Below are positions 1 to 64,000 of a stretch of DNA of 64,000 bases, piece after piece. The position numbers and the translations under genes are program-made. Every line of letters begins with the position of its first letter. Position 1 is the first letter of the stretch. The notes beneath the pieces were generated by a model that worked only from the letters and a program-made list of their open reading frames with translations, had not been told where the DNA came from and made no database searches. Source of the DNA: Achromobacter insuavis (GTDB lineage Bacteria; Pseudomonadota; Gammaproteobacteria; Burkholderiales; Burkholderiaceae_B); the NCBI RefSeq assembly GCF_902859645.1, contig NZ_CADIJR010000004.1, positions 1-64,000 of the forward strand, in the 5' to 3' direction.

Positions 1-723
1 GACCGCGCCCCCGTTGCCGCCGCGCCCCAGGCCAGCCGCGCCGCCGGCCGCCGCGTGCCGCATTCCGGCATGCGCCGCGCCATCGCCCGCCGCCTGACCG
101 AAAGCAAGCAGCAGGTGCCGCACTTCTACCTGACCGTGGATTGCCGCATGGACGCCTTGCTGGCCCTGCGCGCGCAGGCCAACCAGGGCGGCGCGGTCAA
201 GCTGTCGGTCAATGATTTCATCGTGCGCGCCGCCGCCCTGGCGCTGCGCGAGGTGCCCGAGGTCAACGCCAGCTGGCACGATGACGCCATCGAATTCCAC
301 GCCGGCGCCGACATCAGCGTCGCCGTGGCCACCGACGGCGGCCTGGTCACGCCCATCGTGCGCGACGCCGACGTCAAGCCGCTGTCCGCCATCGCCGGCG
401 AGATCGTCGAGCTGGCCGGCCGCGCCAAGGTCAACCGCCTCAAGCCCGAGGAATTCACTGGCGGCTCGCTGACGGTCAGCAACCTCGGCATGTACGGCAT
501 CAAGCAGTTCGCCGCCATCATCAACCCGCCGCAGGCCGCGATCCTGGCGGTGGGCGCGGCCGAGCGCCGCCCGGTGGTGGACGACAACGGCGGCCTGCAG
601 GCCGCCACCGTCATGACCGTGACGCTGTCGGCCGACCACCGCGTGGTGGACGGCGCCGTCGGCGCGCGCTGGCTGGCCGCGTTCCGCGCGCTGATCGAGA
701 ACCCCGTGCGCATCCTGCTGTGA
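1..723 (+). CDS. Dihydrolipoamide acyltransferase (E2), C-terminal part
   Basis: The gene enters from the left edge, so its lipoyl and E1/E3-binding domains are not in view. What remains is the catalytic acyltransferase domain, which moves an acyl group from lipoyl-lysine to CoA in a 2-oxoacid dehydrogenase complex. The active-site signature DHRVVDG (catalytic His, and Asp-Gly) lies about 33 residues from the end, and the domain starts with the typical RRAIARRLTESK segment. The frame is open from base 1, and the first visible residues form an Ala/Pro-rich linker. The lpd gene follows at once, as expected for a PDH-type operon. The substrate (pyruvate, acetoin or branched-chain oxoacid) cannot be told from this fragment. 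Confidence 0.9.
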   Translation, partial: DRAPVAAAPQASRAAGRRVPHSGMRRAIARRLTESKQQVPHFYLTVDCRMDALLALRAQANQGGAVKLSVNDFIVRAAALALREVPEVNASWHDDAIEFHAGADISVAVATDGGLVTPIVRDADVKPLSAIAGEIVELAGRAKVNRLKPEEFTGGSLTVSNLGMYGIKQFAAIINPPQAAILAVGAAERRPVVDDNGGLQAATVMTVTLSADHRVVDGAVGARWLAAFRALIENPVRILL

Positions 724-731
724 GCCCCGCC

Positions 732-2129
<1,398 letters not shown>

Positions 2130-2191
2130 GGCACGTAGCAGCGCGCAGGGGCCTGGCGCGGACCGTCATCGGTCGCGCCAGGCCCCTGCCC

Positions 2192-3073
2192 TCACAACCG
2201 GCTGGCGAAGAAATCCAGGAAGCAGGCGATGCGCCGCGACAGCTGCGTGTTGCGGTAGTACACCGCGTGCATCGGCTGCAGGTAGTCGGTGTGCAGGTCT
2301 TCCATGATGCGCACCAGGCGCCCTTCGATCAGATCGTCGCGCGACACGAAATCCGACAGGCAGGCGATGCCCACGCCGCGCAGCGCCAGGTGGCGCTGCG
2401 TCTCGCCGCTGGAGGTGGCCAGCGTGGGCGTGGCCAGATAGGTCGAGCCGCCCGCGTGGCGCAGCGGCCAGACGTTCAGGCTTTCGGGTTGGGTGAAACC
2501 CAGCAGTTCGTGCCGGGCAAGGTCCTCGACCGTGCGCGGCACCCCGCGCCGCGCCAGGTACTCCGGGCTGGCCATCAGCCAGCGCGGACGCGGACGCATC
2601 GGCCGCGCGTGCAGCGTGGAATCGTTCAGCGGCCCCATGCGCAGGGCCACGTCGGTGCGATGCTCGATCAGGTCGACGATGCGGTCGTTGCTGGTCAGCT
2701 CCAGCGAGATCGCCGGATACTCGCGACGGAAGTCGGCCACGTGCGGCACCACGCAATGCAGCATCACCGGCACCGAGGCGTCGACGCGCAGGCGGCCGGC
2801 CGGCTGCTGGTTGACGATGCGCATGCACTCCTCGGCCTCTTCCAGCGACTGCACGATCTGGCGCGCCTTCTGCAGGAAGTGCGCGCCCTCGGCGGTCAGC
2901 TCCATGCGCCGCGTGGTGCGGGTCAGCAGCGTCACGCCCAGGTCTTCCTCCAGGCGCGACAGGCCGCGGCTGACGCCGGACGCGGTCTGGCCCAGCATTT
3001 CGGCGGCCGCGCTCATCGAACCGGCGTCGACCACGCCCAGGAACAGCCGCAGGGCCTCTGAATTGAGCGCCAT
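2192..3073 (-). CDS. LysR-family transcriptional regulator
   Basis: 293-aa LysR regulator. The N-terminal winged helix-turn-helix (about residues 1-62, with AAAEMLGQTASGVSRGLSRLE as recognition region) is followed by a periplasmic-binding-like effector domain with the TLATSSGETQ... and GIACLSDF segments of this family. It resembles the CrgA/AaeR-like subgroup. It is convergent to lpdA (62 bp between stops) and its start faces the 3' end of ilvD, so neither neighbour is an obvious divergent target. The effector and target are unknown. Confidence 0.85.
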   Translation of the reverse strand: MALNSEALRLFLGVVDAGSMSAAAEMLGQTASGVSRGLSRLEEDLGVTLLTRTTRRMELTAEGAHFLQKARQIVQSLEEAEECMRIVNQQPAGRLRVDASVPVMLHCVVPHVADFRREYPAISLELTSNDRIVDLIEHRTDVALRMGPLNDSTLHARPMRPRPRWLMASPEYLARRGVPRTVEDLARHELLGFTQPESLNVWPLRHAGGSTYLATPTLATSSGETQRHLALRGVGIACLSDFVSRDDLIEGRLVRIMEDLHTDYLQPMHAVYYRNTQLSRRIACFLDFFASRL

Positions 3074-3181
3074 TTTTGACTCCGGATCACAAGTATCCGG
3101 ATTTTATAGCGCGCCGCCGCCGCAATTGCGCGGTGTCCTGGCCGACGGCGGGGTTATCCGGCAGCGCGGCCGCAAAAGAAA

Positions 3182-3207
3182 AGCGGCGCACGCGGCGCCG
3201 CTTTTTT
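3182..3207 (-). terminator. Rho-independent terminator after ilvD
   Basis: Inverted repeat AGCGGCGC (3182-3189) and GCGCCGCT (3195-3202) with a 5-nt loop. An A-rich run on the left (3174-3182) gives a U-tract on the minus strand, 20-30 bases past the ilvD stop. A T6 run on the right would also allow plus-strand use. Confidence 0.8.
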
Positions 3208-3229
3208 CACTGCATCGACCCGCGGCCGA

Positions 3230-5095
3230 TCAACGCTTCTGCTTGAGCTGCGACAGGTCGCGCACCGCGCCGCGGTCGGCCGAGGTGGCCAGCGCCGCGT
3301 AGGCCTGCAGGGCCTGCGACACCACGCGCTCGCGGCCCACCGGCAGCCAGCCGCCATCCTCGCGCGCGTTCATCGCGGCGCGGCGGCGGGCCAGTTCCTC
3401 GTCGGACACCGCCAGGTGCATCTTGCGGTTGGGGATGTCGATCTCGATGGTGTCGCCCTCTTGCACCAGGCCGATGGTGCCGCCCTCGGCCGCTTCGGGC
3501 GAGGCGTGGCCGATCACCAGACCCGACGAGCCGCCCGAGAAGCGGCCATCGGTGAACAGCGCGCAGGTCTTGCCCAGGCCCTTGGACTTCAGGTAGGACG
3601 TGGGATACAGCATTTCCTGCATGCCGGGGCCGCCCTTGGGGCCTTCGTAGCGGATCACCACCACGTCGCCCGCCACGACCTTGTCGCCCAGGATGCCTTC
3701 GACGGCATCGTCCTGGCTTTCGAACACGCGCGCGCGGCCGGTGAAGACCCACTGCGATTCATCCACGCCCGCGGTCTTGACGATGCAGCCCTTCTCGGCC
3801 AGGTTGCCGTACAGCACGGCCAGGCCGCCGTCCTTGGAGTAGGCGTTTTCCTTGCTGCGGATGCAGCCGGTCTGGCGGTCGGTGTCCAGCGTCAGGAAGG
3901 TGGCGTCCTGGCTGAAGGCCACGGTGGTGGGGATGCCGCCGGGCGCCGCGCGGTAGAACTTCTGCGCCGCTTCGCCGGCGCCGCCGGCCACGTCCCATTG
4001 CGCGATGGCGTTGCCCAGCGTGCCGCTGTGCACGTTGCCGCAGGACAGGTCGAGCAGGTCGGCGCGCGCCAGTTCGCCCAGGATGCCGAGGATGCCGCCG
4101 GCGCGGTGCACGTCTTCGATGTGGTACTTGTCGGTGGCGGGCGCGGCCTTGCACAGGCACGGCACCTTGCGCGAGATGCGGTCGATGTCGGCCATGGTGA
4201 AGTCGACGCCGGCTTCCTGCGCCGCGGCCAGCAGGTGCAGCACGGTGTTGGTCGAGCCGCCCATGGCCACGTCCAGCGCCATGGCGTTCTGGAACGCGCT
4301 CTTGGTGGCGATGCTGCGCGGCAGGACCGATTCGTCTTCCTCGACGTAGTAGCGGCGGCACAGGTCCACCACCAGGCGGCCGGCCTGCTCGAACAGGCCC
4401 TTGCGCCAGGCGTGCGTGGCGACGATGGTGCCGTTGCCCGGCAGCGCCAGGCCGATGGCCTCGGTCAGGCAGTTCATCGAGTTGGCGGTGAACATGCCGG
4501 AACAGGAGCCGCAGGTCGGACACGCGCTGCGTTCGACTTCGGCCACTTCGGCGTCCGACACTTTCGGGTCGGCGGCCTTGATCATGGCGTCGATCAGGTC
4601 GATCTTGGCGATCACCTTGCCGTCGGTCGGCGACTTGACCTTGCCGGCTTCCATCGGGCCGCCGGACACGAACACCACGGGAATGTTCAGGCGCATCGCG
4701 GCCATCAGCATCCCCGGGGTGATCTTGTCACAGTTCGAGATGCAGACCATGGCGTCGGCACAGTGCGCGTTGACCATGTATTCGACCGAGTCGGCGATCA
4801 GTTCGCGCGACGGCAGCGAATACAGCATGCCGCCGTGGCCCATGGCGATGCCGTCATCGACGGCGATCGTGTTGAATTCCTTGGCGACGCCGCCGGCGGC
4901 CTCGATCTCCTTGGCGACCAGCGCGCCCAGGTCGCGCAGGTGCACGTGGCCCGGCACGAACTGCGTGAACGAGTTGACCACCGCGATGATCGGCTTGCCG
5001 AAGTCTCCGTCCTTCATGCCGGTGGCGCGCCACAGGGCGCGGGCGCCGGCCATGTTGCGGCCGTGGGTCGAGGTGCGGGAACGGTAGTGCGGCAT
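3230..5095 (-). CDS. ilvD: Dihydroxy-acid dehydratase
   Basis: 621-aa IlvD, which dehydrates 2,3-dihydroxy-isovalerate and 2,3-dihydroxy-3-methylvalerate to the 2-oxoacids in valine and isoleucine synthesis. Seen: the Fe-S ligand motifs NCDKITPGM and [16 protein letters not shown], the [13 protein letters not shown] segment, and the C-terminal [20 protein letters not shown] signature. The length matches the E. coli type (616 aa). ATG at 5095 begins the family-typical [10 protein letters not shown]. The upstream gap of 101 bp carries an AT-rich stretch (around 5130-5145) that reads TATTAT on the minus strand, a possible -10 box. The regulator upstream on the same strand is AraC-type and is not clearly co-transcribed. 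Confidence 0.97.
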
Positions 5096-5196
5096 GATCT
5101 TGTCTCAGGCTATTAGCGTGGGCGGCAAAACGGTAAATAATACGCTGGTTCCGGCCGGCAGCGGCCGCAGGCCGCCCCGAGGCCGCGCCGTGGCCA

Positions 5197-6039
5197 TCAG
5201 GCGGACGCCGCGCCGCGCGCCGCAAACGCGCTGGGCGGCTCGCCCAGCGCCTTGCGGAACATGGCCGCGAAGGCGCTGGGGCTCTCGTAGCCCAGATCCA
5301 GGGCCACATCCAGCACCCGCTCGCCGCGCGCCAGCCGCTCCATCGCCGCCAGCAGCCGCGCCTGCTGGCGCCAGCGGCCGAAGGTCATGCCGGTGTGCCG
5401 CAGGAACAGGCGATGCACCGTCTTGGGATCCACCCCCAATTCCCGCGCCCAGTCGGCCGCGCCCGCCTGGCGCTCGGGGTGACGCACGATGGCGCGGCAG
5501 ATGCGCGCCAGGCGCGGCTCGGACGGCTGCGGCAGGTGCAGCGGCAGCACCGGCTCCTGTTTCAGTTCGTCCAGCAGCAGCATCATCAGGCGGCCGTCGC
5601 GGGTGCCCGGCTGCCAATCCAGCGGCACTTCGGCTGCCGCCACCATCAGCTCGCGCAAGAGCGGCGAGATCGACAGCACGCAGCATTCGGTGGGCAGGTG
5701 CGAGGCCGCGCCCGGCTCGACGAACACCGTGCGCATGCGCGGTTCGCCGCTCATGCGGATGGCGTGCGAGACCCAGGCCGGCACCCACACGCCGCGCGTG
5801 GGCGGCACCACCCAGATGCCCGCATCGGTATCGACCACCATCACGCCCGAGATCGCGTACAGCAGCTGCGAACGGCGGTGGCGATGGCGCCGCACGCGGT
5901 GCCCGTCCTCGTAATCCACCGCCAGCGCGGCCACCGGCCGCTGCGACGATTCGTACGGAAACAGGTCCAGGTCGGCGGGCTTGCGCGATCCGGAGGGGCG
6001 CGGCGGTGCTTTGGATTTGTCCATTTCTCGACGATTCAT
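5197..6039 (-). CDS. AraC-family regulator with N-terminal cupin
   Basis: 280-aa regulator. The N-terminal half has a cupin-like sensor (HRVRRHRHRRSQLLYAISG..., then VVPPTRGVWVPAWVSHAIR), and the C-terminal ~100 residues form the two-HTH AraC domain (WARELGVDPKTVHRLF and LDVALDLGYESPSAFAAMFRKALG). This layout is common in regulators of small exporters and metabolic genes in Burkholderiales. The start at 6039 is an ATG; a second ATG at 6024 (MDKSK) is equally plausible because the first 25 residues are not conserved. It is divergent from the leuA remnant with 346 bp between them. The target is unknown. Confidence 0.85.
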   Translation of the reverse strand: MNRREMDKSKAPPRPSGSRKPADLDLFPYESSQRPVAALAVDYEDGHRVRRHRHRRSQLLYAISGVMVVDTDAGIWVVPPTRGVWVPAWVSHAIRMSGEPRMRTVFVEPGAASHLPTECCVLSISPLLRELMVAAAEVPLDWQPGTRDGRLMMLLLDELKQEPVLPLHLPQPSEPRLARICRAIVRHPERQAGAADWARELGVDPKTVHRLFLRHTGMTFGRWRQQARLLAAMERLARGERVLDVALDLGYESPSAFAAMFRKALGEPPSAFAARGAASA

Positions 6040-6385
6040 GCCCAGCTGGCGGTAGACGGTCTTTTCCAGTGTACCTATCCTGCCCGCATTGCCGTTGATT
6101 TCCCTGCCGTCCGCGTTCCGATCATGCGTCTTCGTCCCCGCTCCCCCGCCACCCGCGCCGCCTTGCGCGGCCGGCGCGCGCGCCTGGCCGGGAAATCAGA
6201 CGCCTTCGCACTTGCGCGCGCCGTCCCGCCGACGCTACGACTAGCGCGCGGTTGCCGGGCCTTGCGCCCCGTGGCCGCCCGGCAGCCCCGGGCCCTCTGA
6301 CGGGTCCGTCCGCCACCTCCCTTGCCCGACCGCCGCCGCAGACCGGCGGCCCCAGACGCCGCGCGCCGCGCGGCCGGAGGTTTCC
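6040..6385. other. 346-bp divergent intergenic region, araC-type / leuA remnant
   Basis: This holds the promoters of the AraC regulator (minus) and the leuA remnant (plus). A good Shine-Dalgarno GGAGG lies at about 6378-6382 before the leuA ATG at 6386. I looked for a leucine-rich leader peptide or T-box-like structure and found none that is convincing. The stretch 6160-6380 is extremely GC-rich and open in one frame, but it has no recognisable product. Confidence 0.5.
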
Positions 6386-7423
6386 ATGCTCGACCATCCC
6401 CAACACAAGTACCGCCCCGTCCAGCCCTTTGCCCGCGACTACGCCGAGCGCCAATGGCCGGCCCGCCGCCCGAGCGCGCCGCCCATCTGGATGAGCACCG
6501 ATCTGCGCGACGGCAACCAGGCGCTGATCGACCCCATGGACGCAGCCCGCAAGCTGCGCTTTTTCGAACAGCTGGTGGCGGTGGGACTGAAGGAGATCGA
6601 AGTCGCGTTCCCGTCGGCTTCCGACACCGACTTCAATTTCGTGCGCAAGCTGATCGAGGAGAACCGCATTCCCGCCGACGTCACCATCGAGGTCCTGACC
6701 CAGTCGCGGCCCGACCTGATCGCGCGCACCTTCGAATCGCTGCGCGGCGCGCCGCGCGCCATCGTGCACCTGTACAACCCGATCGCGCCGCAATGGCGCC
6801 GCATCGTGTTCGGCATGAGCCGCGCCGAGATCAAGGAGATCGCGCTGGCCGGCACGCGCCAGATCCGCGCCCTGGCCGACGCGCATCCGGACACCGAATG
6901 GATCTACCAGTATTCGCCCGAGACCTTCAGCCTGGCCGAACTGGATTTCGCGCTGGAGGTCTGCGATGCGGTCAGCGCCATCTGGCGTCCGACGCCGGCG
7001 CGCAAGATGATCATCAACCTGCCGTCGACGGTGGAATGCACGACCGCCAACGTCTATGCCGACCAGATCGAATGGATGCACCGCCGCCTGGCGCGGCGCG
7101 ACAGCATCGTGCTGAGCGTGCATCCGCACAACGACCGCGGCACCGCCGTGGCCTCGGCCGAACTGGCGCTGCTGGCCGGCGCCGACCGGGTCGAGGGCTG
7201 CCTGTTCGGCAATGGCGAACGCACCGGCAACGTCGACCTGGTGACGCTGGCGCTGAACCTGGATCGCCAGGGCATCGCCAGCGGCCTGGACTTCACCGGC
7301 ATGGCCGCCGTGCGCGACTGCGTCGAGGCGTGCAACCAGCTGCCGGTGGACGTGTTCCACCCCTATGCGTTCATGCCCGCAGCGCCAGCAACGCTTCCTG
7401 CAGGTGCCGCAGTCCACGGCTGA
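6386..7423 (+). pseudogene. leuA: 2-isopropylmalate synthase, 3'-truncated
   Basis: The first ~328 residues match the TIM barrel of type-2 (long) 2-isopropylmalate synthase, the first step of leucine synthesis. Seen: [11 protein letters not shown] (metal and catalytic Arg/Asp) and SVHPHNDRG (metal His pair), with a proper start and RBS. Homology stops at FHPYA (about 7369). Where the family continues with the conserved GDLVFTAFSGSHQD segment, the frame instead reads 18 unrelated residues antisense to the end of the convergent LysR gene and stops at 7423. Length is 345 aa against about 560 for the family. The linker subdomains with a catalytic His and the leucine-sensing regulatory domain are gone, so the product is probably inactive for synthesis. 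A deletion ending at the LysR stop is the simplest cause (inference). Confidence 0.8.
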
Positions 7424-8261
7424 GCGGCTTGTCCCGGCGCACCACGATGGCCAGGGTGCGCGCCAGGCGCGGCGCCAGCGAGCGCACGGCCAGGCTGTCG
7501 CGGTGGCCGGCGCCGCTCACCGCCAGCCTGGGCAGCACGGCGCAGGCCAGGCCGGCGGCCACGATTTCCTTCATGGCCTCGGTGCTGCCCAGTTCCATGA
7601 CCGGCTTGGGCGCCATCCCGGCTTCCTCGAACCAGTCATCCACCAGCCGCCGGGTGCGCGCGCCCGGCTCGAACAGCACCAGCGGCAACGCCGCCAACGC
7701 CTGCGGCGTGACGGCATCCGGCATGGCGATGGGGCCGCGCGCCGGAAAGATGGCCACGAACTCGTCTTCCAGCACCGGGGTGACCTCGAACATGCGGCCC
7801 GGCGCCGGCAGCGTCACCAGGCCGATGTCCAGCGTGTTGTTCTCCAGCCCGCGCAGCATGTCGGCGGTATTGCCGGTGCTGGCCACCACGTCCAGCGCCG
7901 GAAAGCGCCGCCGCAGGCTCGCCAGCAGTGGCGGCAGCAGATAGGTGCAGGCGGTGGCGCCGGTGCCCAGCCGCACCCGCCCCGTCACCTGCGCGGCGTG
8001 CGCCGTCATGGCCTGCTCGGCCTGCGCCAGCGCCGTGTCGATCGCGCGGATGTGGGTCAGCAGTTCCAGCCCGGCGGCGGTCGGCCCCGCTCGCCGGCCC
8101 ACCCGCTCGACCAGCTTCAGGCCGAAGCGGCGTTCGAGCTGGCGCACCTGCAGGCTGACGGCGGGCTGGGTGATGCCGCCCCGTTCGGCCGCGGCCGAGA
8201 AACTGCCCAGTTCGATCACCTGCGCGAAGGTGCGCAGGGCGTCCAGATTGAGTCCGCGCAT
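7371..8261 (-). CDS. LysR-family transcriptional regulator
   Basis: 296-aa full-length LysR protein. The HTH spans residues 1-65 ([25 protein letters not shown]), then comes a substrate-binding-like domain that resembles CysB/Cbl/CbbR-type regulators ([26 protein letters not shown]). Its stop codon (7371-7373) sits directly at the point where the opposite-strand leuA sequence breaks off, so its last codons run antisense into the leuA fusion tail (53-bp overlap). It is divergent from the GNAT gene across a 148-bp region with a 16-bp direct repeat, which suggests autoregulation and control of the acetyltransferase. Confidence 0.87.
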
Positions 8262-8296
8262 GGGTCCATCCGGCGCCGTGCGGCCGCCGCCTTGGT

Positions 8297-8343
8297 CAAA
8301 GTTTTACTTATGAAAACGATAATAGACCAAAGCTTTATTTATG
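8297..8343. promoter_or_regulatory. Candidate LysR operator: 16-bp direct repeat
   Basis: CAAAGTTTTACTTATG (8297-8312) recurs as CAAAGCTTTATTTATG (8328-8343), 14 of 16 identical, offset 31 bp (about three helical turns). It stands out as AT-rich in GC-rich surroundings, between the divergent LysR gene (start 8261) and the GNAT gene (start 8410). Confidence 0.5.
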
Positions 8344-8409
8344 CATGGCCTTGCGCGACACTGGCGACTCGTTTTCGCGCCGCGCCGGCGCGCCTTTCTC
8401 CGCTTCCCC

Positions 8410-8955
8410 ATGCCGCAACCTGCCGCCCCCCTCCTGATCCGCGATAGCGCGGATGCCGACCTGCCCGCCATCAAGGCCCTCTACGCGCACCACGTCCAGC
8501 ACGGCACCGCGTCGTTCGAGCTGGAGCCGCCCTCCATCCAGGAGATGCGCCAGCGGCGCGCCGGCGTGCTGGAAAAGGACATGCCCTATCTGGTGGCGGA
8601 GATCGACGGCGAAGTGGTGGGCTATGCCTACGTCACGCCCTACCGCCCCCGCCCGGCCTATCGCCACACGGTCGAGGACTCGGTCTACGTCAAGGCGGGC
8701 CGCGCCGGCCAGGGCATCGGCGGCAAGCTGCTGGCCGCCCTGATCGAACGCTGCACCGCGGCCGGCTGGCGCCAGATGCTGGCGGTGGTCGGCGACAGCC
8801 GCAACGCCGCCTCGCTGGCGGTGCATGCGCGCCAGGGCTTTCACCCGGTGGGCACGCTGCGCTCGGTGGGCCACAAGCATGGGGAATGGCGCGACACCGT
8901 GCTGATGCAGCGCGCGCTGGGCGAGGGTGACGCCACGCCGCCGCAGCGTCCCTGA
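8410..8955 (+). CDS. GNAT N-acetyltransferase, phosphinothricin-acetyltransferase-like
   Basis: 181-aa GNAT protein of the Pat/Bar/YwnH type, which acetylates the amino group of glutamate-analogue inhibitors such as phosphinothricin or methionine sulfoximine. Seen: start RDSADADLPAIKALYAHHV, the TASFELEPPS and YAYVTPYRPRPAYRHTVEDSVYV segments, and the acetyl-CoA loop AGQGIGGKLL. The start is placed at ATG 8410 (MPQPAAP), not the in-frame ATG at 8341, since the extra 23 residues are not family-like and cover the operator region. Family and fold are clear; the actual substrate is inferred only from resemblance. Confidence 0.88.
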   Translation: MPQPAAPLLIRDSADADLPAIKALYAHHVQHGTASFELEPPSIQEMRQRRAGVLEKDMPYLVAEIDGEVVGYAYVTPYRPRPAYRHTVEDSVYVKAGRAGQGIGGKLLAALIERCTAAGWRQMLAVVGDSRNAASLAVHARQGFHPVGTLRSVGHKHGEWRDTVLMQRALGEGDATPPQRP

Positions 8956-8994
8956 TCGGCGCTCGGCCGCCGCAAGTCCCGGCGGCCGGAAACG

Positions 8995-9708
8995 TCAGCC
9001 GCCGGTGGCGGCCGTCCACTTCTCCCAGCCGGCCCGGCGCAGCTTGCAGGCCGGGCATTCGCCGCAGCCGTAGCCCCAGCCGTGGCGCGCGCCGCGTTCG
9101 CCCAGGTAACAGGTGTGGCTTTCCTCGACGATGGTCTCGACCAGCGCGTCGCCGCCCAGTTGCTGGGCCAGCGCCCAGGTCTCGGACTTGTCGATCCACA
9201 TCAGCGGCGTCTCGATGGTGACGCGGCTGCCCAGGCCCAGGCCCAGCGCCACCTGCTGCGCCTTGATGGTGTCGTCGCGGCAGTCGGGGTAGCCCGAGAA
9301 ATCGGTTTCGCACATGCCGCCCACCAGCACGTCCAGCTGGCGCCGGTAGCCCAGCGCCGCCGCCAGCGTCAGGAACAGCAGGTTGCGGCCCGGAACGAAG
9401 GTGTTGGGCAGGCCGTTGGCCTGCATCTCGATGGCGCGGTCGCTGGTCATGGCGGTGTCGCCCACCTGGCCCAGCACCTTCAGGTCCAGCAGATGGTCTT
9501 CGCCCAGGCGCGGCGCCCACTGCGGGAAACGCGCGCGGATGTCGCGCAGCACGTTCAGGCGCGCATCCAGCTCGATGCGGTGGCGCTGACCATAGTCGAA
9601 CGCCACGGTTTCCACATGGGCATAGCGGTCCAGCGCCCAGGCCAGGCAGGTGGTGGAATCCTGGCCGCCCGAAAACAGCACGAGCGCGCGACGTTGGTGA
9701 TTCAGCAT
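8995..9708 (-). CDS. queC: 7-cyano-7-deazaguanine synthase
   Basis: 237-aa QueC converts 7-carboxy-7-deazaguanine plus ammonia and ATP to preQ0 in queuosine synthesis. Seen: PP-loop SGGQDSTT (about residues 13-20), the [11 protein letters not shown] segment, and a C-terminal zinc site (CYLGER, then CGECPAC). ATG 9708 is chosen over an upstream TTG (9726) because it places the PP-loop at the usual distance from the N-terminus. Other queuosine genes (queD, queE, queF) are not in the window. It is divergent from ppc, 170 bp apart. Confidence 0.96.
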
Positions 9709-9878
9709 AAAAGGGGGTTTCTGCAAAGACTAAGGGATAGAGCCAGACTTTACCGCAGCCGGCCGGCTGCGCCGTAAGGAAGCCTGCGTAAAATCGGTGA
9801 CGTTCTCGTTCACGGTTTACCAGCAGCGCGCATCACCCCACCCTCCCTTTCCCAGCAGCCCGACGGATCCCCCGCCCG

Positions 9879-12725
9879 ATGAATGCCAGCCGCCCGCAGT
9901 CCGACTCCGCAGAACCCTTGCGTCACGATATCCGGCTGTTAGGCCGAATGCTGGGCGAAGTCATCGCCGAATGCGAAGGCAAACGCGTCTTCGACACCAT
10001 CGAGACCCTGCGCCGCACCGCCGTCAAGTTCCGCCGCGAAGGCAACGCCGCCGACGGCAAGCTGCTGGAGCAGCGCGTCAAGCACCTGCAGGGCAGCGAC
10101 CCCAACTCGGTGGCGCGCGCCTTCAGCTACTTCCTGCACCTGTCGAACATCGCCGAGGACCGCGACCAGAACCGCAGCCAGCGCGCCCGCGCCCTGGCCG
10201 GCGATGCGCCCGCGCGCGGCAGCCTGCGCGACGCGGTGCAGGCCCTGGGCCGCCATGGCGTGACGCCGGCGCGCATCCGCCGCCTGCTGGCCGACGCCTG
10301 CGTCATGCCGGTGCTGACCGCCCACCCCACCGAAGTGCAGCGCAAGAGCACGCTGGACGTGCATCGCGAGATCGCCGCCGCGCTGGCCCAGCGCGACCAG
10401 CCGCTGACGCCGGAGGAACTGACCGAACTCGATGCCGCGCTGCTCGGCCGCGTGGCCACGCTGTGGCAGACGCGCATGCTGCGCTACACCCGCCTGACGG
10501 TGGCCGACGAGATCGAGAACGCGCTGTCGTACTACCGCAGCACCTTCCTGCAGGTCATCCCGCGCGTCTACGGCGACCTGTCCAAGCTGCTCAATCGCGA
10601 CGCCAAGCCCTTCGTTGCCCCGCCCCCGCCGCTCGAGCCGTTCCTGCGCATGGGCAGCTGGATCGGCGGCGACCGCGACGGCAACCCGAACGTCGACGCA
10701 GGCACGCTGGAGCGCGCCCTGCTGCGCCAGGCCACCGTGCTGTTCGAGCACTACCTGCAGGAAGTGCATGCGCTCGGCGCCGAGCTGTCCATCACCACGC
10801 TGCTGATCGCGGTCGACCCGGCGCTGCTGGCGCTGGCCGAACACAGCGGCGACGACTCGCCGCATCGCAGCGACGAGCCCTACCGGCGCGCGCTGGTCGG
10901 CGTCTATGCGCGCCTGGCCGCCACCGCGCTGCGCCTGACCGGCCAGAACCTGGCCCGCCGCAGCACCGTCGCGGCCCAGCCCTACGACACGCCGCAGGAA
11001 TTGTCGGCCGACCTGGCCGTCATCGCCGCGTCGCTGGCCGCGCACCATGGCGCGCCGATCGGCAAGCTGCGCCTGGCCGGCCTGCAGCAGGCGGTCGAAG
11101 TGTTCGGCTTTCACCTCGCCACGGTCGACCTGCGCCAGAGTTCCGACGTGCACGAGCGCGCGCTGGCCGAACTGTTCAGCCGCGCCGGCGCCACCCACGA
11201 GGGCCAGCCGCTGGACTACCTGGCGCTGGACGAGGACGCGCGCGTGGCCCTGTTGCGCGCCGAACTGGCGCAGGCGCGGCCGCTGGCCTCGCCCTGGATC
11301 GCCTACAGCGAGGACACCACGCGCGAACTGGCGGTGCTGCGCGCCGCCGCCGCCGGCCGCATGCGCTACGGCAAGCAGGCCGTGCGCCAGACCATCGTCT
11401 CGCACACCGAGACCCTGAGCGACCTGCTGGAAGTGATGGTGCTGCAGAAGGAAGCGGGCCTGATCGCGCCCGCCGGCCAGGAGATCGCGCCGGAAGACGG
11501 CCTGATGGTGGTGCCGCTGTTCGAGACCATCCCCGACCTGCAGCGCGGCGCCGACATCATGGCCGCCTGGCTCGATCTGCCCGAGATCCGCGAACGCGTG
11601 AAGCGGGCGCAGAACGGCGCCCAGGAAGTCATGCTGGGCTATTCCGACAGCAACAAGGATGGCGGCTTCCTGACCTCCAACTGGTCGCTCTACCAGGCCG
11701 AACGCGCGCTGGTCGACGTGTTCTCCAGCCGCCACGTGCGGCTGCGCCTGTTCCATGGCCGCGGCGGCTCGGTCGGCCGCGGCGGCGGTTCCAGCTTCGA
11801 CGCCATCCTGGCACAGCCGCCCGGCACCGTGGCCGGCCAGATCCGCCTGACCGAACAGGGCGAGGTCATCCAGAGCAAGTACAAGGATGCCGAGGTCGGC
11901 CGCTGGCACCTGGAGCTGCTGGTCGCCGCCACGCTCGAATCCAGCCTGGCGCCGCGCGCCGAGGCCACCAGCGCGGAAGACGCGCACATGGCGCATCATG
12001 GCCCGGCCATGTCGTTCATGTCCGAGACCGCGCAGCGCAGCTACCGCGGCCTGGTCTACGACACGCCGCGCTTCGCCGAATACTTCTTCGCCGCCACCCC
12101 GATCGCCGAGATCGCCGGCCTGAACATCGGCTCGCGCCCGGCCTCGCGCAAGAAGGGCCAGCGCATCGAAGACCTGCGCGCCATTCCGTGGGGTTTCTCC
12201 TGGGCCCAGTGCCGCCTGATGCTGACCGGCTGGTACGGCATGGGGTCGGCCATCGAGGCCTACCTGGAGACTGGCGCGCCGGGGGCGCCGCGCTCGCAGC
12301 GCGGCCGCCTGGCCCAGCTGCGCGAGATGGCCCAGGACTGGCCGGCCTTCCGCACGCTGCTGTCCAACATGGAGATGGTGCTGGCCAAGTCCGACCTGGC
12401 CATCGCCGCGCGCTACGCGCAACTGGTGCCGCAACGCGCGCTGCGCGAGAAGATCTTCGGCATGATCAGCGCCGAGCATGGCCGCACCCTGGCCATGCTC
12501 AAGCTGCTGACGCGGCGCGAGCTGCTGGCCGACAACCCGTCGCTGCAGGCTTCGCTGCGCGAGCGCTTCGCCTACATCGACCCGCTCAACTACCTGCAGG
12601 TCGACCTGATCCGCCGCCACCGCGCGGCGCAGAAGTCGCCCGCCGCCGAGGCCGATGAACGCGTGCAACGCGCGATCCACCTGACCATCAACGGCATCGC
12701 CGCCGGGTTGCGCAATTCGGGGTAA
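9879..12725 (+). CDS. ppc: Phosphoenolpyruvate carboxylase
   Basis: 948-aa enzyme that carboxylates phosphoenolpyruvate to oxaloacetate, refilling the TCA cycle. Seen: the catalytic His region [12 protein letters not shown] (about residue 148), [25 protein letters not shown], and the glycine-rich loop [13 protein letters not shown] carrying the second catalytic signature; the C-terminus ends in [12 protein letters not shown] as in bacterial enzymes. The start ATG 9879 gives normal length. It stands alone, transcribed away from queC. A weak GC hairpin (12743-12767) with no T-run follows the stop. Confidence 0.97.
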
Positions 12726-13072
12726 GGCAAAAGGGTAACGCCGCGCCGGGGCCTCGCGCTCCGGCGCGCGCTTTGCCCCATTCCATCGATTCGACCCTCC
12801 ATGCAGAACGCGACGCGGCCTCGGCAGGCGGCCTTGCGCGCGTTCCACACTGTCCACCTGACGAACGCCCCAAAACGGCCATTTGTCCACCCCCGGCAAC
12901 TTTTAGTACTATCTTCGTCAGAAATTCTATATACGCACAAATGTTCGTATATAGAACACAACGATTTTTCTGGCCCGCGCACAGGAAGACACCGACGGAA
13001 GAGACAGATCGCAGTTCCCTGGTTCCGCCTGTGCCGCCCGCCGCGCGCGCCCCGTAAGGCAAGCGAACCCTC
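12726..13072. other. 347-bp intergenic region upstream of the hydroxyacyl-CoA dehydrogenase gene
   Basis: The left part contains a GC hairpin past ppc (12743-12749 with 12761-12767). The right part is AT-rich (12895-12965) with TATATA -10-like stretches and the twin operator described separately. The stretch 12965-13072 is the untranslated leader of the gene at 13073. No gene seen. Confidence 0.5.
12924..12957. promoter_or_regulatory. Twin 15-bp operator, PcaR/IclR type
   Basis: Two pseudo-palindromes, ATTCTATATACGCAC (12924-12938) and GTTCGTATATAGAAC (12943-12957). They are near reverse complements of each other and start 19 bp apart. The second fits GTTC-N7-GAAC, the same form and the same 19-bp offset as the pair at 17353-17386 between the IclR gene and pcaI. 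The site lies about 116 bp upstream of the gene at 13073. Confidence 0.65.
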
Positions 13073-14008
13073 ATGGATACTCCCCTGCAGAATCTGGCCG
13101 TCATCGGCGCCGGCGCCATGGGCAGCGGCATCGCCGCGCTCTTCGCCTCGAAGGGATTGGACGTGGTCCTGGTTGATCCGATGGACGGCGCCCTGGATCG
13201 CGCCCGCGCCGTCATCGAACGCCAATTGAACGTCTACGCCCCCGGCCAGGTCGACGCCGTGATGCAACGCATCCGCATGGCGCCCGGCCTGGACGCGGCG
13301 GCGGCCTGTGACCTCGTCATCGAGGCGGTGCCCGAGAACCTGGAACTCAAGCGCGGCCTGTTCGCCCAGCTCGACGCGCTGTGCAAGCCCGAAGCGATCT
13401 TCGCCACCAACACCTCGGGCCTGTCGATCAACGCCATCGCCAGTGCTGTCGCGCGCCGCGACCGCTTCGTCGGCACGCACTTCTTCACCCCCGCCGACGT
13501 CATCCCGCTGGTCGAAGTGGTGCGCAACGACGCCACCTCGGAAGACACCGTGGCGCGCGTCATGGCGACGCTGCGCCTGGGCGGCAAGCGCCCGGTGCTG
13601 GTGCGCCAGGACATCCCCGGCTTCATCGCCAACCGCATCCAGCACGCCCTGGCGCGCGAGGCCATCTCGCTGCTGGAAAAGGGCGTGGCCAGCGCCGAAG
13701 ACATCGACGAAGTGGTCAAGTGGAGCCTGGGCATCCGCCTGGCGCTGTCCGGTCCGCTGGAACAGCGCGACATGAACGGCATTGACGTCCACTACGCCAT
13801 CGCCAGCTATCTCTACAAAGACCTGGAAAACCGCACCGAGCCGTCCGACCTGCTCAAGAGCAAGGTCGAGAACGGCCAGCTCGGCGCCAAGAGCGGCCAG
13901 GGGTTCTATACCTGGAGCCCCGAGCGCCGCGAACAGGTGCTGCGCGAGAAGAGCGCGGCGCTGGGCGAGCTGGCCGCGTGGCTCAACGCCAAGGCCGGCG
14001 ATTCCTGA
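13073..14008 (+). CDS. 3-hydroxyacyl-CoA dehydrogenase (HCDH family)
   Basis: 311-aa NAD-dependent dehydrogenase with N-terminal Rossmann motif GAGAMGSG (about residues 12-19). The catalytic-domain segments are EAVPENLELKRGLFAQLD, TNTSGLSI and GTHFFTPADVIPLVEVV, the last carrying the catalytic His with Glu, followed by a C-terminal dimerisation domain (PGFIANRIQHAL). Family members oxidise L-3-hydroxyacyl-CoA to 3-oxoacyl-CoA or act on carnitine or hydroxybutyryl-CoA. It is the first gene after the twin PcaR-like operator, so it probably belongs to the same regulon as pcaIJ. A role on a 3-hydroxyadipyl-CoA-like substrate is a guess. Confidence 0.85.
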   Translation: MDTPLQNLAVIGAGAMGSGIAALFASKGLDVVLVDPMDGALDRARAVIERQLNVYAPGQVDAVMQRIRMAPGLDAAAACDLVIEAVPENLELKRGLFAQLDALCKPEAIFATNTSGLSINAIASAVARRDRFVGTHFFTPADVIPLVEVVRNDATSEDTVARVMATLRLGGKRPVLVRQDIPGFIANRIQHALAREAISLLEKGVASAEDIDEVVKWSLGIRLALSGPLEQRDMNGIDVHYAIASYLYKDLENRTEPSDLLKSKVENGQLGAKSGQGFYTWSPERREQVLREKSAALGELAAWLNAKAGDS

Positions 14009-14190
14009 CGCCGCCGCAACACCGAAACCCTACACCATAAGGCGCGCGGCGATCCGTCCGACGCGCCAGCGGGCCACGAGCCCAACCACGCAAAGAAACC
14101 GACCGTCCCATCCGCTTCGCGCCCTTATCCGGCGCACGGCGGCGCAAGACACAAGAGCAATACGCCTTACCGGAGTTCGTAGGAGGCACC

Positions 14191-15531
14191 ATGAATAAAT
14201 TGGCATCTTTTTTCACTGAGCTGATGCGCAAGTATCTGCCCGATCCCTTTGTCTTCGCGATCGCGCTGACCTTGCTCACCGTACTGCTGGCCATGGGCAT
14301 CGAAGGCCAGGGCATCGGCGACGTGACCCGCGCCTGGGGCAAGGGCTTCTGGAGCCTGCTGGCCTTCACCACCCAGATGGCCGTGATCCTGGCCATGGGC
14401 TACGTGCTGGCCACCGCGCCGCTGACCGACCGCCTGCTCAACCGCATCGTCAGCCACGTGCACAAGCCGCACACCGCCATCATCGTCGCCACGCTGGTCG
14501 GCGGCATCGGCAGCTACCTGAACTGGGGCTTCGGCCTGGTCATCGGCGGCATCGTCGCCAAGAAGCTGGCGCTCAAGGTCAAGGGCGTGCACTACCCGCT
14601 GATCATCGCCGCGGCCTACAGCGGCTTCACCATGTACGGCCTGGGCCTGTCGGCCAGCATCCCGGTGCTGGTGGCCACGCCTGGCCACCCCACCGCCAAG
14701 CAGATGGGCACCATTCCGCTGACGGAAACCATCTTCTCGGTGCCGATGCTGATCACCAGCCTGGTGATCATCGTGACGCTGCCGCTGCTGAACGCCTGGC
14801 TGCATCCGAAGAAAGGCGAAAAGATCGTCGAAGTGGACCCGGCCATCGACCGCGACACCACCGCCGCCGGCGCCGCCGAGGACCTGCTCGAAAAGGGCAC
14901 GCTGGCCTCCAAGCTGAACAACAGCCGCCTGCTGAGCCTGCTGATCGGCGCGCTGGGCGTGGCCTACGTCGTCTTCCACTTCATGGACGGCGGCTCGCTC
15001 GACCTGAACCTGATCAACTTCATCATCCTGTTCCTGGGCATCATCCTGCTGGGCACGCCGGCCTCCTACGTGGCCAAGCTGACCGAAGGCATCAAGACGA
15101 TCTCCGGGATCATCCTGCAATATCCGTTCTACGCCGGCATCATGGCCATCATGGCCGCCTCGGGCCTGGTGACCACCATCTCCAAGGTCTTCGTCGACGT
15201 CGCCACGCCGGCCACGCTGCCGTTCTGGGGCCTGATCAGCTCGTTCGTCATCAACTTCTTCGCGCCCTCGGCCGGCGGCCACTGGGTCATCCAGGGCCCG
15301 TTCATGATCGACGCCGCCCGCGAAATCGGCAGCGCGCTCAACCAGACCACCATGGCCGTGATGCTGGGCAACGCCTGGAACGACCTGGTGCAGCCCTTCT
15401 GGATCCTGCCGGCGCTGGCGCTGTCCAAGCTCAAGCTGCGCGACGTGATGGGCTACACGGTCATCATGATGCTGTGGGTCGGCGTGATCCACATCACCGC
15501 CGTCCTGGCGTGGGGCTATCTGACGCATTAA
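14191..15531 (+). CDS. Short-chain fatty acid transporter, AtoE family
   Basis: 446-aa inner-membrane carrier with about ten hydrophobic segments. It resembles E. coli AtoE (short-chain fatty acid uptake): start FFTELMRKYLPDPFVFAIALTLL, NWGFGLVIGGI, and the family-typical SAGGHWVIQGP followed by NQTTMAVMLGNAWNDLVQPFW. A clear Shine-Dalgarno AGGAGG precedes ATG 14191. It follows the hydroxyacyl-CoA dehydrogenase by 182 bp on the same strand. In this context it may import a short acid such as 3-oxoadipate rather than acetoacetate (inference). Confidence 0.88.
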   Translation: MNKLASFFTELMRKYLPDPFVFAIALTLLTVLLAMGIEGQGIGDVTRAWGKGFWSLLAFTTQMAVILAMGYVLATAPLTDRLLNRIVSHVHKPHTAIIVATLVGGIGSYLNWGFGLVIGGIVAKKLALKVKGVHYPLIIAAAYSGFTMYGLGLSASIPVLVATPGHPTAKQMGTIPLTETIFSVPMLITSLVIIVTLPLLNAWLHPKKGEKIVEVDPAIDRDTTAAGAAEDLLEKGTLASKLNNSRLLSLLIGALGVAYVVFHFMDGGSLDLNLINFIILFLGIILLGTPASYVAKLTEGIKTISGIILQYPFYAGIMAIMAASGLVTTISKVFVDVATPATLPFWGLISSFVINFFAPSAGGHWVIQGPFMIDAAREIGSALNQTTMAVMLGNAWNDLVQPFWILPALALSKLKLRDVMGYTVIMMLWVGVIHITAVLAWGYLTH

Positions 15532-15569
15532 GCCCCCCCGTACGCGCTTGCGCGCGCCCCCCAGGGGGC

Positions 15570-15607
15570 GACACCTGCAGACCGGCAGAGCCGGATCTGG
15601 CGGTGTC
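15570..15607. repeat. Intergenic stem-loop, REP-like
   Basis: GACACC (15570-15575) pairs with GGTGTC (15602-15607). An inner stem CAGACCGG / CCGGATCTG (15578-15585 / 15591-15599) is nested inside. Upstream is a C-run/G-run pair (15558-15568). It sits between the AtoE gene and the SDR gene, with no T-run. The compound shape resembles the dispersed intergenic repeats of Burkholderiales, but only one copy is seen here. Confidence 0.4.
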
Positions 15608-15686
15608 CTCGATGGGGAGGCAGATGGAATGTTGAGAGGCGGTGTTCTTGAGGACGTCGCGATTGAGAACTGAATTGGGAGCTGAG

Positions 15687-16415
15687 ATGAGCAAACCTAC
15701 CGCGTACCTGGTGACCGGCGGCAGCGCCGGGATCGGCGCCGCCATCATCCGCATGCTGCTGGATGCCGGGCACAAAGTCGTCAACATCGACTACCGCCTG
15801 CCCGAGCATCCGCCGGCGGGGCTGGTGTCGTACCAGGCCGACCTGACCGACGAGGCGCGCACCAAGGCAGTGGCCGCGGAAGTGACCGCGGCCTACGACA
15901 TCGTCGGCCTGGTCAACAACGCCGGCGCCACGCGTCCCGGCACCGCCGACACGGCCACGCTGGCCGACCTGGACTACGTGGTCAACCTGCATCTGCGCAC
16001 CGCGCTGATCCTGGTGCAGGCCGCGTTGCCGGCGATGCGCGCGGCCGGCTTCGGCCGCATCGTCAACATGTCGTCGCGCGCCGCGCTGGGCAAGCCGGAC
16101 CGCGTGGTCTATTCGGCCACCAAGGCCGGCCTGGTCGGGCTGACGCGCACGCTGGCCATGGAACTGGGCGGCGACGGCATCACCGTCAACGCCATCGGCC
16201 CGGGCCCCATCGCCACCGACCTGTTCACCAAGAGCAATCCGGCCGGCGCGCCGCAGACCGAGCGCATCATCAACAGCATCGTGGTCAAGCGCCTGGGCAC
16301 GCCCGAGGACGTGGCGCGCGCCGCCATGTTCTTCCTGTCGCCCGACAACGGCTTCGTCACCGGCCAGATGCTGTATGTGTGCGGCGGCACGACGCTGGGC
16401 GTCGCCCCCATCTGA
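15687..16415 (+). CDS. SDR-family oxidoreductase
   Basis: 242-aa classical short-chain dehydrogenase: cofactor motif TGGSAGIGAA (about residues 9-18), NNAG, catalytic Ser in NMSSRAALG and YSATK (Tyr-Lys). The C-terminal RLGTPEDVARAAMFFLSPDNGFVTGQ is FabG-like. The ATG at 15687 follows a GAGCTGAG Shine-Dalgarno-like stretch. It is convergent with the IclR gene (50 bp apart) and probably co-transcribed with, or following, the AtoE gene. The substrate is unknown; context suggests a hydroxy acid or lactone intermediate. Confidence 0.85.
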   Translation: MSKPTAYLVTGGSAGIGAAIIRMLLDAGHKVVNIDYRLPEHPPAGLVSYQADLTDEARTKAVAAEVTAAYDIVGLVNNAGATRPGTADTATLADLDYVVNLHLRTALILVQAALPAMRAAGFGRIVNMSSRAALGKPDRVVYSATKAGLVGLTRTLAMELGGDGITVNAIGPGPIATDLFTKSNPAGAPQTERIINSIVVKRLGTPEDVARAAMFFLSPDNGFVTGQMLYVCGGTTLGVAPI

Positions 16416-16465
16416 GGCCCGCCGCGATGGCCGACCATTTTTCAGCCCACGCCCTTCGGCGCCGC

Positions 16466-17248
16466 CTAGCGGCGCAGCAGCGCGTGGTTGATCTGGTCGG
16501 CGGCGCGGCGCAGCGGCGGCAGGAAGGTCGCCAGCATCTCCTCGCGCGAGAAGCGGTTGGCATGGCCGCTGACGTTCATCGCGGCGATCACCCGGCCGCT
16601 GCGGTCGACGATCGGCACCGCCACGGACTGCAGGCCCGGCTCCAGTTCCTGCGCCACGCAGGCGTAGCCGTCGGCGCGCACGCCGGCCAGGATGGCCTTG
16701 AGCGCGCCGATGTCGGTCACGGTGTCCTTGGTGTAGGCCTGGATCTGGCTCATCGCCAGCACCCGGTCCAGTTCGGCCGCGGGCAGGCCCGCCAGCAGCA
16801 CGCGGCCCATCGACGTCACCCAGGCCGGCAGGCGGCTGCCCACAGCCAGGTTGATGGTCATGACCTTGTGCGTCGACAGCCGCAGGATGTAGACGATGTC
16901 GGCGCCTTCCAGCACCGACACCGAGCACGACTCGCGCGTCAGCTCGGCCACTTCTTCCATGTAGGGCAGCGCCAGGTTCCACAGCGGCGTGCCCGACAGG
17001 TAGGCGTAGCCCAGTTCGAGGATGCGCGGGGTCAGCGCGAACTTGCGGTCCTCGACCGTGACGTAGCCCAGGTGCTCCAGCGTCAGCAGGATGCGGCGCG
17101 CGCCGGCGCGGGTCAGGCCGGTCACGGCCGCGACCTCGGACAGCGTCATCTGGGAACGATCCGGGCCGAACGCCCGGATCACGGACAGGCCGCGCGCAAA
17201 AGATTGAACGTAGCTGTCGCTGGGTTGCTGGGTTGCTTGCTCGGCCAT
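16466..17248 (-). CDS. IclR-family regulator, PcaR/PobR-like
   Basis: 260-aa IclR protein. The N-terminal winged helix (SFARGLSVIRAFG... MTLSEVAAVTGLTRAGARRILLTLEHLGYV) and effector domain (GESCS-like TRESCSVSVLEGADIVYILR, LAVGSRLPAWVTSMGRVLLAGL) closely resemble the PcaR/PobR/CatR group that senses aromatic-pathway acids such as 3-oxoadipate or muconate. ATG 17248 (MAEQAT) is preferred over an in-frame ATG 96 bases upstream, because the extra residues are unlike the family. It is divergent from pcaI, with two GTTC-N7-GAAC sites between. Likely ligand: 3-oxoadipate or a related dicarboxylate (inference from family). Confidence 0.9.
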   Translation of the reverse strand: MAEQATQQPSDSYVQSFARGLSVIRAFGPDRSQMTLSEVAAVTGLTRAGARRILLTLEHLGYVTVEDRKFALTPRILELGYAYLSGTPLWNLALPYMEEVAELTRESCSVSVLEGADIVYILRLSTHKVMTINLAVGSRLPAWVTSMGRVLLAGLPAAELDRVLAMSQIQAYTKDTVTDIGALKAILAGVRADGYACVAQELEPGLQSVAVPIVDRSGRVIAAMNVSGHANRFSREEMLATFLPPLRRAADQINHALLRR

Positions 17249-17352
17249 CCGTCTACCGCGAGAAAAAACGTTGCCGCTGCCGGCAACCCTGAAACGGGGA
17301 GGATCGCACCGCGCCGGCTTGCCTTGACGGTCGACTATCCCCATGAAACGAT

Positions 17353-17386
17353 GTTCTTCAGAAGAACGAAAGTTCTAATTAAGAAC
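17353..17386. promoter_or_regulatory. Twin 15-bp operator between the PcaR-like gene and pcaI
   Basis: GTTCTTCAGAAGAAC (17353-17367) and GTTCTAATTAAGAAC (17372-17386) are both GTTC-N7-GAAC near-perfect palindromes with starts 19 bp apart. They lie in the 170-bp divergent gap, 33 bp before pcaI. The architecture is the same as at 12924-12957. Confidence 0.75.
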
Positions 17387-17418
17387 AAATTATGACACGC
17401 CACCTATGAGCGAACACC

Positions 17419-18108
17419 ATGATTTCTAAGCTTGTTGCAAGCGCGGCGGCCGCCCTCGCCGACGTCCCGGACGGCGCCACCGTCATGATCGGCGGCTTCG
17501 GCACCGCCGGCCAGCCCATGGAACTGATCGACGCCCTGCTCGAGCAAGGCGCCAAGGATCTAGTCATCATCAACAACAACGCCGGCAACGGCACCACCGG
17601 CCTGGCCGCCCTGCTGGGCGCCAACCGCGTGCGCAAGATCATCTGCTCGTTCCCGCGCCAGGTGGACTCGCAGATCTTCGACGGCCTGTACCGCAGCGGC
17701 AAGATCGAGCTCGAACTGGTGCCCCAGGGCAACCTGGCCGAGCGCATCCGCGCCGCCGGCGCCGGCATCGGCGCGTTCTTCTCGCCCACCGGCTACGGCA
17801 CCCCGCTGGCCGACGGCAAGGAAACCCGCGAGATCAACGGCCGCCAGTACGTGCTGGAATATCCGTTGCACGCCGACTACGCGCTCATCAAGGCCGAGCG
17901 CGGCGACCGCTGGGGCAACCTGGTGTACCGCAAGACCGCGCGCAACTTCGGCCCCATCATGGCCAGCGCCGCGCGCGTGGCCGTGGCGCAGGTGCGTGAA
18001 GTCGTCGAACTGGGCGCCCTCGATCCGGAAACCGTCGTCACCCCCGGCATCTTCGTGCAGCGCGTCGTGCAGATCGACGCCGCCCAGGCCGCCAAGGAGC
18101 AGCAATGA
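17419..18108 (+). CDS. pcaI: 3-oxoadipate CoA-transferase subunit A
   Basis: 229-aa alpha subunit. With PcaJ it moves CoA from succinyl-CoA to 3-oxoadipate, the penultimate step of the beta-ketoadipate pathway. It matches Pseudomonas PcaI segments: GGFGTAGQPMELIDALLEQGAKDL, NNNAGNG, CSFPRQVDSQIFDGLY, ELELVPQGNLAERIRAAGAGIGAF, TPGIFVQRVV. Its stop overlaps the pcaJ start (ATGA). The ATG at 17419 lies directly after the operator pair. A seven-codon frame (17406-17429) overlaps the start but looks incidental. Confidence 0.95.
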   Translation: MISKLVASAAAALADVPDGATVMIGGFGTAGQPMELIDALLEQGAKDLVIINNNAGNGTTGLAALLGANRVRKIICSFPRQVDSQIFDGLYRSGKIELELVPQGNLAERIRAAGAGIGAFFSPTGYGTPLADGKETREINGRQYVLEYPLHADYALIKAERGDRWGNLVYRKTARNFGPIMASAARVAVAQVREVVELGALDPETVVTPGIFVQRVVQIDAAQAAKEQQ

Positions 18109-18749
18109 GCACCAAACTGACCCGCGACCAGATCGCCGCCCGCGTCGCCCAGGACATTCCTGAAGGCGCCTACGTCAACCTCGGCATCGGCCTGCCGACG
18201 CTGGTGGCCAACCACCTGCCGGCCGACCGCGAAGTCATCCTGCACACCGAGAACGGCATGCTGGGCATGGGCCCGGCGCCGGCCAAGGGCGAGGAAGACT
18301 ACGACCTCATCAACGCCGGCAAGCAGCCCGTCACCGAACTGCCCGGCTGCTCGTTCTTCCATCACGCCGACTCGTTCGCGATGATGCGCGGCGGCCACCT
18401 GGACATCTGCGTGCTGGGCGCCTTCCAGGTGTCGCGGCACGGCGACCTGGCCAACTGGCACACCGGCGCGCCCGACGCCATCCCCGCCGTGGGCGGCGCG
18501 ATGGACCTGGCCATCGGCGCCAAGGACGTCTTCGTCATGATGGAGCTGCAGACCCGTGAAGGCCAGAGCAAGCTGGTCGACGTCTGCACCTATCCGCTGA
18601 CCGGCGTGCGCTGCGTGTCGCGCGTGTACACCGACGTGGCCGTGTTCGACATCCGCGCCGACGGCGTCACGGTGATCGACATGTTCGGCGAAACCACCGC
18701 CGACGAGCTGCTGCGCCTGACCGGCCTGCCGCTGAAGTTTTCCAACTGA
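18105..18749 (+). CDS. pcaJ: 3-oxoadipate CoA-transferase subunit B
   Basis: 214-aa beta subunit carrying the catalytic glutamate in HTENGMLGMGPAP (about residue 50), with the glycine-rich NLGIGLPTLVANHLP near the N-terminus, as in PcaJ/CatJ and SCOT beta subunits. It overlaps pcaI by 4 bp, so the two subunits are coupled. A stem-loop follows before catC. Confidence 0.95.
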   Translation: MSTKLTRDQIAARVAQDIPEGAYVNLGIGLPTLVANHLPADREVILHTENGMLGMGPAPAKGEEDYDLINAGKQPVTELPGCSFFHHADSFAMMRGGHLDICVLGAFQVSRHGDLANWHTGAPDAIPAVGGAMDLAIGAKDVFVMMELQTREGQSKLVDVCTYPLTGVRCVSRVYTDVAVFDIRADGVTVIDMFGETTADELLRLTGLPLKFSN

Positions 18750-18761
18750 TCCTTCCCCCGC

Positions 18762-18780
18762 GCCCCGGCAACGCCGGGGC
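18762..18780 (+). promoter_or_regulatory. Stem-loop between pcaJ and catC
   Basis: GCCCCGGC (18762-18769) pairs with GCCGGGGC (18773-18780) with a 3-nt loop and no T-run. It is likely an mRNA-stability or weak attenuating hairpin inside the operon rather than a terminator. Confidence 0.45.
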
Positions 18781-18802
18781 CGATTTCCTGGAGACACCCA
18801 TC

Positions 18803-19078
18803 ATGTTGTTCATGGTTCAAATGCAGGTCAATCTGCCCGTCGACATGCCGGCGGCTCAAGCCGACAAGCTCAAGGCCGACGAAAAGGCCCTGGCGCAGCA
18901 GCTGCAACGCGACGGCAAGTGGAAGAGCCTGTGGCGCGTCGTCGGCCGCTACGCCAACGTCAGCATCTTCGACGTGCAGGACAACGACGAGCTGCACACG
19001 CTGCTGTCGTCGCTGCCGCTGTTCCCCTACATGGACATCCAGGTGACGGCGCTGGCGCGCCATCCCTCGGCGATCTGA
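18803..19078 (+). CDS. catC: Muconolactone delta-isomerase
   Basis: 91-aa protein of the CatC family, which shifts the double bond of muconolactone to give 3-oxoadipate enol-lactone. Seen: start LFMVQMQVNLPVDMP, then WRVVGRYANVSIFDVQDNDELHTLLSSLPLFPYMDIQVTAL in segments typical of the ferredoxin-like decamer; usual length is about 92-96 aa. RBS CTGGAGAC precedes ATG 18803. The usual partners catA and catB (catechol 1,2-dioxygenase, cycloisomerase) are not in the window, so muconolactone must be made elsewhere, or a related lactone is the substrate. Confidence 0.92.
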   Translation: MLFMVQMQVNLPVDMPAAQADKLKADEKALAQQLQRDGKWKSLWRVVGRYANVSIFDVQDNDELHTLLSSLPLFPYMDIQVTALARHPSAI

Positions 19079-19090
19079 ACGGAGCCGCCC

Positions 19091-19387
19091 ATGCCCTACA
19101 TCATCGAAACCTTCGACAAGCCCGACCACCAGGCCATGCGCCAGCAGCATCGCGCCGCGCATCTGGAATACCTGGACGCCAACAAGCACCTGCTGCTGGC
19201 CTGCGGCGCCAAGCTGCAGGATGACGGCAAGGACCTGGGCGGCGGCCTGTACATCGTCGACCTGGACACGCGCGAGGCCGCGCAGCAGTTCATCGACGCC
19301 GATCCCTTCGCCCAGGCGCAGCTGTTCCAGCGCGTGACCATCACGCGCTGGCGCAAGGCCTACATCGACGGCACCTGCCACCTGTAA
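19091..19387 (+). CDS. YciI-like alpha/beta-barrel protein
   Basis: 98-aa YCII-domain protein. The conserved His in the N-terminal AMRQQHRAAHLEYLDAN and the C-terminal ADPFAQAQLFQRVTITRWRKAY (Asp-Pro-Phe motif) are the hallmarks. YciI-family folds are distantly related to muconolactone isomerase, and some members act as dehydrochlorinases or isomerases in aromatic pathways. It lies 12 bp after catC and before pcaD, so an accessory step on a lactone intermediate is plausible but not shown. Confidence 0.8.
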   Translation: MPYIIETFDKPDHQAMRQQHRAAHLEYLDANKHLLLACGAKLQDDGKDLGGGLYIVDLDTREAAQQFIDADPFAQAQLFQRVTITRWRKAYIDGTCHL

Positions 19388-19442
19388 TCGCCACGCGGCC
19401 GCCTCCGGGTGGCCGCGCTTTCATTCCCCGAGGATTTTCCGC

Positions 19443-20222
19443 ATGTCTTACGCCGATCTCAGCCAGGCACGGCTGTTCTACGTCATCGATGGCCCCGCCG
19501 ACGCGCCGGTGCTGGTGCTCTCCAATTCGCTGGGCACCAACGCCGACATGTGGGCGCGCCAGGTTCCCGCGCTGAGCAAGCACTTCCGCGTGCTGCGCTA
19601 CGACACCCGCGGCCACGGCAAATCCTCGATCCCCGACGGCGAATACAGCTTCGCGCAGCTGGGCAACGACGTCGCCGAACTGCTGGCGCACCTGGGCATC
19701 GAACGCGCCCACTTCTGCGGCCTGTCGATGGGCGGCCCCACCGGCCTGTGGCTGGCGCTGAACCGGCCCGAGCTGATCGGCAAGCTGATCCTGTGCAACA
19801 CCGCCGCGCGCATCGGCTCGGCCGAAGGCTGGAGCGCCCGCATCGCCGCCGTGGCCGAACAGACGCTGGAAAAGATGGCCCCGACCCTGGTCGAGCGCTG
19901 GCTCACCGACGGCTACCGCGCCGCCGAGCCGGGCCTGTCGCAGGTGCTGGTCGACATGCTGCGCCGCACCTCCGACGCCGGCTACTCGGGCAACTGCGCC
20001 GCGCTGCGCGACGCCGATTTCCGCGAACAGGTGTCGGCCATCAAGGCGCCGACGCTGGTCATCAGCAGCACCCACGACCTGGCCGCCACGCCCGCGCAGG
20101 GCCAGGAACTGGCCGGCGCCATCAACGGCGCGCGCTACCTCGAACTGAACACCTCCCACATCTCCAACTGGGAACAACCGGAAGCCTTCACCCGCGCGGT
20201 GGTCGACTTCCTCGCGGAGTAA
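19443..20222 (+). CDS. pcaD: 3-oxoadipate enol-lactonase
   Basis: 259-aa alpha/beta hydrolase that opens 3-oxoadipate enol-lactone to 3-oxoadipate. Seen: SNSLGTNADMWARQVPALSKHFRVLRYDTRGHGKS, nucleophile elbow GLSMGG (about residues 94-99), acid in STHDLAATP and catalytic His in NTSHISNWEQP. This is strongly PcaD/CatD-like. It follows the YciI-like gene by 55 bp and is 3 bp before the cyclase gene. Confidence 0.94.
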   Translation: MSYADLSQARLFYVIDGPADAPVLVLSNSLGTNADMWARQVPALSKHFRVLRYDTRGHGKSSIPDGEYSFAQLGNDVAELLAHLGIERAHFCGLSMGGPTGLWLALNRPELIGKLILCNTAARIGSAEGWSARIAAVAEQTLEKMAPTLVERWLTDGYRAAEPGLSQVLVDMLRRTSDAGYSGNCAALRDADFREQVSAIKAPTLVISSTHDLAATPAQGQELAGAINGARYLELNTSHISNWEQPEAFTRAVVDFLAE

Positions 20223-20225
20223 GCC

Positions 20226-21266
20226 ATGCAGCGCTGGACCCATCGGCCCGAAGGCTCCAACTGGGGCGACTTCGGACCCGACGACCAACTCGGCCGCCTC
20301 AATCTCATCACCGAAGAGCAGGTCCTGAAAGGCGCGCGTGAAATCCGCGCCGGCAAGACCTTCTGCCTGTCGCTGCCGCTGGACCTGCCCGGCGGCAACG
20401 TGCTCAACCCGCGGCGCCATCCGCCGCAGTTGAGCCCGACCCGGCTGGCCGACACGCCCTACCTGAACTTTCCGCTGCGCAACGTCAACCCGGACGCGGT
20501 CGACGTGCTGAGCGACGACCAGGTGCTGCTGTCGATGCAGTACTCGACGCAATGGGACGCGCTGGCGCACGTCGGCGCGCTGTTCGACGCCGACGGCGAC
20601 GGCAAGCCCGAGCTGCGCTACTACAACGGCTACCAGGCCGGCGTCGACGTCATCGGCCCAGCCGACGGCGACCACACCGGCTGCGGCTGCAACAGCGGCG
20701 GCCCCTCGGCCGCGCTGAAGCTCGGCGTCGAGAACCTGGCGCAGAAAGGCATGCAGGGCCGCGGCGTGCTGCTGGACCTGGCGCGCGACTACGGCCCCGG
20801 CCGCACCCTGATCGGCCACGCCGAGATCCAGCATGTGCTGAAGACGGACGGCATCGAGATCGAGCCCGGCGACATGCTGGTGCTGCGCACCGGCTACGCC
20901 GAAGCCGTGGTCGCCATGGCCGGCAAGCCCGACGCCGAGGTGCTGCACACCTACGGCGCCGCGCTCGACGGCACCGACGCCGCGCTGCTGCAGTGGATCA
21001 CCGACAGCGGCATCGCCGCCATCTGCGCCGACAACTACGCCGTCGAAGCCTATCCCGCGCGCGAGAAGACCGGCCCGCGCGCCATGCTGCCGCTGCACCA
21101 CCACTGCCTGTTCAAGCTGGGCCTGCCTCTGGCCGAGCTGTGGTACCTGAAGGACCTGGCCGAGTGGCTGCGGGCCAACGGCCGCCACCGCTTCATGCTG
21201 ACGGCGCCGCCGCTGCGACTGCCGCACGCGATCGGTTCGCCGGTCACGCCGATCGCCACGGTGTAG
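20226..21266 (+). CDS. Cyclase-family metal-dependent hydrolase
   Basis: 346-aa protein of the cyclase/kynurenine-formamidase-like superfamily, long form. Seen: N-terminal RWTHRPEGSNWGDFGPDDQLGRLNLI, a WDALAHVG segment in place of the usual HxGTHxD metal motif, GRGVLLDLARDYG, GDMLVLRTGY and a late LPLHHHCLFKLGLPLAELW. Members are Zn/Mn hydrolases acting on formamides, lactones or cyclic ketones. It starts 3 bp after pcaD, so it is the last gene of the pca-type operon. It is not a standard beta-ketoadipate enzyme, and its substrate is unknown. Confidence 0.8.
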   Translation: MQRWTHRPEGSNWGDFGPDDQLGRLNLITEEQVLKGAREIRAGKTFCLSLPLDLPGGNVLNPRRHPPQLSPTRLADTPYLNFPLRNVNPDAVDVLSDDQVLLSMQYSTQWDALAHVGALFDADGDGKPELRYYNGYQAGVDVIGPADGDHTGCGCNSGGPSAALKLGVENLAQKGMQGRGVLLDLARDYGPGRTLIGHAEIQHVLKTDGIEIEPGDMLVLRTGYAEAVVAMAGKPDAEVLHTYGAALDGTDAALLQWITDSGIAAICADNYAVEAYPAREKTGPRAMLPLHHHCLFKLGLPLAELWYLKDLAEWLRANGRHRFMLTAPPLRLPHAIGSPVTPIATV

Positions 21267-21292
21267 GCGCGCCCCGCGGGGAACGCGCAGAA

Positions 21293-21326
21293 AAAAGCGC
21301 CGGTCCGTTCAACGGCCGGCGCTTTT
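21293..21326. terminator. Bidirectional terminator
   Basis: AAAAGCGCCGG (21293-21303) and CCGGCGCTTTT (21316-21326), with flanking A- and T-runs. It lies between the convergent cyclase gene (+) and PsiF-like gene (-) and can serve both. Confidence 0.85.
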
Positions 21327-21351
21327 CCATTGCGCGGATTCAACGCTGTGT

Positions 21352-21723
21352 TCAGCCCTTCAGGCAGGTGCTCATGAAGGTCTTGCGCTTGTCGCCGGTC
21401 AGCTTCTGCTCGCCGGCCTTGGCGTTGCAGTCCTTCATCTTCTGCTGCTGCGGCGTCAACTGCTTGGCGGGCGGCGGCGCCTCGCCCTTCAGGCAGGCGC
21501 TCATGTACGTCTTGCGATCATCGCCCTTCTTGCCCTCGGCCGACTTGTTGCAGTCGGCCATGCGCTGCTGCTGCGGGGTTGGCGTCTTGGCGGCAGGCGT
21601 GGCGGCGGGCGCGGGGGTCTTGGCGGGTGCGGGCGTGGCGGCGGGCGTCTGGGCGTAGACGGCGCCGAAGCAGCTGGCGGACAACACGATGGCCGAAGCC
21701 AATTGGCTAGTACGGGAAAGCAT
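21352..21723 (-). CDS. Secreted PsiF-repeat protein
   Basis: 123 aa. A signal peptide (LASAIVLSASCFGAVYA, cleavage near AQT) is followed by a Pro/Ala/Thr-rich linker and two PsiF-type repeats, each with the pattern TPQQQ(R/K)M-DCN...-GD(D/K)RK-(Y/F)MS-CLKG. Two conserved cysteines per repeat suggest disulfides in the periplasm. E. coli PsiF is phosphate-starvation inducible; its function is unknown. ATG 21723 has the strong Shine-Dalgarno GGGAGGAA. Confidence 0.85.
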   Translation of the reverse strand: MLSRTSQLASAIVLSASCFGAVYAQTPAATPAPAKTPAPAATPAAKTPTPQQQRMADCNKSAEGKKGDDRKTYMSACLKGEAPPPAKQLTPQQQKMKDCNAKAGEQKLTGDKRKTFMSTCLKG

Positions 21724-22183
21724 GAGTTCCTCCCTTGATCGCCCGTCGGCGCCAATCTGGCGCACGCCCGGGCCGCAAGATCCGCCGGCCAAGTTGCCGG
21801 CGTGGTCATCATCGGACAAAGCCGCACGCTTCGCAAGCGCCGAAAGGACAACAAATGCTAACGCCGCCGCGATCATTCAGCTTATAGAAAGGTGCTCCGG
21901 CGGCCGCCATTTTTCCCGCGAAAACCGCACGCCGTCCCCCCGCGCCACCGCGCCTAAATCCCGCCTAAACCGCCTGAAACGCCCGCAAGTTGGAGACATT
22001 CCGATGCACTTGTGGCATCCGCAGAGGAATCTGCGGCTATCCCCTGCAACCTGTTACCCATTCATCCCTTTGGGCCGTTGTGCCCGGGTCGGGAAAGGTG
22101 TGAGATAGACGCATGCCCCCGACACGCGACGCCAGAGACCGCGGCGAAGGCAACCCGGTAGCCGGGCCCCACAGGAGACCGTC
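21724..22183. other. 460-bp intergenic region with a GGAA-loop hairpin
   Basis: This is the divergent promoter region of the PsiF-like gene (-) and the small secreted protein gene (+). At 22019-22036 CCGCAGA-GGAA-TCTGCGG forms a 7-bp stem with a GNRA-type tetraloop and no T-run, about 150 bp before the plus-strand start, perhaps in its leader. Nothing else distinct was seen. Confidence 0.4.
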
Positions 22184-22519
22184 ATGAAAACCGCCCTTGC
22201 CTTCCTCGCATTGCTGGCCGGCCTGACCGGTGGCGCGCAGGCGCAAAGCCTGTACGGCGTCACGCTGGGCAACATCCAGGCCATCCGCGACACCAACGAA
22301 AACGTCTCCACCATCACCGGTTCGCTCGCCAACCAGTCGGCGCGCGCCGTCAACTACGTCATGCTGACTTTCGTTCTCTACGACGACCAGGGCCGCGAGA
22401 TCGGCCGCGTGCGCGACGACGACATCGGCCCGCTGGCGCCGGGCCAGATCAAGATGATCCGCGCCATCACGCCGCTGCAATTCGCCAAGGTCACCGCCCT
22501 GGACATACGCGCTCGGTAG
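22184..22519 (+). CDS. Small secreted FxLYD-like protein
   Basis: 111 aa. A signal peptide (KTALAFLALLAGLTGGAQA, cleavage before QSL) precedes a compact beta-sandwich-like domain. The segment NQSARAVNYVMLTFVLYDDQGREIGRVRDDDIGPLAPGQ resembles FxLYD/DUF3426-type domains, which describe how a residue stretch varies between bound and free states in secreted lipoproteins. There is no lipobox cysteine. It has its own RBS (CAGGAGACCG) and a following hairpin at about 22530-22550. Function unknown. Confidence 0.7.
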   Translation: MKTALAFLALLAGLTGGAQAQSLYGVTLGNIQAIRDTNENVSTITGSLANQSARAVNYVMLTFVLYDDQGREIGRVRDDDIGPLAPGQIKMIRAITPLQFAKVTALDIRAR

Positions 22520-22570
22520 GCGAAAAACCCTTATCTGGATAGGGTTTAGTCAAGCCGGCGTCAGCCCAAT

Positions 22571-22625
22571 TGTGGGAAAATTCCACAGCCGACTCGACAA
22601 AAGGGGCTTCCACACGAAGCCCCTT
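22571..22625. promoter_or_regulatory. Palindrome and stem-loop upstream of the carbonic anhydrase gene
   Basis: TGTGGGAAAATTCCACA (22571-22587) is a near-perfect palindrome that could bind a dimeric regulator. AAGGGGCTTC / GAAGCCCCTT (22601-22610 / 22616-22625) is a 10-bp stem with a 5-nt loop, either a terminator for the upstream gene or part of the carbonic anhydrase leader. Confidence 0.4.
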
Positions 22626-22683
22626 GTTGCGTCTGCCGGCACGCCGGCATGCCCGGCCTCGTTACCAAGGAAGTGAATAGATC

Positions 22684-23334
22684 ATGTTTCCCAAAAGACT
22701 CACCGAAGGCTATCAGTCCTTTCTCGCCGGCCGCTTCCACTCCGAACGCAGCCGCTACGAAAAACTGGCCGAAACTGGGCAAAGCCCGGAAATCCTGATC
22801 ATCGGCTGCTGCGACTCGCGCGTCTCGCCCGAAGCCATCTTCGACGCCGGCCCCGGCGAGATGTTCGTAGTGCGCAACGTCGCCAACCTGGTCCCGCCCT
22901 GTGACCCCGACTCCGAATCCTCGTACCACGGCACCAGCGCCGCCATCGAATTCGCGGTCAACGGCCTGAACGTCAAGCACATCGTCGTCCTCGGCCACGC
23001 CTCCTGCGGCGGCATCCGCGCCTTCTTCGACGACGCCAAGCCCCTGACCAAGGGCGACTTCATCGGCAAGTGGATGTCCCAGATCGCGCCCGTCGCCGAC
23101 GAACTCGGCCCCGGCGGCGACGACCGCGCCGCCAACCTCAAGCGCCTCGAACTCGCCGTCATCGGCCACAGCCTCAAGAACCTGATGACCTTCCCGTCCA
23201 TCCGCCGCCGCGTCGAAAGCGGCGAACTGGAACTGCACGGCACCTACTTCGGCGTCGCCACCGGCGTCCTGTTCCTGCGCGACGCCGCCACCGGCGAATT
23301 CAGCCCCTGCCTGGAAACCGGCCTCCCCAACTGA
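22684..23334 (+). CDS. can: Beta-class carbonic anhydrase
   Basis: 216-aa zinc enzyme that interconverts CO2 and bicarbonate, supplying bicarbonate to carboxylases such as PEP carboxylase. Zinc ligands are visible: C42 and D44 in GCCDSRVSPE, H105 and C108 in GHASCGG. The dimer-facing Asp-Arg dyad lies in the same CxDSR motif. Length is typical for the plant-type/E. coli Can clade. ATG 22684 (MFPKRLTEGY) matches the family start. Confidence 0.94.
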   Translation: MFPKRLTEGYQSFLAGRFHSERSRYEKLAETGQSPEILIIGCCDSRVSPEAIFDAGPGEMFVVRNVANLVPPCDPDSESSYHGTSAAIEFAVNGLNVKHIVVLGHASCGGIRAFFDDAKPLTKGDFIGKWMSQIAPVADELGPGGDDRAANLKRLELAVIGHSLKNLMTFPSIRRRVESGELELHGTYFGVATGVLFLRDAATGEFSPCLETGLPN

Positions 23335-23518
23335 TCGCTCCGCGAACGCGGCGGCCCCGCCGCCGCGTGCACTGCCACACGCCAAGCGCACCGCATGATC
23401 GCCGGCGCAACGTCATTGCCACCGCAACGCCGCCGCCAGCGCAGAACCATCACCCGCGCCCCTCACCCCCAACGCGCAGCGTCATCCCTCCGACGCCAGA
23501 CACCCAAACGCCAAAAAA

Positions 23519-23541
23519 GGCCGCCCGCGCGGCCGCCTTTT
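23519..23541 (+). terminator. Probable terminator downstream of can
   Basis: GGCCGC (23519-23524) pairs with GCGGCC (23529-23534) and continues loosely through an A6 run on the left and TTTT on the right (23538-23541). It lies about 190 bp past can, so long 3' RNA would result. Confidence 0.55.
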
Positions 23542-23637
23542 GGCGACCCCGCAAGCCCCTCCCCCACCCCCGATTGTTGGCAAGAACGCCAAGCAACCAG
23601 CCCGCCCCAACGACGGCCGTTAAGTCTCATCGCGAGC

Positions 23638-23793
23638 GGGTGACGGGGCAGGCGGGGGATGGCGGGGCGTGTAGATGCGCCCGAGGGAAACCGTAGGGAG
23701 CCGAAGGCGGACGAGGTTGACGACGGGGAAGTCCGGAGCGAACGCTCCGGACCGCAATCGTAGCCCCGCCATCCCCCGCCTGCCCCGTCACCC
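23638..23793. repeat. 156-bp element bounded by perfect 31-bp inverted repeats
   Basis: The 31 bases at 23638-23668 are the exact reverse complement of 23763-23793. Inside, GTCCGGAGCG (23731-23740) pairs with CGCTCCGGAC (23743-23752). The middle (23669-23730) is purine-rich. No open frame of note and no T-run. It sits between the 3' ends of two convergent genes (can and the GntR gene). Confidence 0.75.
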
Positions 23794-23825
23794 GCGCCTA
23801 AAGAACCCAACCGCCAACAATCCCC

Positions 23826-24503
23826 TCAAACCCGATAGGCCTGCGCCAACCTCTCATAATTATTCTTAAGAATGATCCCCGCATAATAGACATGCTCCCG
23901 CATCAGATCCTCAGCCCGCGCTCCATCCCGCGCAATAATGGCATTGACGATCCGATGATGATCATCATGCGACCGCAGAATGATCCCGTGGTCCTCCCAC
24001 AGGATGATCCGATCCGACGCATACGGAATCGCCTGCGCCTGCGTCGCGAACCGCTTCACCCACGGATTGCCCGCCGCCTCCAGGATCCCGTTGTGCAAGG
24101 TGATGTTGACCTGCTGATACGGCAGATGGTCCTCCGCCAGCAGCACGCCCTTGCCGAGAATGCGGTCGCCTTCGTCCAGGCAGTTCTTCAGCACCGCCAC
24201 CGCGTCATTCGACAGGCCGCGCAGCGCCGCCTGCCGACAGGCCAGGCCCTCGAGCGCCGCGCGCACCTCGTAGGCCGCCACGATCTCGGCGATGTCATAG
24301 GCCCGCACCGTATAGCCGCGCTTGGGCAGATGCTCCAGCAACCCCTCGTTGCCCAGCGTCGCCAGGGCCGCACGCACCGGCGTGCGCGACACCCCCAGCT
24401 TCTCGGCCAGCGGGATTTCCTCCAGACGGGCCCCGGGGCTGAACTTGCCATGCAGCACCCAGTCCCGCAGCGTATCGGTCACGTGTTGAGATAGCGTATC
24501 CAT
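23826..24503 (-). CDS. GntR-family regulator (FCD domain)
   Basis: 225-aa FadR-subfamily repressor. The N-terminal winged helix (RLEEIPLAEKLGVSRTPVRAALATLGNEGLLEHLPKRGYTV) is followed by an all-helical FCD ligand domain with metal-binding-type His residues in DDHHRIVNAIIARDGARAEDLMREHV. ATG 24503 is chosen over an upstream frame extension that crosses the operator. It is divergent from the SDR/ABC-transporter operon (205 bp), which it probably represses through TGTATACA sites. Ligand probably a small carboxylate or pathway intermediate (inference). Confidence 0.9.
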   Translation of the reverse strand: MDTLSQHVTDTLRDWVLHGKFSPGARLEEIPLAEKLGVSRTPVRAALATLGNEGLLEHLPKRGYTVRAYDIAEIVAAYEVRAALEGLACRQAALRGLSNDAVAVLKNCLDEGDRILGKGVLLAEDHLPYQQVNITLHNGILEAAGNPWVKRFATQAQAIPYASDRIILWEDHGIILRSHDDHHRIVNAIIARDGARAEDLMREHVYYAGIILKNNYERLAQAYRV

Positions 24504-24511
24504 GCCCGCAT

Positions 24512-24640
24512 TGTATACATGAAGAATACATGCGACACCGCCCCTTACCACTGCGCTAGGGCTTTCCCCAATGAGAACGATCAAGGCCACCGCTCAACTA
24601 CGGGAAATCCCCTATACCTGCCATCCCTCCATGTATACAT
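24512..24640. promoter_or_regulatory. TGTATACA operators of the GntR regulator
   Basis: TGTATACA occurs at 24512-24519 and again within ATGTATACAT at 24632-24639. A partial third copy, ATACAT, lies at 24526-24531. These perfect palindromes are placed at the regulator start and 70 bp before the SDR gene, fitting autoregulation plus operon control. Confidence 0.65.
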
Positions 24641-24708
24641 AATCGCCAAAAATTCAGATCAGCGGACGCCCCTTCCAAGGCAGGCGAATCCGCGCAACAG
24701 GAGACAGC

Positions 24709-25500
24709 ATGTCCAATGTATCCACGCCGGCCGCGGGCCCGGCCCCGCGGCTCGCGCTTGTCACCGGCGGCGGCGGCGGCATCGGCGCCACCATCTGCCA
24801 GGAGCTGGCCCGCGCCGGCTACCGCGTGGTGGTGTCGGACGTGGATGCCCAGCGCGCCGGCCGCGTGGCCGATGAACTCGGCGCGCCGCACAGCGCCCAT
24901 GCCTTCGACGTCAGCGACGAAAACGCCGTCGAGACGGCGTTCGACCAGATCGAACAGGCCCACGGCCCCATCGCCGTGCTGGTCAGCGCCGCCGGCCTGC
25001 TGCTGTTCCAGGCCAACGGCGAACGCCCGCTGATCAAGGACACCACGCTCGACATCTGGGAACGCAGCTTCGCCGTCAACGCGCGCGGCGTGTTCCTGTG
25101 CGGCCGCGCCTACCTGCGGCGGCGCGAAGCCGCGCCGCTCCAGCACGGCCGCATCGTCACCTTCACCTCGGTCGCCGCGCAGCTGGGCGGCTATCGCTCC
25201 AGCGCCTCGTACATCGCCGCCAAGTCCGCCGTGCTGGGCCTGACCAAGGCCATGGCGCGCGAATCGGCGCACCTGGGCGTCACCGTCAACGGCATCGCGC
25301 CGGGGCTGATCGACACCGACATGCTGCGCAGCACCGTCACCAGCAGCGGCGCGCTGGCGGCCGCGGCGCAGGCGATTCCGCTGGGCCGCATCGGCACGGT
25401 GGACGACGTCGCCGCGGCCGTGCGTTTCCTGGCCTCGGAAGAAGCGGGCTACATCACCGGCAGCGTCATCGACGTGAACGGTGGCTACCGCATGCAGTGA
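24709..25500 (+). CDS. SDR-family oxidoreductase
   Basis: 263-aa classical SDR: TGGGGGIGATI cofactor loop (about residues 20-30), catalytic Ser in TFTSVAAQLGG, YIAAK, and a C-terminal GRIGTVDDVAAAVRFLASEEAGYITGSVIDVNGGY. It resembles FabG-type alcohol dehydrogenases acting on cyclic or chain alcohols. It is first in the operon led by the GntR operators, 78 bp before the binding-protein gene. The substrate is probably what the following ABC system imports. Confidence 0.86.
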   Translation: MSNVSTPAAGPAPRLALVTGGGGGIGATICQELARAGYRVVVSDVDAQRAGRVADELGAPHSAHAFDVSDENAVETAFDQIEQAHGPIAVLVSAAGLLLFQANGERPLIKDTTLDIWERSFAVNARGVFLCGRAYLRRREAAPLQHGRIVTFTSVAAQLGGYRSSASYIAAKSAVLGLTKAMARESAHLGVTVNGIAPGLIDTDMLRSTVTSSGALAAAAQAIPLGRIGTVDDVAAAVRFLASEEAGYITGSVIDVNGGYRMQ

Positions 25501-25578
25501 ACCCAATCCGGCGGCATCGCCGCCACGCAGCAACGCGCCATGGATAAAGGCGCGCACTCAAAAAACGGGAGACAAACC

Positions 25579-26790
25579 ATGAAGCACCTTCGCCGCCACG
25601 CGGCCGCCGCGCTATGCGCCCTTGCCCTGGGCGCCTCCGCCCAGGCCCAGCAGGAACCCGGCATCACCGACAAGACCATCCGCATCGGCCTGTTCGCGCC
25701 CCTCTCGGGCAGCGGCATGGCCTACGGTTTCGACGTGCTGAACGCCGCCAAGATGTGGTACGCCAAGGTCAACAGGGAAGGCGGCATCAACGGCCGCCAG
25801 ATCGAACTGGTGATCGAGGACGACCGCTGCAACGCCAATGACCTGGTGGCGGCCGTCAAGAAGCTGACCGAGCAGGACAAGGTGTTCCTGCTCAATGGCG
25901 GTTCGTGCTCGGCCGCCGTGGTGGCCGCGCGCGAATACGTCGAGCGCGAGAAGGTGCCGCTGGTCATGCTCAACGCCTCCGGCGACGGCGCGCTGTATCC
26001 GCCGTCCAAGTACATCTACGGCGCGTTCTCGATCTCGCAGCACGCCGTGGGCGGCTCGATGGTGCAGTTCGCCAATGAGCACCTGAAGGCCGCCAAGATC
26101 GGCTACATCAACCACGACGACGCCTACGGCGGCTGGAACCTGGAAGCCGCGCAGGCCCAGGCCAAGCAGCTGGGCAACGTGAACCTGCAGGTGCAATCGG
26201 TCAATCCCAATATCACCGACGTCACCGCGCCGATGCTCAAGATCCGTGCCGGCAACCCGGACGTGCTGTTGCTGACGACCTATGCCCGCCCCGCCGCGCT
26301 GATCATCAAGAAAGCGCAGGAACTGGGCTGGAACAAGCCCATCGTGCTGGCCGTCAACGGCACCGCCGACCTGAAGCAGCTGGTCGAGAACGTCGGCAAC
26401 AAGGACGCCTTCAAGAACGTCTACATCCAGGAAGTGCTGGCCGACGTGCCCGGCGGCTCGAAGCTGACCTGGGTCTACGACATGTACAAGCAGGCCTATC
26501 CGGACCTGGCCGCCAAGCCTGGCCACCCGCAGACCTACATGCCCTACGGCCTGCCGCCGGCGATGGCGGTGGTCAACGCCCTCAAGGCCGCCGGCCCGCA
26601 GCCCACCCGCGAGAAGGTGCTGGCCGCGCTGGAGACCATGAAGTTCGATTCCGGCGTCATGGCCGGCCCGATCGAGTTCGGCCCGAACGACCGCGCCGCG
26701 CAGGAATCGGCCATCTACATCAAGTTCGACGGCACCAACATGTCGCTCGTGCCGGGCGCCTTCAAGAGCGTCTGGCAGTACCAGCCGTAA
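25579..26790 (+). CDS. ABC transporter substrate-binding protein, Liv type
   Basis: 403-aa periplasmic binding protein (type I fold, branched-chain amino-acid-like). A signal peptide KHLRRHAAAALCALALGASAQA is followed by ITDKTIRIGLFAPLSGSGMAYGFDVLNAAKMW. In Burkholderiales such proteins often bind aromatic or alicyclic acids rather than amino acids, and the surrounding dehydrogenases point the same way. ATG 25579 has RBS GGGAGAC. It belongs with the four following transporter genes. Confidence 0.9.
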   Translation: MKHLRRHAAAALCALALGASAQAQQEPGITDKTIRIGLFAPLSGSGMAYGFDVLNAAKMWYAKVNREGGINGRQIELVIEDDRCNANDLVAAVKKLTEQDKVFLLNGGSCSAAVVAAREYVEREKVPLVMLNASGDGALYPPSKYIYGAFSISQHAVGGSMVQFANEHLKAAKIGYINHDDAYGGWNLEAAQAQAKQLGNVNLQVQSVNPNITDVTAPMLKIRAGNPDVLLLTTYARPAALIIKKAQELGWNKPIVLAVNGTADLKQLVENVGNKDAFKNVYIQEVLADVPGGSKLTWVYDMYKQAYPDLAAKPGHPQTYMPYGLPPAMAVVNALKAAGPQPTREKVLAALETMKFDSGVMAGPIEFGPNDRAAQESAIYIKFDGTNMSLVPGAFKSVWQYQP

Positions 26791-26851
26791 CCGCCGCCAC
26801 AGGCCAGGTCCGCGCCGCGGCGCAGCGCCGCGCGGACCGCCGGAGACCATC

Positions 26852-27754
26852 ATGAGCTTTGCCGATATCTGGTTGTTCCTGCAGCAGGGGGTGCTGTCGG
26901 GACTGGTGACGGGCAGCGTCTACGCGCTGCTGGCGGTCGCCGTCGTCATTATCTTCAAGACCACCGACGTGCCCAACTTCGCCCAGGGCGAGATCTTCAT
27001 GGTCGGGGGCTACATCGCCCTGTTCCTGACCCTGGTGATGGGCTGGCCCTACCTGGTCGTCATTCCGGTCACGCTGCTGGTGGTGGCGGCGGTCTCCGGC
27101 CTGTTCCAGCGCGTCGTCATGGAGCGCGTCATCGCCTCCAGGGGCGTGGGGGTGCAGATGGTGATCGCCACGCTGGGCCTGGCGTATGCCCTGAAGGGGC
27201 TGGTGCGCCAGACCGGCCTGGGCGACACGCCGCGCTCGCTGCCGCCGCTGGCGCCGACCGACGCCATCATCATCGGCGACGCCGTGCTGACGCAGCTGGA
27301 CCTGGTGATCTTCGCGGTGGCCGTGGGCGTGATGCTGCTGCTGTACGGGATGTTCACCTACACCCGCGTGGGCAAGGCCATGCGCGCCATCGGCATGAAC
27401 CCCAAGGCCGCGCGCCTGGTGGGCGTGAACCTGACGCGCATCCGCATGATGGTGTGGGCGCTGTCCGGGCTGATCTCGGCCGTGGCCGCGCTGCTCATCA
27501 CGCCCAAGATCCTGATCACGCCGGACATCGGCCACATCGCCATCCTGGCCTACGCGGCCGCCATCGTCGGCGGCATCACCAGCCTGCCCGGCGCGGTGGT
27601 CGGCGGCTTCGTGATCGGCGTGGCCGAGAACCTGGTGGGCCTGTTCATTTCGACCAACGCGATCGTGGTGGCGCCCTTCGTGGCCATCATGGTGGTGCTG
27701 CTGCTGCGTCCGCAAGGCCTGCTGGGCGGCAAACTGCAGGTGAAAAAAGTATGA
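26852..27754 (+). CDS. ABC transporter permease, LivH type
   Basis: 300-aa membrane protein with about eight hydrophobic segments and LivH features: LVTGSVYALLAVAVVIIFKTTDVPNFAQGEIFMVGGY, YTRVGKAMRAIGMNPKAARLVGVN, PGAVVGGFVIGVAENLVG. Its stop overlaps the LivM start (ATGA). One half of the inner-membrane channel for the 25579 binding protein. Confidence 0.93.
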   Translation: MSFADIWLFLQQGVLSGLVTGSVYALLAVAVVIIFKTTDVPNFAQGEIFMVGGYIALFLTLVMGWPYLVVIPVTLLVVAAVSGLFQRVVMERVIASRGVGVQMVIATLGLAYALKGLVRQTGLGDTPRSLPPLAPTDAIIIGDAVLTQLDLVIFAVAVGVMLLLYGMFTYTRVGKAMRAIGMNPKAARLVGVNLTRIRMMVWALSGLISAVAALLITPKILITPDIGHIAILAYAAAIVGGITSLPGAVVGGFVIGVAENLVGLFISTNAIVVAPFVAIMVVLLLRPQGLLGGKLQVKKV

Positions 27755-28755
27755 AATCCAAGACCGACCGCGCCCTGCTGGCGCTGATGGCCGTGGCGCT
27801 GGCGGCCCTGCCGTTCGTCGCCAGCGGCTATGTGATCTATGTCGTCAACCTGCTGATGGTGTTCGTGGTGCTGGCCCTGGGCCTGCACATCGTCATCGGC
27901 GAGACCGGGCAGTTCGCGCTGTCGCACGCCGCGTTCTACGGCGTCGGCATCTATACGGCGGGGCTGATCAACAACCTGTGGCATCCGCCCTTCTTCGTGT
28001 CGATCGTGGCCGGTGGGCTGCTGGCCGCGCTGCTGGGCTACGTCATCGGCGCCCTGGCGCTGCGCATGCGCGACATCTACCTGGCGCTGTCGACCTTCGC
28101 CTTCGGCGAGGCCATGCAGTGGGTGTTCCTGAACTGGCAGTCGGTGACCAATGGTTCGAACGGCTTCCGCATTTCGCCGGCCACGCTGTTCGGCTATGAA
28201 CTGGTGTCCGACATCAAGGCCTATCCGTTCGTGGTCGCGATCGCCGCGCTGCTGCTGTGGATCACCGTGGCGCTGTCGCGCTCGCAGCTGGGCTCGGCCT
28301 TTCGCGCCGTGCGCGAGAGCGACGTGGCGGCGCAGGCCATGGGCGTGAACGTCAACGCCATCAAGCGCACCGCCTTCACGCTGTCGGCCGCCTACGCCGG
28401 CATCGCCGGCGGCATGTACACCACCTTCGCCTCGTTCATCCACCCGGAAAGCCTGGGCTTCCAGACCACCATCCTGATCCTGACCATGGTAGTGGTGGGC
28501 GGCATCGGCTCGGTGCGCGGCGCCATCGCCGGCGCGATCGGCTTCGGCCTGATCTCGGAGCTGCTGCGCCAGGCGCTGTCGTTCCAGGAAATCATCTACG
28601 GCGTGATCCTGATGGGCTTCATGATGTTCGCGCCCAAGGGCCTGTTCGCCAGCCGCGAGGCGCGCCGCCGCGCGCCGCCGCCGGCCGCCCCGCTGCCCGC
28701 GCGCCGGGACGCCCATGGCGGCGCCGCCAAACCCTCGCAAAGGAGCGCGGCATGA
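27751..28755 (+). CDS. ABC transporter permease, LivM type
   Basis: 334-aa permease: NLLMVFVVLALGLHIVIGETGQFALSHAAFYGVGIY, SAFRAVRESDVAAQAMGVN (the EAA-like loop), VVGGIGSVRGAIAGAIGF. The C-terminus has an Arg/Ala/Pro-rich tail. It overlaps both neighbours by 4 bp (ATGA), so the whole transporter is translationally coupled. Confidence 0.92.
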   Translation: MKSKTDRALLALMAVALAALPFVASGYVIYVVNLLMVFVVLALGLHIVIGETGQFALSHAAFYGVGIYTAGLINNLWHPPFFVSIVAGGLLAALLGYVIGALALRMRDIYLALSTFAFGEAMQWVFLNWQSVTNGSNGFRISPATLFGYELVSDIKAYPFVVAIAALLLWITVALSRSQLGSAFRAVRESDVAAQAMGVNVNAIKRTAFTLSAAYAGIAGGMYTTFASFIHPESLGFQTTILILTMVVVGGIGSVRGAIAGAIGFGLISELLRQALSFQEIIYGVILMGFMMFAPKGLFASREARRRAPPPAAPLPARRDAHGGAAKPSQRSAA

Positions 28756-29516
28756 GCGCCCAACCCTACCTCGACGTCCAGGGCCTGACGGTGAAGTTCG
28801 GCGGCCTCACCGCCATCAACGGCCTGTCGATGCAGGTCGAGCGCGGCCGCATTCACGCGCTGATCGGCCCCAACGGCGCCGGCAAGTCCACCACCTTCAA
28901 CTGCGTCTCGCGCTACTACCGGCCGACGCAGGGGCGCATCGTCTTCGACGGCGTCGACATCACGAAGAAGAAGCCGCACGAGATGGCCGCGCTGGGCGTG
29001 GCCCGCACCTTCCAGAACCTGGAACTGTTCAGCGCGCTGACGGTGCGCGAGAACGCGCTGCTGGGCACCTATGCGCACGGCGCCAACACGGCCTCGCGCC
29101 TGCTGCGCCCGGCCAATGCCGAGGCGCGCGAACGCGTCGAGCACCTGCTGGAACGCGTCGGCCTGGCCGATTTCCTCGACACGCCCGCGTGCAGCCTGGA
29201 CTTCGGCCGCCAGAAGATGCTGGAACTGGCGCGCGCGCTGGCCATCTCGCCCAAGCTGCTGTTGCTGGACGAGCCCGCCGCCGGCCTGCGCAACCGCGAG
29301 ATCGAGACACTCGACCACATCCTCACCGAACTGTGCGAACGCGACGGTATCACGGTGCTGCTGGTCGAGCACGTGATGCAGCTGGTGATGTCGATCTCCG
29401 ATCGCATCACCGTCATGTCGTTCGGCGAGAAGATCGCCGAAGGCACGCCCGCGGAGGTGCGCAGCAACCCCCGCGTCATCGAAGCCTATCTGGGCAAGGG
29501 AGCCGCCGGTGGCTGA
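28752..29516 (+). CDS. ABC transporter ATP-binding protein, LivG type
   Basis: 254-aa ATPase: Walker A GPNGAGKST (about residues 39-47), Q-loop TFQN, Walker B LLLLDEPAAGL, H-loop VEHVM. The ABC signature reads LDFGRQKMLE, less canonical than the LSYGxQRxLE usual in LivG, but all catalytic parts are present. It overlaps LivF by 8 bp. Confidence 0.92.
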   Translation: MSAQPYLDVQGLTVKFGGLTAINGLSMQVERGRIHALIGPNGAGKSTTFNCVSRYYRPTQGRIVFDGVDITKKKPHEMAALGVARTFQNLELFSALTVRENALLGTYAHGANTASRLLRPANAEARERVEHLLERVGLADFLDTPACSLDFGRQKMLELARALAISPKLLLLDEPAAGLRNREIETLDHILTELCERDGITVLLVEHVMQLVMSISDRITVMSFGEKIAEGTPAEVRSNPRVIEAYLGKGAAGG

Positions 29517-30228
29517 GAACCTGCTTGAAGTCGAATCGGTCAGCGCCGCCTACGGCAATATCCGCGCCCTGCAGGACGTGTCGCTGAAGGTGCCGCAAGG
29601 CGCCATCGTCGCGCTGCTGGGCGCCAACGGCGCCGGCAAGTCCACCACGCTCAACGTGATCTCGCGGCTGGTGACGCCCACCGCGGGCAGCGTGCGCTTT
29701 GCCGGCGAACCGATACACCGCCAGCCGGCCGACGCCATCGTCGGCCGCGGCATCGTGCAGGTGCCGGAAGGCCGCGAGATCTTCCGCGAGATGAGCGTGC
29801 GCGAAAACCTGGAAATGGGCGCCTACCTGCGCCAGGACCGCCTGGCGGTCAAGGCCGACCTGGACATGGTCTGCGACACCTTCCCGCGGCTGCGCGAGCG
29901 CTTCGAGCAGAAGGCCGCCACGCTGTCGGGCGGCGAACAGCAGATGCTGGCCACCGGCCGCGCCATGATGGCCCGCCCGCGCATGATCCTGCTGGACGAG
30001 CCGTCCATGGGCCTGTCGCCGCTGGTGGTGGAACAGATCTTCGACATCGTGCTGCGCCTGAACCGCGAGCAGGGCATCACCATCCTGCTGGTGGAACAGA
30101 ACGTGAAGCTGGCGCTGTCGGTGTCCAGCTATGCCTACATCCTGGAAAACGGCGAGATCGCGCTGGAAGGCGAATCGGCCGCGCTGGCCAGCGACGAAGG
30201 CGTGCAGCGCGCCTACCTGGGTGGCTAG
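29509..30228 (+). CDS. ABC transporter ATP-binding protein, LivF type
   Basis: 239-aa ATPase with Walker A GANGAGKST, signature LSGGEQQMLATGRAMM, Walker B MILLDEPSMGLSP and VEQNV. It starts with GTG at 29509, inside the last codons of the LivG gene; no ATG lies near. Completes the five-gene import system. Confidence 0.92.
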   Translation: MAENLLEVESVSAAYGNIRALQDVSLKVPQGAIVALLGANGAGKSTTLNVISRLVTPTAGSVRFAGEPIHRQPADAIVGRGIVQVPEGREIFREMSVRENLEMGAYLRQDRLAVKADLDMVCDTFPRLRERFEQKAATLSGGEQQMLATGRAMMARPRMILLDEPSMGLSPLVVEQIFDIVLRLNREQGITILLVEQNVKLALSVSSYAYILENGEIALEGESAALASDEGVQRAYLGG

Positions 30229-30241
30229 GAGCCAACACACC

Positions 30242-30997
30242 ATGACCCTGATGATGCAAGACAAGCGAGTCCTCGTCACCGGCGCCGGACGCGGCCTGGG
30301 CGCCACCATCGCGCAGGGCTTCGCCCGCGAAGGCGCCACCGTGATCGTGGCCGACCTCGATCCCGCCCTGGCCCGCGCCAGCGCCCAGGCCATCGCGGCC
30401 GCCGGCGGCCGCGCCATCGATGCCGCGCTGGACGTGACCGACGCCGCCGCGGTGCGCGCCTTCGCCGACGAGTGCGAGGCGCGCCATGGCGCCATCGACG
30501 TGCTGGTCAACAACGCCGGCATCTCGGCGCGGGCGCCGTTCGACGATCCGCAGACGCCGCAGATCTGGGAGCGCGTGATGAACGTGAACCTGCAAGGCAC
30601 CTTCAACGTCACCCACGCCTTCGTCGAACAGCTCAAGGCCAGCCGCGGCGCCATCGTCAACCTGTGCTCGATCGTGGCCTACGGCTGCGGCATCTCGACC
30701 GCCGGCTACGTGGTCTCCAAGGGCGGCGTGCGCTCCTTCACCGAAGTGCTGGCGCGCGACCTGGCGCCGCACGGCGTGCGAGTCAACGCCGTCGCCCCCG
30801 GCCTGATGGAAACCGAGATGACCGCCGGCCAGCGCGCCCAGGCCCACGGCACCGACTGGTACATGCGGCGCGCGCCCATGGCGCGGGCCGGACGCGCCGA
30901 CGAGATCGTCGGCCCCGTGCTGTTCCTGGCCTCGGCCATGGCCAGCTACGTCAATGGCGTGGTGCTGCCGGTGGACGGCGGCTACCTGGCCGTATAG
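30242..30997 (+). CDS. SDR-family oxidoreductase
   Basis: 251-aa SDR: TGAGRGLGATI, NNAGI, NLCSIVAYG (catalytic Ser) and YVVSK. The C-terminal PMARAGRADEIVGPVLFLASAMASYVNGVVLPVDGGY is typical of classical FabG-like enzymes. It begins 13 bp after livF and 8 bp before the next SDR, so it belongs to the same operon. Second of three SDRs in the cluster; probable alcohol or diol dehydrogenase of unknown substrate. Confidence 0.86.
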   Translation: MTLMMQDKRVLVTGAGRGLGATIAQGFAREGATVIVADLDPALARASAQAIAAAGGRAIDAALDVTDAAAVRAFADECEARHGAIDVLVNNAGISARAPFDDPQTPQIWERVMNVNLQGTFNVTHAFVEQLKASRGAIVNLCSIVAYGCGISTAGYVVSKGGVRSFTEVLARDLAPHGVRVNAVAPGLMETEMTAGQRAQAHGTDWYMRRAPMARAGRADEIVGPVLFLASAMASYVNGVVLPVDGGYLAV

Positions 30998-31005
30998 GAA
31001 TCGAT

Positions 31006-31746
31006 ATGGAACCCCTCAATTCTCGTGGCACCGCGCTGGTGACCGGCGGCGCCAGCGGCATGGGCCTGGCGATCGTCGAACGGCTGGCGCGCGACGGCTT
31101 TCGGGTCGTCATGGCCGACCGCAACGCGGCCCTGGCCGGCCAGGAAACCCAGGCGCTGCGCGCGCGGGGCCTGGACGTGGACTACCGCGTGGTCGACCTG
31201 GCCGACGAACACGCCACCCGCGCCCTGGTGCGCGAACTGGCGCCGCTGGCGGCGCTGGTCAACAACGCCGGCCTGTTCGACGAGCGCAAGTTCTTCGACG
31301 TCTCCAGCGACGACTACCGCCGCATGTTCGACGTCAACCTGCTGGCCGTCGCCACCCTGACGCAGGAAGCCGCGCGCGACATGGCCGCCGGCGGCAAGAT
31401 CGTCAACATCGCCTCGCGCGCCTACCTGGGCGCGCGCAACCATCCGCACTACGTGGCCTCGAAGGCCGCGCTGGTGGGCTACACCCGCGCCTCGGCCATG
31501 GAGCTGGCGCCGCGCGGCATCCTGGTCAACGCCATCGCCCCCGGGCTGATCGACACGCCGCTGCTGCGCAACCTGAGCGCCGAGCGCCTGGCGGCCCAGC
31601 TGGCATTGCAGCCCACGGGCCGCGCCGGCCAGCCGCAAGACGTGGCCAACGCGGTGTCGTTCCTGGCCTCGCCGCAAATGGACTTCATCACCGGCCAGGT
31701 GATTTTCGTGGACGGCGGCAAGTCGCTGGGCGGGTCGGGAGCATAG
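31006..31746 (+). CDS. SDR-family oxidoreductase
   Basis: 246-aa SDR: TGGASGMGLAI, NNAGLFDERKFF, NIASRAYLGARNHPHYVASK (Ser, Tyr, Lys), and C-terminal GRAGQPQDVANAVSFLASPQMDFITGQVIFVDGG. Third SDR in the cluster, directly followed (5 bp) by the FAD-dependent dehydrogenase. Substrate unknown. Confidence 0.86.
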   Translation: MEPLNSRGTALVTGGASGMGLAIVERLARDGFRVVMADRNAALAGQETQALRARGLDVDYRVVDLADEHATRALVRELAPLAALVNNAGLFDERKFFDVSSDDYRRMFDVNLLAVATLTQEAARDMAAGGKIVNIASRAYLGARNHPHYVASKAALVGYTRASAMELAPRGILVNAIAPGLIDTPLLRNLSAERLAAQLALQPTGRAGQPQDVANAVSFLASPQMDFITGQVIFVDGGKSLGGSGA

Positions 31747-31751
31747 GCAGC

Positions 31752-33458
31752 ATGGACAGCATCAAGTGGGACAAGGAAGTCGACGCGCTCGTGGTCGGCT
31801 CGGGCGCGGGCGGCATGAGCGCCGCGCTGACCGCCAGCGTGGCGGGCCTGGACGTATTGCTCATCGAGAAGACCGACCGCATCGGCGGCTCGACCGCCAT
31901 TTCCGGCGGCGCGCTATGGATACCGCTGAACGCGCAGACCGAGGCCGCCGGCCATCCGGACAGCTTCGACAAGGTCTGGACCTATCTGCAGGAAACCGTC
32001 GGCGCCGCGGCCTCCGACGAGATGAAGCGCGCCTATCTCGACGCCGGCCCGCGCATGATGGATGACCTGGTCGCGCGCGGCTTCCTGCAGGTGGCCGCGC
32101 GCACCGCCTCGCCCGACTACTACCCCGACCTGCCCGGCGCCGCCATGGGCGGCCGCTCGCTCGATCCGGTGGAATTCGACGGCCGCAAGCTGGGCCGCCA
32201 CTTCAAGACGCTGCGCGATCCGCTCAAGGAATTCACGGTGCTGGGCGGCATGATGGTCACCATCACCGACGTGCGCCACCTGCTGCGCGCCACCCGCGCG
32301 TTCGCCTCGTGGCGCCACGCCATGAAGCTGGTGCTGCGCTATGGCGCGGACCGCCTGCGCGGCTACCACCGCGGCACCCGCCTGCTGCTGGGCAACGCGC
32401 TGGCCGCGCAACTGTTCCACGCCATGCTGGCGCGCAAGGTGCCGTACTGGCTCAACACGCCGGCGCTGGCGCTGCTGCGCGACGCCGACGGCGCGGTGCT
32501 GGGCGCCACCGTCGAACACGAGGGCCGGCGCATCAACATCCGCGCCCGCCGTGGCGTGGTCATGGCCACGGGCGGCTTTCCGTGGGATTCGACGCGCCGC
32601 CGCCAGACCTATCCCCACCCCACCGACGACTGGTCGATGTCGCCGCGCGACAATACCGGCGACGGCATCCGCCTGGCCGAGGACGCCGGCGCGGCGCTGG
32701 GCCAGGGCCATTCCAGCCCCGCCTTCTGGGCCCCGGTCTCGATCCTGGAACAACCCGGCGGCAAACGGCTGCACTATCCGCACCTGGTGTGGGACCGCGC
32801 CAAGCCGGGCCTGATCGCCGTCAACGGCGCCGGCCGCCGCTTCGTCAACGAATCGACCTCGTACCACGCCTTCGTGCAGGCCATGTACCGCAGCCACGAA
32901 CAGGCGCCGACCATGCCCGCCTTCCTGCTGTGCGATCAGCGCTTCATCGACACCTGGGGCCTGGGCCTGGCGCTGCCCGGCGGCCGCCCGCGCCAGCACC
33001 TGATCGACGCCGGCTACCTGCTGCAGGCGCCGACGCTGGAAGCGCTGGCGCAAAAGCTGGGCGTGCCGCCGGACGCGCTGCACGCCACCGTGGCGCGCTA
33101 CAACGAACACGCGGCGCAGGGCCTGGACCCCGACTTCGGCAAGGGCGGCACCGCCTACAACCGCTACCTGGGCGACCCCGAACACCAACCCAATCCCTGC
33201 CTGGCCCCGCTCGGCGCCGGCCCCTACTACGCGGTCAAGGTCTATGCCGGCGACATCGGCACCGCCTGCGGCATCGCGGCCAACGGCAATGCCCAGGCCG
33301 TGGATGCCAGCGGCCGGGCCATCCCCGGCCTCTACGTGGCCGGCAACGACATGCACTCGGTCATGGGCGGCGCCTATCCCGCGCCCGGCATCACGCTGGG
33401 GCCCGCGCTGACTTTCGGCTGGGTCGCTGGACAACACCTGGCCCGTGGCCAACACTGA
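31752..33458 (+). CDS. FAD-dependent dehydrogenase, 3-ketosteroid-1-dehydrogenase-like
   Basis: 568-aa flavoprotein of the fumarate reductase/KstD superfamily. FAD motif GSGAGGMSAAL near residue 14 and DRIGGSTAISGGALWIP. The C-terminal GAYPAPGITLGPALTFGWVAG keeps the Tyr-x3-Gly arrangement that in 3-ketosteroid delta1-dehydrogenases polarises the ketone. It therefore probably introduces a double bond next to a ring ketone. No steroid genes surround it, so a smaller alicyclic or terpene-like ketone is likelier (inference). It follows the third SDR by 5 bp. Confidence 0.87.
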   Translation: MDSIKWDKEVDALVVGSGAGGMSAALTASVAGLDVLLIEKTDRIGGSTAISGGALWIPLNAQTEAAGHPDSFDKVWTYLQETVGAAASDEMKRAYLDAGPRMMDDLVARGFLQVAARTASPDYYPDLPGAAMGGRSLDPVEFDGRKLGRHFKTLRDPLKEFTVLGGMMVTITDVRHLLRATRAFASWRHAMKLVLRYGADRLRGYHRGTRLLLGNALAAQLFHAMLARKVPYWLNTPALALLRDADGAVLGATVEHEGRRINIRARRGVVMATGGFPWDSTRRRQTYPHPTDDWSMSPRDNTGDGIRLAEDAGAALGQGHSSPAFWAPVSILEQPGGKRLHYPHLVWDRAKPGLIAVNGAGRRFVNESTSYHAFVQAMYRSHEQAPTMPAFLLCDQRFIDTWGLGLALPGGRPRQHLIDAGYLLQAPTLEALAQKLGVPPDALHATVARYNEHAAQGLDPDFGKGGTAYNRYLGDPEHQPNPCLAPLGAGPYYAVKVYAGDIGTACGIAANGNAQAVDASGRAIPGLYVAGNDMHSVMGGAYPAPGITLGPALTFGWVAGQHLARGQH

Positions 33459-33483
33459 CGCTCCCCCACCGACAAGGACACCC

Positions 33484-34089
33484 ATGAAGATCTACTTCTC
33501 GCCCGCCTCGCCCTTCGTGCGCAAATGCATGGTCATCGCCCACGAACTGGGCCTGGCCGACCGCATCGAAAAGCTGCCCAGCGCCGCCGGCCCCGTAGCC
33601 CGCGACCAGAACATCATCCCCGACAACCCGCTGGGCCAGGTGCCGACCCTGATCACCGACGACGGCCAGCGCCTGTTCGACAGCCGCGTCATCTGCGAAT
33701 ACCTCAACGACCTGGGCCGGGGCGCGCTGTTCCCGGCCGGCGCCGCGCGCTGGGCCGCGCTGGCCGAGCAATCGCTGGGCGACGGCATGCTGGGCGCGGC
33801 GCTGCTGGCGCGCTACGAGACCGTGCTGCGTCCCGAGCCGCTGCGCTGGGACGGCTGGTACGAAGGCCAGATGGGCAAGGTGCGCGACGGCCTGGCGCTG
33901 CTCGAAAAGACCGCCGCCCGCCTGGAAGGCCGCCTGGACATCGGCACCATCACCGTCGGCTGCGCCCTGGGCTACCTGGACTTCCGCTATCCCGATTTCG
34001 ACTGGCGCGCCGGCCACCCCGCCGTCGCCGCGTGGTTCAAGGCGTTCAACCAGCGCCCGTCGATGCAGGCGACGCTGCCGCACGCCTGA
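33484..34089 (+). CDS. Glutathione S-transferase, YibF-like
   Basis: 201-aa GST. Thioredoxin-like N-domain MKIYFSPASPFVRKCMVIAHELG (Ser in SPFVRK as likely glutathione-activating residue), NPLGQVPTLITDDGQRLFDSRVICEYL, then an all-helical C-domain. The pattern is that of E. coli YibF. It is last in the GntR-controlled cluster, followed by a terminator at 34187-34216. A role in conjugating or isomerising a reactive enone made by the preceding dehydrogenase is an inference. Confidence 0.88.
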   Translation: MKIYFSPASPFVRKCMVIAHELGLADRIEKLPSAAGPVARDQNIIPDNPLGQVPTLITDDGQRLFDSRVICEYLNDLGRGALFPAGAARWAALAEQSLGDGMLGAALLARYETVLRPEPLRWDGWYEGQMGKVRDGLALLEKTAARLEGRLDIGTITVGCALGYLDFRYPDFDWRAGHPAVAAWFKAFNQRPSMQATLPHA

Positions 34090-34186
34090 CCCGCTCCGGT
34101 TTGGGTGGCCGCCAGGCCTGGAGAACCCGCCGGGCTCCAGGCGCAACGGCCGCCCGGTACGGCGCGCCCTCTTGGGCCCGCCGCTC

Positions 34187-34216
34187 GCCCCTGGCGCTTG
34201 CCAGGGGCTTTTTTTT
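34187..34216 (+). terminator. Strong Rho-independent terminator
   Basis: GCCCCTGGC (34187-34195), loop GCTT, GCCAGGGGC (34200-34208), then eight T. Ends the 24.7-34.1 kb catabolic operon. Confidence 0.92.
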
Positions 34217-34317
34217 CTTACAGATCGACATACCGCTGCGCCGACGGCCGTCTATATTGAACTTCCAAGGTCCCCGCCGGACCAATTGGTAGACCCCACA
34301 GAACAGGGAGCCCACGC

Positions 34318-34902
34318 ATGAACGTGACCGCCGTCTCCCCCATCGCCCGCGTCGCCCCGCCGTATGCCGCGCGCATCCCGCTGCTGGACGACACCCGCCC
34401 CGTCTGGGAAGCCGAATGGGCCGCCCGCAACGCCGCCACGCGCCAGGCGCAACGCAGCGCGCAGGCGCAGGCCGCCTGGCAGGCCCAGCGCATCGCCCGC
34501 ACTGCCCCCGCGCCGCGCGCCGACGACGCCGATGCCAGCCGCGCCGTCACAAACACGCCATCCACGGCGGTTGCCGCCGCGGCCGCCGCGCCCGCCGCCG
34601 TCAACGTCGACCAGTTGCGCGACCTGTACGCCGACGCGCGCCTGCGCCGCGCCATCGACGAATTCTCGGCGCGCCCCGACCCGGTGGCGCTGCGCGCCGA
34701 CACCGCCAACGACCTCGGCACCATCGAGGGCCTGACGCCGCTGCAGCCCTACCGCGTGGCCATGGGCAATCCGCAGGTGCAGGAACTGCAGACCGCCGTG
34801 GCCATGAAGGCCGCCGGTCTCGGCATCCCCAAGGTCGAGAACATCGGCCCGACCGAGAACGTCACCGACAACGCGCGCTACCGGCCCAACGCCCGCACCT
34901 GA
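34318..34902 (+). CDS. Hypothetical Ala-rich protein
   Basis: 194 aa, not recognised. No signal peptide or membrane segment. The N-terminal third is Ala/Arg/Gln-rich (AARNAATRQAQRSAQAQAAW) and looks helical. A low-complexity Ala stretch covers about residues 78-90, then a more ordered C-terminal part (NVDQLRDLYADARLRRAIDEFSARPDP... GLTPLQPYRVAMGNPQVQELQTAVAMKAAG). It has its own -10-like TATATT (34253-34258), lies between two terminators and is thus a single-gene unit. The RBS AGGGAG is good and codon use is like its neighbours, so it looks real. Confidence 0.7.
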   Translation: MNVTAVSPIARVAPPYAARIPLLDDTRPVWEAEWAARNAATRQAQRSAQAQAAWQAQRIARTAPAPRADDADASRAVTNTPSTAVAAAAAAPAAVNVDQLRDLYADARLRRAIDEFSARPDPVALRADTANDLGTIEGLTPLQPYRVAMGNPQVQELQTAVAMKAAGLGIPKVENIGPTENVTDNARYRPNART

Positions 34903-34910
34903 GCGTAAAA

Positions 34911-34935
34911 AAAAGCCGCCCACAGGGCGGCTTTT
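34911..34935. terminator. Bidirectional terminator
   Basis: AAAAGCCGCC (34911-34920), loop CACAG, GGCGGCTTTT (34926-34935), with an A8 run on the left that gives U8 on the minus strand. It serves the hypothetical gene (+) and the DUF3100 gene (-). Confidence 0.9.
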
Positions 34936-34959
34936 CACTTGCCGGACGGCGACGCCCGA

Positions 34960-36294
34960 TCAGTGGAAGAACTCGGCGATCATCGTCGCGCCCAGGAAGG
35001 TGCCGGCGTTGGCCGCCAGCGACACCACCACGATCTTCCAGCCCAGCTTGCGGAAGGCCGGCAGGTCCTTCAGGATCGACAGGCCGGCCATGGCCAGGAT
35101 CACCGTCGTGAACGGCAGAAAGTTGACCTTGTTGACCGCGGCGATGATCTGGTCCGAATACGGCACCGCGCCGGGGCAGCCCACGGTCATCGCGATCAGC
35201 GACAGCACCGCCACGGCGGGCAGCTTGGGCACCACGCGCAGCAGCAGGTCGGCGATCACGACCAGCAGGATGATGATCAGCATGCCGGGCAGCGCGTCCA
35301 GGATCGGCACCTTGTAGCCGAACTGGTTGCCGACCAGCGCGAACAGGCCGCACACGGCGTAGGCCGTGAGGCGGTCGCCGAAGCCCATCTTCACGGCATG
35401 CGACGGCGCCTCGGTGGCGGCCGGGGTGTCGGCGGCGGTTTCGGCCTTGGCGCGCGAGAAGCGGCCCAGCACCGGCTCCAGCTTGCCGTACAGGAAGATG
35501 GTCGTCGGCAGCGAAATGAACAGCGTGAAGTAGACGCCCACCACCGTGGTCAGCAGGTTGGCGGCGGCGGCCAGCGCGGCCACCTGGTGCGCCACTTCCG
35601 GCGTCTGCTGCGAGGCGATGGCGCCCACGCCCGCGGCCATCATGCTGCCCGAGCCCACGCCGGCGCCCATGGCGAGCGAACGCGGATCGAAGATGTTCAG
35701 GCTGGTGATGAAGCCGGCCATCAGCGCCACGAACAGCGCGCCGATCACGGTGCCGGTGATGTACTCGGCCATCACGCCGCGGCCTTCGGGCGAATTCATG
35801 CCGTAGCGCTCGCCGATGATCGCCAGGCTGGGCTCGCGGCCCACCGAGAACGTCGCGCCGATGGCTTCGCGCTTGATGCCCAGCAGCAGCGCCAGCGGCA
35901 GGCCGATGGCCATGGTGCCGAAGAAGTGGCCGAACTCCTGGAACACCAGGGCCCAGCCGGCCTCGCGCACTTGCGGCAGCGAGCCGCCGACCATCAGGCC
36001 CAGCTTGGCCAGGAACGGCAGCAGCGCGTACTGCAGGTAGCCGCTGATGCGGGTCTGCATGGCGGTGTCGATGCCGACGCCGGACGGCAGGCGCTGGCCG
36101 ACGGCGGCCACCACCGCGCCGATGAAGATGGCCCAGAGCATGGGCTGCAGAACGATCTTGCCCGGACCCACCGCGAAGGTGGCGCTGCCGATCGCTTCGG
36201 ACACGAGCACCACCAGCAAGATGGCGACAAGCATGCGGATGCGGCTGGATAGCGGCATGGCGGGCATGGCCAGGCTGGCGCCGGCATGAGACAT
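34960..36294 (-). CDS. DUF3100 integral membrane protein
   Basis: 444 aa with about ten to twelve hydrophobic helices. Segments such as GSGSMMAAGVGAIAS, ISGYLQYALLPFLAKLGLMVGG and ATFSVGREPSLAIIGERYGMNSPEGRGVMAEYITGTVIGA match the DUF3100 family of uncharacterised transporters, related in layout to 2-hydroxycarboxylate/glutamate-type carriers. It is divergent from a LysR gene, an arrangement typical of substrate-induced uptake. Substrate unknown; no metabolic enzyme is attached, unlike in some genomes where an amidohydrolase follows. Confidence 0.75.
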   Translation of the reverse strand: MSHAGASLAMPAMPLSSRIRMLVAILLVVLVSEAIGSATFAVGPGKIVLQPMLWAIFIGAVVAAVGQRLPSGVGIDTAMQTRISGYLQYALLPFLAKLGLMVGGSLPQVREAGWALVFQEFGHFFGTMAIGLPLALLLGIKREAIGATFSVGREPSLAIIGERYGMNSPEGRGVMAEYITGTVIGALFVALMAGFITSLNIFDPRSLAMGAGVGSGSMMAAGVGAIASQQTPEVAHQVAALAAAANLLTTVVGVYFTLFISLPTTIFLYGKLEPVLGRFSRAKAETAADTPAATEAPSHAVKMGFGDRLTAYAVCGLFALVGNQFGYKVPILDALPGMLIIILLVVIADLLLRVVPKLPAVAVLSLIAMTVGCPGAVPYSDQIIAAVNKVNFLPFTTVILAMAGLSILKDLPAFRKLGWKIVVVSLAANAGTFLGATMIAEFFH

Positions 36295-36589
36295 CGGATT
36301 CCCCTGAGTACGTGAGTAGGTATTGGAGCGGCCCGATCGGCGCCTCCACGGCGGTCGCCCCCGGGCTGGAGGGCCGGTACGGGGCGGCTCGCGGGGCGAG
36401 CGGGCGGCAGCGGCGATTTTCGCCCGGGGGCCGGCGCGCCAACCATGACACCGCCAGGGCTAATGTGTTGCGTAAAATGCAACGGATGCCCCTAGACAGG
36501 GAATTTTTTGCAAGAACCAGCAATACATAAGGGTAAACCCTCAATATATTGCAGACCGAACCGATGTCTTTGCGCCACGGAGCACCGCC
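36295..36589. other. 295-bp divergent region, DUF3100 gene / LysR gene
   Basis: The left half is GC-rich leader of the DUF3100 gene. The right half (36450-36580) is AT-rich and holds the palindrome listed at 36467-36483, plus TTGCA words at 36508 and 36549 that may be extra half-sites. Confidence 0.45.
36467..36483. promoter_or_regulatory. Candidate LysR operator GTTGC-N7-GCAAC
   Basis: GTTGCGTAAAATGCAAC is a perfect 5-bp inverted repeat with a 7-bp A/T-rich spacer. It contains the T-N11-A form of LysR recognition sites, in the gap between the divergent DUF3100 and LysR genes. Confidence 0.6.
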
Positions 36590-37513
36590 ATGGACGAAAA
36601 ACTCGACGCCCGCCGCACCCATTACTTCATGCAGGTCATGAGCCGGGGTTCGGTGCGCGGCGCCGCCGAAGTGCTGAACATGGACCCGTCCGCCGTCAGC
36701 CGCGCCATCGCGGCGCTGGAGCGCGACTGCGGCATGGCCCTGTTCGAGCGGCGCGGCCGCGGCGTGGTGCCGACCGACGCCGGCCACATCCTGGCGCGCT
36801 ACGTGAAGCGCCAGCAGAACATCCAGGAAAGCTTCTTCTCGGAAATCGACAGCCTGCGCAAGGCGGAGCGCGGCCACATCGACCTGGTGCTGGGCGAAGG
36901 CTTCGTCGAGCTGATGTTCGACCGGGTGCTGCCCGGCTACTGGCGCAGCCATCCCGAGGTGACGCTGGACATCGACGTGGCCCGCACCTCCGAGATCGTG
37001 CAGCGCATCGTCGACGACCTGGCCTATATCGGGCTGGTGTTCCAGCCGCCCAACGACGCCCGGCTGCGCACGCACTACTCGCGGCCCGAGCCGATCCGCG
37101 CCATCGTGCGCCAGGAACATCCGCTGACGCGCCTGCAACGGCCGCTGCTGCTGACCGACCTGGTCGAGTACCCCGGCGCCTCGATGCAGGAAGGCTTCGG
37201 CGTGCGCCAGCACATCCAGGCCGCCGAGATCAGCGAACAGGTGCGGCTGCGCAACGTGCTGACCACCTCGTCGTTCAAGGCGCTGTGGCAGTTCGCCGCC
37301 ACCGGCATCGGCTACGCCCTGACGCCGCCCATCGCGGTCACCGCCGACATGGCCGCGATGCGCCTGGCCAGCCTGCCGCTGGCCAACCCCATCCTCAACC
37401 AGGGCAGCCTGCACGTGCTCAGCCGCGCCGGCCGCCACATCTCGCCAGCCGCGCGCGAACTGCTGGACCACATCGTGCGCGGCATCGGCACGCCCGCCGC
37501 CGGCGCCATCTGA
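36590..37513 (+). CDS. LysR-family transcriptional regulator
   Basis: 307-aa LysR protein. HTH YFMQVMSRGSVRGAAEVLNMDPSAVSRAIAALERDCG, linker helix through QQNIQESFFSEIDSLRKAERG, then an effector domain (PGYWRSHPEVTLDIDVARTSEIVQRIVDDLAYIGLVF). It starts at ATG 36590, divergent from the DUF3100 carrier that it probably controls. Effector unknown. Confidence 0.88.
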   Translation: MDEKLDARRTHYFMQVMSRGSVRGAAEVLNMDPSAVSRAIAALERDCGMALFERRGRGVVPTDAGHILARYVKRQQNIQESFFSEIDSLRKAERGHIDLVLGEGFVELMFDRVLPGYWRSHPEVTLDIDVARTSEIVQRIVDDLAYIGLVFQPPNDARLRTHYSRPEPIRAIVRQEHPLTRLQRPLLLTDLVEYPGASMQEGFGVRQHIQAAEISEQVRLRNVLTTSSFKALWQFAATGIGYALTPPIAVTADMAAMRLASLPLANPILNQGSLHVLSRAGRHISPAARELLDHIVRGIGTPAAGAI

Positions 37514-37599
37514 TACGGTCGCCTGGGGCGAATCTGCATCTGCCCCGCCCGCGCCGGGGCGGCTACAGTGGGCGCATCCCCTTTCAGGAGACCATCCCG

Positions 37600-37791
37600 A
37601 TGCTCAGCTTCCTGCGCACGGTCAAATCCGTCCTGTGGGGCTTTTTCGGCGTGCGCCGCGGCCGCGGTTACGACGCCGACATCGCCCACAACAAACCCGC
37701 CCCGCTGATCCTCACCGGCCTGTTGATGGCGGCCTGCCTGGTCGTGATCCTGGTGCTGGTGGCGCGCTGGGCGGTCAACGCCGCGCTGTAG
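37600..37791 (+). CDS. DUF2970 small membrane protein
   Basis: 63 aa. A conserved N-terminal segment FLRTVKSVLWGFFGVRRGRGYDAD is followed by one hydrophobic helix (LILTGLLMAACLVVILVLVARWAV). This is the DUF2970 pattern found in many beta- and gammaproteobacteria; function unknown. RBS CAGGAGACC. It is short and sits 86 bp after the LysR gene. Confidence 0.85.
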   Translation: MLSFLRTVKSVLWGFFGVRRGRGYDADIAHNKPAPLILTGLLMAACLVVILVLVARWAVNAAL

Positions 37792-37958
37792 GCCCCACCG
37801 TTGGGGAATCCCCCCGGGCGTGGAGGGCATACGCTTATTACCAGAATGACTTAGACGCTCGAAGCGGCTGCCTGTTACGGTTATGAATCCCCCAGTCCCC
37901 GCCCACGGCGGGCCACGCTTGCGGGGACCAGACCGAGAAGACCTCAAGGGCAGTAGAC

Positions 37959-39695
37959 ATGTACGTGTATGACCCCGTCGACCAGCAGCTTGTCGAAGAG
38001 CGTGTGGCGCAGTTCGCCGACCAGACGCGCCGCTTCCTCGACGGCCAGCTCACCGAAGATGATTTCCGCGTCCTGCGCCTGCAGAACGGCCTGTATATCC
38101 AGCGCCACGCGCCGATGCTGCGGGTGGCCATCCCCTACGGCATCCTGGCCTCGCGCCAGCTGCGCACCCTGGCGCACATCGCGCGCAAGTGGGACCGCGG
38201 CTACGGCCACTTCAGCACGCGCCAGAACATCCAGTTCAACTGGCCCAAGCTGGAAGACGTGCCGGACATCCTGGCCGAACTGGCCACGGTGCAGATGCAC
38301 GCCATCCAGACCAGCGGCAACTGTATCCGCAACACCACCACCGACCACTTCGCCGGCGTCGCGCCGGACGAGCTGATCGACCCGCTGGTGTGGTGCGAGA
38401 TCATCCGCCAGTGGTCCACGCTGCATCCCGAATTCGCGTTCCTGCCGCGCAAGTTCAAGATCGCCGTCAGCGGCGCCGTGCAGGACCGCGCGGCGGTCGG
38501 CGTGCACGACATCGGCCTGCAGGCGGTCGAGCGCGATGGCAAGCTCGGTTTCCGCGTCTGGGTCGGCGGCGGCATGGGCCGCACGCCGATCGTCGGCAAG
38601 CTGATCAACCCCTTCGTCGAATGGCAGGACCTGCTGACCTACATGCAGGCCGCGCTGCGGGTCTACAACCTGCATGGCCGCCGCGACAACAAGTACAAGG
38701 CGCGCATCAAGATCCTGGTGAAGGACCTGACGCCGGAAGTCTATGCGCAGCAGGTGGACGAACAGTGGCAGCTGATCAAGGGCGGCCCCGACACCATCAC
38801 GCAGGAATTCGTCGACACCATCGCCGCGCGCTTCATCTGGCCGCAATACGACGCGGCCGCGGCCAACGACACCGACAACACCGCGGCGCTGGCCGCCGCC
38901 GATCCGCGCTTCGCGCGCTGGGTCCGCACCAACGTGCACGCCCACAAGACGCCGGGCTACGCCGCCGTCACCGTCTCGCTCAAGGCCACCGGCGTGCCGC
39001 CGGGCGACATCACCGCCGACCAGATGGACGCGGTGGCCGCGCTGGCCGATGAATACGGCTTCGGCGAACTGCGCGTGTCGCACGAGCAGAACCTGATCCT
39101 GGCCGATGTGCGCCGCGCCCGCCTGCACGAACTGTGGGGCAAGCTGGAGGCGCTGAACCTGGCCACGCCCAACGTCGGCCTGCTGACCAACATCATCGCC
39201 TGTCCGGGCGGGGATTTCTGCGCGCTCGCCAACGCCGTGTCGATCCCCGTGGCCGAGGCCATCCAGCGCCAGTTCGACAACCTCGACTACCTGTTCGAGA
39301 TCGGCGAACTTGACCTGAACATCTCCGGCTGCATCAACTCCTGCGGCCACCACCACGTCGGCCACATCGGCATCCTGGGCGTCGATAAGGCCGGCGAAGA
39401 GTGGTACCAGGTCACCATCGGCGGCCGCCAGAACGGCGCCGCCAAGCCGCTGCCCGACATCGAATCGACGAAGGGCGGCGGCGCCGCCATCGGCCGCATC
39501 ATCGGCCCGTCGTTCGCCCGCGACCAGGTGCCGGGCGTGGTCGACCGCCTGATCCAGACCTACCTGGGGCTGCGCGACAGCGAAGAAGAACGCTTCATCG
39601 ACGTGGTGGACCGGGTCGGCATTGATCCCTTCAAGCAGGACGTCTATTCGGACCCCGCCTTTGCCAAGCCCGCGCAGGAGGCCGCCCATGTCTGA
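37959..39695 (+). CDS. cysI: Siroheme [4Fe-4S] sulfite/nitrite reductase, hemoprotein
   Basis: 578-aa reductase that makes sulfide from sulfite (or ammonia from nitrite) using siroheme coupled to a 4Fe-4S cluster. Seen: siroheme-binding segments GHFSTRQNIQFNW and TSGNCIRNTT, and the cluster ligands CPGGDFC (C-x5-C) and ISGCINSCGHHH (C-x3-C). This is the single-subunit betaproteobacterial type, with no flavoprotein CysJ next to it. It overlaps the DUF934 gene by 8 bp, the conserved partner, so assimilatory sulfite reduction is the favoured role. Confidence 0.92.
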   Translation: MYVYDPVDQQLVEERVAQFADQTRRFLDGQLTEDDFRVLRLQNGLYIQRHAPMLRVAIPYGILASRQLRTLAHIARKWDRGYGHFSTRQNIQFNWPKLEDVPDILAELATVQMHAIQTSGNCIRNTTTDHFAGVAPDELIDPLVWCEIIRQWSTLHPEFAFLPRKFKIAVSGAVQDRAAVGVHDIGLQAVERDGKLGFRVWVGGGMGRTPIVGKLINPFVEWQDLLTYMQAALRVYNLHGRRDNKYKARIKILVKDLTPEVYAQQVDEQWQLIKGGPDTITQEFVDTIAARFIWPQYDAAAANDTDNTAALAAADPRFARWVRTNVHAHKTPGYAAVTVSLKATGVPPGDITADQMDAVAALADEYGFGELRVSHEQNLILADVRRARLHELWGKLEALNLATPNVGLLTNIIACPGGDFCALANAVSIPVAEAIQRQFDNLDYLFEIGELDLNISGCINSCGHHHVGHIGILGVDKAGEEWYQVTIGGRQNGAAKPLPDIESTKGGGAAIGRIIGPSFARDQVPGVVDRLIQTYLGLRDSEEERFIDVVDRVGIDPFKQDVYSDPAFAKPAQEAAHV

Positions 39696-40233
39696 GCTCT
39701 ATGCCCACGACGCGCCCGGCCCGCACCTGATCCGCAACGGCCGGCTGGAAGCCGACAGCGCCCGCCCCTTCGTGCCCGACCCCGAGGTGGCGGCCGACGG
39801 CCAGGTGCCGACCGACGAGCCCGGCTGGATCGTGCCGCTGGCCACCTGGAAAGCCTCGCACGCCACGCTGCGCCGCCATCGCCATCCGGTCGCGGTCCTG
39901 CTGGGGCCGGACGCCGACCTGCGCGACCTGCTGGAAGCCGACGGCACGCTCGACCCGGCGGGCATCGCCTTCATCGCGGTGGACTTCCCCGTCTACACCG
40001 ATGGCCGCGGCTACTCGCTGGCACAACTGCTGCGCACCCGCTATCAGTGGACCGGCGAGCTGCGGGCGGTGGGCGACGTGATGATCGACACCATCCACTA
40101 CCAGGCGCGCGTCGGCTTCGACAGCTTCCTGGTCAAGCCGGGCCATGACCCGCGCAAGGCGCTGGATGCGTTCAAGACCTTCACGGTGCATTACCAGAAG
40201 ACCTACCGCGCGCCGGCGCCCGCCCAGGCCTGA
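39688..40233 (+). CDS. DUF934 protein, sulfite-reductase partner
   Basis: 181 aa, DUF934 family. Conserved C-terminal half VDFPVYTDGRGYSLAQLLRTRYQWTGELRAVGDVMIDTIHYQARVGFDSF is visible. The family is nearly always found behind the siroheme reductase in proteobacteria and is thought to help electron supply or assembly; the mechanism is not settled. The start overlaps the reductase stop; the 3' end overlaps the convergent IclR gene by 31 bp. Confidence 0.9.
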   Translation: MSELYAHDAPGPHLIRNGRLEADSARPFVPDPEVAADGQVPTDEPGWIVPLATWKASHATLRRHRHPVAVLLGPDADLRDLLEADGTLDPAGIAFIAVDFPVYTDGRGYSLAQLLRTRYQWTGELRAVGDVMIDTIHYQARVGFDSFLVKPGHDPRKALDAFKTFTVHYQKTYRAPAPAQA

Positions 40234-40979
40234 CGCCCCAGCTGGGCGCGGATCAATTCCGCAATCGCGCGCTGGCGCGGCGCCTGCATCCGGTCGATCA
40301 GGCTCGACACGCTGACCGCCAGCCGCGGATAGCCGCTGGCGTCGCACAGCGCCACCCCCACGCCCAGCACGCCCGGCACGGCGGCATTGCCCACCACCGC
40401 CCAACCGCGGTCGCGGGCGTTCTCGGCCAGCCGCCGCATCTGCGCCACCGTCATGCCGCCATAGGCGCGCAGGGCCTGTTCATTCTGCGCGATCACCTCG
40501 TCGGCCTCGGCCGGCGGCAGGGCGCCCAGCAGCGCCAGGCCAGCCGCGCCCACGCCCAGCGGCTGGCGATGGCCGATCGTCACCGCCAGCACCTGCACCG
40601 GGTAGTTGCCGACCTCGCGATGCAGGCATAGCGAATCGCCGCCGGCACGGCAGATCAGGAACGCCGAATCGCCGCTGACATCGCTGATCTGCCGCAGCAC
40701 CGGCCGCAGGCCGCGCACCGCTTCGGCGTGCGGATCGCCGGCCATCATCACGCCCAGCTCCGCCACGCGCCAGTGCGGCGCATCCGGCTCGCGCAGCGCG
40801 TAACCCTCCTGCGCCAGCACGTCCAGATAGCGGTACACGGTGGAGCGCTGCATGCCGGCGGCGCGCGCGATGTCGGTCACGTGCATGCCGGCGGCCCCCG
40901 CCTGGCGCAACACGCCCAGCACCCGCAGCCCGCGCCGCAGCACCCGCGGCCCGCCGTCATCGCTTTCCGTCTTGTTCAT
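40203..40979 (-). CDS. IclR-family transcriptional regulator
   Basis: 258-aa IclR protein. HTH MHVTDIARAAGMQRSTVYRYLDVLAQEGYA, effector domain IGHRQPLGVGAAGLALLGALPPAEADEV and VSVSSLIDRM. It is divergent from the Bug/ligase/lyase operon across a 102-bp gap with the TGTC-N9-GACA site and probably controls it. Its end overlaps the end of the DUF934 gene by 31 bp. The effector is unknown. Confidence 0.9.
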   Translation of the reverse strand: MNKTESDDGGPRVLRRGLRVLGVLRQAGAAGMHVTDIARAAGMQRSTVYRYLDVLAQEGYALREPDAPHWRVAELGVMMAGDPHAEAVRGLRPVLRQISDVSGDSAFLICRAGGDSLCLHREVGNYPVQVLAVTIGHRQPLGVGAAGLALLGALPPAEADEVIAQNEQALRAYGGMTVAQMRRLAENARDRGWAVVGNAAVPGVLGVGVALCDASGYPRLAVSVSSLIDRMQAPRQRAIAELIRAQLGRQAWAGAGAR

Positions 40980-41046
40980 TTTCTGGACACCTTGCGTTGC
41001 TGAGGCGCTTATCAAAGCCCAATATGAAATCGGGCAGGCAAAGATC

Positions 41047-41063
41047 TGTCCAGATATTAGACA
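41047..41063. promoter_or_regulatory. Candidate IclR operator TGTC-N9-GACA
   Basis: TGTCCAGATATTAGACA is an imperfect palindrome in the divergent gap between the IclR gene (start 40979) and the Bug gene (start 41082), just before the latter's RBS. Confidence 0.5.
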
Positions 41064-41081
41064 AACGAGACGGAGACAACC

Positions 41082-42071
41082 ATGCAGACATTCAGCAGGC
41101 GGCTGGCCGCCAGCGCCGCGGCCCTGGCGGGCGCCCTGGCATTCGCGACCGCCAGCCAGGCCGCCAAGCCCTATCCCGAACGCCCGGTGACCCTGGTGGT
41201 CGGCTATGCCGCCGGCGGCGCCACCGACATCGTCGCGCGCCTGGTGGCCAAGGCCCTGAACGAGGAACTGGGCCAGACCATCGTGGTGGAGAACAAGACC
41301 GGCGCCAACAGCAACATCGGCGCCGAAATCGTCTCGCGCGCCGCGCCCGACGGCTACACGCTGTACGTCGGCTCGATCGCCAACACCATCAACCGCACGC
41401 TCTACAGCAAGCTCAACTACGACTTCATCAAGGACTTCAAGCCGATCGGCCTGCTGGCGACCATCCCCAACATCCTGGTGGTCAACCCCAAGCTGCCGGT
41501 CAAGACCGTGCCCGAATACCTGGCCTACGCCAAGGCCCATCCCGGCAAGCTGACCTGCGCCTCGTCGGGCAGCGGCTCGTCGATCCACCTGTCGTGCGAG
41601 CTGTTCAAGATGCAGACCGGCACCGACATCCTGCACGTGCCCTATCGCGGCAGCGGCCCGGCGGTGGCCGACCTGCTGGGCGGCCAGGTCGACTCGATGT
41701 TCGACAACCTGCCCTCGTCGCTGCCGCACGTGCAGGCCGGCAAGCTGCGCGCCATCGGCGTCACCTCGCCGCAGCGCCTGCCGGCCGTGCCCGACGTGCC
41801 GACGCTGGCCGAGTCCGGCCTGCCCGGCTTCGACGTCGAATCGTGGTTCGGCCTGATGGCGCCCGCCGGCACCCCGCCAGCGGTCATCGAGCGCCTGAAC
41901 CAGGCCATGAACAAGGCGCTGGCCAATCCGGCGCTGCTGGCCTCGTTCCAGCAATCGGGCTTCTACGCGCCGCAGCCGCCCAACACGCCCGAGACCTTCG
42001 GCAAGAAGATCGCCAGCGAAATCGACAAATGGAGCGCCGTGGTCAAGCGCGCCGACATCAAAGCCAACTGA
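41082..42071 (+). CDS. Bug-type (TTT family) solute-binding protein
   Basis: 329-aa periplasmic protein. A signal peptide RLAASAAALAGALAFATASQA is followed by YPERPVTLVVGYAAGGATDIVARLVAKALNEELG, VVENKTGANSNIGAEIVSRAAPDGYTLYVG and HVPYRGSGPAVADLLGGQVDSMFDNLPSSLPHV, the classical Bug pattern. Bug proteins bind carboxylates; the TctAB membrane partners are not in the window, so it may share them or act as a sensor. First gene of the IclR-linked operon. Confidence 0.92.
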   Translation: MQTFSRRLAASAAALAGALAFATASQAAKPYPERPVTLVVGYAAGGATDIVARLVAKALNEELGQTIVVENKTGANSNIGAEIVSRAAPDGYTLYVGSIANTINRTLYSKLNYDFIKDFKPIGLLATIPNILVVNPKLPVKTVPEYLAYAKAHPGKLTCASSGSGSSIHLSCELFKMQTGTDILHVPYRGSGPAVADLLGGQVDSMFDNLPSSLPHVQAGKLRAIGVTSPQRLPAVPDVPTLAESGLPGFDVESWFGLMAPAGTPPAVIERLNQAMNKALANPALLASFQQSGFYAPQPPNTPETFGKKIASEIDKWSAVVKRADIKAN

Positions 42072-42082
42072 GGAGCACCAGG

Positions 42083-43588
42083 GTGTACCCGATCGATTTC
42101 TTTTTCCGCGCCGCCGAGCAATACCCGGAGCGCGTGGCGCTGGACGCGCCCGAGGGCCAGGTGACGTACGAGCAGCTGGCCGCGCAGGTGCGCGCGCTGG
42201 CGGCCGCGCTGCAGGACCTGGACCCGGCGCCGCAGACCCGCGTCGCCCTCTGCGCCGGCAACACCGGTCGCCACATCCTGGCGCTGCTGGCGGTGCTGGC
42301 CAGCGGCAAGGTCTGGGTGCCGCTCAACACCCGCAGCACGGCGCGCGAGATCGGGCGCATCCTGGATGCCACCGAACCGTCCATCGTCATGGTGGACGGC
42401 GCCGGCGACGCCCTGGTCGCGGCGGGCGCGCCGCACCGCGTCAGCCTGTCGGCGGACGCCGCCGGCCTGGATGTCGACACCCTGCTGCAACGCGGCGTCG
42501 GGCGCGAACCGCTGCGCCACGCGCTGCCGCGCGACGCCACCCAGGCAATCAAATTCACCGGCGGCACCACCGGCCTGCCCAAGGGCGTGATGCAGCCCTA
42601 TCACGCCTGGAACGCCGCCATCATCAACCAGATCCACAGCTGGGGCCTGACGCACGAGGACCGCTACGTGGTCGCCGCGCCCGTCACGCACGGCACCGGC
42701 ACCTACCTCTTGCCGGTGCTGGCGCGCGGCGGCGCCCACGTGCTGCTCGACAGCGCCACGCCGGCCTCGATCACCACCGCCTTCCGCGAACGCGGCGGCA
42801 CCCTCAGCTTCATGCCGCCGACGCTGATCTACATGATCATGGCGCAGCCGGGCGTGTCGCGCGCCGACTTTCCGGCGCTGCGCAACCTGATCTACGGCGG
42901 CGCGCCGATGCCGCCCGAGAAGATCGAACGCGCCCGCGCCTTCTTCGGCCCGGTGCTGGGCACCACCTACGGCCAGACCGAGGCGCCGCAGATCGTCACG
43001 GTGCTGCGCCCCGCCGACCTCGAATCGCCCGACAACCGCGCCTCGGTCGGCCGCGTCACCTGGCTGTCGGACGTCGCCATCATGGACCCGGCCGGCGCGC
43101 TGCTGCCGCGCGGCGAGATCGGCGAAGTGGTGGTGCGCGGCGACCTGGTGATGTCGGGCTACTGGCGCCTGCCCGAGAAGACCGCCGAGACCATCGTCGA
43201 TGGCTGGCTGCACACCGGCGACACCGGCCTGATCGACGCGCGCGGCTACCTGTTCCTGAAGGACCGGCTGCGCGACGTCATCATCACCGGCGGCTTCAAC
43301 ATCTATCCCGTCGACGTCGAGAACGCGCTGTCGGCCCACCCCGCCGTATACGAATGCTCGGTGTTCGGCCTGCCCGACGACAAGTGGGGCGAAGCCGTCC
43401 ACGCCGCGGTGCAGCTGCATCCCGGCGCGCCCGCCGATGCCGATGCGCTCAAGGCGCACGTGCGCGGCCTGCTCGGCCCGGTCGCCACGCCCAAGCAGAT
43501 CCACATCCATGACAGCCTGCCGCGCTCGCCCGTCGGCAAGGTGCTCAAGAACGCCGTACGCGACGCGGCCCTCAAGGAGTCTTCATGA
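42083..43588 (+). CDS. Class I adenylate-forming acyl-CoA ligase
   Basis: 501-aa AMP-binding enzyme, expected to make an acyl-CoA from an acid, ATP and CoA. Core motifs: TGGTTGLPKGVM (P-loop), GTTYGQTEAPQ, WLHTGDTGLID, RLRDVIITGGFNIYPVDVE hinge, and the C-terminal catalytic Lys in RSPVGKVLKNAV. It begins with GTG at 42083 after RBS AGGAGCAC. It overlaps the citryl-CoA-lyase-like gene (ATGA). With that partner it may activate a hydroxy-tricarboxylate or other branched acid before cleavage (inference). Confidence 0.9.
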   Translation: MYPIDFFFRAAEQYPERVALDAPEGQVTYEQLAAQVRALAAALQDLDPAPQTRVALCAGNTGRHILALLAVLASGKVWVPLNTRSTAREIGRILDATEPSIVMVDGAGDALVAAGAPHRVSLSADAAGLDVDTLLQRGVGREPLRHALPRDATQAIKFTGGTTGLPKGVMQPYHAWNAAIINQIHSWGLTHEDRYVVAAPVTHGTGTYLLPVLARGGAHVLLDSATPASITTAFRERGGTLSFMPPTLIYMIMAQPGVSRADFPALRNLIYGGAPMPPEKIERARAFFGPVLGTTYGQTEAPQIVTVLRPADLESPDNRASVGRVTWLSDVAIMDPAGALLPRGEIGEVVVRGDLVMSGYWRLPEKTAETIVDGWLHTGDTGLIDARGYLFLKDRLRDVIITGGFNIYPVDVENALSAHPAVYECSVFGLPDDKWGEAVHAAVQLHPGAPADADALKAHVRGLLGPVATPKQIHIHDSLPRSPVGKVLKNAVRDAALKESS

Positions 43589-44373
43589 ACACGCCCGAAA
43601 CCCGCCTCTGCGCCCATCACCTCACCGGCATGTCGTACCGCGACGTCGACCTGGTGGAAGACCTGATCGGCAAGAAGACCTTCACCGAAGTCATGATCAT
43701 GCAGATCCTGGGCCGCGAGGCGCGGCCGGTGGACATGCGCATCGTCGACGCGGTGCTGGTGACCCTGATGGAGCACGGCCTCACGCCCAGCGCCATCGCC
43801 ACCCGCCTGATCTACATGAGCGCGCCCGAGAACCTGCAGGGCGCGGTGGCATCCGGCCTGATGGCGGTCGGCAGCCAGTTCGTCGGCACCATGGAGAACT
43901 GCTCGCGCCTGCTGGACCGCATCCGCCAGGCCGCCGACGGCCGCGCCGAGGCGCTGGCGATCGCGCGCGAATTCCGCGCCAGCCGCCAGCCGCTGCCGGG
44001 CTTCGGCCATCACCTGCACAAGCCCGACGACCCGCGTTCGATCAAGTTGCTGGCGCTGGCCGAAGCCGAGCCGGACCTGTCCGGCGATTCGCTCAAGGCG
44101 CTGCGGCTGCTGGCGGCGGCGATCGACGAGACCTACGGCAAGCACATCACCATCAACGCCACCGGCGCGGTCGCCGCACTGCTCAGCGAGATCGGCGTGC
44201 CCACCGCGCTGATGCGCGGCTTTGCGGTCATCTCGCGCGCCGCCGGCCTGGTGTCGCACGTGGCCGAGGAGCAGCAGAGCCCGTCCGGCCGCTACATCTG
44301 GGAAACCATCGACCACGCCATTCCCTACGTCGGCAAGGGCAAGTCGCACCAGCGCGACGGAGAACCGTCGTGA
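43585..44373 (+). CDS. Citryl-CoA-lyase-like protein (small citrate-synthase fold)
   Basis: 262-aa protein of the citrate-synthase superfamily, about half the usual citrate synthase length and like citryl-CoA lyases (Ccl). Seen: N-terminal SYRDVDLVEDLIGKKTFTEVMIMQILGR and the conserved LPGFGHHLHKPDDPRSIKLLALA block with catalytic His. It would split a 3-hydroxy-3-carboxyacyl-CoA such as citryl-CoA into acetyl-CoA and an oxoacid. It lies between ligase and SDR genes with 4-bp overlaps, so it acts in their pathway. Exact substrate unknown. Confidence 0.85.
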   Translation: MNTPETRLCAHHLTGMSYRDVDLVEDLIGKKTFTEVMIMQILGREARPVDMRIVDAVLVTLMEHGLTPSAIATRLIYMSAPENLQGAVASGLMAVGSQFVGTMENCSRLLDRIRQAADGRAEALAIAREFRASRQPLPGFGHHLHKPDDPRSIKLLALAEAEPDLSGDSLKALRLLAAAIDETYGKHITINATGAVAALLSEIGVPTALMRGFAVISRAAGLVSHVAEEQQSPSGRYIWETIDHAIPYVGKGKSHQRDGEPS

Positions 44374-45185
44374 TCCCGCCCGCGCCCGGCGCGCGGCTGG
44401 CGGGCAAGGTCGCGCTGGTGGCCGGGGCGGGTTCGTCGGCCGCCGGCTGGAGCATCGGCAAGGCCAGCTGCGTGACCCTGGCGCGCCAGGGCGCGGCCAT
44501 CATCGCGCTGGACGCCGACCGGGCGGCGGCCGAGGACGCGGCGCATGAAGTCGAACGCGCCGGCGGCCAGGCGCTGCCCCTGCAAGCCGACGTGGCCGAC
44601 GCGGACGCCATGCGGGCCGCCGTGGACGCGGCGCTCGGCCACTACGGCCGCATCGACGTGCTGCAGGCCAACGCCGGCATCGGCAAGATCGGCGGCCCGG
44701 AAGACATCGACCTGGCCGACTGGGACCGCATCCAGCGCGTCAACGTCACCAGCCTGCTGATCGCCACGCGCCTGCTGGCGCCCGTGATGCGCGCGCAGGG
44801 CGGCGGCGCCATCGTCACCGTGTCGTCGATCGCCGGCATCCGCTACACCGGTTATCCCCACCTGGCCTACAGCGTCAGCAAGGCCGCGGTGATCCATTTC
44901 GCGCGCATGGCGGCGCAGCAGTATGCGGCCGACGGCATCCGCGTCAACACGGTGATTCCGGGCCTGATCGATACGCCGCGCGTCGCGAAGAACGTAGCCG
45001 GCATGTTCGCCAAGGACGATCTGGCAGCCGCGCGCGCGGCGCGCGACCGGCAGGTGCCGATGGGCCGCATGGGCACGCCGTGGGAAGTGGCGAACGCGGT
45101 GGCGTTCCTGGCGTCGGATGAAGCGTCGTACATCACCGGCACGGAATTGCTGGTGGACGGGGGCCTGACGGGCAAATACGCGTGA
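44370..45185 (+). CDS. SDR-family oxidoreductase
   Basis: 271-aa SDR with an altered cofactor loop AGAGSSAAGWSIGKAS, seen in a subgroup that binds NAD(P) with a short insertion. Catalytic TVSSIAGIRYTGYPHLAYSVSK is intact, and the C-terminus ends GRMGTPWEVANAVAFLASDEASYITGTELLVDGG. The GTG start at 44370 overlaps the stop of the lyase gene. Last gene of the operon; substrate unknown. Confidence 0.84.
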   Translation: MIPPAPGARLAGKVALVAGAGSSAAGWSIGKASCVTLARQGAAIIALDADRAAAEDAAHEVERAGGQALPLQADVADADAMRAAVDAALGHYGRIDVLQANAGIGKIGGPEDIDLADWDRIQRVNVTSLLIATRLLAPVMRAQGGGAIVTVSSIAGIRYTGYPHLAYSVSKAAVIHFARMAAQQYAADGIRVNTVIPGLIDTPRVAKNVAGMFAKDDLAAARAARDRQVPMGRMGTPWEVANAVAFLASDEASYITGTELLVDGGLTGKYA

Positions 45186-45293
45186 GGCGAAACGCGGGGA
45201 AGAAAGCGGCGGCGCGGTCCAGCAGCATGTCCGGATCGCGTGACGCGGCGGCCGCGATCAGGCCGCGTCCTCATGCCGCGCCTGCCCTCGCCT

Positions 45294-45833
45294 TCAGGGC
45301 AATACCGGAAAGCGCGCGGCGATGTCATCGCCCGTGAACTGCGCCACCCAGCCGGCCGGGTCATTGAACAGCCGGATACAGGTGAAGGCGGGCGCCGAGC
45401 CCATGTCGAACCAGTGCGGCACGCCGGCCGGCACCGAAATCAGGTCGTCCTGCTCGCACAGCACCGCGTAGACGCGGCCGGCCGCATGCAGCGTGAACAG
45501 GCCGCTGCCGGCGACGAAGAAACGCACCTCGTCATCGGCGTGCGTGTGCTCGGCCAGGAACTTGCGGCGCAGCGCCTCGCGGTCCGGATACGCCGGATCC
45601 AGGCTGACCACATCGACGCTGCGATAGCCGCGCTCGGCCACCAGCCGCTCGATCTCGGAACGATACGCCGCCAGCACCTCGGCCTGCGGCGCGCCGGGCG
45701 CCACCGGCGCCTGCGCCCGCCAGCGCTCGAAGGTCACGCCGATGGCGGCCAGCTCGCGCCGGATCTCGCCGGCGTCATCCAGCCGCCGGCCGGCGGCCGG
45801 GTCGTCCTGCGGATAGATCGTCAGCGTCGACAT
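45294..45833 (-). CDS. mtnD: Acireductone dioxygenase
   Basis: 179-aa cupin enzyme of methionine salvage that oxidises acireductone (Fe form: ketomethylthiobutyrate plus formate; Ni form: off-pathway CO). Metal ligands HTHADDE (His, His, Glu) at about residues 95-101 and His in PAGVPHWFDMG. It starts 3 bp after the metQ stop. The other mtn genes (mtnA, B, C) are not present, so they are placed elsewhere. The family is clear; which metal it uses cannot be told. Confidence 0.93.
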   Translation of the reverse strand: MSTLTIYPQDDPAAGRRLDDAGEIRRELAAIGVTFERWRAQAPVAPGAPQAEVLAAYRSEIERLVAERGYRSVDVVSLDPAYPDREALRRKFLAEHTHADDEVRFFVAGSGLFTLHAAGRVYAVLCEQDDLISVPAGVPHWFDMGSAPAFTCIRLFNDPAGWVAQFTGDDIAARFPVLP

Positions 45834-45836
45834 GGC

Positions 45837-46634
45837 TTACCAGGAGGTGGTGTACGCGCCGGGGAATTTCTGCGCCACGAAGGCCTTCACCTCGTCGGAC
45901 TGGTAGGCCTTGATGAAGCGCGCGATGCGCGGATCGTTCTTGTTGTCCTCGCGCGCGGCGATGACCACGGCGGCGAACGGCGCATCCTTGCTTTCCAGCG
46001 CCAGCGCGTCCTTGGCGGGCGACAGGCCGGCCGGGATGGCGTAGGCCGAGTTCACGGCGGCGGCATCGACGTCGGCCAGCGAGTGCGGCAGCTGCGCGGC
46101 CTCGATCTCGACGAACTTGAGCTTCTTCGGGTTGTCGACCACGTCGAACAGCGAGGCCGTCACGGTCACGCCGTCCTTGAGCTTGATGAGCTTGGCGGCC
46201 TGCAGCACCAGCAGCGCGCGGGCGCCGTTGGTCGGGTCGTTGGGGATCGCCACCTTGGCGCCCGGCTGCAGATCGTCCAGCGACTTCACGCGCTTGGAAT
46301 AGATGCCCATCTGCTGCACCACGGCCGTGGCCACCGGCACCAGCTTGTAGCCGCGCGCCTTGTTCTGCGATTCCAGGAAGGGCTTGTGCTGGTAGATGTT
46401 CAGGTCCAGCTCCTTGGCGTCCAGCGCGGCGTTGGGCTGGATGAAGTCGCTGAACTCGACCAGCTTGACCTTCAAGCCCTGCCTGGCCGCGACCTGCTGC
46501 ACCACTTCGCCGATCTGGGCGTGCGGGCCGACGGTCACGCCGACTTTCAGTTCGGCGTCCTGCGCCATCGCCGGCGCGGCGGCGGCAAATCCGATGAGGG
46601 TGGCAACGGCGGCCAGGGTGTGGCGTAGACGCAT
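45837..46634 (-). CDS. metQ: D/L-methionine-binding protein, MetQ/NlpA family
   Basis: 265-aa periplasmic protein. A type I signal peptide TLAAVATLIGFAAAAPAMA is cut before QDAELKVGVTVGPHAQIGEVVQQVA. No lipobox Cys, unlike E. coli MetQ. Other landmarks are FSDFIQPNAALDAKELDLNIYQHKPFLE and IPNDPTNGARALLVLQ. The ATPase and permease (MetN, MetI) are absent here, an orphan arrangement. Together with mtnD it forms a probable two-gene methionine-sulfur unit. Confidence 0.92.
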   Translation of the reverse strand: MRLRHTLAAVATLIGFAAAAPAMAQDAELKVGVTVGPHAQIGEVVQQVAARQGLKVKLVEFSDFIQPNAALDAKELDLNIYQHKPFLESQNKARGYKLVPVATAVVQQMGIYSKRVKSLDDLQPGAKVAIPNDPTNGARALLVLQAAKLIKLKDGVTVTASLFDVVDNPKKLKFVEIEAAQLPHSLADVDAAAVNSAYAIPAGLSPAKDALALESKDAPFAAVVIAAREDNKNDPRIARFIKAYQSDEVKAFVAQKFPGAYTTSW

Positions 46635-46815
46635 GGGAATCTCGGCAATCGAACAGGGAAGGGAAGCCCCGGATTCTAGTGAGCGCCCTTCAAAACCGGA
46701 AGCGATGAATTTTCATATTGATATGCGCATTTCCGTATAAGGCCCGCCGCCATGACAAGCGCGGCCGCGCGCGACACAATAGCGGCTGGATTCCCAACCC
46801 CTTGCCGTCATTGCC

Positions 46816-47889
46816 ATGTCCACCCCCAACGAACTGCATCCGCACGCGCGCGCCCTGCTGGCCGACCACTATGCCGCCGTCGATGCCGACCTGCCCGTCC
46901 TGCTCGACCTGCTGTTTGCCCGCAGCGCCGGCGAAGACTGGCACAAGGCCGGCACCTTCAAGCACCACCTGCTGGGCGTCTACCGCACTCTGACGCTGTG
47001 GAACCAGCCGCGCGAGGTGCGGCTGCTGGGCCTGTTCCACAGCGTGTATGGCAATGAGTACGTCGACCTGACGCTGTTCGACCGCGAGCGCGAACGCAAC
47101 ACGCTGCGCGAGGTGCTGGGCGCCGAGGCCGAGGAATGGGTCAGCCTGTTCTGCGCCATGCCGCGCACCCGCTTCGTGCAGGCCATCCTGCAAGGCCAGG
47201 GCCAGGGCCCCGAGGGCCTGACGCTGGAAGGCGCCGACGGCCAGGTCTTCACCTTCACGCCGCGCCAGGTCGCCGCCTTCATCGTGGTATCGGCCGCCGA
47301 CATCGGCGAACAATGGCACAGCTGGCAGGACGAGATCTTCGCCGGCTATCCGCAGCAGCAGCGCCGCGACCTCAAATCGCACTGGGCCGCCTCGCTGTGG
47401 CCCGGCCCGCTGAAGCCGCCGTCGAACATCCTGTCGATGCTGTCGCACCTGCTGGCGCCGCTGTCGGCGCTGCCGGCCGATACCGGCATCCCGCTGCCGC
47501 CCGCCTTCGACCATTGCCGCGCCACGCTCAGCCCGCGCGACGAGGCCGCCGCCAGCGCGCTGTACTGGCAGGTCGTCACCCGCATGCATCCGCAGACCGA
47601 AATGGACACGGCGCGCCACATGCTGGAAGCCGCGGTGGCGCACAACCCGTGGGTCGCCGAGCCGCGCCTGCTGCTGGCGCAACTGGCGCTGACGGCGGGC
47701 GACTTCGAGGCCGCCGAAGGCCATGCCGCCGCCGGCCTGGCCGCGCTGCAGGCCTGGGGCACCGCGTGGGACAAGCGCATCGAGTGGGCCGGCTGGATGG
47801 CCTGGGCCCGCATCGAACTGCAGAACGCCCGCGCGCGCCGCTGGCCGGAAAACCTGGCGGCCCTGAACGGCCTGGGGCTGGTGGAGTGA
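46816..47889 (+). CDS. DUF6817/HD-like protein with TPR-like C-terminus
   Basis: 357 aa. The N-terminal half has an HD-like pattern (HHLLGVYRTLTLWNQPREVRLLGLFHSVYGNEYV), which fits DUF6817 proteins of Burkholderiales. The C-terminal third (HMLEAAVAHNPWVAEPRLLLAQLALTAGDFEAAEGHAAAGLAALQAWG) looks like TPR helices. Cytoplasmic, single-gene unit with terminator 47934-47962. Function unknown; assignment rests on pattern only. Confidence 0.65.
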   Translation: MSTPNELHPHARALLADHYAAVDADLPVLLDLLFARSAGEDWHKAGTFKHHLLGVYRTLTLWNQPREVRLLGLFHSVYGNEYVDLTLFDRERERNTLREVLGAEAEEWVSLFCAMPRTRFVQAILQGQGQGPEGLTLEGADGQVFTFTPRQVAAFIVVSAADIGEQWHSWQDEIFAGYPQQQRRDLKSHWAASLWPGPLKPPSNILSMLSHLLAPLSALPADTGIPLPPAFDHCRATLSPRDEAAASALYWQVVTRMHPQTEMDTARHMLEAAVAHNPWVAEPRLLLAQLALTAGDFEAAEGHAAAGLAALQAWGTAWDKRIEWAGWMAWARIELQNARARRWPENLAALNGLGLVE

Positions 47890-47933
47890 TCGCGGCGCGC
47901 TGAACCACGGCAACCACGCGCAAGACAAAACGA

Positions 47934-47962
47934 AAACGCCCCGAGGAATCCCCGGGGCGTTT
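47934..47962. terminator. Bidirectional terminator
   Basis: AAACGCCCCG (47934-47943) pairs with CGGGGCGTTT (47953-47962) with a 9-nt loop. It lies between the DUF6817 gene (+) and ubiX (-). Confidence 0.75.
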
Positions 47963-47993
47963 GACCTTCACGGCCCGTGGGCCGCGACGGCGC

Positions 47994-48557
47994 TTATTTC
48001 ATGCCTTCCCAGTGCGGACCGGGCACATGGATGTCGAACAGCTCCAGCACGCGGGCCACGGTGTGATCCACCATTTCCTCAATGCTGGCCGGGCGATGGT
48101 AGAACGCCGGCAACGGCGGGAACACGATGCCGCCCATCTCGGTGACGGCGGTCATGTTGCGCAAGTGCGCCAGGTTGAACGGCGTTTCGCGCACCATCAT
48201 CACCAGGCGGCGACGCTCCTTGAGCGTGACGTCGGCCGCGCGCGTGATGAGGTTGTCGGACAGGCCGTGGGCCACGGCCGCCAGCGTGCGCATCGAGCAC
48301 GGCACGATGACCATGCCGGCGGTCTGGAACGCGCCGCTGGCCAGCGTGGCGCCGACATCGCGCACGCTGTGCACGTGGTCGGCCAGCGCGTAGACATCAT
48401 GGCGGCTGACATCGAGTTCGTGCTTGATGTTCAGCACGCCCGAGGCCGACACCACCAGGTGCGTCTCGACATCGTCCACGCCGCGCAGCGCCTGCAGCAT
48501 GCGCACCGCGTAGAGGGCGCCAGTGGCGCCCGTGATGCCGATGACCAGTCGCCGCAC
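47994..48557 (-). CDS. ubiX: Flavin prenyltransferase
   Basis: 187-aa UbiX, which prenylates FMN to make the cofactor of UbiD decarboxylases (ubiquinone synthesis and aromatic acid decarboxylation). Seen: start RRLVIGITGATGALYAVR, LVVSASGVLN, PCSMRTLAAVAHGLSDNLITRAADVTLKERRRLVMMVRETPFNLAHLRNM (phosphate-binding segments) and PAFYHRPASIEEMVDH. It begins 4 bp after the grxD stop and is the last gene of this group. Confidence 0.95.
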   Translation of the reverse strand: MRRLVIGITGATGALYAVRMLQALRGVDDVETHLVVSASGVLNIKHELDVSRHDVYALADHVHSVRDVGATLASGAFQTAGMVIVPCSMRTLAAVAHGLSDNLITRAADVTLKERRRLVMMVRETPFNLAHLRNMTAVTEMGGIVFPPLPAFYHRPASIEEMVDHTVARVLELFDIHVPGPHWEGMK

Positions 48558-48561
48558 GGAA

Positions 48562-48888
48562 TCAGGCCGTGGCGCCGGATTGCTCCAGCAGGGTCTTCAG
48601 TTCGCCCGATTCGTTCATCTCGTTCATGATGTCCGAACCGCCGATGAACTCGCCGGCCACGTACAGCTGCGGAATCGTCGGCCAGTTCGAGAACTCCTTG
48701 ATGCCCTGGCGGACTTCGTCGTCCTCCAGCACATTCACGGTGACCAGCTTCTTGACGCCACAGCCCTTGAGGATCTGGATGGCCTTGCCGGAAAAGCCGC
48801 ATTGCGGGAACTGGGCGGTGCCCTTCATGAACAGCACGACGGGGTGCTGGGTCACGGTTTCGCGGATGAATTCTTGAACGTCGCTCAT
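48562..48888 (-). CDS. grxD: Monothiol glutaredoxin
   Basis: 108-aa Grx4-type protein with the CGFS active site (C30), which binds a bridging [2Fe-2S] with glutathione and passes clusters to Fe-S proteins. Further landmarks [42 protein letters not shown] 48888 (MSDVQEF) fits the family; an upstream ATG only adds unrelated residues. Confidence 0.96.
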
Positions 48889-49027
48889 GGTGGTCTCTTG
48901 GACAGGAGGCATAACGGAATACGCCAATTATAGGTACAGGCGGGATTTCGTCCCGGATTCCCCGGGGCGGCCCCCGGGAATCGGCCGGTTGCGGCGCGGC
49001 AGCCGGTTACAAATCGCCGGCCCGGCG

Positions 49028-49855
49028 TCAGCCCCGCCCGGGCCAGCGTCCGCCGGAAATGCGTTCGATGCCGGCCAGGTCGCGCCGGCTGTGGACGTCG
49101 GCGAAGCCCGCGGCGGCCAGCAGGCCGCGCACCGCCTCGGCCTGGTCCCAGCCGTGCTCCATCCACAATGCCGCGCCCGGCTTCAGGTGGCGATGGGCGC
49201 CGGCCACGATGCGGCGCAGGTCTTCCAGGCCGTCGGCGCCATCGGTCAGCGCGCCGCGCGGCTCGAAGCGCACGTCGCCCTGTCCCAGGTGCGGATCGTC
49301 GCTGGCGACATACGGCGGATTGGACACGATCAGGTCGAAGCCCTCGCCGGCGGGCACCGCGTCGTACCAGCTGCCTTCGACGAAGCGCACCGAGGCGGTC
49401 AGCTCCCAGGCATTGCCCGCGGCCACGGCCAGCGCGGCGGCGCTCACGTCGCTCGCCATCACGCGGGCATCGCGGCGCGCCAGGGCGATCGAGATGGCGA
49501 TGGCGCCGCTGCCCGTGCCCAGGTCCAGCACGGCGGGCGCGGACTGCCCGGCCACGCATTCCAGCGCGGTTTCCACCAGCACCTCGGTGTCCGGGCGCGG
49601 GATCAGCACGTCGGGCGTCACGCGGAACGCGTGCCCCATGAATTCTCGCTGCCCCAGCAGATAGGCCATCGGCTCGCCGGCCAGGCGGCGCTGCGCCAGC
49701 GCCTCGTAGGCCGCGGCCACGTCCGGCGCCAGCGGGTCGGTGTCATGCGCCAGCAGCCAGGCGCGCGGCTTGGCCAGCACGTGCTCGAGCAGCATGCGCA
49801 CTTCGAGCCGGGGCAGGCGCGTGTCCAGCAGCAGGCTCTTGATCTGGGCGGTCAT
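49028..49855 (-). CDS. prmC: Release-factor glutamine methyltransferase
   Basis: 275-aa class I SAM methyltransferase that methylates the GGQ glutamine of release factors. SAM motif VLDLGTGSGAIAI, catalytic NPPY in IVSNPPYVA, and an N-terminal helical domain (AWLLAHDTDPL, LLGQREFMGHAFRVTPDVLIPRPDTE). It sits 39 bp after prfA, its substrate, in the conserved hemA-prfA-prmC order. Confidence 0.96.
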   Translation of the reverse strand: MTAQIKSLLLDTRLPRLEVRMLLEHVLAKPRAWLLAHDTDPLAPDVAAAYEALAQRRLAGEPMAYLLGQREFMGHAFRVTPDVLIPRPDTEVLVETALECVAGQSAPAVLDLGTGSGAIAISIALARRDARVMASDVSAAALAVAAGNAWELTASVRFVEGSWYDAVPAGEGFDLIVSNPPYVASDDPHLGQGDVRFEPRGALTDGADGLEDLRRIVAGAHRHLKPGAALWMEHGWDQAEAVRGLLAAAGFADVHSRRDLAGIERISGGRWPGRG

Positions 49856-49894
49856 CGGCGTGGCAATCTCAACGGCGTGGGCGGGGCGGCGGCC

Positions 49895-50977
49895 TCAGAT
49901 ATCGTCGCCCAGCGCCGCCAACTGCTCGGCCTGGTGCTCGGCGATCAGGGCGCCGGTCAGCTCTTCCAGATCGCCTTCCATGATCTGCTGCAGCTTGTAC
50001 AGCGTCAGGTTGATGCGATGGTCGGTGACGCGGCCCTGCGGGAAGTTATAGGTGCGGATGCGCTCGGAGCGGTCGCCGGAGCCGATCAGGCTCTTGCGTT
50101 CGGCCGCTTCCTTGCTCTGGCGCTCGCGGACTTCCCGGTCCTTCAGGCGCGCGGCCAGCACCTGCATGGCCTTGTCCTTGTTGCGGTGCTGCGAACGGTC
50201 GTCCTGGCACTCCACCACCAGCCCGGTCGGCAAGTGCGTGATGCGCACGGCCGAGTCGGTCTTGTTGATGTGCTGGCCGCCGGCGCCGCTGGCGCGGAAC
50301 GTGTCGATGCGCAGGTCGCTCGGGTTGATGACGATCTCCGACATGGCATCGGCTTCGGCCATGATGGCCACCGTGCAGGCCGAGGTATGGATGCGGCCCT
50401 GCGCCTCGGTGGCGGGCACGCGCTGCACGCGGTGCGCGCCGGATTCGAATTTCAGGCGGCCATAGGCGCCGTCGCCCTCGATGCGCGCGATCACTTCCTT
50501 GTAGCCGCCCAGCTCCGACGCGCTTTCCGACATCAGCTCGACGCGCCAGCCGCGCTGTTCGGCGTAGCGCGTGTACATGCGCAGCAGGTCGCCCGAGAAC
50601 AGCGCGCTTTCGTCGCCGCCGGTGCCGGCGCGGATTTCCAGGAACACGCTGCGGCCGTCATTGGGGTCGCGCGGCAGCAGCAGCAATTGCAGCGCCGCTT
50701 CCAGCGATTCCAGCTTGACGCGGCCGCTCTTGATCTCGTCCTCGGCCATCGCCTTCAGCTCGGGATCGGACAGCATCTCCTGCGCGGTCGCCAGGTCTTC
50801 CTCGCCGCGCACGAAAGCGGTGAACGCCTCGACCACCGGCTCCAGCTCGGAACGCTCGCGCGAGAGCTTGCGGAAGCGGTCCATGTCGGCCGCGGTTTCC
50901 GGTTCGGCGAGCAGCGCGTCCACCTCGATCAGGCGGTGACACAGATGCTCCAGCCGGCTGCGCATGGAAGATTTCAT
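49895..50977 (-). CDS. prfA: Peptide chain release factor 1
   Basis: 360-aa RF1, which reads UAA and UAG stops. Seen: GGQ motif in [16 protein letters not shown], codon-recognition loop near [15 protein letters not shown] (PAT type, RF1 not RF2), and the C-terminal [15 protein letters not shown]. Start ATG 50977. It follows hemA by 82 bp. Confidence 0.97.
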
Positions 50978-51059
50978 GATGGGGATTCAGCAAAGGAAAA
51001 CGGGAATGGCGGGCGCCCGTGACGAGCGCCCGCCGCAAGGCGGGGCGGGAACAGCGCCG

Positions 51060-52334
51060 CTAACGGCGCGAGTCGCGGCCGGGGAACAGGCGCGGCATCC
51101 AGGCAAGCAGCTGCTTGCGGTCCTCGCCTTCGCTGCGGTTCAACGCCGCCAGCGGGCCATGCAGGTATTTCTGGGTCAGGCCGTGGGCCAGCTGCTCGAG
51201 CACGGCTTCCGGCGATTCGCCACGCGCCAGCAGGCGGCGGGCGCGCTCGAGTTCGGCGGCGCTGACGTCTTCGGCGGCCTGGTGCAGGTCGCGGATGACG
51301 GGCACCACTTCGCGCGATTGCATCCAGTGCATGAAGCCCTGGACGCGGGTTTCGATGATGGCCTCGGCCTGCACCACGGCGGCGCGGCGCGCGTCGGTGC
51401 CGGTCTGGACCAGACGGCCCAGGTCATCGACGGAATACAGGTAGACGTCGTCCAGGCGGCCGACCTCGGGTTCGATGTCGCGCGGCACGGCCAAGTCGAT
51501 CATGACCATGGGGCGGTGGCGGCGCAGGCGCGTGGCCCGTTCCACCATCCCCAGCCCGAGGATGGGCAGGGAGCTGGCCGTACAGGAGACGACCACGTCG
51601 AATTCGGAAAGGCGGTCGGTCAGGTCCGACAGCTTCATGGTGCTGGCCGAGAACCGGTTGGCCAGCAGCTCGGCGCGTTCGGCCGTGCGATTGGCCACCA
51701 CCATGCTGCGCGGACGCTGCGCGGCGAAGTGGGTGGCGCACAGCTCGATCATTTCGCCCGCGCCGATGAACAGCGTGCGGGCCTGGTCCAGGTTGCCGAA
51801 CACGCGTTCGGCCAGGCGCACCGCGGCGGCGGCCATGGACACCGACTGCGCGCCGATGGCGGTCTGCGAGCGGACTTCCTTGGCGACCGAAAAGGTGCGC
51901 TGGAACATCTGGTGCAGCAAGGTGCCGAGCGAACCGGCCTCGCCGGCGGCGCGCACCGCGTCCTTCATCTGGCCGACGATCTGGGTTTCGCCCAGCACCA
52001 TGGAATCGAGTCCGCTGGCCACGCGGAAGGCGTGGCGCACGGCGTCGTCCTGCTGGTGGCGGTACAGATGCGGGCGCAGCGTGCCGGCGTCCAGGCGGTT
52101 GTGCTCGGCCAGCCACGCGGGCAGCTGGTCGGCCACGTGGCCGTCGGCGGCGCAATAGATTTCGGTGCGGTTGCAGGTCGACAGGATGGCGGCTTCGCGC
52201 ACCGACCCGCCGAACGCGGAACGCAGGCCTTCCAGCGCCGGCTTGACCAGATCGACGGGCATGGACACGCGTTCGCGAACCGACACCGGCGCGGACGTGT
52301 GATTCAGACCGAAGGCTAGGACAGCTACCGACAT
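51060..52334 (-). CDS. hemA: Glutamyl-tRNA reductase
   Basis: 424-aa enzyme that reduces Glu-tRNA to glutamate-1-semialdehyde, first step of C5 heme synthesis. Seen: [13 protein letters not shown], catalytic C54 in [31 protein letters not shown]-site GAGEMIEL and [12 protein letters not shown] 52334 ([15 protein letters not shown]) is the family start; 22 upstream in-frame residues are not family-like. It heads the hemA-prfA-prmC unit; a direct repeat and tRNA-Phe lie upstream. Confidence 0.96.
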
Positions 52335-52466
52335 GTAAAGGACAAGGCCGTGAGTATTAGAGCTGTGGTCCCCGCAAAGCCCATGCGGTGCAGCGTGCAT
52401 GTAACAGCGGACCGGCCATGATTATACTCCCGCGGGTTATCCCCATGCCATTCGGGGCCCAGGCCG

Positions 52467-52508
52467 CGACGCTGGGTCGCACCCCCACGCGACGCTTGGT
52501 CGCACCCC
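52467..52508. repeat. 19-bp direct repeat upstream of hemA and tRNA-Phe
   Basis: CGACGCTGGGTCGCACCCC (52467-52485) recurs as CGACGCTTGGTCGCACCCC (52490-52508), 18 of 19 identical, offset 23 bp. It could be a protein-binding pair or a replication-slippage duplication. Confidence 0.6.
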
Positions 52509-52622
52509 ATGCAATGGCCGCTTGCGGTAGTATGCGCCCCTTGCCCCTCGCCATGCGGGAAGGCGCCGCGAAAATTCTTCAAACTTTTTTCGAGGCGGCT
52601 GGCACAAGTCCAAAAAATTGTG

Positions 52623-52628
52623 TATAGT
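52623..52628 (+). promoter_or_regulatory. Probable -10 box of the tRNA-Phe promoter
   Basis: TATAGT sits 13 bp before the tRNA 5' end, with TGGCAC about 17 bp upstream (52600-52605) as a weak -35. The AT-rich stretch 52571-52619 stands out in this GC-rich window. Confidence 0.5.
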
Positions 52629-52641
52629 TGCGGACTTCGTT

Positions 52642-52717
52642 GGCCTGGTAGCTCAGTCGGTAGAGCAGAGGATTGAAAATCCTTGTGTCGGTGGTTCGAT
52701 TCCGCCCCAGGCCACCA
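52642..52717 (+). tRNA. tRNA-Phe (anticodon GAA)
   Basis: 76 nt including an encoded CCA. Acceptor stem GGCCTGG (52642-52648) pairs with CCAGGCC (52707-52713), then discriminator A and CCA. The D arm is AGCTC...GAGC, anticodon loop TTGAAAA with GAA at 52675-52677, T arm GGTTCGATTCC. All parts are canonical. A terminator follows within 10 bp. Confidence 0.97.
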
Positions 52718-52723
52718 GAATTA

Positions 52724-52753
52724 AAAAGCCCGGCTCCTTGGAGTCGGGCTTTT
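52724..52753 (+). terminator. Terminator of tRNA-Phe
   Basis: AAAAGCCCGGCTCC (52724-52737) against GGAGTCGGGCTTTT (52740-52753) forms a stem with one G-T pair and a short loop, ending in TTTT. Confidence 0.85.
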
Positions 52754-52768
52754 GCATTGTGGCGCCGG

Positions 52769-52838
52769 GATCAAAGCCCGGAGATCAAAGGCCGCGGATC
52801 AAAACGCGCGGATCAAAACCCGGGGCTCAAGACCCCGG
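52769..52838. repeat. 14-bp tandem repeat, five units
   Basis: GATCAAA recurs at 52769, 52783, 52797 and 52811, exactly 14 bp apart, and a fifth degenerate unit (GCTCAAG) starts at 52825. The remaining seven bases of each unit are G/C-rich and vary. The last unit covers the stop codon of the LysE-family gene (52827-52829). It is a small minisatellite and could vary in copy number between strains. Confidence 0.75.
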
Positions 52839-53435
52839 CAGCGCCACCCCCATCGCCGCGAACAATCCCCCGCACACCTTGTTGAAGCGCCGGCCGGCGC
52901 GTTCGAGCCACGGCCGCACGCGGTGCGCCAGGCGCGCCAGCACGTACTCCACCACGAACTCGATCGCCACGAAGGTCGCGGCCATGATCAGGAATTGCGT
53001 AAACAGGCTGCGGGCCGGATCGATGAACTGCGGCAGGAAGGCGCCGTAGAACAGCAGCGCCTTGGGATTGGCGATCGCCGACAGGAAACCCTGGCTGAAC
53101 ATGCGGGTGCCGCGCAGCCGCGGCATGTCGGGCGCCGGGCGCAGCTGCACGCCGGGCGAGCGCCACAGCTGGATGCCGAGCCAGATCAGATAGGCGCCGC
53201 CGGCCCACTTCAGCACCGTCAGCGCCGGCCCCCAGGCCTTGAGCAGCGCGCTGATACCCAGCATCGACAGGGCGATCAGCGCAATGAAGCCGACCGCGCC
53301 GCCAGCGATGGTGCACAGCGCCTTGCGATGCCCGTGCAGCGCGCCGTGGGTCAGCGCCAGCAAGGTGTTGGGGCCGGGCGTGATCGACAGGCCGATCACG
53401 GCAACCAGGTAGATGAGCCAGCTGTGCAATGCCAT
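52827..53435 (-). CDS. LysE/RhtB-family amino-acid exporter
   Basis: 202-aa membrane protein with six predicted helices. LIYLVAVIGLSITPGPNTLLALTHGALHGHRKALCTIAGGAVGF is the RhtB family start, GFLSAIANPKALLFYGAFLPQFID the conserved mid-motif. It exports small amino acids such as threonine, homoserine or lysine analogues. The Lrp gene lies 78 bp upstream on the same strand. The 3' end is in the 14-bp tandem repeat. Confidence 0.92.
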   Translation of the reverse strand: MALHSWLIYLVAVIGLSITPGPNTLLALTHGALHGHRKALCTIAGGAVGFIALIALSMLGISALLKAWGPALTVLKWAGGAYLIWLGIQLWRSPGVQLRPAPDMPRLRGTRMFSQGFLSAIANPKALLFYGAFLPQFIDPARSLFTQFLIMAATFVAIEFVVEYVLARLAHRVRPWLERAGRRFNKVCGGLFAAMGVALPGS

Positions 53436-53513
53436 GGCGGTGAGACACGGAAAGAGGAGGAGGCGGCCAGTCTAGCGCCGCCGGCTCGGCCCACGCAATC
53501 GGCGGCGAGCCCG

Positions 53514-53990
53514 CTACGCCTCGCCGGGCTGCGTCGTCGGCACCGCCAGTCCGTATTTGACGCGGTTCATCACCACCAGCGTCGAAAAGCGCTTCACGTT
53601 GGGATCGCCCCAGAAGTGGCGCTGCGCGAAGGCGTCGTACTCCGCCATGTCGCGCACGGTCATGGTGACGACGAAGTCCACCTCCCCCGTCACCGCCAGG
53701 CACTGCATGATCTCCGGCGCGCCGCGCATCGCGCGCTTGAAGGTGTCCAGCTTGTCGGCGCGCTCGCTTTCGAGCGACACCAGCACCACCATCATGATGT
53801 CGCGCCCCACCGCCGCCGGCTCCACCACCGACACATCACCCAGCACCACTCCGGATTCGCGCAACCGCTTCATGCGGCGCAGGCACGATACCGGCGACAG
53901 GTTCACGCGCTCGGCCACCTCCTGGCTGGTGCGCTGGTTGTCTTCCTGCAGGCTCTGCAGGATCTGAAGGTCGAAATCGTCTAGTTCCAT
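53514..53990 (-). CDS. Lrp/AsnC-family regulator
   Basis: 158 aa. HTH DDFDLQILQSLQEDNQRTSQEVAERVNLSPVSCLRRMKRLRESGVV followed by an RAM ligand domain (MMVVLVSLESERADKLDTFKRAM... AVTGEVDFVVTMTVRDMAEYDAF). Such regulators often sense an amino acid and switch on its exporter. Exporters lie on both sides (LysE types at 52827 and 54184). ATG 53990 fits the family start. Confidence 0.92.
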   Translation of the reverse strand: MELDDFDLQILQSLQEDNQRTSQEVAERVNLSPVSCLRRMKRLRESGVVLGDVSVVEPAAVGRDIMMVVLVSLESERADKLDTFKRAMRGAPEIMQCLAVTGEVDFVVTMTVRDMAEYDAFAQRHFWGDPNVKRFSTLVVMNRVKYGLAVPTTQPGEA

Positions 53991-54183
53991 GGGGTCTCGG
54001 CGCCGCGGCGGTCCAGGCCGTGCGGGCCTGTAGACGGATTCTAAACGGGCGCGCAAAACGACCTGCCCCCAAATTCGACGGGAAACTTCATTTGCGCACC
54101 GCTGGCTGCAGGAATTAATCAGGCGCCTTGCTTACACTGGGAACCCTCTGGTCGCCCTCGCGGCCAGGCGCAGCCCGATTCCC

Positions 54184-54828
54184 ATGCCGTCACTCCAGCT
54201 TTTCCTGCTCTTCCTGGCCGCCGACGCGGCGTTGAAACTCACCCCCGGCCCGGACATGGCGCTGACGCTGTCGCGAGGCATGACGCAGGGCTTCCGGCCG
54301 GCGTTCCACAGCGTGCTGGGCAATGTGGCGGCGGGTTTCATCCAGGTGCCGGCCGTGGTGCTGGGGCTGGCCTCGGTGCTGCAGGCGTTTCCGACGCTGT
54401 TCCTGGCGATCAAGGCGGCCGGCGGCCTGTATCTGGGCTACCTGGGCATCAAGGCCATCCTGCGCTGCGCCCGCGACGCCGACGTGTCCCTGACCGCGCG
54501 GCCCGGCGAGGCGCGCGACGCGTTCTGGCAGGGCTTCATGACCAATCTGCTGAACCCGAAGGTGCTGCTGTTCATGATCGCCTTCCTGCCGCAGTTCACC
54601 ACGCCGGACAACGGCCCGGTGTGGATCCAGATGCTGGTGCTGGGCGTGACCATGAAGGCGCTGAGCCTGCCCTACGGCAGCTGCTTCGCCTACGGCGCAT
54701 CGCGCATCCGCGGCTGGGTCGGACGCAACCCGTGGTTCCTGCGCATGCAGCAGGGGCTGCTGGGCGCGATCATGCTCGGCCTGGCCCTCTACGTGCTCTA
54801 CTCCACCGCCTCGACCCTGAACCCCTGA
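54184..54828 (+). CDS. LysE-family amino-acid exporter
   Basis: 214-aa membrane protein with LFLAADAALKLTPGPDMALTLSRGMTQGFRPAFHSVLGNVAAG and a GFMTNLLNPKVLLFMIAFLPQF motif, a paralogue of the exporter at 52827. It is divergent from the Lrp gene (193 bp apart) and precedes the RhtA-type gene by 21 bp. The exported amino acid is unknown. Confidence 0.92.
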   Translation: MPSLQLFLLFLAADAALKLTPGPDMALTLSRGMTQGFRPAFHSVLGNVAAGFIQVPAVVLGLASVLQAFPTLFLAIKAAGGLYLGYLGIKAILRCARDADVSLTARPGEARDAFWQGFMTNLLNPKVLLFMIAFLPQFTTPDNGPVWIQMLVLGVTMKALSLPYGSCFAYGASRIRGWVGRNPWFLRMQQGLLGAIMLGLALYVLYSTASTLNP

Positions 54829-54849
54829 TTTTTCCGCAGACGCCGCATC

Positions 54850-55749
54850 ATGACCGCCGCCACCCTTCCCTCCGGACGCGATACGTCCGCCTCCACCCTG
54901 ATGCCGACGCTGTCGCTGATCGGCGCCATGGCCTCGCTGTGCATCGGCACGTCGTTCGCCAAGTCGCTGTTTCCCGAGGTGGGCGCGCAAGGCACCACGG
55001 CGTACCGCATCGTCATCGGCGCCATCATCCTGATCGCGTTCTGGCGTCCGTGGCGCTTTCCGCTGACCGCGCGCAACGCCGCCAAGATCGCGCTGTACGG
55101 CGTGACGCTGGCCTGCATGAACCTGCTGTTCTACATGGCGCTGCGCACCCTGCCGCTGGGCGTGGCCATCGCCATCGAATTCACCGGCCCGCTGACGCTG
55201 GCCGTGGTGCTGTCGCGGCGCGCCATCGACTTCGTCTGGATCGCCTGCGCGCTGGCCGGGCTGGTGCTGCTGATCCCGACCGGCCAATCCATGCACGACC
55301 TCGATCCCGCCGGCATCGGCTACGCGCTGGGCGCGGCGGTGTGCTGGGCGCTGTACATCATCTTCGGCAAGATGGCCGGCAACGTGCATGGCGGACAGGC
55401 CACCTCGCTGGGCCTGCTGGCGGCCACCATGGTGGCGCTGCCGGTGGGCGCGGCCCACGCCGGCATGGCGCTCTTGGACCCCAAGCTGATCCTGGCCGGC
55501 GTGGCGGTCGGCATCCTCTCCAGCGCCCTGCCCTATTCGCTTGAAATGGTGGCGCTGCGGCGCCTGCCGCAGAAGACCTTCGGCGTGCTGCTCAGCATGG
55601 AGCCCGCGATGGGCGCGCTGGCCGGCGTCATCGTGCTGAACGAACACCTGTCCGGCACGCAGTGGCTGGCGATCTGCGGCATCATCATCGCCTCGGCCGG
55701 CTGCGCCGCCACCGCGCGGCGGCAAAAGCGCGCGGCGGCCGCGGGCTAA
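54850..55749 (+). CDS. DMT/EamA transporter, RhtA type
   Basis: 299-aa membrane protein, ten hydrophobic helices in two EamA halves. SLCIGTSFAKSLFPEVGAQGTTAYRIVIGA and CMNLLFYMALRTLPLGVAIAIEFTGPLTLAV, then LPYSLEMVALRRLPQKTFGVLLSMEPAMGALAG resemble RhtA (threonine/homoserine exporter). Probably co-transcribed with the LysE-type gene before it. Confidence 0.9.
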   Translation: MTAATLPSGRDTSASTLMPTLSLIGAMASLCIGTSFAKSLFPEVGAQGTTAYRIVIGAIILIAFWRPWRFPLTARNAAKIALYGVTLACMNLLFYMALRTLPLGVAIAIEFTGPLTLAVVLSRRAIDFVWIACALAGLVLLIPTGQSMHDLDPAGIGYALGAAVCWALYIIFGKMAGNVHGGQATSLGLLAATMVALPVGAAHAGMALLDPKLILAGVAVGILSSALPYSLEMVALRRLPQKTFGVLLSMEPAMGALAGVIVLNEHLSGTQWLAICGIIIASAGCAATARRQKRAAAAG

Positions 55750-55755
55750 GACCCG

Positions 55756-56739
55756 TCAATCCACCGAAATATTCTTCTGGCGGATCACCGCGCCCCAGTT
55801 CTCGTACTCGCGATGCGCGTAGTCGAAGAAGTCGTTCGACGAGCTGCCCATCGGCTCCATGCCCTGCAGCTTGAGCTGCTTGATCACCTCGGGTGACTTC
55901 AGCGCCGCCTGGATCGCGCCGCTGAGCTTGTCGACCACCGCCTTGGGCGTGCGCGCCGGCGCCACCACGCCCTGCCAGGCGGTGGCTTCCAGCGGCGGGC
56001 CGCCGGCCTCGCCGAAGGTGGGCACGTCGGGCAACTGCTCCGAGCGCTCGTTGGCCGGCACCGCGATGGCGCGCAGCTTGCCCGCCTGGATCAACGGCCG
56101 CGCGGCGGCCAGGTCGGCCATCATCAGCGGCACCACGCCCGCCGCCACGTCCTGCAATGCCGGCGGCGTGCCCTTGTAGGGAATCGCGGTGGCCTTGCCG
56201 CCGAACTGGGACAGGAACAGTTCCATCGCCAGATGGTGCGGGCTGCCCACGCCCAGCGAGGCGTAGCTGGCCTTCTTGTCGTCGGACAGGTACGCCATCA
56301 CTTCCGGCATGTTCTTCAGATCGGAAGCCGGCGACGCCACCAGCACGATCGGCAGCGCCACCAGCGTCGAGACCGGCTTCAGGTCCTTCCACGGGTCATA
56401 CGGCAGCTGCTTGTAGAGCCAAGGGTTGAGCGACAGCGTGCTCATGCCGGCGGTCATCAGCGTGTAGCCGTCGGGTGCGGCGCGCGCGGTTTCCTGCGCG
56501 GCGACGATGGTGGCGGCGCCGGGGCGGTTCTCCACCACCACGGGCTGGCCCAGCGCCTGGCTCACGTGCTTGGCCACGATGCGGGTGGCCAGGTCGCTTC
56601 CGCCGCCGGCGCTGAATGGCACCAGCCAGCGGATGGGATGCTCGGGAAATTCTCCGGCCAGCGCGGGCGCGGCCTGCGCGGCGAACGCCGCCACGGCCAC
56701 GGTTCCCAGCGCGCGGCGGATGAAGCCTCTTCTGGACAT
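55756..56739 (-). CDS. Bug-type (TTT family) solute-binding protein
   Basis: 327-aa periplasmic protein. Signal peptide of twin-arginine-like form (SRRGFIRRALGTVAVAAFAAQAAPALA) followed by FPEHPIRWLVPFSAGGGSDLATRIVAKHVSQALG and VVVENRPGAATIVAAQETARAAPDGYTL. The start RRGFIRR suggests possible Tat export, unusual for Bug proteins. It follows the hydroxypyruvate isomerase gene on the same strand by 111 bp. Its stop lies 6 bp beyond the convergent RhtA-type gene stop. Confidence 0.9.
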   Translation of the reverse strand: MSRRGFIRRALGTVAVAAFAAQAAPALAGEFPEHPIRWLVPFSAGGGSDLATRIVAKHVSQALGQPVVVENRPGAATIVAAQETARAAPDGYTLMTAGMSTLSLNPWLYKQLPYDPWKDLKPVSTLVALPIVLVASPASDLKNMPEVMAYLSDDKKASYASLGVGSPHHLAMELFLSQFGGKATAIPYKGTPPALQDVAAGVVPLMMADLAAARPLIQAGKLRAIAVPANERSEQLPDVPTFGEAGGPPLEATAWQGVVAPARTPKAVVDKLSGAIQAALKSPEVIKQLKLQGMEPMGSSSNDFFDYAHREYENWGAVIRQKNISVD

Positions 56740-56767
56740 GGGGTTGTCTCCTGGTATTTTGAATTTA

Positions 56768-56781
56768 ATTAACATATTAAC
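56768..56781. promoter_or_regulatory. AT-rich direct repeat upstream of the Bug gene
   Basis: ATTAAC occurs at 56768-56773 and 56776-56781, 8 bp apart, in an AT-rich patch (56758-56790) about 30 bp before the Bug start. It looks like a small operator or -10 region. Confidence 0.35.
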
Positions 56782-56850
56782 TATATTTTTGGCGCCCGGC
56801 GAGCAGGACTGCGGCGACGATCATGGACGCGGCATCGGCGCGGCGCCGCA

Positions 56851-57636
56851 TCAGCCGCGGGCCGCGGCCAGCCAGCGCAGGCCGGCCGAGGTGCCGGCGG
56901 CCGGACGGTACTCGCAGCCGATCCAGCCGCTGTAGTCCAGCTCGCGCAGCACCGAAAAGACCCAGCCGTAATCCAGCTCGCCCCGGTCCGGTTCCTGCCG
57001 CAGCGGCACGCCGGCGATCTGCAGGTGTCCGACCCGCCCGGTGGGCAGGTACTGGCGCAGCTTGGCGGTGACATCGCCCTCGACGATCTGGCAGTGGTAC
57101 AGGTCCATCTGCACTTTCAGGTTGGGCGCGTTGACGGCCTGCACCACCTGGTGCGCCTCGTCCTGGCGATTGAGGAAATAGCCGGGGATGTCGCGGGTGT
57201 TGATGGGCTCGATCAGCAGCGTCACGCCAGCGGAGCGCGCCTGGCGCGCGGCCCAGTCGAGGTTCTCGCGGTAGCAGTCCAGCATCTCGGCGCGCGTGAC
57301 GCCTTCAGGGATCAAGCCCGCCATCACGTGGACCTGGGCGCAGGCCAGCACCGTGGCGTAACCCAGCGCCTGCTCGATGCCGGCGCGGAATTCGTCCTGC
57401 CGGCCCGGCAGCGCGGCCAGCCCGCGCTCGCCGCGCGAGGCCACGCCTGGCGGCGCGTTGAACAGGACTTGCGACACGCCGGCGGCATCCATGCGCTCAC
57501 GCACGAACGCGGCCGGCGCTTCGTAGGGAAACATGCATTCCACGCCCGCGAAGCCGTCGGCCGCGGCGGCCGCGTAGCGGTCCAGGAACGCGTGTTCCGG
57601 GTACATCATCGAGAGATTGGCGGCGAACTTCAGCAT
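56851..57636 (-). CDS. hyi: Hydroxypyruvate isomerase / TIM-barrel sugar isomerase
   Basis: 261-aa xylose-isomerase-like TIM barrel: [65 protein letters not shown] (metal Glu), [13 protein letters not shown] (metal Asp/His) and [24 protein letters not shown]. Family members interconvert hydroxypyruvate and tartronate semialdehyde or act as OtnI-type isomerases. Only the Bug gene follows, so no glycolate operon confirms the substrate. Confidence 0.86.
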
Positions 57637-57709
57637 GGCGGACTCCGGGGCGGGCGGCATGCCTGGAAATTAGCATATCCGCCCGTCACGCCCGCCGCGC
57701 CGCGATCCC

Positions 57710-59833
57710 TCAATACGTCATGCGCACGCCCAGCATCACGCTGCGGCCCGGCAGCGGCGCCACCGACGAGATGAACGAAGCGTGGTTGTAGGCCAGCTTG
57801 TTCAGCAGGTTGGTGCCGCGCAGGAAGACCTCGTAGCCCGTCGCGCCGTAGCGGCCGCGATACGCCACCACGGCATTGACCAGGTTGTAGCCCGGCGTGC
57901 TGTTCTCATACGCGGCGATGTCCTTCTGCGAGAACACGCGCGCGTACTCGACGCCGCCCGACCACTGCTGCCACTTGACGTTGCCGCGCAGGCCCGCGCG
58001 CGCCGCCGGAATGCGCGGCAGGTTGCCGTCGCCGCCAGTCAGCTTGCCGCGCACGTAGTCGCCGAACACCGCCGCCGAGAACACCGGCGTGAACTGGTGC
58101 CGCAGCTCGCCTTCCACGCCGGTGAATTCGGCGTCGCGCTGGGTGTACTCGATCAGGCGGAAATCCTCATAGCGGTCCAGCGTGTCGGCGTAGATGTAGT
58201 TCTTGACCTTGTTGTGGAACACGCTGGCCGAGAACGTCGTGTCGCCCGAGTGCTTGCGCAGCGTCAGGTCGATGTTGCGCGAGGTCTCGCGGCCCAGGCC
58301 GGTATTGCCCAGTTCATAGGTGTTGGTGGCCAGGTGCACGCCGTCGGCGTACAGCTCCTGCGCGGTCGGCAAGCGTTGCGAGCGCGACAGCGACAGGGCC
58401 ACCGAGTACTGCGGCGCGAAGTCCCAGATGGCGGCGGCCGACAACGACGTGCCCGACAGGCTGCTGCGCGGCGCGCCGCCGGCGGGCGCGATGCGCTGCC
58501 AGTCCTGGCGCGCGCCGAGTTCGAAGCGCCAGTCGTTCAGCTGGTATTCCTCCAGCACGAACAGGCCGTTGGAACGGGTGCGGCTGCGCGGCAGGAACGC
58601 TTCCTCGCCGTCGGCGCGGAAGTCGCTGTAGGCGTTCTGCAAGCCGATCACGCCGCGCCAGCCGGCCAGCGGCTTGTGCTGCAACTCGACCCGCAGGTCG
58701 TAGCCCTTGTTCTTGAAGCGGGTGCCGACCTGGCCGCCCTCGATCTCCTCGTGCTGATAGTCGGTCAGGCCGCCGCGCACGCGGATCTTCTCGAAGCCGG
58801 CGAACGGGTCCTGGTATTCGGCGCGCAGGTCCACGCGGTCGCTGCGCAGCTTCACGTAGGGCACGCCGCCGTGCGCGTGGTCATGGTCGTGATCTTCGTG
58901 ATCGCCGTCGCCATGGTCGTGGTCGTGGCCGCCGCAATGCAGGTGGGTGCCATGCGGATGGCAACCCTCGTACTCGTGATTGTGGCCGGGCAGGCCGTAC
59001 TTGCTTTCCAGGTGCGTGAATGCCAGGCCCACGTAGCCGCGCGGCGTGATCCACGACAGGCCGACCGAGCCCTGCGTCGATTCGCTGTAGGAGCCGGCCA
59101 GCTTGCCGCCGGGCCAGTCCGGCACGTCGTAGTCGCTGGTGCGCCGCTTCATGCCTTCGACCCGCACCGCGAACTGGCCTTCGCCGGCGGTGATGCCGAT
59201 CGCGCCGGCGCGCTCCTTGGTGCCGGTGGCGCCGCGCAATTCGGCTTCCATCTCCACGCCTTTCTCGGGCACGGCGGTGGGAATCTTCTTGTCGACCACG
59301 TTCACCACGCCGCCGATCGCGCCGCCGCCGTACAGCAGCGTGGCCGGGCCGCGCAGCACTTCGATGCGTTCGGCCAGCAACGGCTCGACCGTCACCGCGT
59401 GGTCCGGCGAGATGCCGGAGGCGTCCATCACCTCGGAACCGTCGGACAGCACCTTGACGCGGGGCGCGGTCTGGCCGCGGATCACGGGCCGGCTGGCGCC
59501 GCCGCCGAAGGTATCGCTGTTCACGCCCGGCAGGCTCTTCAGGGACTCGCCCAGCGTGCCGGCGCGGCGCTCGACCAGTTCATCGCCTTCCAGCACGGAG
59601 GCCGGCAGCATGGTGCTGTTCAGGTCCAGGCCCAAGGGATTCGCGGACACCGTGATCGGCGCCAGCGTGCGATGGCGCGACGGATCGGCCTCGGTCTCGG
59701 CCTGCGCCACCGGCGCGGCCAGCATCAGCGAGCAGACCAGCGGCTTGAGCGCCCGCGCGCCGTTCCTGCGCCGCGCCGCCACCGCGCCGCGCTTGCCCCG
59801 GGTTCCCTGCGATCCCTGCGTCTTGCCTGTCAT
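57710..59833 (-). CDS. znuD: TonB-dependent zinc receptor, ZnuD-like
   Basis: 707-aa outer-membrane receptor. Basic N-terminus with signal peptide (LVCSLMLAAPVAQA), TonB-box region (about 57-70), plug domain with LRGPATLLYGGGAIGGVVNVVD (about 160-182), then a beta barrel ending in an aromatic-type C-terminus (VMLGVRMTY). Residues about 284-322 form a loop very rich in His, Asp and Glu (with HPHGTHLHCGGHDHDHG), as in Neisseria ZnuD, binding zinc at the surface. ATG 59833 has the RBS GAGGG; ATG 59845 is an alternative. Zur-like boxes lie upstream. Confidence 0.9.
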   Translation of the reverse strand: MTGKTQGSQGTRGKRGAVAARRRNGARALKPLVCSLMLAAPVAQAETEADPSRHRTLAPITVSANPLGLDLNSTMLPASVLEGDELVERRAGTLGESLKSLPGVNSDTFGGGASRPVIRGQTAPRVKVLSDGSEVMDASGISPDHAVTVEPLLAERIEVLRGPATLLYGGGAIGGVVNVVDKKIPTAVPEKGVEMEAELRGATGTKERAGAIGITAGEGQFAVRVEGMKRRTSDYDVPDWPGGKLAGSYSESTQGSVGLSWITPRGYVGLAFTHLESKYGLPGHNHEYEGCHPHGTHLHCGGHDHDHGDGDHEDHDHDHAHGGVPYVKLRSDRVDLRAEYQDPFAGFEKIRVRGGLTDYQHEEIEGGQVGTRFKNKGYDLRVELQHKPLAGWRGVIGLQNAYSDFRADGEEAFLPRSRTRSNGLFVLEEYQLNDWRFELGARQDWQRIAPAGGAPRSSLSGTSLSAAAIWDFAPQYSVALSLSRSQRLPTAQELYADGVHLATNTYELGNTGLGRETSRNIDLTLRKHSGDTTFSASVFHNKVKNYIYADTLDRYEDFRLIEYTQRDAEFTGVEGELRHQFTPVFSAAVFGDYVRGKLTGGDGNLPRIPAARAGLRGNVKWQQWSGGVEYARVFSQKDIAAYENSTPGYNLVNAVVAYRGRYGATGYEVFLRGTNLLNKLAYNHASFISSVAPLPGRSVMLGVRMTY

Positions 59834-59847
59834 CTTTACCCTCATGG

Positions 59848-59887
59848 ATGTTATATCATTACAAATAGCTGAAGGATGATATAACAT
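59848..59887 (-). promoter_or_regulatory. Zur-like operator pair upstream of the zinc receptor gene
   Basis: ATGTTATATCAT (59848-59859) and its exact reverse complement ATGATATAACAT (59876-59887), with 16 bp between. Each contains TG(T/A)TATA(T/A)CA, which resembles the AT-rich Zur (zinc repressor) box. It lies 15-54 bp before the start at 59833, covering the promoter. Confidence 0.75.
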
Positions 59888-59931
59888 TTCGATGACAAAG
59901 CAAGCCGATCCCCTGGATCGGCCCTGATACC

Positions 59932-61029
59932 TCAGTCCGCCGCGGCCTCCAGCCCCAGCACGGCCTGCAGTACTGCCACCCGGCTTTGCCCCAGCACCGC
60001 GCCATGCCAGTCCGGCGCGTCGCAATAGAACGCGTCCAGCGTGGCCTGCAGGATCTGGTCGCGCAAGGCCGCCGGCGCATCGGGATGCGCGCGCAGCCAG
60101 TTGCGTCCGCGCAGCGCGTCCACCACCTGTTCCGACGGCTGCGTGCCGTACTCCAGCGCCATCAGCGTCGGCACCGCATCCGGGCAGGCCTGGTAGGCCA
60201 GCCCGGCCAGATGGCCGGTGATGTCCACCGAGGCCGATGTGCCCTGGTAGGGCACGGCGATATCGGCGCCCCACCAGCGGCGCGCGCGCGCCACTTCGGC
60301 CTCGTCGCGGCGGCCGGCATAGATCTTCTCGCCGTGTCCGCGCGGCCCCAGCCCGGTATGCACGTCGATCCAGCCGATCTGCGCATGGCCGGCGGCGTGC
60401 TCTTCGAGAATGCGGCGCAGGTTGCGCAGGGACGCGGCTGGGCGGTCGCCGCCATAGAACAGGCCGTCCGCGTGCGTGTACTGCCCGCGGGTCACGGCCT
60501 GCTTGAAGGCCGCCAGGCCATGTTCGCCAATGTAGGCGGCGATCTGTTCGCGGTTGGCGTCCGACGGCGGCCATTGCGCCGGCAGCAGCAGCTCATGGAT
60601 CCGGCCGTAGCCGGGGTTGGCCGGCAGCGGCTGGCCGTCGAACGGCTGCGCGTTGCGGTTCAGGTCGACGTTGCCTTCGTCGGTGCGCGCGATCCACGAA
60701 AAGCCATGCGGGTTCACCGCGTGCACCAGCAGCAGCGCCACGCCGGCCTGGCGCGCGCGGTCCAGCATCTCGGCGTCGTCCAGCAACGCCAGCTGGCACC
60801 CCGAGCCACAGAAGCCTTCCACGCCATGGGTGGCGGAGGTCATGATCAGCAGCCGCCTGGCGCCGGCATCGCCGATCAGGGCGACATCGGTGGCCAGGTC
60901 CTCGCCCTCGCGCCCCTTGGGCTCGATGGCATAGGACGCGAAACGCGTCGCCAGCGGCCGGGCGGCGGCGGTGAAGCGCTCGCGCGCCAGGGCATAGCTG
61001 CGGGAAAAGTAAGGGCTAGCGGATTGCAT
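59932..61029 (-). CDS. DUF2817 family M14-like metallocarboxypeptidase
   Basis: 365-aa protein of the DUF2817 family, distantly M14-like. Zinc-ligand-type segments: TSATHGVEGFCGSG (His-x2-Glu), VHAVNPHGFSWIARTDEGNVDLNRN and WIDVHTGLGPRGHGEK (third His). No signal peptide, so cytoplasmic. Its ATG overlaps the stop of the MFS gene (TGATG), forming one operon: an importer plus a peptide- or amide-cleaving enzyme. Substrate unknown. Confidence 0.82.
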   Translation of the reverse strand: MQSASPYFSRSYALARERFTAAARPLATRFASYAIEPKGREGEDLATDVALIGDAGARRLLIMTSATHGVEGFCGSGCQLALLDDAEMLDRARQAGVALLLVHAVNPHGFSWIARTDEGNVDLNRNAQPFDGQPLPANPGYGRIHELLLPAQWPPSDANREQIAAYIGEHGLAAFKQAVTRGQYTHADGLFYGGDRPAASLRNLRRILEEHAAGHAQIGWIDVHTGLGPRGHGEKIYAGRRDEAEVARARRWWGADIAVPYQGTSASVDITGHLAGLAYQACPDAVPTLMALEYGTQPSEQVVDALRGRNWLRAHPDAPAALRDQILQATLDAFYCDAPDWHGAVLGQSRVAVLQAVLGLEAAAD

Positions 61030-62360
61030 CAGGCCTCCTGGTTGTCGATATCGTCGCCGGTGCGGTCGCGTATCCAGAACAGCACCACCGTGGAAAGCGC
61101 CACCGCCACCATCAGGTACCAGGCGGGCGCCATGGGATTGCCGGTCACGTGCAGCAGCCAGGTCACGAAGAACTGGGCGAAGCCGCCAAAGACGGAAATC
61201 CCCAGACCGTACACCACCGACATGCCCGTGGTACGCACGGCTTTCGGAAACAATTCGGGCAGCATGGTGATGCCCGGCGCGGATTGCAGCGCCAGCAGGA
61301 TCGACAGCAGCCCCACCACCAGCATCAGCCGCGCGCTGCTGGGGGCCGCGATCAACCACTGGAAGCACGGCAGCAGCACCGCCACCGTCGTCACGCGCGA
61401 CCAGAAGATCACGCGCTTGCGCCCCACCCGGTCGGCCAGCATGCCGACCAGCGGCGCGAACAGGAAGCCGACCGCGCCCACCACCACGCTGGCCGACAGC
61501 GTCGAGGTCGCCGGCAAGCCAAGTTCGCGATGCGCATACGAGGGCATGTAGAAGCCGATGATCTGCGCGCACACCATGCCGCCGATCATCAGCAGGATGC
61601 CCTTGGCGACCTCGGTCTTGTGTTCGGCGAACACGCGGCGCAGCGGCTGGTGGCCCACGGCGCGCGGCCGGCCGCCAGCCGGCTCGTCGACGTGCAGCGT
61701 CTCTTCGAGATTGCGGCGGATGTAAGCGCCCACCGGCACCGTCAGGATGCCGATCACGAACGGCACGCGCCAGCCCCAGGCCTGCATCTGCTCGGCGGTC
61801 AGCGCGGCGGTCAGCGTGCCCACCACCACGGCGCCCAGCGCCACGCCGAGCGACTGGCTGCCGAATTGCCAGCTGGAATAGAAGCCGCGCCGCGTGGGCG
61901 GCGCGTGCTCGACCAGCAGCGTGGTCGACGCGCCCACCTCGCCGCCGGCGGCAAAGCCCTGGATCAGCCGCGCCAGCACCATCATCACCGGCCCCAGCAG
62001 CCCCATCTGCGCATGCGTGGGCGCGGCGGCGATCAGCGCACAGCCCAGACCCATCAGCCACAGCGTCAGCGTCATGGCGGCGCGGCGGCCATGGCGGTCG
62101 GCGTAAGAGCCGATCAGCATGCCGCCCACCGGCCGCATCAGGAAGCCGACGCCGAAGGTGGCCGTGGTCAGCAGCAGTTGCCCGTAGCCGGAGGCCGCCG
62201 GAAAGAACAGCGGCCCGATGACCAGCATCAGGAAAGTGAATACGGTGAAGTCGAAGAACTCGAGCGCGTTGCCGATGGTGGTGCCGGCGATGACCCGCCG
62301 GCGCATGGAAGGCGTATGCAGGCTGCGCGCGCCGGCGCCGGCCGCGATGGCGATAGACAT
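61029..62360 (-). CDS. MFS transporter, metabolite:H+ symporter type
   Basis: 443-aa MHS-family carrier: RRRVIAGTTIGNALEFFDFTVFTFL (family signature), GSYADRHGRRAAM, LARLIQGFAAGGEVGASTTLLVEHAPPTRRGFYSSWQFGSQSLG, and GMLADRVGRKRVIFWSR in the second half. Twelve hydrophobic segments. It takes up a carboxylate or amino-acid-like compound with protons. It is divergent from the LysR gene (150 bp) and overlaps the peptidase gene. Confidence 0.9.
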   Translation of the reverse strand: MSIAIAAGAGARSLHTPSMRRRVIAGTTIGNALEFFDFTVFTFLMLVIGPLFFPAASGYGQLLLTTATFGVGFLMRPVGGMLIGSYADRHGRRAAMTLTLWLMGLGCALIAAAPTHAQMGLLGPVMMVLARLIQGFAAGGEVGASTTLLVEHAPPTRRGFYSSWQFGSQSLGVALGAVVVGTLTAALTAEQMQAWGWRVPFVIGILTVPVGAYIRRNLEETLHVDEPAGGRPRAVGHQPLRRVFAEHKTEVAKGILLMIGGMVCAQIIGFYMPSYAHRELGLPATSTLSASVVVGAVGFLFAPLVGMLADRVGRKRVIFWSRVTTVAVLLPCFQWLIAAPSSARLMLVVGLLSILLALQSAPGITMLPELFPKAVRTTGMSVVYGLGISVFGGFAQFFVTWLLHVTGNPMAPAWYLMVAVALSTVVLFWIRDRTGDDIDNQEA

Positions 62361-62448
62361 GTTTTCCCCTTGATGTCCGATCCGTCTCCGCCGGTCCGTG
62401 TGCCGGTATCCGTGCGGTGCTAGTGAATATACGGATGGCGGGCGAAAC

Positions 62449-62486
62449 GCAAAAGACAGTATTTTTGCTGCAGCGATGACTTTTGC
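62449..62486. promoter_or_regulatory. LysR-type operator, GCAAAA inverted and direct repeats
   Basis: GCAAAA (62449-62454) and TTTTGC (62463-62468) form an inverted repeat with an 8-bp spacer. TTTTGC recurs at 62481-62486. Arrangement and place, in the divergent gap between the MFS gene (start 62360) and the LysR gene (start 62511), fit a LysR recognition plus activation site. Confidence 0.6.
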
Positions 62487-62510
62487 TTATACCCCACCGT
62501 GCCCGCTCCG

Positions 62511-63401
62511 ATGAACCTGCGCCAGCTGCGCGCCTTCGTGCTGATCGCCGAGCACGGCAGCATCCGCGCCGCCGCGCGCGCCCTGTGCGTGACGCAGCCG
62601 GCGGCCACGCGCAGCCTGCGCGAACTGGAACAGAGCCTGGGCGCGGAATTGGTGCGGCGCAGCGCCAAGGGCGTCGAGCTGACGCCCTACGGCCAGGCGC
62701 TGCACAAGCGCGCCGTGCTGATCCTGCAGGAAGCGCGGCGGGCGCAGGAAGACATCGACCAGATGCGCGATGGCGAGGGCGGCACGCTCAACCTGGCCAT
62801 CAGCTCGTCGGTGCTGCCGATCCTGCCGACGGCGCTGGCCGCGTTCCGCGCGCGCATGCCGCGCGTCGCCGTGGCCTTCCATGAGGTCGCGCCGCCCTAC
62901 AGCCACGAACAGCTGGAAACCGGCCGCTATGACCTGGTGGTGCAGACCGAATACGACGGCGACATCTACGACGGCTTCGCCCGCACCACGCTGTTCACCC
63001 TGCCGCTGGCGGTGGGCGCGCGCGCCGACCATCCCCTGCGCCACGCGACCGACCTGGCCGAGCTGAGCGACCTGCTGTGGCTGATGCCGGGCAATACGCA
63101 GACGCCCACCAACCTGCTGCGGCTGGCCTACTCCGAACGCGGCCTGCCGCCGCCCGCCGACGTGATTCCCTGTCAATCCATTGCCATCGCCCTGGCGATA
63201 CTGGGCCAGAGCGACGCCGTGGGTTTCTTCGTGCGCAACGGCTTGCATCGCGTGCTGGCGCCGACGTCGCTGTGCATCCTGCCGCTGGCGCATCCGCTGC
63301 CCGCGGCGCGGGTGTCGATCCTGACGCGGGCGGATTCGCCGCCGACGCCGGCCGCGCAGTATTTCATCGACTGCCTGAACCGCGCCCGCGCGGCGGCGTG
63401 A
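62511..63401 (+). CDS. LysR-family transcriptional regulator
   Basis: 296-aa LysR protein. HTH MNLRQLRAFVLIAEHGSIRAAARALCVTQPAATRSLRELEQSLG, then an effector domain (LAISSSVLPILPTALAAFRARMPRVAVAFHEV). ATG 62511 is preferred over a GTG 12 bp upstream since the family starts with MNLRQLRAF. It is divergent from the MFS-peptidase operon, its likely target. Confidence 0.89.
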   Translation: MNLRQLRAFVLIAEHGSIRAAARALCVTQPAATRSLRELEQSLGAELVRRSAKGVELTPYGQALHKRAVLILQEARRAQEDIDQMRDGEGGTLNLAISSSVLPILPTALAAFRARMPRVAVAFHEVAPPYSHEQLETGRYDLVVQTEYDGDIYDGFARTTLFTLPLAVGARADHPLRHATDLAELSDLLWLMPGNTQTPTNLLRLAYSERGLPPPADVIPCQSIAIALAILGQSDAVGFFVRNGLHRVLAPTSLCILPLAHPLPAARVSILTRADSPPTPAAQYFIDCLNRARAAA

Positions 63402-63468
63402 GCCGGCGGGTTATCATGAGCCCCCCATCCCAGAGCCACGTCCCGCCCGCCTTGCGCGGTCCCATGCC

Positions 63469-64000
63469 ATGGCGTTTCCCCGACTCCACACGCCCCCCAC
63501 GCTGACCGATACGGTGGCCAAGCAGTTGCTCGCCGAGATCGACGCGGGCCGCGTGCTGCCCGGCGAAAAACTGCCCACCGAAACGCGCCTGGCCGAGCAG
63601 TTCGGCGTCAGCCGCACCGTCATCCGCGAAGCAGTGTCGCGGCTGCGCCAGGACGGCATCGTCGAGGCGCGCCAGGGCAGCGGCGTGTTCGTCACCGGCC
63701 AAGGCGGCCAGCGCGCGCTGCGCATCGACGCGGCCGAACTGTCGTCGCTGGACGCGGTGCTGCACATCGTCGACCTGCGGCGCGCGCTCGAAACCGAAAT
63801 CGCGGCGCAGGCCGCGGCCCAGCGCAGCAAGCGCGACATGGCGGCCATCGACGACGCGCTGGCGGCCATTGCCGCCGCGGTCGAGCGCGGCGGCGACGGC
63901 GTCAAGGAAGACGTGGCCTTCCACCGCTGCATCGCGCAGGCCACCGGCAACCCCTACTTCCTGGCCACCCTGGCGTTCGTCAGCCAATACCTGGAAGCCG
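63469..64000 (+). CDS. GntR-family (FadR type) regulator, 3' end cut off
   Basis: 177 residues are visible before the window ends, still in frame. GntR winged helix: LPTETRLAEQFGVSRTVIREAVSRLRQDGIVEARQGSGVFV, followed by the start of an FCD ligand domain (VLHIVDLRRALETEIAAQAAAQRSKRDM). ATG 63469 is chosen; an ATG at 63464 is out of frame. The target genes probably lie beyond the right edge. Confidence 0.87.
   Translation, partial: MAFPRLHTPPTLTDTVAKQLLAEIDAGRVLPGEKLPTETRLAEQFGVSRTVIREAVSRLRQDGIVEARQGSGVFVTGQGGQRALRIDAAELSSLDAVLHIVDLRRALETEIAAQAAAQRSKRDMAAIDDALAAIAAAVERGGDGVKEDVAFHRCIAQATGNPYFLATLAFVSQYLEA

Follow-up and report, generated by a model that had tools for sequence, protein, structure and literature searches.

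In the Achromobacter insuavis DNA analysed here, a single stretch of 64,000 nucleotides referred to as the window, two gene units are each preceded by a pair of short inverted sites. One unit begins with pcaI, which is divergent from the gene of an IclR-family regulator, while the other comprises genes for a 3-hydroxyacyl-CoA dehydrogenase (HADH), an AtoE-like transporter and a short-chain dehydrogenase/reductase (SDR). The original prediction was that one regulator controls both units, so that HADH, AtoE and SDR would join the beta-ketoadipate regulon. The question raised by the locus is whether the pair before HADH (pair 1) is a true operator and, if so, whether it is recognized by the same protein as the pair before pcaI (pair 2). 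Judged from sequence comparisons, the probability that the PcaR-like IclR protein represses both the HADH-AtoE-SDR and the pcaIJ units from tandem sites is about 0.8.

The locus and its two pairs of sites

The features of the locus are collected in Table 1. The regulator passed the cut-off of the PcaR/PcaU/PobR subfamily model (TIGR02431, 352.5 bits against 284.75) and was the sole match at E<=1e-55 in the A. insuavis genome, where 17 of 49 first-look candidates were scored. The nearest named relatives of HADH, which we take to belong to COG1250, were Achromobacter proteins with 97-98% identity. The presence of a muconolactone isomerase gene with no adjoining ring-cleavage gene suggests the lower catechol branch. 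The cyclase-family protein had one relative in the PDB, 5ibz, itself uncharacterised.

Table 1. Coordinates of genes, candidate promoters and site pairs in the window
Feature	Position	Strand	Details
Candidate HADH operon promoter	12883-12912	+	TTGTCC 12883-12888, 18-bp spacer, TACTAT 12907-12912; by eye, aligned upstream regions
Operator pair 1	12924-12957		sites 12924-12938 and 12943-12957; pattern search, alignment
HADH, 3-hydroxyacyl-CoA dehydrogenase	13073-14008	+	311 aa
AtoE-like short-chain fatty acid transporter (SCFA_trans)	14191-15531	+	
SDR, short-chain dehydrogenase/reductase	15687-16415	+	ATG 15687 chosen; mechanical ORF from GTG 15642
IclR-family regulator, PcaR/PcaU/PobR subfamily, presumed binder of both pairs	16466-17248	-	TIGR02431; ATG at 17248 chosen; mechanical ORF from 17344
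Candidate pcaI promoter	17324-17352	+	TTGACG 17324-17329, 17-bp spacer, AACGAT 17347-17352; by eye, aligned relatives
Operator pair 2	17353-17386		sites 17353-17367 and 17372-17386; pattern search
pcaI-pcaJ, 3-oxoacid CoA-transferase	17419-18749	+	subunit A 17419-18108, subunit B 18105-18749
Muconolactone isomerase (catC-like)	18803-19078	+	PF02426, 141 bits
YciI-like protein	19091-19387	+	PF03795, 75.6 bits
pcaD, 3-oxoadipate enol-lactonase	19443-20222	+	TIGR02427, 304.3 bits, cut-off 255.85
Cyclase-family protein	20226-21266	+	PF04199, 55.2 bits

The positions of the sites were as predicted. Each pair consists of two 15-bp sites with starts offset by 19 bp. A distance of 116 bp separates the end of pair 1 from the HADH start, and pair 2 lies between the regulator gene and pcaI. 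The left site of pair 1, ATTCTATATACGCAC, differs from GTTC-N7-GAAC at two of the eight defining bases, the right site, GTTCGTATATAGAAC, is perfect, and so are both sites of pair 2, GTTCTTCAGAAGAAC and GTTCTAATTAAGAAC. The two pairs had been described as identical in architecture, and this holds for the site ends and the 19-bp offset. Pair 1 is a compound palindrome (12925-12935/12946-12956, TTCTATATACG-N10-CGTATATAGAA), its left site being palindromic only together with the right one, whereas pair 2 consists of two 15-mers, each palindromic or nearly so by itself, and lacks the overall symmetry of pair 1, so that the description was too strong for the architecture as a whole. Within this genus the two pairs have little in common besides the GTTC/GAAC ends, and their cores differ.

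The spacing shared by the pairs had also been considered hard to explain by chance. Perfect GTTC-N7-GAAC sites occurred three times in the window, all within the pairs, with a mean of 0.45 in 100 shuffles and three or more in 1 of the 100; with one mismatch permitted there was no excess (19 sites vs 14.6 in shuffles). The search was extended to the whole genome (G000, 6.82 Mb) with a double pattern, defined as two GTTC-N7-GAAC sites at a 19-bp offset with mismatches counted over 16 bases, and with the same pattern reversed as the control. At two or fewer mismatches the double pattern was found only at pair 1 and pair 2 and the control once, while at three or fewer both were found six times. 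The number of double patterns alone is no excess in the genome, and what sets the pairs apart is their position and their conservation. Within the 347-bp gap between ppc and HADH, a pair with at most two mismatches arose in only 3 of 20,000 dinucleotide shuffles. It is thus the place and the conservation of pair 1 that are improbable, and not the genome count (2 vs 1 for the control). A wider regulon defined by single sites was considered and rejected because perfect single sites were no commoner in the genome than the reversed control pattern (36 vs 38).

Tandem palindromic sites with centres 18-22 nt apart are predicted, in passages of PMC8222616, for IclR-family regulators in 94 orthologous groups, and both loci have this arrangement with 19 nt between centres. 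Agreement with the GTNCG-N5-6-CGNAC type given in the same passages was partial: the GTTC/GAAC ends fit, but the adjoining G/C was seen only in the two inner halves of pair 1, the outer halves and the window's pair 2 being without it. Since the spacing is a trait of the family, by itself it points to an IclR-type protein and not to one regulator, and the 19-bp spacing alone is no proof of a common regulator.

An automatic promoter scan with a 9-of-12 threshold returned nothing in the ppc-HADH gap or the regulator-pcaI gap, and automatic scans detected neither a promoter nor a terminator in the HADH-AtoE and AtoE-SDR gaps. By eye, each pair was seen to lie directly downstream of a -10-like box, a position that suits repression. 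Upstream of HADH, a conserved stretch, TTAGTACTAT at 12903-12912 (conservation 0.83), reads as a promoter together with TTGTCC at 12883 (0.78 at 12883-12892 among 50 aligned regions), which would place pair 1 at about +5 to +38. The candidate -10 box of pcaI, AACGAT, is weak and has a TG one base ahead of it. In several relatives a possible third site, with three mismatches, was noted 19 bp upstream of pair 2; this match overlies the -10-like ATGAAACGAT and was therefore taken as promoter.

Conservation of pair 1 and its association with the regulator

A protein search with HADH gave 80 loci, 51 of them with at least 69% identity. The absence of the sites before orthologues, which would have spoken against the original prediction, was not borne out; pair 1 was upstream of HADH in 48 of the 51 loci, the exceptions being L070, L081 and L084. 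Conservation, calculated per 10 bp from an alignment of 50 upstream regions (31 effective sequences), was 0.88-0.92 over 12923-12952, as compared with 0.15-0.64 over 12793-12882, and was 0.51 at 12913-12922. The gene side of the pair (12953-13002) was also fairly conserved at 0.68-0.81, so that the conserved island fades slowly, not sharply, toward the gene. The degenerate ATTC form of the left site was itself conserved.

In a sample of 151 genomes of the family, HADH (at least 68% identity) was found in 25 and the regulator (at least 74%) in 25, with both in 24. Some match to the double pattern with at most two mismatches was present in 79 of the 151 genomes, many of these being background similar to the control counts. 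At the same stringency pair 1 preceded HADH in 21 of the 25 HADH genomes. As for the other four, G131 had pair 1 with three mismatches, G160 had its right 27 bases, and G077 and G093 were without it. G160 was considered as a counter-example and set aside; the 27 bases abut an assembly N before HADH, so the genome was scored neither as a loss nor as full presence. On another contig of the same assembly (L119), a second copy of the motif was seen behind ppc. In all 25 genomes that have the regulator, its gene had a pair immediately on the 5' side, and pcaI lay across the pair from it in 10 of the 10 that were fetched, the divergent arrangement of regulator and pcaI beside beta-ketoadipate genes being the same as in the window.

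The two units are not always linked. In G175, G116 and G157 one contig carried the HADH operon and another the regulator-pcaIJ locus, each with its pair, and in G138 the two loci were more than 1.6 Mb apart on a single contig with both pairs kept. The gene order in this unlinked lineage was HADH-AtoE-SDR-catC-yciI-pcaD-cyclase (L078, L079, L080 and L121, with L079 and L121 representing one contig). A tblastn search found no IclR gene within L121 or L078-L080, and in L121 HADH is divergent from a gene (13302-13826) for a FecI-like sigma factor. In all six genomes of two other genera, g38 and g10, that have HADH at 55-60% identity, HADH directly preceded the regulator gene, and in 4 of the 4 fetched a pair with at most two mismatches preceded pcaI. 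The order in locus L131 was pcaI-pcaJ-SDR-TctC-pcaF-HADH-regulator, where pcaF and the regulator both exceeded curated cut-offs. By gene order, HADH, AtoE and SDR in the unlinked lineage, and HADH with an SDR in L131, share a run with genes of the pathway. A HADH-AtoE-cyclase core was also found in two Bacillota (L085 and L087), followed in one of them by CoA-transferase and thiolase genes.

Among the 25 HADH genomes, 24 had the regulator and the remaining one, G077, had neither the regulator nor the operators. The catabolic genes of G077 were all collinear, and the regulator was missing between SDR and pcaI. In its genus the regulator was present in 11 and HADH in 12 of 15 genomes, three having neither (two of these less than 80% complete), and G077 alone had HADH without the regulator. 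Neither its HADH nor its pcaI had a pair nearby at up to three mismatches. Compared with L066, G077 kept 16 of 34 bases in each operator stretch. In the flanks the figures were 31/45 and 32/45 for HADH and 25/45 and 32/42 for pca, the left pca flank exceeding the operator by little in the share of bases kept. On the same reference, 29-34 of the 34 operator bases were kept in three relatives that have the regulator. This joint loss of the regulator and both operators was seen in one genome.

The converse, an operator before HADH wherever the regulator is present, failed once. G093 (the same contig as L070, and also L116) retained the regulator and HADH with no pair before HADH, an exception to control of both units by one regulator; AtoE and SDR were absent from the stretch, and no tRNA was detected by a scan of L070.

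Taken as a whole, the prediction of one regulator for both units is supported by, 1) the retention of the pairs where the units are unlinked, 2) the joint loss in G077 and 3) the position of HADH before the regulator gene in g38 and g10. The proposed entry of HADH-AtoE-SDR into the beta-ketoadipate regulon likewise gains support from the conserved operator, the co-occurrence with the regulator and the gene runs.

Alternative explanations of pair 1

Pair 1 may be a true IclR-type operator that is bound by some other IclR-family protein encoded elsewhere. The A. insuavis genome has 46 matches to the IclR-type HTH, the site type and the 18-22-nt tandem spacing are family-wide in the passages of PMC8222616, and the cores of the two pairs differ within this genus. 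Such a protein would leave unexplained, however, why both operators are eroded in the genome that has no PcaR-like regulator, and why the gene directly behind HADH in g38 and g10 is that of this regulator. Moreover, the neighbourhoods of the unlinked HADH operons offered a sigma factor gene but no IclR gene, and among the 17 of 49 candidates scored in the genome no second protein matched the regulator at the threshold given above. Binding by another family member is considered unlikely.

Two further explanations dispense with a protein operator or with function altogether. If transcription starts near 12919, the palindrome 12925-12956 would be transcribed and could form an RNA hairpin in the HADH leader, serving as an attenuator or stability element; the fold of the 154-nt leader is more stable than those of its shuffled versions (z -3.54). 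Among 19 distinct versions of the 34-mer, changes on both sides occurred at 5 of 14 paired positions, a value reached in 0 of 500 shuffles, the slid controls fell below the palindrome on every measure, and seven cells of the arms were G-U. A DNA palindrome yields the same compensation, so that the arm changes do not separate an operator from a hairpin. The loosest pair of the palindrome, columns 10/25, was broken in 7 of the 19 sequences, no terminator-like site was found in 12700-13100, and Rfam gave no match there at the gathering threshold. The site ends and the 19-bp phase agree with pair 2 and with the IclR site class, and the palindrome was lost in G077 where the DNA-binding regulator was lost. 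A hairpin as the reason for the palindrome is accordingly very improbable. That pair 1 resembles an operator by chance, or is a relic that no longer functions, might be argued from the two mismatches in one site, from the background level of the double pattern in the genome count, and from the retention of HADH without the pair in G077 and G093. This argument has to contend with the rarity of the pair in shuffled gaps, with its presence at 48 of 51 loci, and with the conserved ATTC form and the compensated arm changes, and the explanation by chance or decay is the least credible of all. Control of both units by the PcaR-like protein is the reading carried forward below.

Proposed regulation and its place among known systems

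The regulator, most probably as a tetramer made of two dimers, would bind both 34-bp pairs, the 19-bp separation of the sites corresponding to about two helical turns. Because the pairs are just downstream of the -10-like boxes, the bound protein would block the start of transcription or early elongation. Release would be brought about by a metabolite of the pathway, the probable candidates being beta-ketoadipate and C6 dicarboxylates like it, and the pcaIJ-catC-yciI-pcaD-cyclase and HADH-AtoE-SDR units, each presumably co-transcribed, would then be turned on together. Based on its enzyme family and the company of its gene, HADH most likely feeds the beta-ketoadipate pathway by converting 3-hydroxyadipyl-CoA to 3-oxoadipyl-CoA, with AtoE as the carrier. 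The regulon of two pairs does not cover the whole pathway, since pcaF, the sole match at E<=1e-120 in the A. insuavis genome (C7), had no pair (best 6 mismatches) and was rejected as a further target.

A more specific and doubtful suggestion is a side branch of the beta-ketoadipate pathway, as yet undescribed, made up of HADH, AtoE, SDR and the cyclase-family protein and acting on 3-hydroxyadipate or its 3,6-lactone, the saturated muconolactone. AtoE might import either compound, the lactone might be opened by the cyclase-family enzyme and CoA added by PcaIJ, HADH might oxidise the product to 3-oxoadipyl-CoA, and SDR might act on the other isomer or the free acid.

Among the closest known systems is the PcaR protein from Pseudomonas putida, with site GTTCGATAATCGCAC and structures 8eju and 8ejv, described in passages of PMC12455658 as having 15-bp sites at a pca promoter and as repressing or activating depending on the position of the site. 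The A. insuavis regulator resembles it in belonging to TIGR02431, where PcaR membership is taken from the name of the model, and in matching 8eju (phmmer E 2.7e-59). The present system differs in the pairing of its sites at 19 bp and in the probable inclusion of HADH-AtoE-SDR as a second unit. In Ralstonia CL21, pcaR mutants gain fitness according to passages of PMC12543098, so that PcaR behaves there as a repressor, which fits the repression proposed here. An IclR regulator over catI/catF of Comamonadaceae (CoA-transferase and thiolase of the catechol branch) is mentioned in passing in PMC6449761; control is likewise by an IclR protein, and HADH-AtoE-SDR is not named with it in those passages. 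In the BoxR regulon, as treated in the same passages, COG1250 is predicted to be a 3-hydroxyadipyl-CoA dehydrogenase, the same enzyme type at the COG level as HADH and directed toward 3-oxoadipyl-CoA, but the regulator and the pathway, box benzoate degradation, are different. The main text of PMC8222616 does not mention Bordetella, Achromobacter, COG1250 or COG2031, and the regulon may be in its supplements. A literature search at the level of titles found none on HADH-AtoE-SDR under PcaR.

The conserved operator pair is real, and an extension of the regulon, of a known kind, is well supported by the comparison of genomes. A dehydrogenase, a carrier and a reductase would thereby be assigned to one defined pathway under a likely regulator, and the substrates of HADH, AtoE and SDR can be sought among the C6 hydroxy- and keto-dicarboxylates. 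The locus also provides a comparative case in which an operator was kept though the regulator gene is unlinked, and eroded where the regulator gene was lost.

Operator pairs at other loci

The PcaR-like gene was found between two operator pairs (each two sites of GTTC-N7-GAAC type with starts 19 bp apart) lying about 4 kb from one another in two further genomes, and the outer pair of each locus was close to other genes. A perfect operator pair was also present in genome G081, and none of the query genes was detected in the 14-kb stretch around it. When an operator pair was sought in the 4.2-kb stretch of pcaF, which has a single match at E<=1e-120 in the Achromobacter insuavis genome, none was found, the best candidate departing from the double pattern at 6 of its 16 defining bases.

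Coordinates of the features
Feature	Locus	Position	Remark
Operator pairs	L132	6295 and 10254	flank PcaR-like gene
Operator pairs	L133	6723 and 10674	flank PcaR-like gene
Perfect operator pair	L134 (G081)	6983
Pair-1 motif	L118 (G160)	near 6640
Pair-1 motif	L119 (G160)	8241
HADH match	G023, C6	206867-207796	one internal TGA
Region with HADH-AtoE-cyclase core	L085	5944-12871	Bacillota
HADH-AtoE-cyclase core	L087	5971-10050	Bacillota
pcaF	L135 (own genome, C7)	1492-2697	sole match at E<=1e-120
Hairpin and T-run	window	17270-17287 (-)	terminator-like

The hydroxyacyl-CoA dehydrogenase gene and its neighbors

In G160, the motif of the pair preceding the 3-hydroxyacyl-CoA dehydrogenase (HADH) gene occurred on two contigs; on one it was interrupted by N and lay 5' of HADH, while on the other it was behind ppc and 5' of a cysteine-dioxygenase-like gene. 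This arrangement may reflect either an assembly break at the palindrome or a real rearrangement. The operator pair was retained in G023, where the HADH match has an internal stop.

The core of HADH, the AtoE-like transporter and the cyclase-family protein was found again in two Bacillota, with identities of 51-54% for HADH and 69-75% for AtoE. At L085, the core was followed by CoA-transferase subunits, thiolase and a zinc alcohol dehydrogenase.

The region 5' of the regulator gene

A terminator-like hairpin and T-run were located a short distance 5' of the regulator ATG at 17248. Two overlapping hairpins of this type were observed, compared with 0.5 expected from shuffled sequences, and the structure is possibly an attenuator of the regulator gene.
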